Shown one piece after another: positions 1-37,102 of a DNA stretch of 37,102 nucleotides. Source of the stretch: Thermoplasmata archaeon (GTDB lineage: Archaea > Thermoplasmatota > Thermoplasmata > Lutacidiplasmatales > UBA184); contig JAJYEA010000013.1 of assembly GCA_021790425.1 (NCBI GenBank), positions 5,915 to 43,016 on the forward strand. Direction: 5' to 3'. A program made the translations under genes and the position numbers. Each line of letters opens with the position of its first letter. The stretch's first letter is position 1. Under the pieces are notes generated by a model. That model was given only the letters and a program-made list of their open reading frames with translations, had not been told where the DNA came from and made no database searches.

Positions 1-92
1 CATTCGCGGTGCAGCGCTTCGGCCACCGTGCGGGCCGCGGTGGTCTTCCCGCTTCCCGGGGGCCCTCCGATGGTGATGACCCGACCCCTCAC
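1..92 (-). CDS. cmk: Cytidylate (CMP) kinase, N-terminal fragment cut by the window edge
   Basis: Only the first 30 codons are inside the window, read leftward from a GTG at 92. They encode a short beta strand and a Walker A loop, GGPPGSGKTT, at about residues 9-18, which is the typical start of archaeal CMP kinases (transfer of phosphate from ATP to CMP/dCMP). The GTG is chosen because the GTG eight bases further upstream runs into a stop after three codons. The gene follows the DUF106 gene by 15 bases on the same strand, and a secY-DUF106-cmk neighbourhood is common in archaea. Another small P-loop kinase such as adenylate kinase is possible, but the GGPPGSGKTT form and the neighbours favour Cmk. 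Confidence 0.7.
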   Translation of the reverse strand, partial: MRGRVITIGGPPGSGKTTAARTVAEALHRE

Positions 93-107
93 GGACTCAC
101 CGCGTGC

Positions 108-917
108 TCAACCGGCGGCGGGGGGCGGGCTCGCTCCCGTGGCGGTGTTCTCTCCGTCGAGCCGCTGGGCGAGGGACTGGTGCTTCAAGAAGCGGCGGAG
201 GACCAGGTTGAGCGGGAGGGTGTACATCGAGAAGACGAGGAACCAGACGGGCATGATCCAGGCCATCCCCATCAGGTTCACGTTCGTGCCGAAGAGGATG
301 ACCATGGCGGTGTGGTTCGGGTTCAGCCCGTCGAGGAAGATCCCCACCCACGTGTAGATCGCGATGAGCAGGAACCAGGTGACCGCCATGCCCTTGAGCT
401 GCCCGATCATCATCTTGGACTGACGGGCGCTGAGATCGTCCATGTGCGGCTTGAGCGCCTCGAGCTGGTGCTTCTTGCCGCCGCGGAGCGCCGCCATCTG
501 GAGGGGACGGATCGCCTTGGAATGGGCCTGGACCTTCGCGGACTCCACCCAGTCCGTCGTGAAGTTGTAGGCGATGGCGCTGACCGTCATCTGGATGACC
601 CCGGCCAGGAACATGGTGAGGAGCGGGTCCGAGCCCCCGAACCCGATCACCGGGTAGAGGAGGGAGCCGATGCCCACCGCGATCTGGTTACGGGCGTTCT
701 GGTCGAAGAGCATCCAGATCCCGAGCAGGAAGAGGAAGACGAGGATGAACGTGGAGAGCTTGAACTCCGGGGCGGGCGGGAGGGGGGGTTTCGAGGGGGT
801 CTCTTCCCCCTCAGTGGACTCCTCCTCGGTCTCCTCCTCCGAGGTCGATTCCTCGGACGCGGGCTCCGACTCTGGAGCCTCCTCGGGCGCTGCCGAGGGG
901 AGGGGTTTCCCCGTCAT
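108..917 (-). CDS. DUF106 membrane protein, archaeal YidC/EMC3/TMCO1-like insertase (Oxa1 superfamily)
   Basis: The product has 269 residues. An acidic, Ser/Glu/Pro-rich cytosolic N-terminus (residues 1-50) is followed by a first membrane segment (about 52-72), a charged middle region with many Lys/Arg, and membrane segments near 178-198 and 208-245. This is the arrangement of archaeal DUF106 proteins, which belong to the Oxa1 superfamily with YidC, EMC3 and TMCO1 and are thought to help insert membrane proteins. Its position 8 bases after secY supports a role alongside the translocon. Recognition rests on topology and gene context more than on a catalytic motif, as the family has none. Confidence 0.8.
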   Translation of the reverse strand: MTGKPLPSAAPEEAPESEPASEESTSEEETEEESTEGEETPSKPPLPPAPEFKLSTFILVFLFLLGIWMLFDQNARNQIAVGIGSLLYPVIGFGGSDPLLTMFLAGVIQMTVSAIAYNFTTDWVESAKVQAHSKAIRPLQMAALRGGKKHQLEALKPHMDDLSARQSKMMIGQLKGMAVTWFLLIAIYTWVGIFLDGLNPNHTAMVILFGTNVNLMGMAWIMPVWFLVFSMYTLPLNLVLRRFLKHQSLAQRLDGENTATGASPPPAAG

Positions 918-925
918 GGTCTACC

Positions 926-2695
926 CTACTCGCCGCCCAGGAAGCGGCGCAACAGCGGGTTCATCTCCATGAGCTGCTCGCGTCCCATAGCCTCGTAGAG
1001 GTTGATAATGATGCCCACCGTCAGCAGCACCCCCGTACCGGAGGTCTGCCCGACGGTACCGATGAGGTCCGCCCCGGAGGCCAGCGCCCCGACCGCGGCA
1101 CCCGAGATGACCGTGATCACCGGGATGTAGCGCTCGAGCACGCGGCGGAGCACGCGCGGGTCGCGACGGAACCCGGGGATCTGCATGCCGCTCGCCTCGA
1201 TCTGGCGGGCGACCGCCTCGGGCCCCATGTTCGTGGTCTGGATCCAGAACCTGGCGAAGAGGATCGAGCCGCCGATCATGAGCGAGACGTAGATCAGCAC
1301 GTGGAGCATCCCCTGCCACCAGGCGTGGCCGGCGAGGTAGCTCCCGTAGATCTGGTAGTTGAAGATCGGCAGGAGCCATCCCTCGAGCCCGTTCACCACG
1401 GAGACGTAGTAGGCTCCCCCGGTGAGCGGGGTCGACGTCGAGACCCCGAGCGCCGAGGCCTCGGTCGAGCTCGAGGGGTAGCTTCCGATCCACCACTGGT
1501 GGCCGATGCCCGGGAAGTGCATCAGGGTCGGGTTGGACCAGAGCAGGAGCGAGAACATGGTGACGTTGGCGAGCAGCGCCGACATCAGGATGACCGGGAT
1601 GTTCGAGGCGTAGATGAGCCGCAGGGGATATCGGCCCCGCGCACCCCGCGCCTCGGCGGAGGAGAGCGGGAGCTCGATGCGCGTCGACTCCGTCCACGCG
1701 ACGATGAAGAAGATGGTCGCCGTACCGATGAGCGCCGTGATCGGGTTCGGATAGCGGAGCAGGATCTGCTCGAGCCCTCCGCCCGCGAGCTGCGAGGCGC
1801 TCAGGTTCGTGAGCAGGTAGTAGGTCTTGAAGATCGTCCCGGCGGGAGGGTTGGAGATCGAGAGGGGCTGGGACGGGTTGGCGGGCAGCCAGTTGATCGT
1901 GCCCGTGATGATCGCCTGCGAGACGCCCGCGGCGATGAAGAGGGAGACACCGCTCCCGATCCCCCACTTGCTCACGACCTCATCCATCAGGAAGACCAGG
2001 TAGCTTCCGAGCGCGATCTGCGCGATGATGATGATGTCGGCGAGGAGCGCCTCGTTGCCCGGCGCGAGCGAGTGCAAGGAGGAGACGAAGGTGGAGCTCG
2101 GGGTCAGGAACCCGAAGACCTGGGGGATGGCCTCCACGAAGATCATCAGGACGACGATGATCTTCTGGGACCCCTGGTACATCCCCTTGTCCTCGTCGTC
2201 GGTGAGGTCCAGGTTGATGATCTTCGCGCCCGTGAAGAGCTGCATGATGATCGACCCCGTGACGATGGGACCGATCCCGAGCTGCATGATCGTCCCCTGC
2301 GCCCCGGCCAGGATGGCCCGGTAGCTCGCGAAGAGGTCGACGCTGGTCGCCGTGCTGATACCGTAGATGAAGATGTTCGTCAGGACGAAGTAGAGCAGGA
2401 GGACGGTGATGGTCCAGAAGAGCTTCGTCCGGAAGTGGACGTGCCCCGTCGGCTTCGAGACGGCGGGGAGCCGGCTCGTGATCGGCTTCCAGCCGTAGAG
2501 CATCGAGCGTTTGTCTCCCTTATAGGAGAGGAGCATGAACGCCAAGCCCAGGATGACGAACAGGACGAAGCCGGTGATCGCGAGCGCCACGTAGGTGGGC
2601 TGGGTCCAGTAGTAGTACAGGCCCAAGACCAGTGCCCCGAATACGATGAAAAACGGCAGGCTGGAGTAGCTTCGAGCGATCTCATCGTCCGCCAT
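926..2695 (-). CDS. secY: Protein translocase subunit SecY
   Basis: This is the pore-forming subunit of the Sec translocon in the cytoplasmic membrane. The 589-residue product has the expected many hydrophobic helices; the SecY-like region begins with the HVHFRTKLFWTITVLLLYFV stretch and the plug-region text LFASYRAILAGAQGTIMQLG. At 589 residues it is longer than the roughly 430-490 residues of many archaeal SecY proteins. The excess lies in an extra hydrophobic N-terminal segment (residues 1-55) and in Ser/Thr/Pro/Gly-rich loops around residues 270-320 and 395-450, probably extracellular. The ATG at 2695 is chosen because a TATA-like element lies about 43 bases upstream. In many archaea secY follows the L15 gene; here it is divergent from L3. 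Confidence 0.95.
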   Translation of the reverse strand: MADDEIARSYSSLPFFIVFGALVLGLYYYWTQPTYVALAITGFVLFVILGLAFMLLSYKGDKRSMLYGWKPITSRLPAVSKPTGHVHFRTKLFWTITVLLLYFVLTNIFIYGISTATSVDLFASYRAILAGAQGTIMQLGIGPIVTGSIIMQLFTGAKIINLDLTDDEDKGMYQGSQKIIVVLMIFVEAIPQVFGFLTPSSTFVSSLHSLAPGNEALLADIIIIAQIALGSYLVFLMDEVVSKWGIGSGVSLFIAAGVSQAIITGTINWLPANPSQPLSISNPPAGTIFKTYYLLTNLSASQLAGGGLEQILLRYPNPITALIGTATIFFIVAWTESTRIELPLSSAEARGARGRYPLRLIYASNIPVILMSALLANVTMFSLLLWSNPTLMHFPGIGHQWWIGSYPSSSTEASALGVSTSTPLTGGAYYVSVVNGLEGWLLPIFNYQIYGSYLAGHAWWQGMLHVLIYVSLMIGGSILFARFWIQTTNMGPEAVARQIEASGMQIPGFRRDPRVLRRVLERYIPVITVISGAAVGALASGADLIGTVGQTSGTGVLLTVGIIINLYEAMGREQLMEMNPLLRRFLGGE

Positions 2696-2733
2696 GAAGG
2701 TCCCGTTGGGTTCGCGCCTCTAAGAAGTTCCCT

Positions 2734-2743
2734 GATATATAGT
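2734..2743 (-). promoter_or_regulatory. TATA-like element of secY
   Basis: On the minus strand this reads ACTATATATC. An archaeal start site about 25 bases downstream would fall near 2713, leaving a leader of roughly 18 bases before the secY ATG. Confidence 0.65.
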
Positions 2744-2993
2744 CTGCGAATTCGAAAAGTCGTCTCAGGACCCCGTGGGCCCCGCCCTTCGACCCTCGTG
2801 CGCCCGGGGTTCGCCCCGGTCTCCCCGCCCGCCCCCGGCGGCGAAGCCACCGCGGAGGACGGGATCGGACCCCCCCGGTGCCCTTCCTCCCCCCGCCGAC
2901 CGGCGTGCTCCGTCCCGGGGGCGGAGCGAGAATCCGCTCCACGCGGTGGTCAATCCCGTTGGGGAGGGGTCCTCTCCGATTTTGCAAAGAATC

Positions 2994-3001
2994 GTTAAAT
3001 A
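2994..3001 (+). promoter_or_regulatory. TATA-like element of the ribosomal protein operon
   Basis: The element GTTAAATA is preceded by a purine-rich GCAAAGA that could act as a TFB recognition element. It is centred about 31 bases before the L3 ATG, so the mRNA probably has only a few leader bases. Confidence 0.65.
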
Positions 3002-3028
3002 CCTCATGACTTTCGGGCGAAGGCACCT

Positions 3029-4045
3029 ATGGCAAGGAGACATAAGCCCCGCCGTGGCTCGCTCGGGTTCTGGCCCCGGAAGCGCGCGCCCACCGCGGTA
3101 CCGCGCATCAACCGGTGGCCCCACGGCCCCGCCAAGCCCCACCTCGAGGGATTCGCGGGTTACAAGGTCGGCATGACCCACGCTATCATGGTGGATTTCC
3201 GAAAGCGGTCCACCACCTCCGGTCAGGAGGTCAGTGTGCCCGTCACCGTCGTCGAGACCCCTCCCATCATCGTGGACGCGGTCCGCGTCTACAAGACCGG
3301 CCCCAAGGGCCGCTACGTCTCCTCCGAGATCTGGAACCCCGACCTCGACCAGCGCCTGGCCCGCCGGCGCCCCATCCCGTCCAAGGACGAGGATGCGGAG
3401 AAGCCCGCGCGCGCCAAGGGCGCGAAGAAGGAGTCGGCCGACGGGGAGGACCTCGTCCTGGTCGTCCACACCCAGCCCCACCTCGTGACCGGCGTTCCCT
3501 CCAAGACCCCGGAGATCTTCGAGGTCCGCGTGTCCGGCGAGAAGTTCTCCGAGCGGCTCGAGTGGTCGAAGGCGCTCCTCGGGAAGGAGGTCAAGATGGA
3601 AGACTTCGCCCACGAGGGCGAGATGGTCGACATCGTCTCCGTCACGAAGGGCAAGGGATTCCAGGGACACATCAAGCGGTTCCACGTCAAGCTCCAGCCC
3701 CACAAGAACTCCAAGCACCGGCGCATGATCGGGACGCTGGGACCCCACAACCCGAGCTACGTCACCTACCGCATCCCGCAGTCGGGGCAGATGGGCTATC
3801 ACCGAAGGACGGAGTTCAACAAGCGCATCCTCAAGATCGTGTCCGACCCCTCGGCCTACCAGGTCAACCCCAACGGCGGGTTCCTCCACTATGGTATGGT
3901 GCGCGGGACCTCGGTGATCCTCCACGGGTCCATCGGCGGACCCTCGAAGCGCCTCGTTCGGTTCCGGCTCCCCATGCGCTTCCGCGGGGGGCAGGAGAAG
4001 ATCGACATCCGCTACCTGTCGACGCAGAGCAAGAGAGGAGGATAG
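3029..4045 (+). CDS. rpl3: 50S ribosomal protein L3 (uL3)
   Basis: Large-subunit protein whose long finger reaches toward the peptidyl transferase centre. The 338-residue product starts with the archaeal MARRHKPRRGSLGFWPRKRA and has the GFAGYKVGMTH segment near residue 41 and the GKGFQGHIKRFHVK segment near 210, followed by the basic RRMIGTLGPHNPS region. A Lys/Glu/Ala-rich insert (about residues 117-142) looks like a disordered surface loop. It is the first gene of the cluster, just downstream of a TATA-like element. One base separates its stop from the L4 start. Confidence 0.97.
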   Translation: MARRHKPRRGSLGFWPRKRAPTAVPRINRWPHGPAKPHLEGFAGYKVGMTHAIMVDFRKRSTTSGQEVSVPVTVVETPPIIVDAVRVYKTGPKGRYVSSEIWNPDLDQRLARRRPIPSKDEDAEKPARAKGAKKESADGEDLVLVVHTQPHLVTGVPSKTPEIFEVRVSGEKFSERLEWSKALLGKEVKMEDFAHEGEMVDIVSVTKGKGFQGHIKRFHVKLQPHKNSKHRRMIGTLGPHNPSYVTYRIPQSGQMGYHRRTEFNKRILKIVSDPSAYQVNPNGGFLHYGMVRGTSVILHGSIGGPSKRLVRFRLPMRFRGGQEKIDIRYLSTQSKRGG

Positions 4046-4046
4046 G

Positions 4047-4901
4047 ATGCCGACACCCGAAACCGCTCACGGACACCACCGAGTGCACGTACTGGACCTC
4101 GCGGGCAAGCCCGGCAAGCAATTGCAGCTTCCCCTCTTCTTCTCCGTGCCCTACCGCCCGGACATCATCCACCGCGCCGTCATCGCGGCGCAGGCGAACC
4201 GCCAGCAGCCCTACGGTGCCGACCCCCTCGCCGGGACGCGCCGGTCGGTCGAGTGGCCCGGCAAGGGGCGCGGCATGGCACGTACCCCGCGCGTCAAGAC
4301 CACGAACCGCGGTGGCTTCGTGCCCAACACGGTCGGCGGCCGTGAGGCCCACCCTCCCCGCGCGGAGACCGACCGCACGAAGAAGATCAACGTCAAGGAG
4401 CGCCAACGTGCGCTCGCTTCCGCCTTGGCCGCGACGCGCGAGGTCCGCCTCGCGCTCGAGCGGGGCCACCTGGTCCCGGAGCACGTGAAGCTCCCCCTCG
4501 TCCTGGAGGACGGTGTGGAGGAGATCACCGCAACGGCGAAGGCGAAGGAGATCCTCGAGACCCTCGGGATCTGGGCCGACGTCGAGCGTGCCATCCGGGG
4601 AGTCCATATCCGGACGGGAAAGGGAAAGGGCCGGGGCCGTCCCCGCCGTATCCCGCGCAGCGTCCTCGTGGTCGTCAGCAAGCCCGGTCTCGCCCGCGGG
4701 TTCCGCAACCTCCGTGGCGTCGAGGTCGTGCCGGTCGAGTCGCTCGGAACGGAGCACCTCGCCCCCGGTGGCCAGGCCGGCCGTCTCACGCTCTTCAGCA
4801 CCGCGTCGATCAAGGCCCTCGAGGAGCGCCTGGGAGGATCCCTCTCGAGCGCTTCGTTGCCCGCCCCGGTCGCCGTCCTGGGAGGAGGTAAGGCCGCATG
4901 A
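4047..4901 (+). CDS. rpl4: 50S ribosomal protein L4 (uL4)
   Basis: Large-subunit protein with a globular domain and an extended loop lining the exit tunnel. The 284-residue product contains the loop text RRSVEWPGKGRGMARTPRVK (about residues 65-84) and, near the C-terminus, SVLVVVSKPGLARGFRNLRG, typical of archaeal/eukaryotic L4. A Shine-Dalgarno-like GAGGAGGAT inside the end of the L3 gene precedes the ATG. Its stop overlaps the L23 start as ATGA. Confidence 0.97.
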   Translation: MPTPETAHGHHRVHVLDLAGKPGKQLQLPLFFSVPYRPDIIHRAVIAAQANRQQPYGADPLAGTRRSVEWPGKGRGMARTPRVKTTNRGGFVPNTVGGREAHPPRAETDRTKKINVKERQRALASALAATREVRLALERGHLVPEHVKLPLVLEDGVEEITATAKAKEILETLGIWADVERAIRGVHIRTGKGKGRGRPRRIPRSVLVVVSKPGLARGFRNLRGVEVVPVESLGTEHLAPGGQAGRLTLFSTASIKALEERLGGSLSSASLPAPVAVLGGGKAA

Positions 4902-5164
4902 CCCGCACCTCGATCGAGCGGGTCGTCTTCCACCCCTACGTGACGGAAAAGACGATGGACGAGATGGAACGCCAGAACCGGCTCGAGTTCGTCGTGGACC
5001 GCCGGGCCAACAAGGCCGCCATCAAGCGGGCCATCGAGGACCTCTACCAGGTCAAAGTGCTCAAGGTCACCACCAAGATCGGCCCCCACGGGAAGATCGC
5101 GATGGTGCGGTTCCCCAAGGACTATTCGGCGGAGGAGATCGGCTCCCGCGCCGGGGTGTTCTAA
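4898..5164 (+). CDS. rpl23: 50S ribosomal protein L23 (uL23)
   Basis: Large-subunit protein at the tunnel exit, a docking site for SRP and nascent-chain factors. The 88-residue product is the usual archaeal size and contains HPYVTEKTMDEME near residue 11 and the VDRRANKAAIKRAIEDLY helix-strand pattern. It overlaps L4 by four bases and shares one base with the L2 start (TAATG), so translation is probably coupled. Confidence 0.96.
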   Translation: MTRTSIERVVFHPYVTEKTMDEMERQNRLEFVVDRRANKAAIKRAIEDLYQVKVLKVTTKIGPHGKIAMVRFPKDYSAEEIGSRAGVF

Positions 5165-5871
5165 TGGGAAAGCGCATCATCTCCCGGCGCCGGGGAGCCG
5201 GCACCGGCACCTACCGGAGCCCGAGCCACAGGCATCACGGCGCCATCCAATTCCCCCCGATGCGCATCCAGGAGGCCACCACGGTCACCGAGCTCGTCCA
5301 TGCCCCGGGACACAGCGCCCCGGTGGCGGTCGTCAAGGGCCCGAACGGGGGTTCCTGGCGGTTGCTCGCCACGTCCGGCCTGTCGACGGGGGATTCCCTC
5401 GCGCTCGGCAGCGGCGAGGTGGCCCGCGGTTCCGTGCTCCCGCTCTCGCACATCCCCGACGGCGCGCTGGTCTCGAACATCGAGGTCACGCCGGAGGATG
5501 GCGGCAAGCTCGTGCGGGCCGCCGGGACCTCGGCGCTCGTCGTCGCCCACCAGGGCGGCAAGGTCACGCTCCAGCTTCCCAGCGGCCATTTCAAGGACTT
5601 CCCGGCGCTCTGCCGCGCCCAGATCGGGATCGTGGCGGGCGGTGGACGGGGCGAACGCCCGTTCGTCAAGGCCGGAAAGAAGGTCCTGGCCTACCGCTCC
5701 CTCGCGAAGGCGCCCTTCAAGGTGCGCGGTGTCGCGATGAACCCCGTGAACCACCCCTTCGGGGGCGGGTCCCACCAGCACGTGGGCCGTCCGAGCACCG
5801 TCTCCTCGGGCACCTGGCCGGGTGCCAAGGTGGGCCGGTTCGGTCGGAAGAAGAAGCGGAAGGTGAGATGA
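5164..5871 (+). CDS. rpl2: 50S ribosomal protein L2 (uL2)
   Basis: Large-subunit protein near the peptidyl transferase centre. The 235-residue product begins MGKRIISRRRGAGTGTYRSP and ends with the conserved basic segment VAMNPVNHPFGGGSHQHVG and a Lys/Arg-rich tail. The ATG at 5164 is chosen because it overlaps the L23 stop, matches the usual archaeal L2 N-terminus and gives the family's normal length. The same frame stays open far upstream within the L4/L23 genes, but that extension is not coding. Confidence 0.96.
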   Translation: MGKRIISRRRGAGTGTYRSPSHRHHGAIQFPPMRIQEATTVTELVHAPGHSAPVAVVKGPNGGSWRLLATSGLSTGDSLALGSGEVARGSVLPLSHIPDGALVSNIEVTPEDGGKLVRAAGTSALVVAHQGGKVTLQLPSGHFKDFPALCRAQIGIVAGGGRGERPFVKAGKKVLAYRSLAKAPFKVRGVAMNPVNHPFGGGSHQHVGRPSTVSSGTWPGAKVGRFGRKKKRKVR

Positions 5872-5875
5872 TCTC

Positions 5876-6301
5876 ATGCCGAAGCGAGTGAAGAAGAGCG
5901 CGATCGATCTCCGCAAGAAGAAGGAGTTCACCCTCCACGGGCACTCGGTCGCCGAGCTGTCCACCATGACGATCGCCGACCTCGCCAAGATCCTCCCCGC
6001 GCGCCAGCGCCGGACGATCACCCGGGGGTTCAACGCCGACCAGCAGCGCCTGATCGACCACGTCTCCGACCCGAAGGCGAAGCAACCCATCCGCACGCAC
6101 TGCCGCGACGTGCTGGTCCTGCCCGCCTTCGTGGGCAAGCGCCTCGCCATCTTTTCGGGAAAGGAGTTCAAGGAGGTCGAGATCCGTCCCGAGATGATCG
6201 GTCACTACCTCGGCGAGTTCTGCCTGACGCGCCGGTTCGAGAAGCACTCGGGCCCGGGTGTCGGAGCCACGCGGAGCTCCAAGTTCATGCCCCTGAAGTG
6301 A
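5876..6301 (+). CDS. rps19: 30S ribosomal protein S19 (uS19)
   Basis: Small-subunit head protein that contacts S13 and the A-site finger. The 141-residue product shows the archaeal S19 pattern: LPARQRRTITRGF near residue 41, KPIRTHCRDV-like text (QPIRTHCRDVLVLPAFVGK) near 72, and the C-terminal GEFCLTRRFEKHSGPGVGAT. Four bases separate it from L2 and four from L22. Confidence 0.96.
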   Translation: MPKRVKKSAIDLRKKKEFTLHGHSVAELSTMTIADLAKILPARQRRTITRGFNADQQRLIDHVSDPKAKQPIRTHCRDVLVLPAFVGKRLAIFSGKEFKEVEIRPEMIGHYLGEFCLTRRFEKHSGPGVGATRSSKFMPLK

Positions 6302-6305
6302 GACG

Positions 6306-6758
6306 ATGAGAGGATACACCTACACCCCGGCCAAAGGCAAGACCGTCGCGCGCGCCCGCGGCTACGAGCTCTCGATCTCCCCGAAGAAGACCTACGAGGT
6401 CCTGAACGCGATCCGGGGGATGTCCCTCGACCGCGCCCGGGAGTACCTCGAGGACGTCGCCGCCCTGCGGCGCGCCGTCCCCTTCCGACGCTACAACCAG
6501 GAGACCGCCCACCACAAGGGTACCGGCCCCGGCCGTTTCCCCGTCAAGGTGGCGCAGGAACTGATCAAGGTCCTCGACAACGCCAAGGCGAACGCCGACT
6601 ACGAGGGGATGAACGTCGACGACCTCGAGGTCGTGGTCGCGGCATCTTCCCGCGGCCGGATCGGCAAGGCCACCATGCCCCGCGCCCACGGCCGTGCCAC
6701 GAACTGGAACGAGCAGACGACGAACATCGAGATCGTGCTGGCGGAGAGGACGCGGTAG
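6306..6758 (+). CDS. rpl22: 50S ribosomal protein L22 (uL22)
   Basis: Large-subunit protein with a beta hairpin in the exit tunnel. The 150-residue product contains the archaeal L22 elements RGMSLDRAREYLEDV (about residues 38-52), YNQETAHHKGTGPGRFPVK (about 62-80) and a C-terminal basic hairpin followed by NIEIVLAE. Length and order are normal for archaea. Confidence 0.96.
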   Translation: MRGYTYTPAKGKTVARARGYELSISPKKTYEVLNAIRGMSLDRAREYLEDVAALRRAVPFRRYNQETAHHKGTGPGRFPVKVAQELIKVLDNAKANADYEGMNVDDLEVVVAASSRGRIGKATMPRAHGRATNWNEQTTNIEIVLAERTR

Positions 6759-6763
6759 AGTCC

Positions 6764-7462
6764 ATGGGCGGAGAGCGCAAGTTCATTCAGGAGAGCATGC
6801 GACGGGTGCTCCTCAAGGAGTATCTGATCAGCCAGTCGCAGCGCGCGGGCTTCGGCGGGGTGGACATCACCCGGACGCCGATGGGCACGCGGGTCACCCT
6901 CGTCTGCGAGCGTCCCGGGGTCATCATCGGCCGTCGGGGCGAGTTCATCCGTCAGCTCACCTCCACCATCGCCGACCGTTTCAAGCTCGACAACCCCCAG
7001 ATCGAGGTCCAGGAGGAGAAGCAGCCGAACCTCAACGCCCAGCTCATGGCCGAGAAGCTCGCCGTGGCCCTGGAGCGCGGGTGGCACTTCCGCCGGGCCG
7101 GTCACTCGACCGTCCGGCGCATCATGGACAGCGGGGCGCGCGGGTGCCAGGTGATCCTCTCCGGGAAGCTGACCGGCGAGCGCCACCGCACCGAGCGGTT
7201 CAAGTCCGGGATGATCAAGTACTGCGGGACGGCCTCCATCTACGTCATGAAGAAGGGGTTCGCCCAGGCCAAGCTCAAGCCCGGTATCATCGGGGTCAAC
7301 GTCTGGATCATGCCTCCGGACGCGAAGATGCCCGACGAGATCACGGTCGTTCCGGCCGCGGGCCCTGCCGCACCGCCGGCCCCCGCCGCATCGCCGAGCG
7401 CACCGCCCGTGGCGGCGGCCGCTGCACCCTCCGGGGAGCCCCCGGCGGGAGGCGCCCAATGA
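6764..7462 (+). CDS. rps3: 30S ribosomal protein S3 (uS3)
   Basis: Small-subunit protein at the mRNA entry site. An N-terminal KH domain has the GxxG-containing ERPGVIIGRRGEFIRQL (about residues 47-63). The C-terminal S3 domain includes ARGCQVILSGKLTGERHRTE. The last 35 or so residues are almost entirely Ala, Pro and Gly with no charged residues until near the end, an apparently disordered tail beyond the folded domain. The stop overlaps the L29 start (ATGA). Confidence 0.96.
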   Translation: MGGERKFIQESMRRVLLKEYLISQSQRAGFGGVDITRTPMGTRVTLVCERPGVIIGRRGEFIRQLTSTIADRFKLDNPQIEVQEEKQPNLNAQLMAEKLAVALERGWHFRRAGHSTVRRIMDSGARGCQVILSGKLTGERHRTERFKSGMIKYCGTASIYVMKKGFAQAKLKPGIIGVNVWIMPPDAKMPDEITVVPAAGPAAPPAPAASPSAPPVAAAAAPSGEPPAGGAQ

Positions 7463-7665
7463 GTCTGCTGCGCATGAAGGACCTCCGCGCCCTCACCGAC
7501 GAGGAGCTCGCGAAGCGCATCCGCGACCTCGAGATGGACCTCCTGCGGGAACGCGGGGTGGCCGCCATGGGAGGCGCTCCGGCGTCGCCGGGCCACCTGC
7601 GCGCGGTCCGCACGAACGTCGCCCGCGCCCTGACGGTGCGGACGGAACGTTCGAGGAAGCAATGA
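7459..7665 (+). CDS. rpl29: 50S ribosomal protein L29 (uL29)
   Basis: Small two-helix large-subunit protein near the tunnel exit. The 68-residue product begins MSLLRMKDLRALTDEELAKR and has the expected second helix ending in RAVRTNVARALTVRTER. The ATG at 7459 overlaps the S3 stop by four bases and gives the normal family size. An eIF1/SUI1 gene, which often sits after L29 in archaeal clusters, is absent; rnp1 follows directly with a 4-base overlap. Confidence 0.93.
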   Translation: MSLLRMKDLRALTDEELAKRIRDLEMDLLRERGVAAMGGAPASPGHLRAVRTNVARALTVRTERSRKQ

Positions 7666-7946
7666 AGGGCTGGATGGGCGAGTTCATCGGTCAGTCGCTC
7701 CGGGTCACCTCGGCCCCCGGGATCGGCGCTCTCCCGTTGTCCTCCACGATCGTGGACGAGAGCCTGAACATGCTCTACGTGGTTCTCGAGGGACGCTCGC
7801 GGACGATCGCGGTCCCCAAGCACGGCCTCCGTGGCCTCCTCACCACCGAGGAGGGAGCAATAGACTTAATAGGCGATGAGCTACGGGTGCGCCCCGAGGA
7901 TCGCATCAAGCGTTTCGCGACCCGACGGAGAGAATCCCCATGGTAG
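7662..7946 (+). CDS. rnp1: Ribonuclease P protein component 1 (Rpp29/POP4 family)
   Basis: Protein subunit of archaeal RNase P, which trims tRNA 5' leaders. The 94-residue product has the Sm-like core pattern: EFIGQSLRV near residue 7, GIVVDES-like [13 protein letters not shown] near 28-40, and the C-terminal [16 protein letters not shown] with the conserved RPEDR. Rnp1 between L29 and S17 is a standard archaeal arrangement. It overlaps L29 by 4 bases and S17 by 7 bases. Confidence 0.92.
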
Positions 7947-8320
7947 CATCGAAGGCAGCGAAGGCCCGGGACCCCGGCCTGGACGTCCGCATCCCGAAGG
8001 AGTCCTGCACCGACGCGAAGTGCCCGTTCCACGGCCACCTCAAGGTCCGGGGCTACACCATGGAGGGTGTGGTCGTCTCGAACAAGATGCAAGGCACCGT
8101 GGTCGTGCAGCGGACCCTGCTCCATTACGTTCCCAAGTACGAGCGGTACGAGAAGCGCAAGCGGCGCTACCTCGCCCACGCGCCTCCCTGCCTCAAGGTC
8201 GCCGAGGGACGGCGGGTCCGCATCGCGGAGACCCGGCCCCTCGCGAAGAACGTCAGCTTCGTCGTCGTCGAGAACCTCGGAGAGGGCCCGTTGGCGATCC
8301 CCGAGGAGGAGCCCCGATGA
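7940..8320 (+). CDS. rps17: 30S ribosomal protein S17 (uS17)
   Basis: OB-fold small-subunit protein binding 16S rRNA. The 126-residue product includes the archaeal N-terminal [18 protein letters not shown] segment, the strand [20 protein letters not shown], and [20 protein letters not shown] near the C-terminus. A short N-terminal extension makes it slightly longer than typical. The start overlaps the end of rnp1. Confidence 0.96.
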
Positions 8321-8715
8321 AGGGCGTGGCGGGACGGCGCGGCCGCGGACTCCCCCGGGGAGCCCGCCTCGAGTGCGTCGACAACACCGGCGCGAAGGAG
8401 GTCGAGATCATCGCCGTGCGCAACTGGCACGGGCACCACCGCCGCTACCCGCGCGCCGGCGTGGGCGACCTCATCATCGCCTCCGTGAAGAAGGGCACGC
8501 CCGAGATGCGCCGGCAGGTGGTCCACGCGGTCATCATCCGGCAGCGCTTCCCGCTCCGGCGGGCCGACGGGACCCACGTCATCTTCGAGGACAACGCCGC
8601 CGTGATCACCACCGAGACCGGCGAGGTCAAGGGGTCCCACATCAAGGGCGCCGTCGCGAAGGAAGCGGCCGAGAGGTGGCCGCGCGTCGCCGCGATCTCC
8701 TCCATCATCCTCTGA
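8317..8715 (+). CDS. rpl14: 50S ribosomal protein L14 (uL14)
   Basis: Large-subunit protein at the subunit interface. The 132-residue product contains the signature [17 protein letters not shown] near the N-terminus, [18 protein letters not shown] in the middle, and [20 protein letters not shown] followed by the C-terminal helix. The ATG at 8317 overlaps the S17 stop by four bases and gives normal length; the longer open frame upstream is a shadow of S17. Confidence 0.96.
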
Positions 8716-8721
8716 GGTTCC

Positions 8722-9156
8722 ATGACACTCGAATCCCATCTCCCGAGAAAACAGCGCCTCGCTCGCTACACCGCGAGCCACCATGAGCGGTACCGCCGGA
8801 TGGCTCTCTCCCTCTCCCGCGAACTGAGGGGCCGCTACCACGTCCGCCGGCTCACCCCGAAGAAGGGGGACACCGTCCGGGTGCTCTCCGGTTCCTATAA
8901 GGGACGGGAGGAGCGCGTGACGAAGGTGGACTACCGGCACTACCGGCTCGTCCTCGACAACATCACCGTGAAGAAGGCCGACGGGAAGATGAAGCAACTT
9001 CCCATCTCCCCCCAGCACCTCCTGCTCACCAAGCTCAACCTCTCGGACCCCTGGCGCCGCCGCGTGCTGAACGTGACGACCCCGGAGGGTGAGGAGGGAG
9101 CGGGCGAGTCCGCGACCGCGGCACCGGAGAGCCCCGCGCCGGAGGGAGCCCAATGA
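8722..9156 (+). CDS. rpl24: 50S ribosomal protein L24 (uL24)
   Basis: Large-subunit assembly protein with a KOW motif. The 144-residue product starts with a basic segment (LPRKQRLARYTASHHERYR), then has the KOW stretch KKGDTVRVLSGSYKGREERV (about residues 52-71). After the folded part it carries an acidic, Ala/Pro-rich tail of about 25 residues, an addition also seen in other proteins of this cluster. The stop overlaps the S4e start (ATGA). Confidence 0.95.
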   Translation: MTLESHLPRKQRLARYTASHHERYRRMALSLSRELRGRYHVRRLTPKKGDTVRVLSGSYKGREERVTKVDYRHYRLVLDNITVKKADGKMKQLPISPQHLLLTKLNLSDPWRRRVLNVTTPEGEEGAGESATAAPESPAPEGAQ

Positions 9157-9866
9157 CGCGGCGATTGAAGCGCCTGGCCGCCCCGCGCACCTGGCCCATC
9201 CCCCGCAAGGGGACGAAGTGGGTGCTCCGCACGGCCCCCGGTCCCCACGCGCAGGAGGAATCGATCCCAGTGGAGACGGTGCTGCGCGACGTGCTCCACC
9301 TGGCCTCCACGGCCCGCGAGGTCCGGATCCTGCTGAACGAGAAGAAGGTCATGATCGACGGCACGGTGGTCAAGGACCCCGCGCGCGGTCTCGGTCTCAT
9401 GGACGTCCTCTCCCTGGGAGCCCCGCTCTCCAAGCACTACCGCGTCCTCAAGAGCCACCTGGGCAAGCTCTACCTCCTGCCCATCGAGGCCTCCGAGGCC
9501 GCCTCCAAGCTGGCCCGCGTCCGGTTCAAGAGCACGGTGCCCGGCGGCAAGGTCGCGCTCACCCTCCACGATGGCCGGAACATCCTGGTCGAGGCGAAGT
9601 CGGAGTACCGCACCGGGGACACGCTCCAGCTCCACGTGCCGGACCAGAAGGTCGTGGCCCGCCTCCCGCTCGCCCCCGACATGCTGGTCTACATCTCCGG
9701 CGGCGCCCACGTCGGGGAGATGGCCCGTGTCGAGCGGGTCGAGGTCATCGCCGCGAGCCAGGCGAACCGCGTCCACTTCAAGGAAGGCTTCTCCACCATC
9801 CGCGACTACGCGTTCGTGGTCGGTGACAAGGCCCCCGCCGTGACGCTCTCCGAGGTGGTCGGTTGA
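9153..9866 (+). CDS. rps4e: 30S ribosomal protein S4e (eS4)
   Basis: Archaeal/eukaryotic-specific small-subunit protein. The 237-residue product starts with the family's hallmark TRRLKRLAAPRTWPIPRK, has an S4-type RNA-binding segment (REVRILLNEKKVMIDGTVVK, about residues 54-73) and a C-terminal KOW-like region ending in KEGFSTIRDYAFVVG. Position between L24 and L5 is the standard archaeal order. The stop overlaps the L5 ATG as TGATG. Confidence 0.96.
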   Translation: MTRRLKRLAAPRTWPIPRKGTKWVLRTAPGPHAQEESIPVETVLRDVLHLASTAREVRILLNEKKVMIDGTVVKDPARGLGLMDVLSLGAPLSKHYRVLKSHLGKLYLLPIEASEAASKLARVRFKSTVPGGKVALTLHDGRNILVEAKSEYRTGDTLQLHVPDQKVVARLPLAPDMLVYISGGAHVGEMARVERVEVIAASQANRVHFKEGFSTIRDYAFVVGDKAPAVTLSEVVG

Positions 9867-10390
9867 TGACGGACCCGTCCAACCCCTGGCTCGGGCTCAA
9901 GATCGAGAAGGTCGTCATCAACATCGGTGTCGGCCAGTCCGGCGAGCGGCTCGCCAAGGCCCAGAAGGTGCTCCAGATGGTGACCGGCCAGAAGCCGGTG
10001 GCCACGCGGGCGCACTCGACGAACCGGGACCTCGGCATCCGTGAGGGCCAGGAGATCGGGACCAAGGTCACGCTCCGCGGCACGAAGGCGATCGAGTTCG
10101 TTCAGCGGGCGCTCGGCACCCGCGAGAAGCAGCTGAGCGAGGCGAGCCTGGATGCCCACGGCAACTTCGCGTTCGGGATCCCCGACTACACCGACTTCCC
10201 GGGGTTCAAGTACGACCCGCAGATCGGCATCTTCGGGATGGACGTCTGCGTGGAGATCGCCCGCAAGGGAGGCTGGCGCGTCGAGCGCCGGGTCCGCGCG
10301 CCCCGCCACGTCGGCAAGGGGGCCTGGGTGGAGCGGGCCGAGACCAAGTCCTTCCTCGAGAAGGAGTTCGACGTCAAGTTCGTGGAGTGA
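9866..10390 (+). CDS. rpl5: 50S ribosomal protein L5 (uL5)
   Basis: Large-subunit central protuberance protein contacting 5S rRNA and P-site tRNA. The 174-residue product has [20 protein letters not shown] near the N-terminus, [13 protein letters not shown]-like text ([19 protein letters not shown]) and [20 protein letters not shown]. The ATG at 9866 is preferred over an in-frame TTG one codon earlier because it overlaps the S4e stop in the same way as neighbouring junctions. Confidence 0.96.
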
Positions 10391-10400
10391 GGAGTCAAGC

Positions 10401-10547
10401 GTGAAGCCCAAGAAGTCATTTGGAAGGAAGGTCGGATGCCTGCGCTGCGGGCGGAAGCGAGGGATCGTGCGCCGCTACGATCTCCACCTCTGCCGTCAGT
10501 GCTTCCGCGAGGTCGCGATGGACCTCGGGTTCAGAAAGTACCAGTAG
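10401..10547 (+). CDS. rps14: 30S ribosomal protein S14, zinc-binding type (uS14)
   Basis: Small-subunit head protein. The 48-residue product starts at a GTG 10 bases after the L5 stop and contains two CxxC pairs (Cys13/16 in [10 protein letters not shown] and Cys31/34 in LCRQCFRE) that form the zinc site, then ends in DLGFRKYQ. Size, zinc ligands and position between L5 and S8 are standard for archaea. The GTG is chosen because no ATG lies upstream in frame without running into L5, and the basic KPKKSFGRK start fits the family. Confidence 0.93.
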
Positions 10548-10563
10548 CGGAGGATCCCAGTCC

Positions 10564-10950
10564 ATGCAAGATGTGTTGAATGACGCGCTCCTGACGCTCC
10601 GCCATGCGGACTCGTTGGGGAAGAAGGACGTGGTCCTCGCCCCCGTGTCGAACCTGGTCGGCGCCGTCCTCGGGATCCTGAAGGAGAACGGGTACGTCGG
10701 CGACTTCTCCTACGAGGAGAACGGCCGCGGGGGGAGCTACCGTGTCTCGCTCTCTCGCCGCATCAACGCCTGCGGCGTGATCAAGCCCCGGCTCGCCGTC
10801 GGCATGCGCGAGCTCGAGCGGTTCGAGGCGCGTTTCCTGCCGGCCCAGGACTTCGGTCTCCTGATCCTCAGCACGAACAACGGCCTCATGACCCAGAAGA
10901 AGTCCCGTGAACTCGGGATCGGAGGGAAGCTCCTCGCCTATGTCTACTAA
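10564..10950 (+). CDS. rps8: 30S ribosomal protein S8 (uS8)
   Basis: Central-domain 16S rRNA-binding protein. The 128-residue product begins MQDVLNDALLTLRHADSLGK, contains the archaeal middle region RRINACGVIKPRLAVGMREL, and ends with the conserved loop LILSTNNGLMTQKKSRELGI and GGKLLAYVY. The ATG at 10564 gives normal archaeal length; the longer frame upstream is S14 read out of phase. Its last 11 bases overlap the L6 start. Confidence 0.96.
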   Translation: MQDVLNDALLTLRHADSLGKKDVVLAPVSNLVGAVLGILKENGYVGDFSYEENGRGGSYRVSLSRRINACGVIKPRLAVGMRELERFEARFLPAQDFGLLILSTNNGLMTQKKSRELGIGGKLLAYVY

Positions 10951-11491
10951 GCTCTCCGTCGTGGTCCCCCTCCCGGAGGGGGCGAAGGTCCACCTCAAGG
11001 GGTCCCAGCTCACGGTCGAGGGTCCCCTCGGCAAGGTCACCCGGAAGTTCCCCGCGAGCTCCATCGCCCTGGAGACGAAGGGAAAGCAGATCCACCTCAC
11101 GCTCAACCTCCCCGAGCGGCGCGAGTCCCGCTCGCTCATCATGACCTGGGAACGCCACGTCGCGAACCTCACCGCGGGCGTGACGCGCGGTGTCGAGGCG
11201 AAGGCGAAGGTCGTCGCCGCCCACTTCCCGATGAAAGTGTACGTCAAGGACAACTACGTGATGATCGAGAATTTCCTCGGGGAGAAGTACCCCCGGCGTT
11301 CCCCCCTCATGGGGGCCACGAAGGCCGAGGTGGCCGGTGAGGAGCTCCTCTTCAACGGCGTGGACGTCGAGCAGGTGGGCCAGACGGTCGCCAACCTCGA
11401 GCGGGCCACCCACATCCGCAACTACGACCCCCGTGTCTTCCAGGACGGCATCTACGTGACGATCAAGGCCCACCTCAAGGAGGTCCAATGA
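10940..11491 (+). CDS. rpl6: 50S ribosomal protein L6 (uL6)
   Basis: Large-subunit protein near the factor-binding site. The 183-residue product has the two related L6 domains: VEGPLGKVTRKFP near residue 33 and the C-terminal ANLERATHIRNYDPRVFQDG typical of archaea. The ATG at 10940 (MSTKLSVVVPLP) is chosen over an in-frame ATG 33 bases upstream because it gives the family's normal length; the upstream start would overlap S8 by 44 bases. Confidence 0.94.
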   Translation: MSTKLSVVVPLPEGAKVHLKGSQLTVEGPLGKVTRKFPASSIALETKGKQIHLTLNLPERRESRSLIMTWERHVANLTAGVTRGVEAKAKVVAAHFPMKVYVKDNYVMIENFLGEKYPRRSPLMGATKAEVAGEELLFNGVDVEQVGQTVANLERATHIRNYDPRVFQDGIYVTIKAHLKEVQ

Positions 11492-12045
11492 CGGACGCCC
11501 CGGAATCCCAGGCGACGAAGGCCGTGAAGCCGGCCAAGGCGCCCAAGGAGACCAAGGCGCCCAAGGCCGCCCCCGCCCCGAAGGCGAAGAAGACCGAGGA
11601 GCCGGAGACGCCCGAGCGGCGCCCGACCCCGGAGCTCTCCGCATCCGAGCGCCGGCTCCTGGTCCTGCGCACCTCGATCTCCCACCGGCGGCCCAAGTTC
11701 GTCCGGAACCAGTCGCACCGCTACTGGCGTATCGGGCGGCGGGACTCCTGGCGCGCCCCGCGCGGAGTGCAGTCCAAGATGCGCCGTCACTACAAGTACC
11801 GTGGCCAGGTCGTCTCGATCGGCTTCCGGGGCCCCGCCGCCGTCCGCGGCCGGACGGCCCTCGGCCTTCGCCCGGTCCTGGTCCATCATGCCGACGAGCT
11901 CGAGGAGCTCGTGCCCACCAAGGACCTCGTGGTCATCGCGCGCCCCGTGGGGACACGGAAGCGGCTCGTGCTCGAGGAGGTCGCCCGCAAGAAGGGTCTC
12001 CGCGTCGCGAACCCACTCTCGCGCGGAGGAGGCGAGGAGGAATGA
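11488..12045 (+). CDS. rpl32e: 50S ribosomal protein L32e (eL32) with Lys/Ala/Pro-rich N-terminal extension
   Basis: Archaeal/eukaryotic large-subunit protein. The folded part (about residues 63-160) contains RRPKFVRNQSHRYWRIG and WRAPRGVQSKMRRHYKYRGQ, the family's core. About 50 N-terminal residues are a repetitive Lys/Ala/Pro/Glu stretch (KAPKETKAPKAAPAPKAKK), probably disordered and able to contact rRNA. The whole product (185 residues) is therefore longer than many archaeal homologues. It overlaps L6 and L19e by four bases each. Confidence 0.95.
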   Translation: MTDAPESQATKAVKPAKAPKETKAPKAAPAPKAKKTEEPETPERRPTPELSASERRLLVLRTSISHRRPKFVRNQSHRYWRIGRRDSWRAPRGVQSKMRRHYKYRGQVVSIGFRGPAAVRGRTALGLRPVLVHHADELEELVPTKDLVVIARPVGTRKRLVLEEVARKKGLRVANPLSRGGGEEE

Positions 12046-12521
12046 GCGGCCTCGCCAACCAGCGCCGCCTCGCGGCCGCCATCCTGAAGTGCGGGGAGAA
12101 CCGCGTCTGGATCGACCCTGCGAGCACGGAGGACCTCTCCGAGGCCGTCACCCGTTCCGATGTCCGGCACGCGATCAAGATCGGTGTCATCCAGCGCCTT
12201 CCCGAGAAGGGGGTCTCCCGCGTGCGGGCCCGTGAGCTCGCCGCCGAACGCCGGCGGGGACGCCACCAGGGCGTGGGGTCCCGCAAGGGGAACCCGACCG
12301 CCCGGCTCCCGTCCAAGGACCGCTGGATGGAGCGCGTCCGCCCCCAGCGCGCGCTCCTGAAGGAACTGCGCGGCTCCCAGCAGCTCGCCCCGAAGGCCTA
12401 CCGGGAGTTCTACCGCAAGGTGAAGGGAGGCATGTTCCGTAGCCGTTCCCACCTGCTCTCGAACCTGAAGCTCGCGAACGTTCTGAAGGAAGCCCCGAAG
12501 ACGGAGGCGAAGCATGGCTGA
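12042..12521 (+). CDS. rpl19e: 50S ribosomal protein L19e (eL19)
   Basis: Archaeal/eukaryotic large-subunit protein with long helices spanning to the small subunit. The 159-residue product has ANQRRLAAAILKCGENRVWI at the start, the glycine-rich linker RRRGRHQGVGSRKGNPTAR (about residues 67-85) and a C-terminal helix with KAYREFYRKVKGGMFRS. Normal length. Its end overlaps the L18 start by 8 bases. Confidence 0.96.
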   Translation: MSGLANQRRLAAAILKCGENRVWIDPASTEDLSEAVTRSDVRHAIKIGVIQRLPEKGVSRVRARELAAERRRGRHQGVGSRKGNPTARLPSKDRWMERVRPQRALLKELRGSQQLAPKAYREFYRKVKGGMFRSRSHLLSNLKLANVLKEAPKTEAKHG

Positions 12522-13035
12522 AGGACCCCGATACCGCGTAGCATTCCGCCGCCGGCGGGAAGGCAAGACCGACTACAAGTACCGTCTCCGGCTGCTCAAG
12601 GGGGAGGTTCCCCGCGCCACCGTGCGGGTCACCAACCGCCGGGTGCTCGTGAGCGTCGAGGCCTTCGACCCCACGGGCGACCAGGTCCGGGCCACGGCGG
12701 ACAGCCACGAGCTCGTCGAGATCGGCTTCCCGGGGACGAGCCTCACCTCCACCTCCGCCGCCTACCTCACCGGCTACCTCGCCGGCCTCCGCAGCGTGGC
12801 CGCGGGGGAGGGCCACGCCGTCCTCGACAGCGGGCTCACCCACCCCACTCCCGGCGGACGGATCATGGGGGCCCTCCGCGGGCTCCTGGACGCGGGCATG
12901 GAGATCCCCCACTCGGACGACGGCTTCCCTGCCAAGGAGCGGATCGCCGGGACTCACCTCAAGACGCCGCTCTCGGGCGGGATCGATGGCATGGTAACGA
13001 AGCTCAAGGCCCAGCCGGGCCGGAAGGCGAAATGA
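12514..13035 (+). CDS. rpl18: 50S ribosomal protein L18 (uL18)
   Basis: 5S rRNA-binding large-subunit protein, archaeal/eukaryotic L5-type. The 173-residue product starts AEGPRYRVAFRRRREGKTDY and contains TSTSAAYLTGYLAGLRSVAA and ILDSGL-like VLDSGLTHPTPGGRIMGALRG, then GFPAKERIAGTHL. Length and motifs are standard. The stop overlaps the S5 ATG (ATGA). Confidence 0.96.
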   Translation: MAEGPRYRVAFRRRREGKTDYKYRLRLLKGEVPRATVRVTNRRVLVSVEAFDPTGDQVRATADSHELVEIGFPGTSLTSTSAAYLTGYLAGLRSVAAGEGHAVLDSGLTHPTPGGRIMGALRGLLDAGMEIPHSDDGFPAKERIAGTHLKTPLSGGIDGMVTKLKAQPGRKAK

Positions 13036-13817
13036 GCATGGCGAGCGGTGGCAGTTCCCGTCCTCCCTTCCGCCGGGAATCCCGAGGCGACCGGCCTCCC
13101 GAGTCGAAGCCTGCCCCCACCTGGGTGCCGCGCACCGAGCTCGGCCGGCGTGTCCGGGCGGGCGAGTTCAAGACCTTCTCCGAGGCCTACCACAGCGGGC
13201 TCCCGCTCAAGGAGGCCGAGGTCGTGGACCTCCTCCTCCCGGACCTCCGCGACGAGGTCTTGGACGTCAACATGGTCCAGCGCATGACGGACTCGGGGCG
13301 CCGCCTCAAGTTCGCCGTCACGGTCGTCGTCGGCAACGGCGATGGCTACGTCGGCCTGGGACGCGCCAAGGGCAAGGAAGTGGGCCCGACGATCCACTCG
13401 GCGATCGACCGGGGCAAGCTGAACCTGCTCGAGGTCATGCGGGGATGCGGTTCCTGGGAATGCGGTTGTTACCGCCCCCACAGCCTCCCGTTCGAGGTCG
13501 TCGGGAAGTGCGGCAGCATCCGGGTGACCTTCCGGCCCGCCCCGCGCGGTGTCGGTCTCGCGGTCGGCGATGTGGCGAAGCCGGTCCTCCGGTTCGCGGG
13601 CATCACCGACGCCTGGGGATTCACCGAGGGCCACACCAAGACGACGGTCAACTACGCGCAGGCGGCCTTCGATGCGGTCCGCCAGCTCGCCATCCTGAAG
13701 GTTCCTCCGGGGGACCTCGCGCGGCTCAAGGTCGTGCGCGGAGCCACCGGGACCACGATCCTCCCGCCCAAGGAGGCGGTCGAGCAGAAGCCGCGGCGCC
13801 GGCGAGGTGGACCATGA
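13032..13817 (+). CDS. rps5: 30S ribosomal protein S5 (uS5)
   Basis: Small-subunit protein involved in mRNA entry and decoding fidelity. The 261-residue product has an N-terminal Ser/Arg/Pro-rich extension of about 30 residues, then the double-stranded-RNA-binding-like S5 domain with TVVVGNGDGYVGLGRAKGKE (about residues 97-116), CGSWECGCYRPHSLPFEVVG, and the C-terminal S5 fold with VAKPVLRFAGITDAWGFTEG. A second ATG two codons in (13038) is an alternative start; 13032 is preferred because of the ATGA overlap with L18. Confidence 0.96.
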   Translation: MSMASGGSSRPPFRRESRGDRPPESKPAPTWVPRTELGRRVRAGEFKTFSEAYHSGLPLKEAEVVDLLLPDLRDEVLDVNMVQRMTDSGRRLKFAVTVVVGNGDGYVGLGRAKGKEVGPTIHSAIDRGKLNLLEVMRGCGSWECGCYRPHSLPFEVVGKCGSIRVTFRPAPRGVGLAVGDVAKPVLRFAGITDAWGFTEGHTKTTVNYAQAAFDAVRQLAILKVPPGDLARLKVVRGATGTTILPPKEAVEQKPRRRRGGP

Positions 13818-14248
13818 GCTGGGCCGTCGTCCGCGTTCGCGGGTCGATCCACGCGAAGCACGACATCGTGATGACGCTCTCGGAGCTCCGCCTCAACCGG
13901 CCGAACCACGTGGCGATCCTCCCCGAGTCCCCCTCCTACAAGGGGATGGCCGACAAGGTCCAGGGGTACGTGACGTGGGGACCGGTCTCCGAGGAGACGA
14001 TCACCCTCCTCCACGAGCACCGTATGGAGGAAGTGACCCACTCCCAGGCCACCAAGGCCGCGGAGCCGAAGCCGAAGCAGGCCCCAGCGCCCAAGGCGGG
14101 CGGCTCGTCCCTGCGGATGTTCCGGCTGCACCCCCCGAAGGGAGGATGGAAGTCCACCAAGAAGCCCTACTCGCTCGGCGGAGCCCTCGGGTTCCGGCCC
14201 GCGGGGGGCAAGGACGACATGGACGCGCTCATCCGGAGGATGCTGTAG
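13814..14248 (+). CDS. rpl30: 50S ribosomal protein L30 (uL30)
   Basis: Large-subunit protein. The 144-residue product contains the L30 core (WAVVRVRGSIHAKHDIVMTL then LNRPNHVAILPESPSYKGM) and the archaeal C-terminal extension with RLHPPKGGWKSTKKPYSLGG. Between them is an Ala/Lys/Pro/Gln-rich stretch at about residues 81-98. The ATG at 13814 overlaps the S5 stop. Its own stop directly abuts the L15 ATG. Confidence 0.94.
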   Translation: MSWAVVRVRGSIHAKHDIVMTLSELRLNRPNHVAILPESPSYKGMADKVQGYVTWGPVSEETITLLHEHRMEEVTHSQATKAAEPKPKQAPAPKAGGSSLRMFRLHPPKGGWKSTKKPYSLGGALGFRPAGGKDDMDALIRRML

Positions 14249-14671
14249 ATGCCGTCGAGGACACGCCAGTTCCGCGGACAGCGCACCCACGGCCGTGGCA
14301 TCAAGGCGGGCCGCGGCAAGGGGAAGCGCGGCGGCCGCGGGAACGCCGGTCTCCACAAGCACAAGTTCAAGAGCATGCTCATCTACGCCCCCGACTGGTT
14401 CGGCCGCCACGGCTTCAAGCGCCCCGAGCGGGCCATGGAGTTCCCGGTGGCCGTCAACGTCGGCGAGCTCCCCACCCTGCGCGCGACCCTCCAGGAAAAG
14501 GGCGCGATCAAGGAGGAGAAGGAGACCATCGTCGCGGACCTCTCCAAGGGCGGCATCGACCGTCTCCTCGGAGGCGGCGCCGTCGAGGGGAAGTGGCGCG
14601 TCTACGTGGCCCACGCCTCGGCCCGGGCCAAGGAGAAGGTCGAGGTCCTCGCCGAGCCCCCGTCCTTCTGA
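14249..14671 (+). CDS. rpl15: 50S ribosomal protein L15 (uL15)
   Basis: Large-subunit assembly protein. The 140-residue product has the N-terminal basic glycine-rich segment RGQRTHGRGIKAGRGKGKRG, then GNAGLHKHKFKSMLIYAPDW and the C-terminal LSKGGIDRLLGGGAVEGKWR. It is the last ribosomal gene. In many archaea secY follows here, but in this window a methyltransferase gene follows after 19 bases. Confidence 0.95.
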   Translation: MPSRTRQFRGQRTHGRGIKAGRGKGKRGGRGNAGLHKHKFKSMLIYAPDWFGRHGFKRPERAMEFPVAVNVGELPTLRATLQEKGAIKEEKETIVADLSKGGIDRLLGGGAVEGKWRVYVAHASARAKEKVEVLAEPPSF

Positions 14672-14690
14672 GACGGCGGGACCGAGTGCG

Positions 14691-15410
14691 ATGGGGGACC
14701 CGAGCGTCCCCATCGAGGAATCCCCGGATGAGGGGTGGGTCACCGGCCTGACGGGCGCTCCCGCCCCGGAGGTCCGGAAGGTCCTCGCGGAAGCGGAGGC
14801 CGACCGGGAGTTCTGGGACGAGGTCATGCGCGCCCACTGCGGAGGCGGTCGGGAGAGCTACGCCCAGATCCGCGCCCCCTTCGAGCTCTACGCGATGGCC
14901 CGGCTGCTCAAGCCGCGGCACGTGGTCGAGGTCGGGGTCTCCTCCGGGGTCTCCTCGTCGGCGTTCCTGCGCGCGATCCAGCGCAACGGTACGGGCGTCC
15001 TGCACTCCATCGACCTGCCGACGCCCCAGAAGGGGGCACGGTTCGATGCCGGCACCGACTCCCCGGTCGCCCTTCCCCCCGGTCACCGGAGCGGCTGGGC
15101 GGTCCCTCCGTCCGTGCGCGCCGGCTGGGACCTCCGGATCGGGTCGAGCCGGGACCTGCTTCCCCCGCTGGTCGGGGAGCTCCCGGAGATCGGGATCTTC
15201 CTCCACGACAGCCTCCACACCTTCGAGCACGCGACGTTCGAGTTCACCACCGTGGCACCGAAGGTGCCGGTGGGTGGGGTCGTGGTGGCGGACAACTGCA
15301 ACTGGCTGGACCACGCCCTCGAGGCCTTCGCGCCCCGGCTGGGCGGGACGGTCCGCTTCCGCCGGGGCTTCGACCTCGGGGGCGTCCGTCGCACGTCTCC
15401 CTCCCCCTGA
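14691..15410 (+). CDS. SAM-dependent methyltransferase, class I (Methyltransf_24-like)
   Basis: The 239-residue product has a Rossmann-type motif I, VVEVGVSSGVSSSAFL (about residues 78-93), an acidic strand end after motif II (HSIDLP, about 105-110), and a FLHDSLHTFEHATFEF-VPVGGVVVADN pattern matching the Methyltransf_24 group, where the HDS/H-x-x-x-H residues are typical. The substrate cannot be read from the sequence; members of this group modify small molecules, sugars or lipids. The ATG at 14691 lies 19 bases after the L15 stop, so it is probably co-transcribed with the ribosomal operon. A link to ribosomes is only positional. Confidence 0.8.
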   Translation: MGDPSVPIEESPDEGWVTGLTGAPAPEVRKVLAEAEADREFWDEVMRAHCGGGRESYAQIRAPFELYAMARLLKPRHVVEVGVSSGVSSSAFLRAIQRNGTGVLHSIDLPTPQKGARFDAGTDSPVALPPGHRSGWAVPPSVRAGWDLRIGSSRDLLPPLVGELPEIGIFLHDSLHTFEHATFEFTTVAPKVPVGGVVVADNCNWLDHALEAFAPRLGGTVRFRRGFDLGGVRRTSPSP

Positions 15411-15438
15411 TCGGGCCCGCTTTCCGCGACGGCGCACC

Positions 15439-15445
15439 CTATTAG
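15439..15445 (+). promoter_or_regulatory. Possible weak TATA-like element of the DUF2079 gene
   Basis: CTATTAG is the only AT-rich element in the 61-base gap and is centred 30 bases before the ATG, the distance expected for a short-leader transcript. The match to the archaeal consensus is poor. Confidence 0.35.
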
Positions 15446-15471
15446 CTCACCATCCTCTGTCGGTTCCAGCG

Positions 15472-17172
15472 ATGGAGAGGTGGAAGCGGTGGGCTCCGCT
15501 CCTGGTGTTGGCCGCGGCGGTCGTGGCCTACATCGCGATCGCCACGCAGCTCTCCCTCCTGCAGTGCGAGGAACTGCACTGCCGGAACTGGGACCTGGGG
15601 ATCTTCCAGCAAAGCCTCTGGTCCACCACCCACGGCAAGATCCTCTGGGAAGCGGGCGACTACGAGTACTTCGGTGTCGACTCCTTCTTCCAGATCCACC
15701 CCTCCTTCATCATGTTCCCTTTGGCAGTGCTCTACGCATGGGCCCCCGTGCCCGCGACGCTCCTCGTCTTCCAGGCGATCGTGACGGGACTCGCCGCCGT
15801 GCCCCTCTACTTCCTCACGCTGAAAGTGACGTCTTCGCCCAAGATGGCGCTCATGGCGGGAGTGCTGTTCCTGGCGTGGACCCCGATACTCTCCTCGAAT
15901 CTGTATGACTTCCATCTGGAGTCGATGCTCCCGCTCGAGTTCTTCACCTTCTTCTACCTGTGGGTCTCGCGCCGGTACTGGCTGGCCCTTGCCGTTGGCC
16001 TTGTGGCGATCGCGACGCTGGAGGTCACTCCGGTCTTGCTCGTCTTCGTGCTCATGTTCCTCTACTGGGACGAACTCATCCGGTTCGGCCGGGGCTTCTG
16101 GAAACACGGTTGGGCCGGGCTCCGGGCCTCGGCGCAGTCCCTGCGCCCGGACGAGTGTCGGTCGGTCCGTTGGGGGCTGGTGATGGTTGGGGTCTCGGTC
16201 GCGGGGTATGTCTTCCTGCGTTTGCTCCAGGGTCCGTTCATCAACGTGGTGCTGGGATACGCCCCCACGGAAGTGACGACGACCGGATTCACCCCGGGCA
16301 GCTTCGGTCTGTCCGTGGCGGAACTCGGGTTCCATCCCACGGATAGGATCGTATTCTGGTTGCTCGCCTACGCCCTCATCGGGTTCTTGCCTCTCTATCG
16401 CCCGTCCACGGTCATCATGGCGGTGCCGTGGATGGCCTACACCGCCTTCACGCCCTACGGCAACATGGTGCATCTGGGGTGGCAGTACGGCTACATCATT
16501 GCGATCCCACTCTTCTTGGGACTCCCCTATGGTTTCGCTCCCCTGATGGGGTGGCTTGGTCGTCTCGAAACCGTTCCTTCGTCGGGTCCTCCCCGGCCGC
16601 GCCCCAGACTCCGACTTCGGCGGGACGTGGTACTAATCGTGGTCTTCGGTTGGCTTCTGGCGGCGAATCTGGTGATCAGCCCTGTGGATCCGGCCATGCA
16701 GGGTGGTTATGGCCCTTTCTCGCCGGCTCCGGCCTATCTGGTGAGTTACACTCCATACCCCGGGTATTCCGAGGTCCAGGCCTTGGCGGACCGGATTCCG
16801 CCGCAGGCTCCCGTCATGGCATCCGACCACCTCTTTCCTCTCGTGGCGAACGATGTCAACGCATATGCAATACTCTGGCCGAGCGTGAACCATTCCTACC
16901 CTCTTCCGTTCGATGCCTCACATCTACCTGCCTATGTGTTCGTCACCGGCGCTCAGTTCCGGGCCGCACCCGGTTTTGTGTTGAATGGGATATGGACCCC
17001 CGGGACCTTCGTGCTCGTTGGATATGTCAGTGAAGCGCCCTATGCGGGGGCTTGCCTGTTCGGCCTCGACGGAGGTTCCTTGACCGGCCCAACCTATGGC
17101 GATGCGGGCAACGCCACCGGGGTGGGGCTAGGGACATCCATCCCCATGTGCGCCGAAGGATACGTCTCCTGA
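15472..17172 (+). CDS. DUF2079 family polytopic membrane protein
   Basis: The 566-residue product has an N-terminal membrane anchor and about ten hydrophobic segments up to residue 415, then a C-terminal domain probably outside the membrane. The DUF2079 hallmarks are present: NWDLGIFQQSLWSTTHGK (about residues 41-58), FFQIHPSFIMFPLAVLY with its histidine-proline pair, and SSNLYDFHLESMLPLEF. The family resembles GT-C glycosyltransferases in layout, with an acidic residue in the first outside loop (D43), but its reaction is unproven. The ATG at 15472 fits a weak TATA-like element. The 3' half looks richer in A/T than the ribosomal genes. Confidence 0.8.
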   Translation: MERWKRWAPLLVLAAAVVAYIAIATQLSLLQCEELHCRNWDLGIFQQSLWSTTHGKILWEAGDYEYFGVDSFFQIHPSFIMFPLAVLYAWAPVPATLLVFQAIVTGLAAVPLYFLTLKVTSSPKMALMAGVLFLAWTPILSSNLYDFHLESMLPLEFFTFFYLWVSRRYWLALAVGLVAIATLEVTPVLLVFVLMFLYWDELIRFGRGFWKHGWAGLRASAQSLRPDECRSVRWGLVMVGVSVAGYVFLRLLQGPFINVVLGYAPTEVTTTGFTPGSFGLSVAELGFHPTDRIVFWLLAYALIGFLPLYRPSTVIMAVPWMAYTAFTPYGNMVHLGWQYGYIIAIPLFLGLPYGFAPLMGWLGRLETVPSSGPPRPRPRLRLRRDVVLIVVFGWLLAANLVISPVDPAMQGGYGPFSPAPAYLVSYTPYPGYSEVQALADRIPPQAPVMASDHLFPLVANDVNAYAILWPSVNHSYPLPFDASHLPAYVFVTGAQFRAAPGFVLNGIWTPGTFVLVGYVSEAPYAGACLFGLDGGSLTGPTYGDAGNATGVGLGTSIPMCAEGYVS

Positions 17173-17279
17173 GGCCGGGGACGCATACGCGGACGTCGAG
17201 ACTTCTTCGGTCGAGGTGGAACGGCCCAGCGGAGCCCTTGTTCCGTCGTTCGTTGAGGCGCGTTCGGTCCACCGGACAA

Positions 17280-17287
17280 GGATAAGT
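17280..17287 (+). promoter_or_regulatory. TATA-like element of the GNAT gene
   Basis: GGATAAGT is centred about 27 bases upstream of the ATG at 17311, which supports that ATG over the in-frame TTG at 17290 and suggests a leaderless mRNA. Confidence 0.45.
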
Positions 17288-17310
17288 CGTTGCAGGGGCT
17301 ACCATCTCGC

Positions 17311-17799
17311 ATGGCCGATTTCAGATTCTTGGACCTCACCCCGTCGTCCGATGGGACGATCGACCTCGTCCTGGAGAAACAGGAGCCGGGCGACCCGGTG
17401 AATGGACACGTCCCGCAGTACCACTTCGGGATCACCCGCCACGGGGTCCCAGGCAAGGTGGGGACGATACGGTTCCGGGTCGGGACCGCCGAGCAACTGC
17501 CCTTCCCCGGTCATATCGGATACGAAGTGGATCCGTCCCACCGGGGAAACCACTACGCGGAGAGGGCCTGTCGCATCCTCGTTCCGCTCGTCCGGGCCCA
17601 CGGGTTCTCCGGCGTCCTCCTCACCTGTCGCCCGGACAACCTGGCTTCCCGGCGGACCATGGAGCGGTTGGGGGCGAGGTTGCTGGGCCAGTTCGAGGTC
17701 CCGGCCACTCACGAGATGTACCCCAAGTACGCCAAGGACGGAGGAGCACCGATTCTGAGATTCGAGTGGAGGGTTGAAGATCATGCACCGCGGGCTTGA
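17311..17799 (+). CDS. GNAT family N-acetyltransferase
   Basis: The 162-residue product has the GNAT core: strand GHIGYEVDPSHRGN (about residues 67-80), acetyl-CoA loop HRGNHYAERACRIL in place of the usual Q/R-x-x-G-x-G/A, and the C-terminal half VLLTCRPDNLASRRTMERLG that is typical of RimJ/RimL-like enzymes. These transfer acetyl groups from acetyl-CoA to amines; the acceptor here is unknown. The ATG at 17311 is supported by the promoter distance. Its 3' end overlaps the next gene by 17 bases, so the two are probably co-translated. Confidence 0.82.
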   Translation: MADFRFLDLTPSSDGTIDLVLEKQEPGDPVNGHVPQYHFGITRHGVPGKVGTIRFRVGTAEQLPFPGHIGYEVDPSHRGNHYAERACRILVPLVRAHGFSGVLLTCRPDNLASRRTMERLGARLLGQFEVPATHEMYPKYAKDGGAPILRFEWRVEDHAPRA

Positions 17800-18163
17800 G
17801 ATCGACCTCCACCTATCCCACGGACTGAAGAACGAGAACTTCGTGGCCGAGGCCCTCGGCAACCTGGCCGCGTATGAGCTGCAACGGCAACGGGGCGAGC
17901 CCCTCCAATGGCAGGTGCTCCGTGTGGAGGAGTCCCACCACCATCACTTCCGTCTCGTGGTCCGCCACCCCGCCCGTCCACTCGACATCGGGCTCTCCCA
18001 TGCGATCCGGAAGGCCTTGGACGACCTCTCCGACGAGAGCGAGGAGGAACTGAGCCGTCGGTTCCACGAGGCGAGGGCCCAAGGTCTCGTTCCCACTCCC
18101 CTGCGTCACATCCACGAGTCTCCGGACCTCTGGCAGGACGACTTCTGGAACCACATCGGGTGA
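17783..18163 (+). CDS. Hypothetical protein, 126 residues
   Basis: I do not recognise a family. The product is soluble, mixed charge and His-rich (a HHHH run near residue 54), with a predicted helix rich in Glu/Asp (DDLSDESEEELSRRFHEARA, about residues 78-97) and a C-terminal PDLWQDDFWNHIG. It overlaps the acetyltransferase gene by 17 bases, which suggests a shared mRNA and perhaps a shared task. The ATG at 17783 is preferred to a TTG three codons upstream. Coding is supported by codon pattern and by the tight linkage. Confidence 0.6.
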   Translation: MHRGLEIDLHLSHGLKNENFVAEALGNLAAYELQRQRGEPLQWQVLRVEESHHHHFRLVVRHPARPLDIGLSHAIRKALDDLSDESEEELSRRFHEARAQGLVPTPLRHIHESPDLWQDDFWNHIG

Positions 18164-18272
18164 GCCACCCGCAGAAAGAACATCCGCTGGCCGCAGCGGA
18201 GGCACCGCGATGCGGACAGTCGGTTGCCGCCCATGGATGAACTCATAGCGGGTATTGAGCTGGCAACCCTGG
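18164..18272 (+). promoter_or_regulatory. Intergenic region with two inverted repeats before the SPFH gene
   Basis: A 6-bp hairpin CCGCTG-GCCG-CAGCGG lies at 18183-18198, 20 bases after the previous stop, and could be a weak terminator, though no T-run follows. A second pair of 7-base arms, GGTTGCC (18222-18228) and GGCAACC (18262-18268), ends five bases before the SPFH ATG and could form a leader stem. No convincing TATA box is seen. Confidence 0.35.
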
Positions 18273-19208
18273 ATGAACGCCGCTCCCCTGGCGGGCTCGC
18301 CCTCCGCCCCAAAGCCAGCTCAGGGCTACTACCAAAGCAGGGAGGTCATGCTGGTCATCCTGATGCTGGTCGCAAGCTTCTTCGTGGCGGCGGTCGTCGT
18401 CACGGTCTTCGGTGGCTCGCAGGGTGTGGCGGATGCCGTGGCCGTGACCATCGTGGGGGTCATCGTGCTCCTGGTCTTTCTGTCTCACATGACCTACTCC
18501 ATCCAACCCTACGAGGCGGGGCTGGTCTCGATCTTCGGCTCCTACCGTGGCATGCTCCGACCGGGATTCAATCTGGTGAGCCCGCTCGCGAATGTGAGAC
18601 GTGTCGACCTCCGGACCACCCGCCAAGACTTCCGGGTAGAGGAAGCCAAGACCAAGGACGGCGCCCGGATCCATGTCGTGGGCGAGTACTACTCCAGGAT
18701 CGTAGATGCCATGGCCGCCACCTACAAGGTTCAGGACTCGCGGTTGGCTACCCTTGCCGTCACCCAGTCCGAGCTGAGCCGAGTCGTGCACGACATGGAC
18801 CTATCCGACATCCTTGCGGATGATGGTGAGACCCTCTCCAAGCGACTGGAGCAGGCAGTGAACGACGGGGTCTCCAAGTGGGGAGTCAAGGTCGAAGCGT
18901 TCGAGATCAAGGATGTGGTCCAGCTTCAGGATCGCGGGTTTGGGGGTGTCCAACAAATGGCGGAAGTTGCCCTGCCCCCGCTCCCGTCCGGGGCCACCTC
19001 CGACCCGCATGAATGTCCGTACTGTCACGGGCCGATGGAAGCGGGGACCGTGGGAGCCGAGTCCGTCACGGGCGGGGCAAAGTGGCACAGGTCACGGAGC
19101 ACACTGGCATTAGGGGGAGAGGCCGTCGGGGCCTATACCGCCGGCGGCATGGTGTGGCTTGATGGCTACCGATGCCGGAGCTGTGGCAGGCTGGTCCTCC
19201 GAGCCTGA
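18273..19208 (+). CDS. SPFH/Band 7 (stomatin-like) membrane protein with C-terminal zinc ribbon
   Basis: The 311-residue product has two adjacent hydrophobic segments (about residues 25-46 and 56-72), then an SPFH domain: IQPYEAGLVSIFGSYRGMLR (about 78-97), PGFNLVSPLANVRRVDLRTT, and a KWGVKVEAFEIKDV strand-helix near 203-215. Stomatin-type proteins then usually continue into a coiled coil. Here that is missing and residues 248-304 form a zinc ribbon with CPYC (Cys248, 251) and CRSC (Cys301, 304), resembling DUF6487-type ribbons. SPFH proteins scaffold membrane domains. The partner is unknown. The ATG at 18273 is preferred to a TTG at 18255. Confidence 0.8.
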   Translation: MNAAPLAGSPSAPKPAQGYYQSREVMLVILMLVASFFVAAVVVTVFGGSQGVADAVAVTIVGVIVLLVFLSHMTYSIQPYEAGLVSIFGSYRGMLRPGFNLVSPLANVRRVDLRTTRQDFRVEEAKTKDGARIHVVGEYYSRIVDAMAATYKVQDSRLATLAVTQSELSRVVHDMDLSDILADDGETLSKRLEQAVNDGVSKWGVKVEAFEIKDVVQLQDRGFGGVQQMAEVALPPLPSGATSDPHECPYCHGPMEAGTVGAESVTGGAKWHRSRSTLALGGEAVGAYTAGGMVWLDGYRCRSCGRLVLRA

Positions 19209-19275
19209 TCCGGATGCCCATTACGAATGTTGACTTCCGGGACCCCCCCCATGGGGCCATTGTCGCGCCTGGGTA

Positions 19276-19317
19276 CCGTCCGGAGGGTGTCTATCCCACG
19301 GACGGACCCCCTCTTTT
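19276..19317 (+). terminator. Hairpin with T-run downstream of the SPFH gene
   Basis: Perfect 7-base arms CCGTCCG (19276-19282) and CGGACGG (19299-19305) enclose a further 4-bp GGGT/ATCC stem. CTCTTTT follows 5-12 bases later. The position, 68 bases after the SPFH stop and before a convergent tRNA gene, fits termination of the plus-strand transcript. Archaeal termination depends mostly on T-runs, and this one is short. Confidence 0.4.
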
Positions 19318-19352
19318 GTCGAGGCACCCCTGGCCGCGTGCGCCCCCTCGCA

Positions 19353-19424
19353 TGGACGCGTCGGGATTTGAACCCGAGACCTCCTGATTGCAAATCAGGC
19401 GTTCTTCCGCTGTACTACGCGCCC
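19353..19424 (-). tRNA. tRNA-Ala (anticodon UGC)
   Basis: On the minus strand the 72 bases fold as a cloverleaf. The acceptor stem pairs GGGCGCG with CGCGTCC and contains the G3-U70 pair that identifies alanine tRNA. The anticodon stem CCTGA/TCAGG holds loop TTTGCAA with anticodon TGC. The T arm is TCGGG-TTCAAAT-CCCGA. The D stem GTAC/GAAC has one A12-A23 mismatch. There is no intron, and CCA is not encoded. A TATA-like element sits at the expected distance upstream. Confidence 0.95.
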
Positions 19425-19446
19425 GTTTCCCGCCGCTGCAGTGGGG

Positions 19447-19456
19447 TAGTTATGGT
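19447..19456 (-). promoter_or_regulatory. TATA-like element of tRNA-Ala
   Basis: On the minus strand this reads ACCATAACTA, centred about 27 bases upstream of the mature tRNA 5' end, which is the expected spacing for a tRNA transcript with little leader. Confidence 0.45.
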
Positions 19457-19499
19457 CATTCGTCGCCGTTTATTGGGCTTTCTATTCCCGAGCGTGGTC

Positions 19500-19640
19500 C
19501 TCGGCAACCAAGGGACCCTTCGGGTCCCCTCTGACCGGCCCGGCCCGATGCAATCCTACCGAGGGGTGTGACAACCCCCTCCATCGAGGAAACTGAAGGG
19601 ACGCGAGCCCCTGGCGTAGGATGCCATCGGGAATCTCAAC
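19500..19640 (+). ncRNA. Candidate structured RNA or long-stem element, function unknown
   Basis: The stretch between the tRNA and the first pilin gene has more base-pairing than its neighbours. Arms at 19544-19559 and 19616-19631 pair at 14 of 16 positions with one 2x2 internal loop. Inside are a GC-rich hairpin (GAGGGG/CCCCTC, 19561-19581) and a hairpin ending in a GCGA tetraloop (19597-19612). To the left is a perfect 7-bp hairpin, GGGACCC-TTC-GGGTCCC (19512-19528). A TATA-like GTTTATTGG at 19468-19476 could start a plus-strand transcript near 19495. The GNRA loop favours the plus strand. I cannot match it to RNase P, SRP or 5S RNA. It could also be a pilin 3' untranslated structure read on the minus strand. 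Confidence 0.35.
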
Positions 19641-19649
19641 GACACGATC

Positions 19650-20171
19650 TTAGGTCGGTAGGCTCAGGACGGTCGTCCCTGAGAAGGAACTCGACGGAGC
19701 GAAGACTACGGCTCCCCCGGCATCCGGGGCATGGAGCTCAACAGTAATGGAGTCACCCCCAGCAACGGCGGTGCTGGTCGAGGCGGGAGCAGTGTAGGAC
19801 CACCCTGTCCCGGGCTGATACACGGCTTCTCCGCCGTTCACGGAGTTCACTGTGAGCGATGCGAGTGAGCCTTGGAAGGCCCCCCCCTCGGAATTCTTCA
19901 ATGTTACCGTCGAAATGTCGCTCCAGCGCAGGTTGCTCGGGCTGGACGACTCAACCGTGGCGTTGTACCAGTAATTCACCCCGCTCTGATTGGTCGGCGT
20001 CACCGGGCTCCAGCCGATTGATACGGGGTTTCGTGGGGCGCCTCCAAAGTACCCACTCACGAGGACGTACAAGACCGCGGCCATGACAACCGTGATCGCA
20101 ACTAGAAGAATTGTGGCGATGATTGGTGATACCCCTTGGCGCTTCGACCGAACTGCTAACATTTTGCTCAT
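19650..20171 (-). CDS. Type IV pilin-like protein (archaeal Pilin_N/DUF1628 type)
   Basis: The 173-residue product has a class III signal peptide: a short basic leader ending in RSKRQG, the VSPIIATILLVAITVVMAAV hydrophobic helix, then a Thr/Ser/Asn-rich exported domain with NxS/T sites. Prepilin peptidase would be expected to cut after the Gly before VSPII, letting the helix assemble into a filament core. Alternative starts are ATG 20162 and a longer TTG/CTG-free extension upstream; 20171 is chosen because GGTTAGGA lies just before it. The next pilin upstream on the same strand has a nearly identical N-terminal helix, so the pair arose by duplication. Confidence 0.85.
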   Translation of the reverse strand: MSKMLAVRSKRQGVSPIIATILLVAITVVMAAVLYVLVSGYFGGAPRNPVSIGWSPVTPTNQSGVNYWYNATVESSSPSNLRWSDISTVTLKNSEGGAFQGSLASLTVNSVNGGEAVYQPGTGWSYTAPASTSTAVAGGDSITVELHAPDAGGAVVFAPSSSFSGTTVLSLPT

Positions 20172-20333
20172 TTTCCTAACCTTTATTGTTTGGCTTTTTC
20201 CCGTCGCTCCCGCTACAGAGTTTCTACTCTGACAGTCAGTATTCCGCAATCGAGGAATGGGTTATTGGCGGAGCCGGTTGCCCTTTTCGGGGCCCAGCTC
20301 CGCCAAGTCTGGTTGGTCGGACCTCCTGCTTGC
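20172..20333 (-). promoter_or_regulatory. Spacer between the two pilin genes with small hairpins and AT-rich leader
   Basis: The first 40 bases upstream of the 19650-20171 pilin are AT-rich and contain AACAATAAAGG on the minus strand, a possible weak TATA or leader element. Further upstream is a 6-bp hairpin CAGAGT-TTCT-ACTCTG (20216-20231). The gene could be read from here or from the upstream pilin promoter. Confidence 0.35.
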
Positions 20334-20879
20334 CTACGAGGGCAGAGCGATGGTCGAGGTTCCGCTGTACGAGCTCGTCGGGGAGAGCACGATGCTCCCT
20401 CCGGCTACGGGGCTCGCAAGGGACGCTCCGGGCACGACTACCTCAAGCGTGTCTCCGCTAGATACGGCCGTGTTGGTACCAGTCCAAGAGCCCGAGGCAT
20501 AGGTGAGCGTACCGCCTGCGGCCGTGATGACCGTAACCGTGACTCCGGTCATCGAGGCAGCTCCGCCACCGCTGTTCTTGAGCGAGATGGTCGCGATGTC
20601 GAACCACTTCAATCCAGAGGGGCTAACCGACTGGACCGTCGTGTTGTAGTAGAACAGGGTCTTCGGCGTGTTGTAGCTGGACTGGACCTGGCTCCACCCG
20701 ACGGACATCGGCGCGCTCGAGGTGTGGCTCAGGTACCCGCTCACGAGCACGTAGAGCACGGCCGCCAGGACCACGGTAATGGCCACCAGCAGGATTGTCG
20801 CAATGATCGGCGACACTCCGCGCTTCGATCTCTTTCCGATCCGTCCCCAGTTCATAGGCGGCATTCCTTTCGTTTTCAT
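20334..20879 (-). CDS. Type IV pilin-like protein (archaeal Pilin_N/DUF1628 type), second copy
   Basis: The 181-residue product has a basic leader (ending KRSKRG), a VSPIIATILLVAITVVLAAV helix almost identical to that of the neighbouring pilin, the shared VLYVLVSGY continuation, and a Ser/Thr/Gly-rich exported domain. It should be processed by the archaeal prepilin peptidase after the Gly and assembled into a pilus used for adhesion or surface contact. The ATG at 20879 has a strong Shine-Dalgarno sequence GGGAGGAAAG in front and a clear TATA box about 57 bases upstream. No pilus ATPase or platform gene is in the window. Confidence 0.87.
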   Translation of the reverse strand: MKTKGMPPMNWGRIGKRSKRGVSPIIATILLVAITVVLAAVLYVLVSGYLSHTSSAPMSVGWSQVQSSYNTPKTLFYYNTTVQSVSPSGLKWFDIATISLKNSGGGAASMTGVTVTVITAAGGTLTYASGSWTGTNTAVSSGDTLEVVVPGASLASPVAGGSIVLSPTSSYSGTSTIALPS

Positions 20880-20932
20880 TCTTTCCTCCCTCCCATCTGC
20901 ATGGGCGAGACACTGTAATGGATGGGAGGGGG

Positions 20933-20940
20933 TATATAAA
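20933..20940 (-). promoter_or_regulatory. TATA box of the pilin operon
   Basis: On the minus strand the sequence is TTTATATA inside AATATTTATATACCCCC, one of the best TATA matches in the window. Transcription would begin near 20910, giving a leader of about 30 bases that carries the Shine-Dalgarno sequence of the pilin gene. Confidence 0.7.
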
Positions 20941-20967
20941 TATTGGGGCGCCACATACGGCAATCGT

Positions 20968-21462
20968 CTATGTCGACTTCGACAATAGACGGTTTCCACA
21001 CCGTCGGTCCAGCTCCCGCAGGAATGTATCCCGGTCGAGAGGGGAGATGAGCAGGGGGACGCCATCCCCGTAGACGAGCAGGCCGATGTGGAAGGTCGAA
21101 AGGTTGTCGAAGGGGCCCACGACGGGGGACCACATCCGGGACCGCCATCCCCAGCCGTACGTCCAGGAGACGGCCGCAAGGTCGCGAAGCGACGCCGGGC
21201 GGGCCTTGTGGATGGAGCTGAGGCGGACGCGGCGCGAGCCGAAGAGCCGGAGCGCCCGGAGCTCTCCCCCCCGGATCTCGTACCGGACCGAGAGCATCCG
21301 CGCGAGGTAGATCAGGAGGATCCCCACGAACGCCACGACCTCGAGGTCCGTGAGGTCCCTCTCGAGCCAGAAGATGACGATCACCAGCGCCACGAAGAGA
21401 TAGGTCCCGGTGAACAGCCACGGCGTGATGGCGCGTTGGGCATAGGGCTCCGCTTCTGTCAT
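20968..21462 (-). CDS. Two-helix membrane protein with bacterial-PH-like domain
   Basis: The 164-residue product has a short N-terminus, two hydrophobic helices (about residues 14-33 and 40-56), then a cytosolic domain beginning YEIRGGELRALRLFGSRRVR and ending PLLISPLDRDTFLRELDRR. This layout matches membrane proteins with PH-like (DUF304-type) domains, whose biochemical role is mostly unknown. The final LISPxDxxxFLxxL stretch is characteristic. A GGAGGG Shine-Dalgarno lies six bases before the ATG. It is upstream of, and on the same strand as, the pilins, but the pilins have their own promoter. Confidence 0.65.
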   Translation of the reverse strand: MTEAEPYAQRAITPWLFTGTYLFVALVIVIFWLERDLTDLEVVAFVGILLIYLARMLSVRYEIRGGELRALRLFGSRRVRLSSIHKARPASLRDLAAVSWTYGWGWRSRMWSPVVGPFDNLSTFHIGLLVYGDGVPLLISPLDRDTFLRELDRRCGNRLLSKST

Positions 21463-21579
21463 TGAACCCTCCGGGGCGCGAGGGTGACAAGAGGGTCTTG
21501 CGAATTGGATGGGTCGAGGTGGGCGGAATCGCCCCGACGGACCCCGGTCCTCTCGGAGGGGCCGCCGCGGCTCGTTCCG

Positions 21580-21870
21580 CTAACCATGGTGTTCGGGGCG
21601 GAACGAGAGCCCGTACCAGGTCCTGCGCTGGTGGTCGTACGTCACGCCGCACTGGAAGCAGAAGTGCATGGCGGGTGCCGCCTTCGGCTCCCCTTCCATC
21701 TTCCCCCCGCATCCGGGGCAGTGCTGCACCCGGTTCGGCTCGATCATCCCGTACCAGGAGTTGCGCTTCTCGTCGTAGACCACCCCGTCGGTGGGACAGA
21801 GGCTCATCGGGAAGGCCGATCCGGGAGGCGCAGGGCTGGCCATCTCCGAACCGCAGATCGGACAGTACAT
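21580..21870 (-). CDS. Small protein with two zinc-ribbon repeats
   Basis: The 96-residue product consists of two tandem copies of one module: a CxxC knuckle, a spacer, a second knuckle and a V-x-Y-D-x-x-R-x-x-W-Y-G tail. The first has Cys3, Cys6, Cys25 and Asp28 (CPTD); the second has Cys51, Cys54, Cys71 and Cys74. The tails VVYDEKRNSWYGM and VTYDHQRRTWYGL show the duplication clearly. Zinc binding is expected for the second repeat and may be altered in the first because Asp replaces the fourth Cys. The function is unknown; such ribbons often bind nucleic acid or protein. It is divergent from the amidohydrolase gene. Confidence 0.7.
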   Translation of the reverse strand: MYCPICGSEMASPAPPGSAFPMSLCPTDGVVYDEKRNSWYGMIEPNRVQHCPGCGGKMEGEPKAAPAMHFCFQCGVTYDHQRRTWYGLSFRPEHHG

Positions 21871-21917
21871 CGGCTCGTTCTTCTCCTCGGAGACCCCGCG
21901 TGCGTTTCAACCGGGGA

Positions 21918-21931
21918 AACCCTTAAGGGTT
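21918..21931. promoter_or_regulatory. Perfect 14-base palindrome in the divergent zinc-ribbon/amidohydrolase promoter
   Basis: AACCCTTAAGGGTT is its own reverse complement. Its TTAA centre lies about 32 bases before the amidohydrolase ATG and about 54 bases before the zinc-ribbon ATG on the other strand. It could serve as a TATA-like element in both directions or as an operator. Confidence 0.5.
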
Positions 21932-21956
21932 GCGCCCCGCTCCGCCGAGCAAAGCG

Positions 21957-23063
21957 ATGCTCACGGTGGTGGGAGTGGTTCTGGATGCGGAAGGGCCCAC
22001 CCCGGGCTACGTGACCCTGGACGACCAGGGCCACGTGGTGGAACGGGGCCAGATGGGGGCCCAGGGGAAGCCCTCCCATCCGCTCGTACACGGCATCGTC
22101 CTCCCGTCCGCGGTCAACGGTCACACTCACCTGGGCGATGCCGTGTGGAGGCGGGAACCCCCCTCGGGGCCGCTCGCGGACATCGTCGCCCCTCCCCGGG
22201 GGCTGAAGCATCGCCTGCTCACCTCAACGCCGAGGGAGGCGAAGGTGGGCGCCATGCACGAGGCCCTCGCCCTGATGCAGGCGTCCGGGACCGCGGCGAC
22301 CCTGGACTTCCGCGAGGAAGGGATCGACGGGGTCCGCATGCTCCAGGAGGCCGCCCAAGGGAAGGTCACGGTTCCCACCATCCTGGGTCGTCCCCGGAAC
22401 GGGACCGACCCGGAGGAGCTCGCCGAGGTGCTGGACCTCGCGGCCGGTCTCGGCCTGAGCGGTCTCCGGGACCTCGACCCCAGCGTGGCCTCGGCCATGG
22501 CCGGGGAGGCCCGCCGGAGAGGGAAGTTGCTGGCCGTCCACGCCTTCGAGGACGCCCCGGAGCCGCTCGACGCCCTGCTGGACCTCAAGCCCTCGCTCGT
22601 GATCCACCTCTGCCACGCGACCGCGGCCGACCTCGAACGGATCGCGGACGCCCGGATGACCGCGGCCTTCTGCCCCCGGTCGAATGCGCTCTTCGGTCGC
22701 CGCCCCCCCCTCGCGCAGGCTTCCCGGCTGGGGATCCCCTTCCTGCTGGGCACCGACAATGCGATGTTCAACGCTCCCGACCTCTTCCGGGAGATGGAGT
22801 TCGCCTACCTCTCCTCCCGGCATCACGGCGAGGCCGTGAGCGCCGAGGCCCTGGTCCGGTCGGTCTTCGTGACCCCCTGGAACCTGCTGGGGAAGCCATC
22901 GATGGCCTCCCTCCAGCCCGGGAGCCCCGCCTCGGCGCTCGTCCTCCGGTTGCCGACCGACGACCCGTACTACCAGGTCTGTGCCCGCGGCTCGGCCTCC
23001 CGCCGGGTCCTCCCGGAAGGCGGCCGCCATTCGCCCGAACCGTTTTATGCTCAGCCAGTGTGA
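21957..23063 (+). CDS. Amidohydrolase-family metal-dependent hydrolase (deaminase-like)
   Basis: The 368-residue product has the amidohydrolase metal-site series in order: NGHTHLGD (HxH, about residues 59-66), VHAFED (His in strand 5), HLCHAT (His in strand 6) and LGTDNAM with the catalytic Asp near 267. This pattern is seen in cytosine/guanine deaminase and SsnA/chlorohydrolase-like proteins. A C-terminal beta segment (SPASALVLRLP) completes the composite domain. The substrate is not evident. The ATG at 21957 is chosen over the earlier in-frame TTG at 21930, which lies inside the TATA-like palindrome. Confidence 0.82.
   Translation: MLTVVGVVLDAEGPTPGYVTLDDQGHVVERGQMGAQGKPSHPLVHGIVLPSAVNGHTHLGDAVWRREPPSGPLADIVAPPRGLKHRLLTSTPREAKVGAMHEALALMQASGTAATLDFREEGIDGVRMLQEAAQGKVTVPTILGRPRNGTDPEELAEVLDLAAGLGLSGLRDLDPSVASAMAGEARRRGKLLAVHAFEDAPEPLDALLDLKPSLVIHLCHATAADLERIADARMTAAFCPRSNALFGRRPPLAQASRLGIPFLLGTDNAMFNAPDLFREMEFAYLSSRHHGEAVSAEALVRSVFVTPWNLLGKPSMASLQPGSPASALVLRLPTDDPYYQVCARGSASRRVLPEGGRHSPEPFYAQPV
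23042..23050 (+). promoter_or_regulatory. TATA-like element of the thioredoxin reductase gene
   Basis: GTTTTATGC lies inside the 3' end of the amidohydrolase gene. Its centre is 27 bases upstream of the ATG at 23073, suggesting that this ATG starts a leaderless mRNA; the ATG two codons earlier would lie only 21 bases away. Confidence 0.4.
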
Positions 23064-23072
23064 CTAATGCCT

Positions 23073-24011
23073 ATGAGCGATCCAGAGCATGCAAAAGTCG
23101 CTATCATCGGAAGCGGACCCGCCGGGCTGACCGCGGCGATCTACGCCGCCCGTGCCAACCTCTCCCCCGTCGTCTTCGCCGGGGTGCCCGCCGGGGGCCA
23201 GCTCATGATCACCACCGACGTGGAGAACTTCCCCGGGTTCCCCGAGGGGGTCCAGGGTCCCGAGCTCATGGACCGGATGCGCCAGCAGGCGGAGCGGTTC
23301 GGGGCCAAGATCATCGACGACCAGGTGGAGAAGATCGATTTCTCGAAGCGTCCCTTCCCCGTCAAGGGCCAGTCCGGCGTGGAGGTCCTCGCCGACACCC
23401 TAATCATCGCGACGGGGGCCTCGGCGATCTGGCTCAACGTCCCGGGGGAGAAGGAGTACCAGGGCCGCGGCGTGAGCGCCTGCGCCACGTGCGACGGCTT
23501 CTTCTTCAAGGGCAAGGAGATCGTGGTCGTGGGCGGCGGGGACACCGCCATGGAGGAGTCCACCTTCCTCACCAAGTTCGCCTCCAAGGTGACGATCATC
23601 CACCGGCGCGACTCGCTCCGGGCGAGCAAGGCGATGCAGCACCGGGCGAGCACGAACCCCAAGATCCAGTTCCTGTGGAACTCGGTCGTGGAGGAGGTCG
23701 TCGGGAACGGCAAGGAGGTCACCGGGGTCCGGATCCGGAACCTGAAGGACCACTCCGTGAAGGAGTTCGCCTGCCAGGGGCTCTTCGTGGCGATCGGGCA
23801 CCACCCGAACACGGAGTTCCTCGGCGGACAGCTCACGGTGGGCGAGAAGGGCTATCTTGAGCTCCACGACCACACCCGCACGAACGTCGACGGCGTCTTC
23901 GGGTGCGGCGATGCCTCGGACCCGCGGTACCGTCAGGCCGTCAGCGCGGCCGGGATGGGATGCATGGCCGCCCTCGACGCCGAGAAGTGGCTCGAGGAGC
24001 ACCAGGGCTGA
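23073..24011 (+). CDS. trxB: Thioredoxin reductase (low molecular weight type)
   Basis: FAD enzyme that transfers electrons to thioredoxin through a disulfide. The 312-residue product has the FAD-binding IIGSGPAGLTAAIYAAR (about residues 11-27), the redox pair CATC (Cys137, Cys140), the NADPH-domain GGGDTAMEE (154-162) followed by the HRRDSLR motif (177-183), and the C-terminal GVFGCGDASDPRYRQAV FAD motif. The HRRxxxR element marks NADPH use in this family. An in-frame ATG six bases upstream (23067) is an alternative start. The gene is 3' to the amidohydrolase but has its own TATA-like element. Confidence 0.92.
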   Translation: MSDPEHAKVAIIGSGPAGLTAAIYAARANLSPVVFAGVPAGGQLMITTDVENFPGFPEGVQGPELMDRMRQQAERFGAKIIDDQVEKIDFSKRPFPVKGQSGVEVLADTLIIATGASAIWLNVPGEKEYQGRGVSACATCDGFFFKGKEIVVVGGGDTAMEESTFLTKFASKVTIIHRRDSLRASKAMQHRASTNPKIQFLWNSVVEEVVGNGKEVTGVRIRNLKDHSVKEFACQGLFVAIGHHPNTEFLGGQLTVGEKGYLELHDHTRTNVDGVFGCGDASDPRYRQAVSAAGMGCMAALDAEKWLEEHQG

Positions 24012-24039
24012 GTCCGGTCCGTCGACGGGCGCGGGCCGT

Positions 24040-25239
24040 TCAGGCCTTGCGCGTCTTCGGCTTGCGGGGCGCCGGGGCCTTGCGGGGCTTCGGTGCCTTG
24101 GGCGCGGCCGGGACAGGCACCGCCACGGGTGCCGGGGCCGGTGCGGGCGCGCGCAGGTAGGCCGGGTAGCCCCCGAACCTGCCGAGCAATTGGATCAAGG
24201 TGCGGAGGTCCTCCGCTCCGACGCTTCCCGGAACGGTGGCGACGTCCGACTGGAGCTCCGCGGTCACCAGGTACCACCGCAGGGAGATCCCGGCGGTCTT
24301 GGCCACGCGCGAGGCGTAGCCGGCGGTCGACGCGACGCTCGCGGCGCCCCGTTCTCCGCGGGTCAGCGATTCTTCGTAGGCGTGCAGCACCACCGAGCCC
24401 ATGGCCCGCACCATCGGTGAGGGAGAGCGCGGGAAGACCCATGTGACCTTCCCTCCGTCCTCGTCGAGCACCACGGCCGCGGTCATGCGTCCCTCTCCGC
24501 GCGAGGAGCTTTCGAGCCGGGACTTCACCCCCTGCCAGAAATGGGTACGTCCCTCCAGGGCGCGGTGCAGGGCGGTCACTTCGAGCGACGCTCCGGGGGC
24601 GGGTCCGGATCCCGGCTCCGGGGACGCGTCCGGGGCCCGCACCAGCTTGTCCGCGAGCTCGGGCTCGGGGACGCCGAGGATCTTGACGGCCCCCTCCCGC
24701 AGGGAAGGGGTCGAGGCGAGGGCCACGCGGGACGGCGATGCGTCCGGGTGGGCGAGGAGGTAGAGGGTCCATAGGATGTCGGTCTCCTTGAGGGAGGTCG
24801 TCTCGAGCACCTGCATGAGCCACCGCTCGACCGAGCTCACGTACGTCCCCCTCTCGGTGATCACCTGCAGTACGCCCTGCAGGAGGGGAGAGGAGTCCGT
24901 GGGGGGCGGGGGGGCCGGGGCGGGCGCCGGAGGCTCGGCGGTCCTCGAGGGCAGGGGGACCGTCGGGGTCAGGAGCCGTTGGCTCGGGGGTCCCGAGATG
25001 AGCGGGGGGATCGACTGGGACCGGGCGTAGGAGAGGAAGTCGGTCAGGCTCCGAATGTCGAAGCCCCGGAGCACCAGGACCCGCCCCTGCGCCTCGTACC
25101 AGAGCGAGAAGGACTTCGGGTCGAAGTGCCGCCACCGTGCCCAGGCCACGAGCGTGGCCAGGAGGTTCTCGCTGCTCGAGGGGCCCGAGTGCACGGCCAC
25201 CACCCAGTCGGAGGAGGGCTGTTGCGTGGGCTCCATCAT
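24040..25239 (-). CDS. Hypothetical protein, 399 residues, with Pro-rich linker and A/P/K-rich tail
   Basis: I do not recognise a family. The product appears to have an N-terminal alpha/beta module (residues 1-85, WVVAVHSGPSSSENLLATLV and VLVLRGFDIRSLTDFLSYA), a Pro/Ala/Ser-rich linker (about 86-115), a helical segment with ERGTYVSSVERWLMQVLETT, another Pro-rich break near 205-217, and a second folded module that contains AAVVLDEDGGKVTWVFPRS. The last 35 residues are Ala/Pro/Lys/Val repeats. There is no signal peptide or membrane segment. The start is the first ATG of two in tandem (25239/25236). It is convergent with trxB across 28 bases. Confidence 0.65.
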   Translation of the reverse strand: MMEPTQQPSSDWVVAVHSGPSSSENLLATLVAWARWRHFDPKSFSLWYEAQGRVLVLRGFDIRSLTDFLSYARSQSIPPLISGPPSQRLLTPTVPLPSRTAEPPAPAPAPPPPTDSSPLLQGVLQVITERGTYVSSVERWLMQVLETTSLKETDILWTLYLLAHPDASPSRVALASTPSLREGAVKILGVPEPELADKLVRAPDASPEPGSGPAPGASLEVTALHRALEGRTHFWQGVKSRLESSSRGEGRMTAAVVLDEDGGKVTWVFPRSPSPMVRAMGSVVLHAYEESLTRGERGAASVASTAGYASRVAKTAGISLRWYLVTAELQSDVATVPGSVGAEDLRTLIQLLGRFGGYPAYLRAPAPAPAPVAVPVPAAPKAPKPRKAPAPRKPKTRKA

Positions 25240-25324
25240 GGGGTCACCCGGAGCGTAGGACCGTCCCGTGTGCTCATCCGCGATGCCCCACTGCCACCAT
25301 CTGTTCGAGGATAATGTCGTCCTA

Positions 25325-25353
25325 GTTATTTACGGCTGCTCTACCCAGCCGTA
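25325..25353 (-). promoter_or_regulatory. TATA-like element with adjoining dyad upstream of the 399-residue orphan
   Basis: On the minus strand GTAAATAAC (25325-25333) is a plausible TATA element. It partly overlaps an 8-bp inverted repeat, TACGGCTG (25331-25338) and CAGCCGTA (25346-25353), with a 7-base spacer. The dyad could be an operator, or the end of the esterase transcript. The predicted leader to the ATG at 25239 would be about 60 bases. Confidence 0.4.
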
Positions 25354-25413
25354 TTTTGGACCTGCCCGGACCGCACGCCCCCCGGGCGGCGTGGAGGAAG
25401 CGACGAGGGCGGT

Positions 25414-26484
25414 TCAGTGCGACGGTAGCGCGAGGGACGCGACGAGCGCGGGCAGCGCATCGTCCAGGAAGAGCGGCCAGTAGTCGAAATGTCCCGCGGG
25501 ATAGTAGCGTTCGGCCACCTGCTCCATCCCGGCCCCCTTGAGGACGGTGAAGAGGCGATGGGTCCCCACATCGAGGCCCCACTCGTCCGACGTGCCGGCG
25601 CCGAGCTGGATCGTGCGCAGGGCCCGGAGCGCCTTCTGGTGTTCCGGGACGGCCGCCATCCGGACCGGGTCCCAGGCGAGCCAGCGCTCCCAGACCCGCT
25701 GGTCGATCGCACCGGTCTCCCAGTCGAACGGCAGCTCGAAGGACCCCGGCGACCCCGGTACGGGAGAGTAGCAGGAGGCCATGGCCATCATGTTCAGGGC
25801 CGCGGCGGAAGGGTGCGCGGGGGACATGAACGCGGGGGGGTCGTGGAAGAGCCCGGCGAGGAACGGTTCCGGACCGCCGGCCTTGCGGAGCGCCCGCACC
25901 GCCTTGGGCACGTCGAGGAGGTAGCCGTACTCGAACGCGGTGTCGGCCCCCGAGGCGAGGAGCCCTCCGAAGAGACCGGGGTGCCGCATCGAAAGGGCGA
26001 GGGCGCCGAACCCGCCGCTCGAGTGCCCGAGGATCCCGATGCCCGAGGGGTGGTAGCGCTCCACGGCCCACGGCACGATCTCCCGGATGACGTAGTCCTC
26101 GTAACGCCCCGTGGCCGTGGAGTTGAGGTACTGGCTCCCTCCCAGCGCGGTCCGGGCGTCGGGCGCCACGATGGTGCACTCGCCGGAGGCCCGCGAGCGG
26201 ACCATCCGCTCGATCTGGTCGACCAGGGTCTCCTGGAGGTATCGGGCCTGCCGGGGGAAGTGGAGGGCTCCCGTCCCCGTGTACCCGGAGAGGAGGACGA
26301 GGAGCGGCTTCCCCTCCGTCTTCCCGGCCGGCGGCCGGTAGACCGCGACCTCGCGGACGGAAGGGTCGTCGAGCGGGTTGTCCCGGAGCACCTCGCTCTC
26401 GTGACGCACGAACTCGACGCTTCCCTGGGGGGAGGGCGGGAATGCCCGGCTGCCGTGGGGCACGGGGGGGATGTGGAAGGCCAT
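25414..26484 (-). CDS. Alpha/beta-hydrolase, esterase D-like (putative serine esterase)
   Basis: The 356-residue product has the esterase/antigen 85-like pattern: VLLSGYTGTG near residue 63 for the oxyanion region, the nucleophile elbow GHSSGG with Ser155, an acidic residue in TSDEWGLD (Asp300 or Asp305) and His332 in YYPAGHFDYW. The enzyme should hydrolyse carboxylic esters or thioesters in the cytosol, since no signal peptide is seen. The ATG at 26484 is chosen because a TATA-like element lies 27 bases upstream. The gene is divergent from folC. Confidence 0.83.
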   Translation of the reverse strand: MAFHIPPVPHGSRAFPPSPQGSVEFVRHESEVLRDNPLDDPSVREVAVYRPPAGKTEGKPLLVLLSGYTGTGALHFPRQARYLQETLVDQIERMVRSRASGECTIVAPDARTALGGSQYLNSTATGRYEDYVIREIVPWAVERYHPSGIGILGHSSGGFGALALSMRHPGLFGGLLASGADTAFEYGYLLDVPKAVRALRKAGGPEPFLAGLFHDPPAFMSPAHPSAAALNMMAMASCYSPVPGSPGSFELPFDWETGAIDQRVWERWLAWDPVRMAAVPEHQKALRALRTIQLGAGTSDEWGLDVGTHRLFTVLKGAGMEQVAERYYPAGHFDYWPLFLDDALPALVASLALPSH

Positions 26485-26506
26485 GGACCCCGCAGGGTCC
26501 CACCCC

Positions 26507-26516
26507 GTAACTATCT
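26507..26516 (-). promoter_or_regulatory. TATA-like element of the esterase gene
   Basis: On the minus strand this reads AGATAGTTAC, centred 27 bases before the ATG at 26484, implying a leaderless transcript. Confidence 0.45.
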
Positions 26517-26572
26517 TTCGGGGGAGGCTCCGCGGTCTCCCGCCTCCCCGCGTTCCGGGCGGAAACGAATTC

Positions 26573-26580
26573 GTAATATA
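26573..26580 (+). promoter_or_regulatory. TATA box of folC
   Basis: GTAATATA is centred about 25 bases before the GTG at 26602. It determines that start, because the open frame continues far upstream with no other promoter. Confidence 0.6.
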
Positions 26581-26601
26581 GACGGTCCCGACTGTGGCGC
26601 C

Positions 26602-27996
26602 GTGGTCGACCACTACGAGGACACGCTCCGCTACCTGTGGGGGCTCCATCGTCTGGGGTCACGCCCGGGCCTCGACACGATCCGGGCCCTCCTGGAGGGC
26701 CTGGGGAACCCGGAGCGCACGTTCCGCTCGATCCATGTCACCGGCAGCAAGGGGAAGGGTTCGACCTCGGCCTTCCTGGCCTCGGTGCTGCGGGAGACGG
26801 GGACCCGGACGGGCCTCTACACCTCTCCCCACCTGCTGAGCTACCGGGAGCGCGTCGAGGTCGACGGCCGCCCGATCCCGAAGAGCTCCGTGGTGGCGGG
26901 GGTCGCCGAGGTCCGGAAGGTCGCCGCCCGCCTGCTCCAGGAGGGCACCCTCGAACGGGAGCCCACCTTCTTCGAGGTGACGACCGCCCTCGCCTTCTGG
27001 CATTTCCGGGCATCCAAGGTCGAGACCGCGGTCGTCGAGGTCGGTCTCGGCGGCCGCCTGGACGCCACCAACACGATCCAGGCGCCGGTCTGCGTCGTGA
27101 CCACCCTGGAGCTCGAGCACACCGAGATCATCGGCCCGACCCTGCGGGACATCGCCACGGAGAAGGCGGGGATCTTCCACCGGGGCGCCTGGGCCGTGAC
27201 GGGGGTCGAGGGCGGGGAGGGTTTCGAGACGCTCCGCCACGAAGCGTTCCAGCGCGGGGTCCCGCTCTGGAAGCTGGGCCAGGACTTCACCATGGTCCGC
27301 ACGACGTTCGACGCGCGGACCCAGACGATCGACGTGACGACCCCCGTGCGGTCGCACCCGGGGCTCACCATCTCGATGCTCGGCGCCTTCCAGGCCCGGA
27401 ACGCCGGGGTGGCGGTCGCCGCCCTGGACCTGTGGGGCCGGGTCACCGGCACCCCCGTCCCGGAGGAGGCCCTGGCGCGGGGGCTCAAGTCCACCCGGTG
27501 GCCGGGGCGCCTGGAACGAGTCGCGGACGCCCCGCCGCTCTACGTCGACGTGGCCCACACGCCCGAGAGCGTGGCGGAGGTGGCCACCGCGCTCGAGGAG
27601 CTCGAGCCGGGCTTCTCCCCGCAGGGGAGCGCGGTGCTCTTCTCCTGCCTCAAGGACAAGCGCCTTGCCCCCATGCTCGATACCCTCTCGGCCGTCGCGG
27701 GAACGATCGTCCTCGTCCCGCTGGCGAGCGAGCGGGCCATGTCCCTGAAGGAGATGGAGCTCGAGGCCCGCCCCCGGTTCCGCCGCCTCGTCGCGGTGGG
27801 GTCCGCGGCGGAGGGCCTCCGCCTCGCCCGGGTGGCAACGGAGGAGGAGGGGCTCACGCTCGTGACGGGGTCGATCTATCTCGTCGGCGAGGTGATCGCC
27901 CAGGTCCGGGGGACCGAGGTCGAGCAGCCCCGGATCACGGACCCGCTGGGGGTGCCGTCGCGCGCGAACGCTTCCGCCACAGCAGGTAGCCGATGA
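26602..27996 (+). CDS. folC: Folylpolyglutamate synthase/dihydrofolate synthase (Mur ligase family)
   Basis: ATP-dependent ligase that joins glutamate to folates. The 464-residue product begins at a GTG (VDHYEDTLRYLWGLHRLG) and has the hallmark P-loop IHVTGSKGKGSTSAFLASVL (about residues 44-63), the TSPHLLSYRERVEVDG segment, EVGLGGRLDATN with the second catalytic motif, and TTLELEHTEIIGPTLRDIA with KAGI. The C-terminal domain contains the DVAHTPES motif. Archaeal homologues may act on other folates or related acids. The 3' end overlaps the convergent dedA gene by 62 bases. Confidence 0.9.
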   Translation: MVDHYEDTLRYLWGLHRLGSRPGLDTIRALLEGLGNPERTFRSIHVTGSKGKGSTSAFLASVLRETGTRTGLYTSPHLLSYRERVEVDGRPIPKSSVVAGVAEVRKVAARLLQEGTLEREPTFFEVTTALAFWHFRASKVETAVVEVGLGGRLDATNTIQAPVCVVTTLELEHTEIIGPTLRDIATEKAGIFHRGAWAVTGVEGGEGFETLRHEAFQRGVPLWKLGQDFTMVRTTFDARTQTIDVTTPVRSHPGLTISMLGAFQARNAGVAVAALDLWGRVTGTPVPEEALARGLKSTRWPGRLERVADAPPLYVDVAHTPESVAEVATALEELEPGFSPQGSAVLFSCLKDKRLAPMLDTLSAVAGTIVLVPLASERAMSLKEMELEARPRFRRLVAVGSAAEGLRLARVATEEEGLTLVTGSIYLVGEVIAQVRGTEVEQPRITDPLGVPSRANASATAGSR

Positions 27997-28591
27997 TCGC
28001 GAGGATGGCGATCCCGCCGACCACGTCGAGCGCCGTGAAGTAGCGCTGCAGGATCCCGAAGTTCTCCCCCAGGACGACCCCGGCGTAGACGAGCGCGAGG
28101 GTGAAGGGGAAGGAGCCCGCGGCCGTGAAGACGGAGAAGCGCACGGGCTCCATCCGGGCCGCGCCCGCGGGGTAGGAGATGTACGCCCGGACGATGGGCA
28201 GCATCCGGGAGAAGAAGACCGTCGGCTCCCCCCGGCGGGCAAAGAACTGCTCCGCCTTGTGGAGGTCCTCCTCGTCGACGTGGAGGCGGCGGCCGAAGCG
28301 GTGGATGAGCGGCATCCCGAAGAGGCGGCCGAGGAGGTAGCCGAGCAGGGCCCCGAGGAGCCCTCCCGCGAGGGCCGCGACCATGACGGTGACCCACGTG
28401 AAGGGGATGCCGAGGAGCCCGACGGTACCGCTCGAGAGGAGCACCCCCGCGAAGGGGAGGATGACCTCGCTGGGGAGCGGGGGGATCCCGAGGCTCTCCA
28501 CCGTCATGAGGGCGAAGAGGCCGGGGATCCCGACGGTGGTGAGGATCATCTCGATCCAGGTGAAAGCGAGCTCGGTGGGGGAGAAGACCAT
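27935..28591 (-). CDS. DedA family membrane protein
   Basis: The 218-residue product has the DedA pattern: an amphipathic N-terminus, ESLGIPPLPSEVILPFAGVL (about residues 32-51) with the conserved E and P-x-E/P residues, a loop with GGLLGALLGYLLGRLFG, the FFSRMLPIVRAYISYPAG signature near residue 125-142, and two C-terminal helices. Some DedA proteins move phospholipid carriers or support the proton gradient; this one's substrate is unknown. It is the last gene of the psmA operon, 9 bases after a small membrane protein, and it overlaps the end of folC on the other strand. Confidence 0.87.
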   Translation of the reverse strand: MVFSPTELAFTWIEMILTTVGIPGLFALMTVESLGIPPLPSEVILPFAGVLLSSGTVGLLGIPFTWVTVMVAALAGGLLGALLGYLLGRLFGMPLIHRFGRRLHVDEEDLHKAEQFFARRGEPTVFFSRMLPIVRAYISYPAGAARMEPVRFSVFTAAGSFPFTLALVYAGVVLGENFGILQRYFTALDVVGGIAILAIIGYLLWRKRSRATAPPAGP

Positions 28592-28600
28592 GCCGGTGCG

Positions 28601-28843
28601 CTACCTCTGCTTCCGGACGACGCCCTCGCCCAGCACCTTCTGGCTGACCTCGTCGAGCTCCGAGAGCACCGAGTTCACGTCCTCGTCATCCTGCGCCACG
28701 AAGGGGGGCTCCGCGGCGGCGGGGGGGCGCTTCGCGGCGGTCCGTTGCTTCTTGCGGCGCCAGACCAGGTAGATCACGAAGATCTCGAGGATGAGCGCTG
28801 GGGGGATGATGACCATCCCCACATCGAGGATCCAATCCGACAT
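28601..28843 (-). CDS. Small membrane protein, 80 residues, unknown function
   Basis: A single N-terminal hydrophobic helix (about residues 5-28, DVGMVIIPPALILEIFVIYL) is followed by a WRRKKQR stop-transfer patch and an Ala/Pro linker. The C-terminal acidic segment (QDDEDVNSVLSELDEVSQKV) looks helical. The topology is probably N-out, C-in. It lies 9 bases after gcvH and 9 bases before dedA on the same strand, so it belongs to that operon. No family is recognised. Confidence 0.6.
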   Translation of the reverse strand: MSDWILDVGMVIIPPALILEIFVIYLVWRRKKQRTAAKRPPAAAEPPFVAQDDEDVNSVLSELDEVSQKVLGEGVVRKQR

Positions 28844-28852
28844 TACGAGCGA

Positions 28853-29242
28853 TCAGTGAGAGGCCGCGAGGGACTTGTACTTTTCGGCCGACAGGAGCCC
28901 TGTCGGCGGCGCGGAAAACTCGATGGCGAGGATCCATCCCTTGCCGTAGGGGTCCTTGTTCACGAGCCCGGGGTCCTTCGTGAGCTCCTCGTTCACGCGG
29001 GCGACCTTACCGTTCGCGGGGGCGTAGACGTCCGCGACCGTCTTGACGGACTCAAGCGTGAGGAGCACCTGCTTCTCGTGGACCGGCTGGCCCACCGCGG
29101 GCAGGGTGACGTAGACCACGTCCGTCAGCTCGGATTGCGCGTGGTCGGTGATTCCCATCGTCAGGACCGAGCCCTCGACCCGGACCCACTCGTGTGTCGC
29201 CGTGTACTGGAGGTTCTCCGGCACCTTCGTGGTCTCGCTCAT
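28853..29242 (-). CDS. gcvH: Glycine cleavage system H protein / lipoyl carrier
   Basis: Small lipoyl-carrying protein of 129 residues. It contains YTATHEWVRVEGSVLTMGIT near the start and LTLESVKTVADVYAPANGKV, with the lipoylated Lys in ESVK. The C-terminal PYGKGWILAIEF and LLSAEKYKSL complete the family. The ATG at 29242 is chosen since it overlaps the ahcY stop (ATGA); an in-frame GTG further up is less likely. No glycine cleavage P, T or L genes are in the window. Confidence 0.9.
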   Translation of the reverse strand: MSETTKVPENLQYTATHEWVRVEGSVLTMGITDHAQSELTDVVYVTLPAVGQPVHEKQVLLTLESVKTVADVYAPANGKVARVNEELTKDPGLVNKDPYGKGWILAIEFSAPPTGLLSAEKYKSLAASH

Positions 29243-30477
29243 GTTCCGCCTCCCCAACTCCGCAGGTACTCCGCCTGTGACGCGGTGAGTACATCAATGT
29301 TCGCCCCGTAGGTGCGGAGCGCGGCCCGGGCGACGAGCTCGTCGATCTCCGGGGGCACGGGGTAGACGGCCGGCGGGAGCTTCGACCCCTCGCGGAGGAG
29401 GTACTCCGCGGAGAGGGCCTGGAGCGAGAAGCTCATGTCCATGATCTCGGCCGGGTGCCCCTGGCCCGCCGCCAGGTTCACGAGCCGCCCCTCCGCGAGG
29501 AGGTAGGCCCGGCGGCCGTCCGCGAACCGGTACTCCTCCACCATGGGGCGCACCGGGCGATGCTCGACGGCGATGCCGCCGAGGTCCTTCTTGTTGATCT
29601 CGACGTCGAAGTGCCCCGAGTTCGCGAGGAGGCAGCCGTCCTTCAGGACCTTGAAGTGCTCCGTGCGGAGCACGTCCGCGCACCCCGTCACCGTGACGAC
29701 CAGGTCCGCGTGCGGGGCGGCGTCGATCATCTTCATCACGCGGAACCCCTCGAGCCGGGCCTCGACCGCCTTCGCGGGGTCGATCTCCGTGACGATGACG
29801 TCGGCCCCGAGGCCCCGGAGCCGGGAGGCCACGCCCTTCCCGCACCAGCCGTAGCCCGCGACGACCGCGGTCTTCCCGGCAATGGTGAGGTTGGTGGCGG
29901 TGAAGATCCCGTCCAGGGTGGACTGGCCGGTGCCGTAACGATTGTCGAAGAGGTGCTTCATGGTCGCGTCGTTCACGTCGATCGCGGGCCAGGGGAGCTT
30001 GCCGTCCTTCTCGAGGGCGCGCAGCCGGACCACCCCCGTGGTGGTCTCCTCCGTGCTCCCGCGGACGCGGGCCGAGCGCTTGACCATCTCCACCACGAGG
30101 TCCGCCCCGTCGTCGATGATGAGGTCGGGCTTGTGGTCGATCATGGCCTCGATGCCGTGCGCGTAGTCCTGGAGGGACTCGCCCTTCTTCGCGAGCGTCG
30201 GGAGGCCCTGCTGGTTCAGGTAGGCGACCACCTCGTCGTCCGTGGTGAGGGGGTTCGAGGCGGCCATGTGCACGTCCCCGCCGGCGGCCTTGAGCGTCAG
30301 CGCGAGGGCCGCGGTCTTCGCCTCGACGTGGAGGACGAGGGAGAGCCGGAGCCCGGTGAAGGGCTTCTCGCGCTCCATGCGGGCGCGTACCTCCTCGAGG
30401 ATGCCCATGTGGGTGCGGACCCACTCGACCTTGGCCTTCCCGGCCAGCACCTGGCGCTCAACCGAGTCCGCCGACAA
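29239..30477 (-). CDS. ahcY: S-adenosylhomocysteine hydrolase (adenosylhomocysteinase)
   Basis: Splits S-adenosylhomocysteine to homocysteine and adenosine, or the related inosyl compound in some archaea, using bound NAD. The 412-residue product has HVEAKTAALALTLKAAGGDV, NPLTTDDEVVAYL, DDGADLV, the substrate/NAD segment LFDNRYGTGQSTLDGI and the NAD Rossmann motif VVAGYGWCGKGVASRLRG. It ends shortly after the IDELVARAALRTYG segment, without the lysine-tyrosine tail of many bacterial and eukaryotic forms, which is usual for archaea. It overlaps SDO1 by 20 bases and gcvH by 4, so this is an operon. Confidence 0.95.
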   Translation of the reverse strand: MSADSVERQVLAGKAKVEWVRTHMGILEEVRARMEREKPFTGLRLSLVLHVEAKTAALALTLKAAGGDVHMAASNPLTTDDEVVAYLNQQGLPTLAKKGESLQDYAHGIEAMIDHKPDLIIDDGADLVVEMVKRSARVRGSTEETTTGVVRLRALEKDGKLPWPAIDVNDATMKHLFDNRYGTGQSTLDGIFTATNLTIAGKTAVVAGYGWCGKGVASRLRGLGADVIVTEIDPAKAVEARLEGFRVMKMIDAAPHADLVVTVTGCADVLRTEHFKVLKDGCLLANSGHFDVEINKKDLGGIAVEHRPVRPMVEEYRFADGRRAYLLAEGRLVNLAAGQGHPAEIMDMSFSLQALSAEYLLREGSKLPPAVYPVPPEIDELVARAALRTYGANIDVLTASQAEYLRSWGGGT

Positions 30478-31162
30478 ACGTCACCTCCACCTGTCCCTTG
30501 GTCTTCGCCCGCAGGCGTTCCTGGAGATCGGTCTGGGCGCCGCCGGGGATGTTGACCGTCCCCGTCCAGCTCCCGTCCGCCCCCCAGTCCTCCTCGACGA
30601 TCTTGCCGAGGGCCTTGATGTCGCCGATGATCTTGGGATAGAGCGCCGCCTTGGTGTGGACGCGGACCTTGACGTGCTCCAGCCGGATGGGCATGATGGG
30701 ACGGAGCTTGTCGAGGGCGTCGGCCGCGAGGCCCTCCACGTCGCGGAAGGGGTCCACGTGGAACTTGGCCTCCTCCAGCGCCGCCGAGATGCGCATCGGC
30801 GGGTGGGGCGCGCCCGTCTGCGGATTGATGGCGTTGCGGGCGATGTAGTCCACGACCTGCCGGCGCTTCTCCTCGGTCATGGCGCGCCGCTGCTCGGTCG
30901 TGACCTGGACCTCGCCCTCGCGGATGATGATCTTCGCGATCGCGAAGACGTCGGTCGTCTGGAACTGCTTCAGGAGGAACTCGTCGGAGATCTTGTCCCC
31001 CTTCTTCGCGTCCTTGTAGATGTGGTCCTGCGCGAGACGCTCGGTGAGGTCGAGGTCCTTCCCGGCCCTGATGTCGGGGACGGCCGCGGGATCGACGAGG
31101 ACCTCGAAGTGGCTGCCGCCCCGCACGAGGCGGGCCACAACGGCGTCCTCCGCCTGGACCAT
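30458..31162 (-). CDS. sdo1: Ribosome maturation protein SDO1 (SBDS family)
   Basis: Releases eIF6 from the large subunit in eukaryotes and is thought to act in late 50S maturation in archaea. The 234-residue product has the N-terminal SBDS domain (VVARLVRGGSHFEVLVDPAA; LDLTERLAQDHIYKDAKKGD), the helical middle with RRAMTEEKRRQVVDYIARNA and HPPMRISAALEEAKF, and a ferredoxin-like C-terminal domain. It follows psmA by zero bases and overlaps ahcY by 20 bases. psmA-SDO1 pairing is ancient; exosome genes that usually come next are absent. Confidence 0.94.
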   Translation of the reverse strand: MVQAEDAVVARLVRGGSHFEVLVDPAAVPDIRAGKDLDLTERLAQDHIYKDAKKGDKISDEFLLKQFQTTDVFAIAKIIIREGEVQVTTEQRRAMTEEKRRQVVDYIARNAINPQTGAPHPPMRISAALEEAKFHVDPFRDVEGLAADALDKLRPIMPIRLEHVKVRVHTKAALYPKIIGDIKALGKIVEEDWGADGSWTGTVNIPGGAQTDLQERLRAKTKGQVEVTFVGGLG

Positions 31163-31909
31163 CTATCCTTTGGTCGGCTTCGCCTGCGAGGGCAGGCGGG
31201 CCACGTACTTCGCGATCTCGTCCGCGGGGAGCCGGCGGAAGCCGCTCTCCGTGTCGATCGTGCAGATCTCGACCGAGGAAAGGTTCCCGGGTTCCTCCAT
31301 CGACTGCTGGAGTCCCTCGAGGGCCAGAAGGATCGCCTCGTCCGCCTCCATGCCGACGCGGTAGCGCTGCTCGAAGAGCTCCATCACCGGGGCGCGGTTG
31401 CCGCCGATCGAGGAGGCCTTGAAGGAGGTCAGCGAGCCGGAGGGGTCGGTCTCGAAGAGGTGGATCCCGGTGTCGTCACATCCCCCGATGAGGAGGGCCG
31501 TGCCGAAGGGGCGGACGCCCCCGAACTGGGTGTACTGCTGCTTGTAGTCGCAGACGGCCCGGACCAGCATCTCGAGGCTGATGGGCTCGTTGTAGGTGAC
31601 GCGGTTGATCTGGCTGGTCAGGCGGGCGTAGTCCACGAGGACCCGGGCGTCGGCGACGAGCCCCGCGGTCGCGGCTCCGATGTGGTCGTCCACCTTGTGG
31701 ATCTTCTCCACCGAGGAGGACTCCGCGAGCTTCGGGTTCGCGATCCGCCGGTCCGCTACGAGGACGACCCCGTCCTTGTAGACGACGCCGGCCGTGGCCG
31801 TGCCGCGGCGCACCGACTCGCGCGCGTACTCCACCTGGAACAACCGTCCGTCAGGAGAGAAGACTGTAATCGCTCGGTCATACGCCATCTGGCCGGGTTG
31901 CATCTCCAC
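31163..31909 (-). CDS. psmA: Proteasome subunit alpha
   Basis: Structural ring subunit of the 20S proteasome. The 248-residue product starts with the family motif QMAYDRAITVFSPDGRLFQ (about residues 7-25), followed by VEYARESVRRGTATAGV, the DRRIANPKLAESSSVEKIHK pattern and the conserved GGVRPFGTALLIGGCD. The start is a GTG at 31909, since a strong Shine-Dalgarno GAGGTGAT lies 5 bases upstream; the ATG at 31903 is an alternative. The catalytic beta subunit is not in the window. It opens an operon of six minus-strand genes. Confidence 0.95.
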   Translation of the reverse strand: MEMQPGQMAYDRAITVFSPDGRLFQVEYARESVRRGTATAGVVYKDGVVLVADRRIANPKLAESSSVEKIHKVDDHIGAATAGLVADARVLVDYARLTSQINRVTYNEPISLEMLVRAVCDYKQQYTQFGGVRPFGTALLIGGCDDTGIHLFETDPSGSLTSFKASSIGGNRAPVMELFEQRYRVGMEADEAILLALEGLQQSMEEPGNLSSVEICTIDTESGFRRLPADEIAKYVARLPSQAKPTKG

Positions 31910-31950
31910 CTTACATCACCTCGACTCGTGCGCGGAGGAGATGAGTCGGA

Positions 31951-31960
31951 CCTAATAAGG
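31951..31960 (-). promoter_or_regulatory. TATA-like element of the psmA operon
   Basis: The minus strand reads CCTTATTAGG, an imperfect palindrome centred about 46 bases before the psmA GTG. Transcription near 31930 would leave a 20-base leader containing the GAGGTGAT ribosome-binding sequence. Confidence 0.5.
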
Positions 31961-31981
31961 AGTGCCCACGGGCGGAGCGCG

Positions 31982-32977
31982 TCACGGTCCCGAAGGGTGG
32001 AGGGGACGCCCGCCCGATGGCGGAGGGGGGGCCCGGCCGTCCGGCCGGAGCTGGAGCGCGGGGAGCGCCCCGGAGCCGGCGAAGTCGCGACGCGCCGCGA
32101 TCGCGGTCTTCCCCGCGAGCGTCCGCGCGACCCGCCCCTTCCGGGGGGCCGGGGCTCCCTGGATGAGGGGGTGGAGGAAGAGGAGACCGTACTTGGGGGG
32201 CGGACCCCCCTCGCGAAGGTGGGCGAAGAACGCCCGCTCCGAGCCCAGCACCTGGACGGTGCTCGCGGGCATGCGGGCCAGGCGCTCGAGGCCCCCGGCC
32301 TTGGCGACCATCCGGGCGGCCAGCAGCGGGCCGAGCACGAGCGACAGGTTGGGGTAGTGGGCCGAGGCCTCCGCCTCCACTCCCTTCTCCATCGCGTCGC
32401 GGGCCTTGCGGAGGTCGAGGTAGAGGGTGGCGAGGGCCGCCCGGCCGGCCTCGACCGGGGAGGCGCTCCCCGCGCCGTCGGCCATCTCCCGCGCGACCTT
32501 CCCGGGCGCGGCCCCGATGCGGTCCAATGCCGCCGGGTCCTCGTCCATCCACCAGTTGACCAGCCGCTCGCCGAGGAGGTTCAGGGCCGACTCCATGTCC
32601 TCGATGGACCGGACGGCCTCCACGGTGGTGATCGAAGGGTCCCGCGCTCCCGCCAGCCGTTCAACGCCGTGCTCGAGCAGGATCTCCCGCTCCCACGAGG
32701 GGTCGATGCCGTAGTCCCGGGAGGACATCCGGGGAAGGAACCCCTCCGCGGGCTCGAGCCCCAGCGGGCGGAGGCGGACGTCCCGGGAGGTGAGGGGGGA
32801 ACGGCCCTCGCGGCGCAGGGTCTCCACGAGGTCGCGTTCCTCCGCACAGATCGCGCCGGACTCCCGGAGCCGCCACCGCTCGCGGATCACCGCGGGGTCG
32901 GTCGGGAAGGGACGGAGGGCCACGACGCGGCCGGCGTCGACCGCGAAGGCCCCGAACCAGCGGGTGACGATCTCCAT
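31982..32977 (-). CDS. nop5: Nop5 (Nop56/58-like) C/D box sRNP protein
   Basis: Core protein of archaeal C/D box sRNPs that guide 2'-O-methylation, where it bridges fibrillarin and L7Ae-bound sRNA. The 331-residue product has a diverged N-terminal domain, a coiled-coil-like middle and a clear NOP domain: YPNLSLVLGPLLAARMVAKA (about residues 208-227), RMPASTVQVLGSERAFFAHL, and the K-turn-binding GLLFLHPLIQGAPAPRKGRV. The tail is short and Pro/Gly-rich without the usual long Lys/Glu C-terminus. No fibrillarin gene is adjacent, although the two often pair. Its start overlaps the SDR stop (TGATG). Confidence 0.88.
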   Translation of the reverse strand: MEIVTRWFGAFAVDAGRVVALRPFPTDPAVIRERWRLRESGAICAEERDLVETLRREGRSPLTSRDVRLRPLGLEPAEGFLPRMSSRDYGIDPSWEREILLEHGVERLAGARDPSITTVEAVRSIEDMESALNLLGERLVNWWMDEDPAALDRIGAAPGKVAREMADGAGSASPVEAGRAALATLYLDLRKARDAMEKGVEAEASAHYPNLSLVLGPLLAARMVAKAGGLERLARMPASTVQVLGSERAFFAHLREGGPPPKYGLLFLHPLIQGAPAPRKGRVARTLAGKTAIAARRDFAGSGALPALQLRPDGRAPPPPSGGRPLHPSGP

Positions 32978-33720
32978 CAGTCCATCCTCAGCCCGCCATT
33001 GACGTGGATGGCCGTGCCCGTGAGGTAGCTTCCGCGCGGGGACGCGAGGAAGGCGATGGCCTCGGCGATGTCCTCGGGCGTTCCCACGCGACCGAGGGGG
33101 ATCGACCGCTCCCGCGCCGCCCGCACGTCCGGGGTGTCCCCGGCGAGGATGGCGGTGTCGATCGAGCCCGGGACCACGACGTTCACCGTGATCGTGGGGG
33201 CCAGCTCGCGCGCGAGCGACTTCGCGAGCCCGAGGAGCCCCGCCTTGCTGGCGGCGTAGTCCGCCCCGTGGGCGGAGCCGTTGTAGGCGAGGATGCTCGA
33301 GACGAAGACGATGCGGGCCCGCGGCGCCTTCCGGAGGAGCGGGAGGAGCTCCCGGGTGAGGAGGTAGGGCCCCCAGAGGTTCGTCATGAGCGTGAAGAGG
33401 AACTCCTCCTCGTCGAGATCGTCCACGGACCGCCGCGGGTACTCCCCCGCGTTGTGGACGAGGACCTCGAGCGAGGGGAACCGGGCCCCGACCTGCTGGA
33501 CGAGGGCCTCCACCTCCTTCTTCATGGTGAGGTCGGCGGCCACGGGGAAGGCCCGGGCCCCGCCCGACGCAAGCTCCTGGACGAGCGCCTCGGCCTCCTC
33601 CTTGTGGGAGCGGTAGTGGACGGCGACCTCGTCCCCCCGGAGCCCGAGGAGCCTCGCGGTCGCGCGTCCGATGCCGGTGCCTGCCCCCGTGACCAGGGCG
33701 TGGTCCCCGCTGGGTTCCAT
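32977..33720 (-). CDS. Short-chain dehydrogenase/reductase (FabG-like)
   Basis: NAD(P)-dependent oxidoreductase of 247 residues. It has the cofactor motif TGAGTGIGRATA (about residues 11-22), NAG at 90-92, the catalytic Ser144 region FVSSILAYNGSAHGADYAAS with Tyr and Lys in YAASKAG, and the C-terminal VNVVVPGSIDTAI and LTGTAIHVNGG typical of FabG-like enzymes. The natural substrate cannot be read from the sequence. A basic residue in the HYRSHKEE region after beta 2 suggests NADPH use. It is divergent from the PKD gene and precedes nop5 on the same strand. Confidence 0.88.
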   Translation of the reverse strand: MEPSGDHALVTGAGTGIGRATARLLGLRGDEVAVHYRSHKEEAEALVQELASGGARAFPVAADLTMKKEVEALVQQVGARFPSLEVLVHNAGEYPRRSVDDLDEEEFLFTLMTNLWGPYLLTRELLPLLRKAPRARIVFVSSILAYNGSAHGADYAASKAGLLGLAKSLARELAPTITVNVVVPGSIDTAILAGDTPDVRAARERSIPLGRVGTPEDIAEAIAFLASPRGSYLTGTAIHVNGGLRMD

Positions 33721-33778
33721 GCCCGACCGAATCCCCGGGGCCTCTTGAGGTGTAGGTTAGGCCAATTCCCCTAGCGGA

Positions 33779-33786
33779 TTATATAT
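33779..33786. promoter_or_regulatory. TATA box between the SDR and PKD genes
   Basis: TTATATAT is centred about 21-24 bases before the GTG pair at 33804/33807, so the plus-strand mRNA is likely leaderless. The symmetric core could also direct the minus-strand SDR gene with a leader of about 37 bases. Confidence 0.6.
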
Positions 33787-33803
33787 TTCGACTTCTTGGC
33801 TCC

Positions 33804-36206
33804 GTGGTGGGCCATAGCGTGGGGGAGTCCGTCACGGGCGAGTCTCGCCGGCATCGTTTCCATGCCGTGACGCGCCGGTTCCTTAACGGGCTGGACGATC
33901 ACTCGGAACCGATCCGGCAGACGCTCGTCCTCGGCATGGTCGGGCTGGTCCTCTTCTCGAGCTACGGGCTCTTCGTCCCGTCCTCGCTCCGGTGCGCGCT
34001 TCCGGGCGAGGTAGGGTGCCCGGGCGGGGTCCTCGGGGGACCCCGCATCGTGCACGCGGCGGGGAGCCAGTGGTTCGACATCACGGCCTACGACTACGGC
34101 TTCTGGATCGTGGACACCGTCTCGGGACAGAACGAGTCGAACTCCTGGAACCTCTACGAGGGATACACGATCAACGTCAATGCGACGAGCCTGCCCCCCG
34201 ACTCCTCCGTGGGAGGGGTGAACATGCACGGGATCGGCATCTCGATCTCCGGCGCGGGGACCGTGATGAACCTCGGCGCCCCCGTCGGCTCCTGGGCCTC
34301 GGCGATCTTCACCGCCCCTACCTCCCCCTCGAGCGGGAACGAGATCTACTGCACGATCTACTGCGGTCCGGGCCACTCCTCGCAATACGCCAACGTCGTG
34401 AACGTCGTGGCCCCCCCGATCCTCCCGATCGCGAAGGCCACCGCGACGCCGACCAGCGGGAACTCCCCGTTGACCGTGACCTTCAGCGGCAGTGCCACCA
34501 GCGGGACCCCTCCCTACACCTACTCCTGGAGCTACGGGGACGGCTCCGCGGTGAGCACCGCCCAGAACCCCGTGCACGTCTACAACAGCTCGGGCACCTA
34601 CGCGGCCAAGCTCACGGTGACCGACTCCGCGTCCCAGGTGGGGGCCGCGAGCGTGTCCATCACCGTCACCTCCCCCTCGCCCGTCTCGGCCTCGGCGCAG
34701 GGCACGCCCACGACCGGGTCCGCCCCGCTCACCGTGGCGTTCTCCGGGTCGGGGAGCGGCGGGAGCCCGCCCTACACCTACGCCTGGGCCTTCGGGGACG
34801 GGAGCCTCGGGAGCGGGGCGTCGGCCTCGCACACCTACACGACCGCCGGGTCGTATACCGCCGTGCTCACGGTCTCGGACAGCGCGGGAGGGTCGGCCAC
34901 GGCGAACGTCGCCATCACCGTCACCGGCCCGGCTCCCCCCCTCTCCGTGAACGCGACCGCGAGCCCCTCGTCCGGGGTGGTCCCCCTGACGGTCACGCTG
35001 ACCGCGGTCACCTCGCAGGGCACGGCCCCCTACACCGCGACGTGGAAATTCGGGGACGGCACCTCGGGGACCGGCATGAGCGTCACCCACGTCTACAGCA
35101 CGGCGGGTTCCTACCTCCCCTCCGTCACGGTGACGGACTCGAAGGGGCGCGTGGGGACCGCTTCGACCTCCGTCTCGGCGCAGAGCAACGGCACCGGGCC
35201 TCCCCCGCCCCTCGTCGTCATCGTGACGGCGAACCCCACGCTGGGCGGCACGCCCCTCGCCGTGAACGCCTCGGCGTCGATCTCCGGCGGCACCGGCACC
35301 TACTCGTCGATCCTCTGGAACTTCGGGGACGGGGCGACGGGGTCGGGGAACCCGGTCTCCCACCGCTACACCACCGGCGGCACCTTCTCCCTCTCCGTCA
35401 CGGTGACCGACTCCAAGGGGACGTCGTCGTCCAATTCCACGGTCGTCACCGCGGTCGGCCTCCACCTGATCGCCAACGTGACCCCCACGGTGGGGGACGC
35501 CCCCTACAACGTCACGGGGGCCGCCTCGGTCTACGGCGGCACCGGGCCCTACACGGCCGTGACGTGGGACTGGGGCGACGGGACCACCTCCCAGGGGACC
35601 TCGCTGAACCACACCTACGGCCCGTCGGCCACCGGCTCCCTCACGGTGACCGCATCGGTGACGGACCAGGCGGGCGAGACGGCCTCCCAGGTGCTCTACG
35701 TCCTGGTCGATCCCCCGCTGGCGGTGAACCTGACCGTGAACCTCTCCTCGCACGCCGCCCCCTCCAAGGCGAGCTTCCGCGCCGTCCTCTCGGGAGGAAC
35801 GGGCATCTACTCCTCGAGCCTCTTCTGGAACTTCAGCGACAACGCGACCACCCGGGGGCCGACGACCGAGTCGTACACCTACAACCGGTCGGGAAGCTAC
35901 CTGGTGACCGTGGAGGCGAACGACTCCTCGGGGGCGATCGCCTCCGCCCACCTGTGGGTTAACGTCACTCCCCGGGGTCCCGGGAACACGACCCAGACGG
36001 TTCCCACGTCCGCCACCCCTCCGTCCTGGCTCGGGAACGGCATCGGGGACCCGTCGGACACCAGCCTCGCGCTCCTCCTCGCCATGTCCCTCACCGTGCT
36101 GACCCTCGTCTGGAGAGGCCCCAAGAAGCCGGCCGCGTCCGGCAAGGACGGCGCCGCGTCCCCCTCGGGGCGCCCCGGCGCCACACTGAGGTCGATCCCG
36201 CCGTGA
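33804..36206 (+). CDS. Membrane-anchored protein with CuA-like cupredoxin domain and six PKD domains
   Basis: The 800-residue product has a cytosolic N-terminus (1-37), a membrane helix (about 38-58), and an outer domain (about 88-202) that resembles the soluble domain of cytochrome oxidase subunit II: GVNMHGIGIS with His142, and EIYCTIYCGPGHSSQ with Cys183, Cys187, His191 and Gln194. The spacing C-x3-C-x3-H-x2 is that of CuA sites, but Gln replaces the usual Met ligand. Six PKD repeats follow (about 205-740), each with a W-x-[FYW]-G-D-G/S-D core and H-x-Y. A C-terminal helix (about 752-771) and basic tail anchor it. It could be a copper-binding surface protein. The GTG at 33807 is an alternative start. 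Confidence 0.8.
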   Translation: MVGHSVGESVTGESRRHRFHAVTRRFLNGLDDHSEPIRQTLVLGMVGLVLFSSYGLFVPSSLRCALPGEVGCPGGVLGGPRIVHAAGSQWFDITAYDYGFWIVDTVSGQNESNSWNLYEGYTINVNATSLPPDSSVGGVNMHGIGISISGAGTVMNLGAPVGSWASAIFTAPTSPSSGNEIYCTIYCGPGHSSQYANVVNVVAPPILPIAKATATPTSGNSPLTVTFSGSATSGTPPYTYSWSYGDGSAVSTAQNPVHVYNSSGTYAAKLTVTDSASQVGAASVSITVTSPSPVSASAQGTPTTGSAPLTVAFSGSGSGGSPPYTYAWAFGDGSLGSGASASHTYTTAGSYTAVLTVSDSAGGSATANVAITVTGPAPPLSVNATASPSSGVVPLTVTLTAVTSQGTAPYTATWKFGDGTSGTGMSVTHVYSTAGSYLPSVTVTDSKGRVGTASTSVSAQSNGTGPPPPLVVIVTANPTLGGTPLAVNASASISGGTGTYSSILWNFGDGATGSGNPVSHRYTTGGTFSLSVTVTDSKGTSSSNSTVVTAVGLHLIANVTPTVGDAPYNVTGAASVYGGTGPYTAVTWDWGDGTTSQGTSLNHTYGPSATGSLTVTASVTDQAGETASQVLYVLVDPPLAVNLTVNLSSHAAPSKASFRAVLSGGTGIYSSSLFWNFSDNATTRGPTTESYTYNRSGSYLVTVEANDSSGAIASAHLWVNVTPRGPGNTTQTVPTSATPPSWLGNGIGDPSDTSLALLLAMSLTVLTLVWRGPKKPAASGKDGAASPSGRPGATLRSIPP

Positions 36207-36270
36207 TCGGCCGGTCGGCACGGTCCGGCATCGTGCTTCCCGCCCGAAAGGGCCCGGGGGCGGTCCGCCG
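36207..36270 (+). other. Short gap between the PKD gene and the next membrane-protein gene
   Basis: The 64 bases are GC-rich with no TATA-like element, so the downstream gene is probably transcribed with the PKD gene. Confidence 0.5.
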
Positions 36271-37102
36271 ATGATGCCCCCGCCGTTGACGGCCTGCCCG
36301 TGGTGCTTCACCCCGCTCCAGAACTCGGCCTGCCCCGTCTGTCAGGTGGCCTGGGTCCCCTCGGAGCCCTCCCCTCCTCCAGCGGCGCCCGTCCGTCCCC
36401 CGGTGGCCCCGAGGATCGCTCCCCCCGCACGGGCCGGACCCGCGGGAGCGGGCATCCCCCGCGTCGCGGCCCGGCCGGGCGCTCCCCCGCCCCGCATCCC
36501 CCCGAAGTCCCCCCGGAAGCCCGAGAGCGCCGCGAAGAAGTTCGGCCGCAAGGTGCTCCGCCAGTTCCTCCCCGTCCGCCTCGTCTGGATCTTCCTCATC
36601 GCGCTGGCCTACGCCGGCCACCTCCTCGACTCGGCGACCGGGCTCGAGGCGCTCGGCGCGCTCCTGGGGATCGCCGCGGGGGTCGACCTGGCGATCCAGC
36701 TCGGCCGGTTCACCACGGTCCGGGTGCCCGACGCGGCCCTCGCGATCGGCGCGTTCTACCTGGTGCTCGTGCAGCCCGGCGTCCTCACCCTGCCGCTCAT
36801 CGCGGTCCTCGTGGCGGGCATCGTGATCCGCCACGCCGTGCGGCTGAACGGGCATCCCTGGTTCAACCCGACGGCGCTCGGGCTCACGATCGGCTTCTTC
36901 CTCTTCGGCACGCAGGTGCCCTGGGCCGTCGGCAACAGCCCGCTGGACGAGGCCGTCATGATCGTCTTCGGGCTCGTGCTCATCCTCCGCCAGCGGAACA
37001 GCTGGAGGCTCCCCGCCTTCTTCCTCGCCACGGTGGTGCCCCTCCTCATCCTGACGCCGGTCCTCGTCGGGAAGCCGATCGCCCTCAACGAGTCCAACCT
37101 CT
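36271..37102 (+). CDS. Polytopic membrane protein with N-terminal zinc ribbon, possibly NqrB/RnfD-like (truncated by the window end)
   Basis: The 277 visible residues begin with a zinc ribbon (Cys9, Cys12, Cys21, Cys24; CPWCF and CPVCQ), then a 60-residue Pro/Ala/Arg-rich linker, then at least five hydrophobic segments from residue 104 onward. The stretch NGHPWFNPTALGLTIGFFLF (about residues 193-212) recalls the H-x-FNPAA-x-G-L segment of NqrB/RnfD-type subunits of ion-pumping electron-transfer complexes. The flavin-binding Thr motif of RnfD would lie beyond the window. I give this assignment as tentative; a different membrane family is possible. The ATG at 36271 is followed by a second ATG. 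It lies 64 bases after the CuA/PKD gene. Confidence 0.55.
   Translation, partial: MMPPPLTACPWCFTPLQNSACPVCQVAWVPSEPSPPPAAPVRPPVAPRIAPPARAGPAGAGIPRVAARPGAPPPRIPPKSPRKPESAAKKFGRKVLRQFLPVRLVWIFLIALAYAGHLLDSATGLEALGALLGIAAGVDLAIQLGRFTTVRVPDAALAIGAFYLVLVQPGVLTLPLIAVLVAGIVIRHAVRLNGHPWFNPTALGLTIGFFLFGTQVPWAVGNSPLDEAVMIVFGLVLILRQRNSWRLPAFFLATVVPLLILTPVLVGKPIALNESNL

Follow-up and report, generated by a model that had tools for sequence, protein, structure and literature searches.

A CuA-like cupredoxin domain carried by a PKD-repeat membrane protein and encoded next to an RnfD-fold protein in a Thermoplasmata archaeon

To our knowledge, the characterised natural CuA sites are those of cytochrome c oxidase, N2O reductase, a Bacillus NO reductase and PmoD. 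Electron transfer is the job of characterised CuA sites, and neither the axial methionine nor the glutamate side chain is strictly required for the site; the glutamate binds via its backbone carbonyl, which makes the side chain dispensable. The closest case of a CuA site beyond the classic enzymes is PmoD of methane and ammonia oxidisers, a membrane-anchored protein outside oxidase and NosZ whose CuA site is built by a homodimer with the motif Cx7MxHxnC (PMC6189053). The blue copper proteins described from Thermoplasmata are extracellular cupredoxins tied to electron transport, most of them of type 1 and encoded beside oxidase or monooxygenase genes (PMC9287336, PMC9038741). The open-access literature that we searched held no precedent for a CuA domain joined to PKD domains, for a cupredoxin paired with RnfD, or for Thermoplasmata proteins combining PKD and cupredoxin domains.

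The window analysed here, a stretch of 37,102 nucleotides (G000:C7:5915-43016), reaches a contig end in an archaeal genome of 2.5 Mb and 98.6% completeness, for which the Thermoplasmata archaea FK3.bin56 and YF1.bin117 were the closest named relatives found. A sequence-only reading had described the product of the open reading frame 33804-36206 as a CuA-like cupredoxin domain fused to six PKD repeats and a membrane anchor. Translation recovers this frame with H142, C183, C187, H191 and Q194 as described, and Pfam finds six PKD stretches. One anchor had been mentioned, whereas hydropathy gives two membrane segments (residues about 39-60 and 751-773), so that the N-terminal one had been missed. 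The protein, termed CuA-PKD below, thus consists of an N-terminal membrane helix, a C-x7-C linker, the CuA-like cupredoxin domain, six PKD domains and a C-terminal membrane helix, and its only cysteines are C64, C72, C183 and C187. The features of the locus are:

33780..33788, plus strand: TATA-like element TATATATTT, a putative promoter element read from the sequence, about 16-24 bases 5' of the GTG at 33804
33804..36206, plus strand: CuA-PKD protein, 800 aa, GTG start (translation, Pfam, hydropathy)
33921..33977, plus strand: N-terminal membrane helix, residues about 40-58 (hydropathy; helix 2-19 of the model; kept in all homologues)
33990..34028, plus strand: R-C-x7-C-P-G-G linker with Cys64 and Cys72, both invariant in 22 of 22 aligned sequences
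34065..34409, plus strand: CuA-like cupredoxin domain, residues 88-202 (AlphaFold2 model, Foldseek, hhalign against COX2)
34227..34229, plus strand: His142, proposed copper ligand, with Cys183 41 residues further on (invariant, 27/27)
34350..34385, plus strand: ligand loop C183-TIY-C187-GPG-H191-SS-Q194 (conservation across 27 family members)
34416..36023, plus strand: six PKD domains (Pfam PF18911, six stretches)
36054..36122, plus strand: C-terminal membrane helix, residues about 751-773, then a basic tail (hydropathy)
36271..37102, plus strand, running off the contig end: RnfD1, an N-terminal zinc ribbon followed by an RnfD/NqrB-fold membrane protein (match to profile A3, PF03116 in homologues, fold)

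The position of TATATATTT close 5' of the GTG fits a leaderless archaeal start. Beside the CuA-PKD gene, the minus strand at 28853-33720 carries ordinary archaeal genes, encoding a GcvH-like protein, adenosylhomocysteinase, SBDS, a proteasome alpha-like protein, a Nop-domain protein and a short-chain dehydrogenase.

The isolated N-terminal domain had no Pfam match at E values up to 10, PF00116 included, and no real NCBIfam match, and a profile search of the PDB returned CoxII (7deg_B) at an E value of 2.9, which is not significant alone. The fold was therefore assigned by structural and profile-profile comparison. An AlphaFold2 model was built from an alignment of 22 homologues (mean pLDDT 82; mostly near 90 for model residues 50-140), and its top Foldseek matches in the PDB were CuA domains of oxidases, namely 7deg_B (1.3e-7), 2cua_A and 5ndc_B (both 4.2e-7) and 6ptt_A (7.6e-7); NosZ, also proposed for comparison, appeared further down the list. 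In an hhalign comparison, the domain matched COX2 proteins from sister genomes of the same archaeal family with 95.9% probability and an E value of 6e-9. The predicted structure thus upholds the view that the N-terminal domain is a cupredoxin closest to CuA domains, and the C-x3-C-x3-H loop makes CuA a better description than type-1 copper. Two other matches were discarded: an antibody hit from phmmer against the PDB is a chance match, and membership in L-NosZ (NF052460) was rejected since the domain scored 14.1 bits, far short of the 700-bit cut-off (E value 0.012, at the L-NosZ end), and neighbouring propellers also score weakly.

Conservation of the ligands was examined in 27 family members. 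Both histidines (His142 and His191) and Cys187 are invariant (27/27), and Cys183 is missing only from L048 (26/27). When the protein sequence was shuffled 20,000 times, the C-x3-C-x3-H pattern turned up in 8 cases, and its conservation puts the motif beyond chance; moreover, the ligands persist through about 50% sequence divergence in the 22-homologue alignment. Neither of the outcomes that the sequence-only reading had named as fatal to its proposal, a fold other than that of a cupredoxin and a lack of conservation of the Cys and His residues, was thus observed. The window protein departs twice from the CuA consensus. The replacement of the axial Met by Gln194, which had been pointed out, is correct for this protein but does not hold throughout the family, where 20 members have Gln at the axial position, six have Met and one has Leu; the variants are spread across a weakly resolved tree, so that the position has probably changed more than once. 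The second departure had gone unmentioned: the loop reads C-T-I-Y-C, with Ile185 in place of the glutamate of the oxidase C-x-E-x-C. All 12 aligned COX2 proteins from the same archaeal family have both the Met and this Glu.

In L048:9408-10880 (G023:C22) the PKD domains are gone, the first cysteine has become arginine, and the CuA domain runs straight into an RnfD1 that lacks its head. This fusion may be a deletion scar, and we gave it little weight as Rosetta-stone evidence because Cys183, the PKD domains and the start of RnfD1 are all lost. L049:9105-9482 and L050:10248-10625 encode a small single-helix CuA-like protein (CTVPCGPGHSGM) near another cupredoxin-like open reading frame and a membrane protein.

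The N-terminal helix and the C-x7-C motif preceding the domain, neither noted before, bear on how the protein is placed at the membrane. The conservation of the helix and of the motif behind it is unlike that of a cleaved signal peptide. Since about 28 residues separate the end of the helix from the CuA-like domain, the copper end probably lies close to the membrane, which does not support the proposal that the PKD domains act as spacers holding the copper domain away from it. Judged from the sequence, the simplest topology would have two anchors, with the CuA-like domain near the membrane and a PKD chain that extends outwards and then returns; the stalk picture would hold if the N-terminal helix were a cleaved signal peptide after all. 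The linker motif formed by Cys64 and Cys72 is probably a disulfide or a docking element.

CuA-PKD is narrowly distributed. Strong matches were present in 14 of 61 relatives, and searches covering 350 genomes from the class and 390 from the phylum yielded no strong match outside one archaeal family; weak matches elsewhere are COX2-like domains. COX1 was detected in 36 and COX2 in 35 of 37 genomes searched, the window genome having neither. The same genome showed no match to PF00127 or PF06525 (plastocyanin, sulfocyanin), and it encodes CydA, subunit I of cytochrome bd (G000:C4:21944-23230, L115), as the only one of 14 genomes searched. Apparently the terminal oxidase was switched from a heme-copper to a bd type in this organism, although a draft of 98.6% completeness in 153 contigs could miss a gene. 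The lack of a detectable heme-copper oxidase implies a role of CuA-PKD apart from that enzyme, and, if the assembly is right, CuA-PKD has outlived the heme-copper oxidase in the window organism and does not serve to supply it with electrons. CuA-PKD genes are not adjacent to COX1. Three genus-mates have a match to both COX1 and SoxE in one frame of about 1045 aa (G002:C50:46839-48710, G003:C2:30099-31964 and G004:C41:26695-28560; L106, L107), which suggests a sulfocyanin-COX1 fusion.

The gene for RnfD1 lies directly downstream of that for CuA-PKD. Contig G000:C33 continues the truncated frame (328-base overlap with 2 mismatches) and encodes a TPR protein next to it. PF03116 scores above its cut-off in several RnfD1 homologues, and the model of one homologue matched RnfD (8rbq_D, 2.6e-7) and NqrB in Foldseek, followed by urea and ammonium channels. 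Among 27 CuA-PKD copies, three lie at contig ends and were left out; RnfD1 is linked to 20 of the remaining 24 (as the adjacent gene in 12, with one gene between in seven, as a fusion in one), the four others being unlinked paralogues. RnfD1 was found in all 18 genomes that have this type of CuA-PKD and in none of 23 genomes lacking CuA-PKD, while in G001 (64% complete) an unlinked paralogue is the only CuA-PKD. The nominal Fisher p value for this co-occurrence, about 5e-11, is overstated because the genomes are related.

The relationship of RnfD1 to electron-transferring complexes does not extend to their flavin. The loop for covalent FMN attachment in RnfD/NqrB (Thr site) is absent from 16 RnfD1 sequences, and no ApbE was detected in 15 genomes by a search that was positive in 7 of 14 controls. 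Together these absences make a covalent-flavin electron path unlikely, and such a route through RnfD1 was rejected. Among the neighbouring open reading frames scanned there was no Rnf/Nqr family, and hence no sign of a full Rnf or Nqr operon around RnfD1. RnfD1 may instead use a quinone or a non-covalent cofactor, or act in transport. Even with the covalent-flavin site missing, the link to RnfD1 leans towards a redox function rather than copper storage. A further solo RnfD-like protein (RnfD2), in many cases about 440-480 aa long, occurs widely in the archaeal family, also in genomes without CuA-PKD (for example L043:2568-3989, L034:12194-13525 and L036:1172-2503; no ApbE was found in the family genomes searched). 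In or beside several CuA-PKD clusters we also observed two types of Cys-rich membrane protein, GCxxCxPxYL and GACCCxxC, for which no Pfam or NCBIfam family was found (L044:11810-12670, L046:6560-7444, L112:6005-7183; L030:3448-4755, L042:7981-9660, L046:3754-5007).

Taking the sequence comparisons together, we propose that CuA-PKD is a CuA-type electron carrier which works independently of an oxidase at the outer face of the membrane with solo RnfD1, a proposal to which we give an even chance. The membrane-anchored extracellular protein would carry a CuA-type dinuclear copper site in which His142 and His191 hold a pair of coppers bridged by the thiolates of Cys183 and Cys187. Gln in most of the family, and Met or Leu in the remaining members, would tune the weak axial position. 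Beside the membrane, CuA-PKD would act with RnfD1, presumably in physical contact, and electrons might be exchanged between a membrane donor or acceptor, possibly a quinone, and an external or surface partner, with direction and substrate left to conjecture. It is tempting to speculate further that a surface CuA port free of an oxidase, with swapped axial ligands and a flavin-free RnfD-fold partner, was kept after the change from heme-copper to bd oxidase; this fuller scenario is possible but doubtful.

Several points speak against an electron carrier: RnfD1 has no FMN-attachment loop, urea and ammonium channels have the same fold as RnfD1, the Cys-rich proteins would suit copper handling, L048 has lost Cys183, and the domain has neither a Pfam match nor a PDB profile match that is significant alone. 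The domain might instead bind surface copper and either pass it to RnfD1, which would then be a channel or transporter, or simply buffer it. The missing flavin site of RnfD1 is compatible with this, and the GCxxC and GACCCxxC membrane proteins in several clusters keep copper handling alive as an explanation. Two bridging cysteines and two histidines in CuA spacing are, however, typical of electron transfer and not of chaperones, and the usual copper enzymes searched for are missing from the window genome, so that copper demand seems low; we regard copper capture or delivery as rather unlikely. The replacement of both the C-x-E-x-C glutamate and the axial Met in the window protein could also point to a different centre, be it mononuclear copper, another metal or a Cys183-Cys187 redox disulfide. 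This is improbable given that the loop is spaced exactly as in CuA, the two histidines are invariant, Met is kept in 6 of 27 members and the glutamate, a backbone carbonyl ligand, can be replaced.

PKD proteins are abundant in these genomes and L048 has lost one ligand cysteine, as might be expected of an ordinary PKD surface scaffold whose cupredoxin domain is a relict or merely structural; yet ligands that outlast about 50% divergence and the retention of one specific membrane partner make a scaffold quite improbable. Homology of the domain to COX2, finally, might indicate that the protein is a heme-copper oxidase subunit II that has diverged. The sequence-only reading had already denied that the protein is an oxidase subunit, and our data agree: the window genome has no COX1 match, and CuA-PKD-bearing relatives have COX1 together with a separate canonical COX2 that retains Glu and Met. 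An oxidase subunit was rejected on these grounds as extremely unlikely, unless the assembly missed COX1. If the electron-carrier proposal is true, the CuA centre serves electron routes beyond the known enzymes, and RnfD-like proteins without flavin gain a job. The natural variation among Gln, Met and Leu offers a ready series for studying how the axial ligand tunes the site.

By its fold and core ligands, the domain is of the CuA kind; new are the axial swap, the PKD architecture, the pairing with RnfD1 and the independence from an oxidase. With the CuA domain of CoxB (Thermus ba3, 2cua; Aquifex, 7deg_B) it shares the cupredoxin fold, the C-x3-C-x3-H loop, a histidine about 40 residues upstream and a single N-terminal membrane helix. 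It differs from CoxB by having Gln at the axial position (in some members Met or Leu), Ile in place of Glu, six PKD domains, a second anchor and the lack of an oxidase partner. NosZ and L-NosZ (NF052460) likewise have a CuA domain outside an oxidase, but CuA-PKD does not contain a catalytic propeller in the same protein. In contrast to PmoD, its ligands are canonical and lie within one chain. Compared with the Thermoplasmata blue copper proteins, it has a two-Cys CuA loop and an RnfD-like neighbour. Rnf/Nqr-like extracytosolic electron-transfer systems also encode an RnfD/NqrB-fold protein with an extracytosolic redox domain (PMC8238504); in the CuA-PKD locus a copper domain takes the place of the FMN-binding domain, and the NAD-binding domain, flavin loop and ApbE of those systems are absent.
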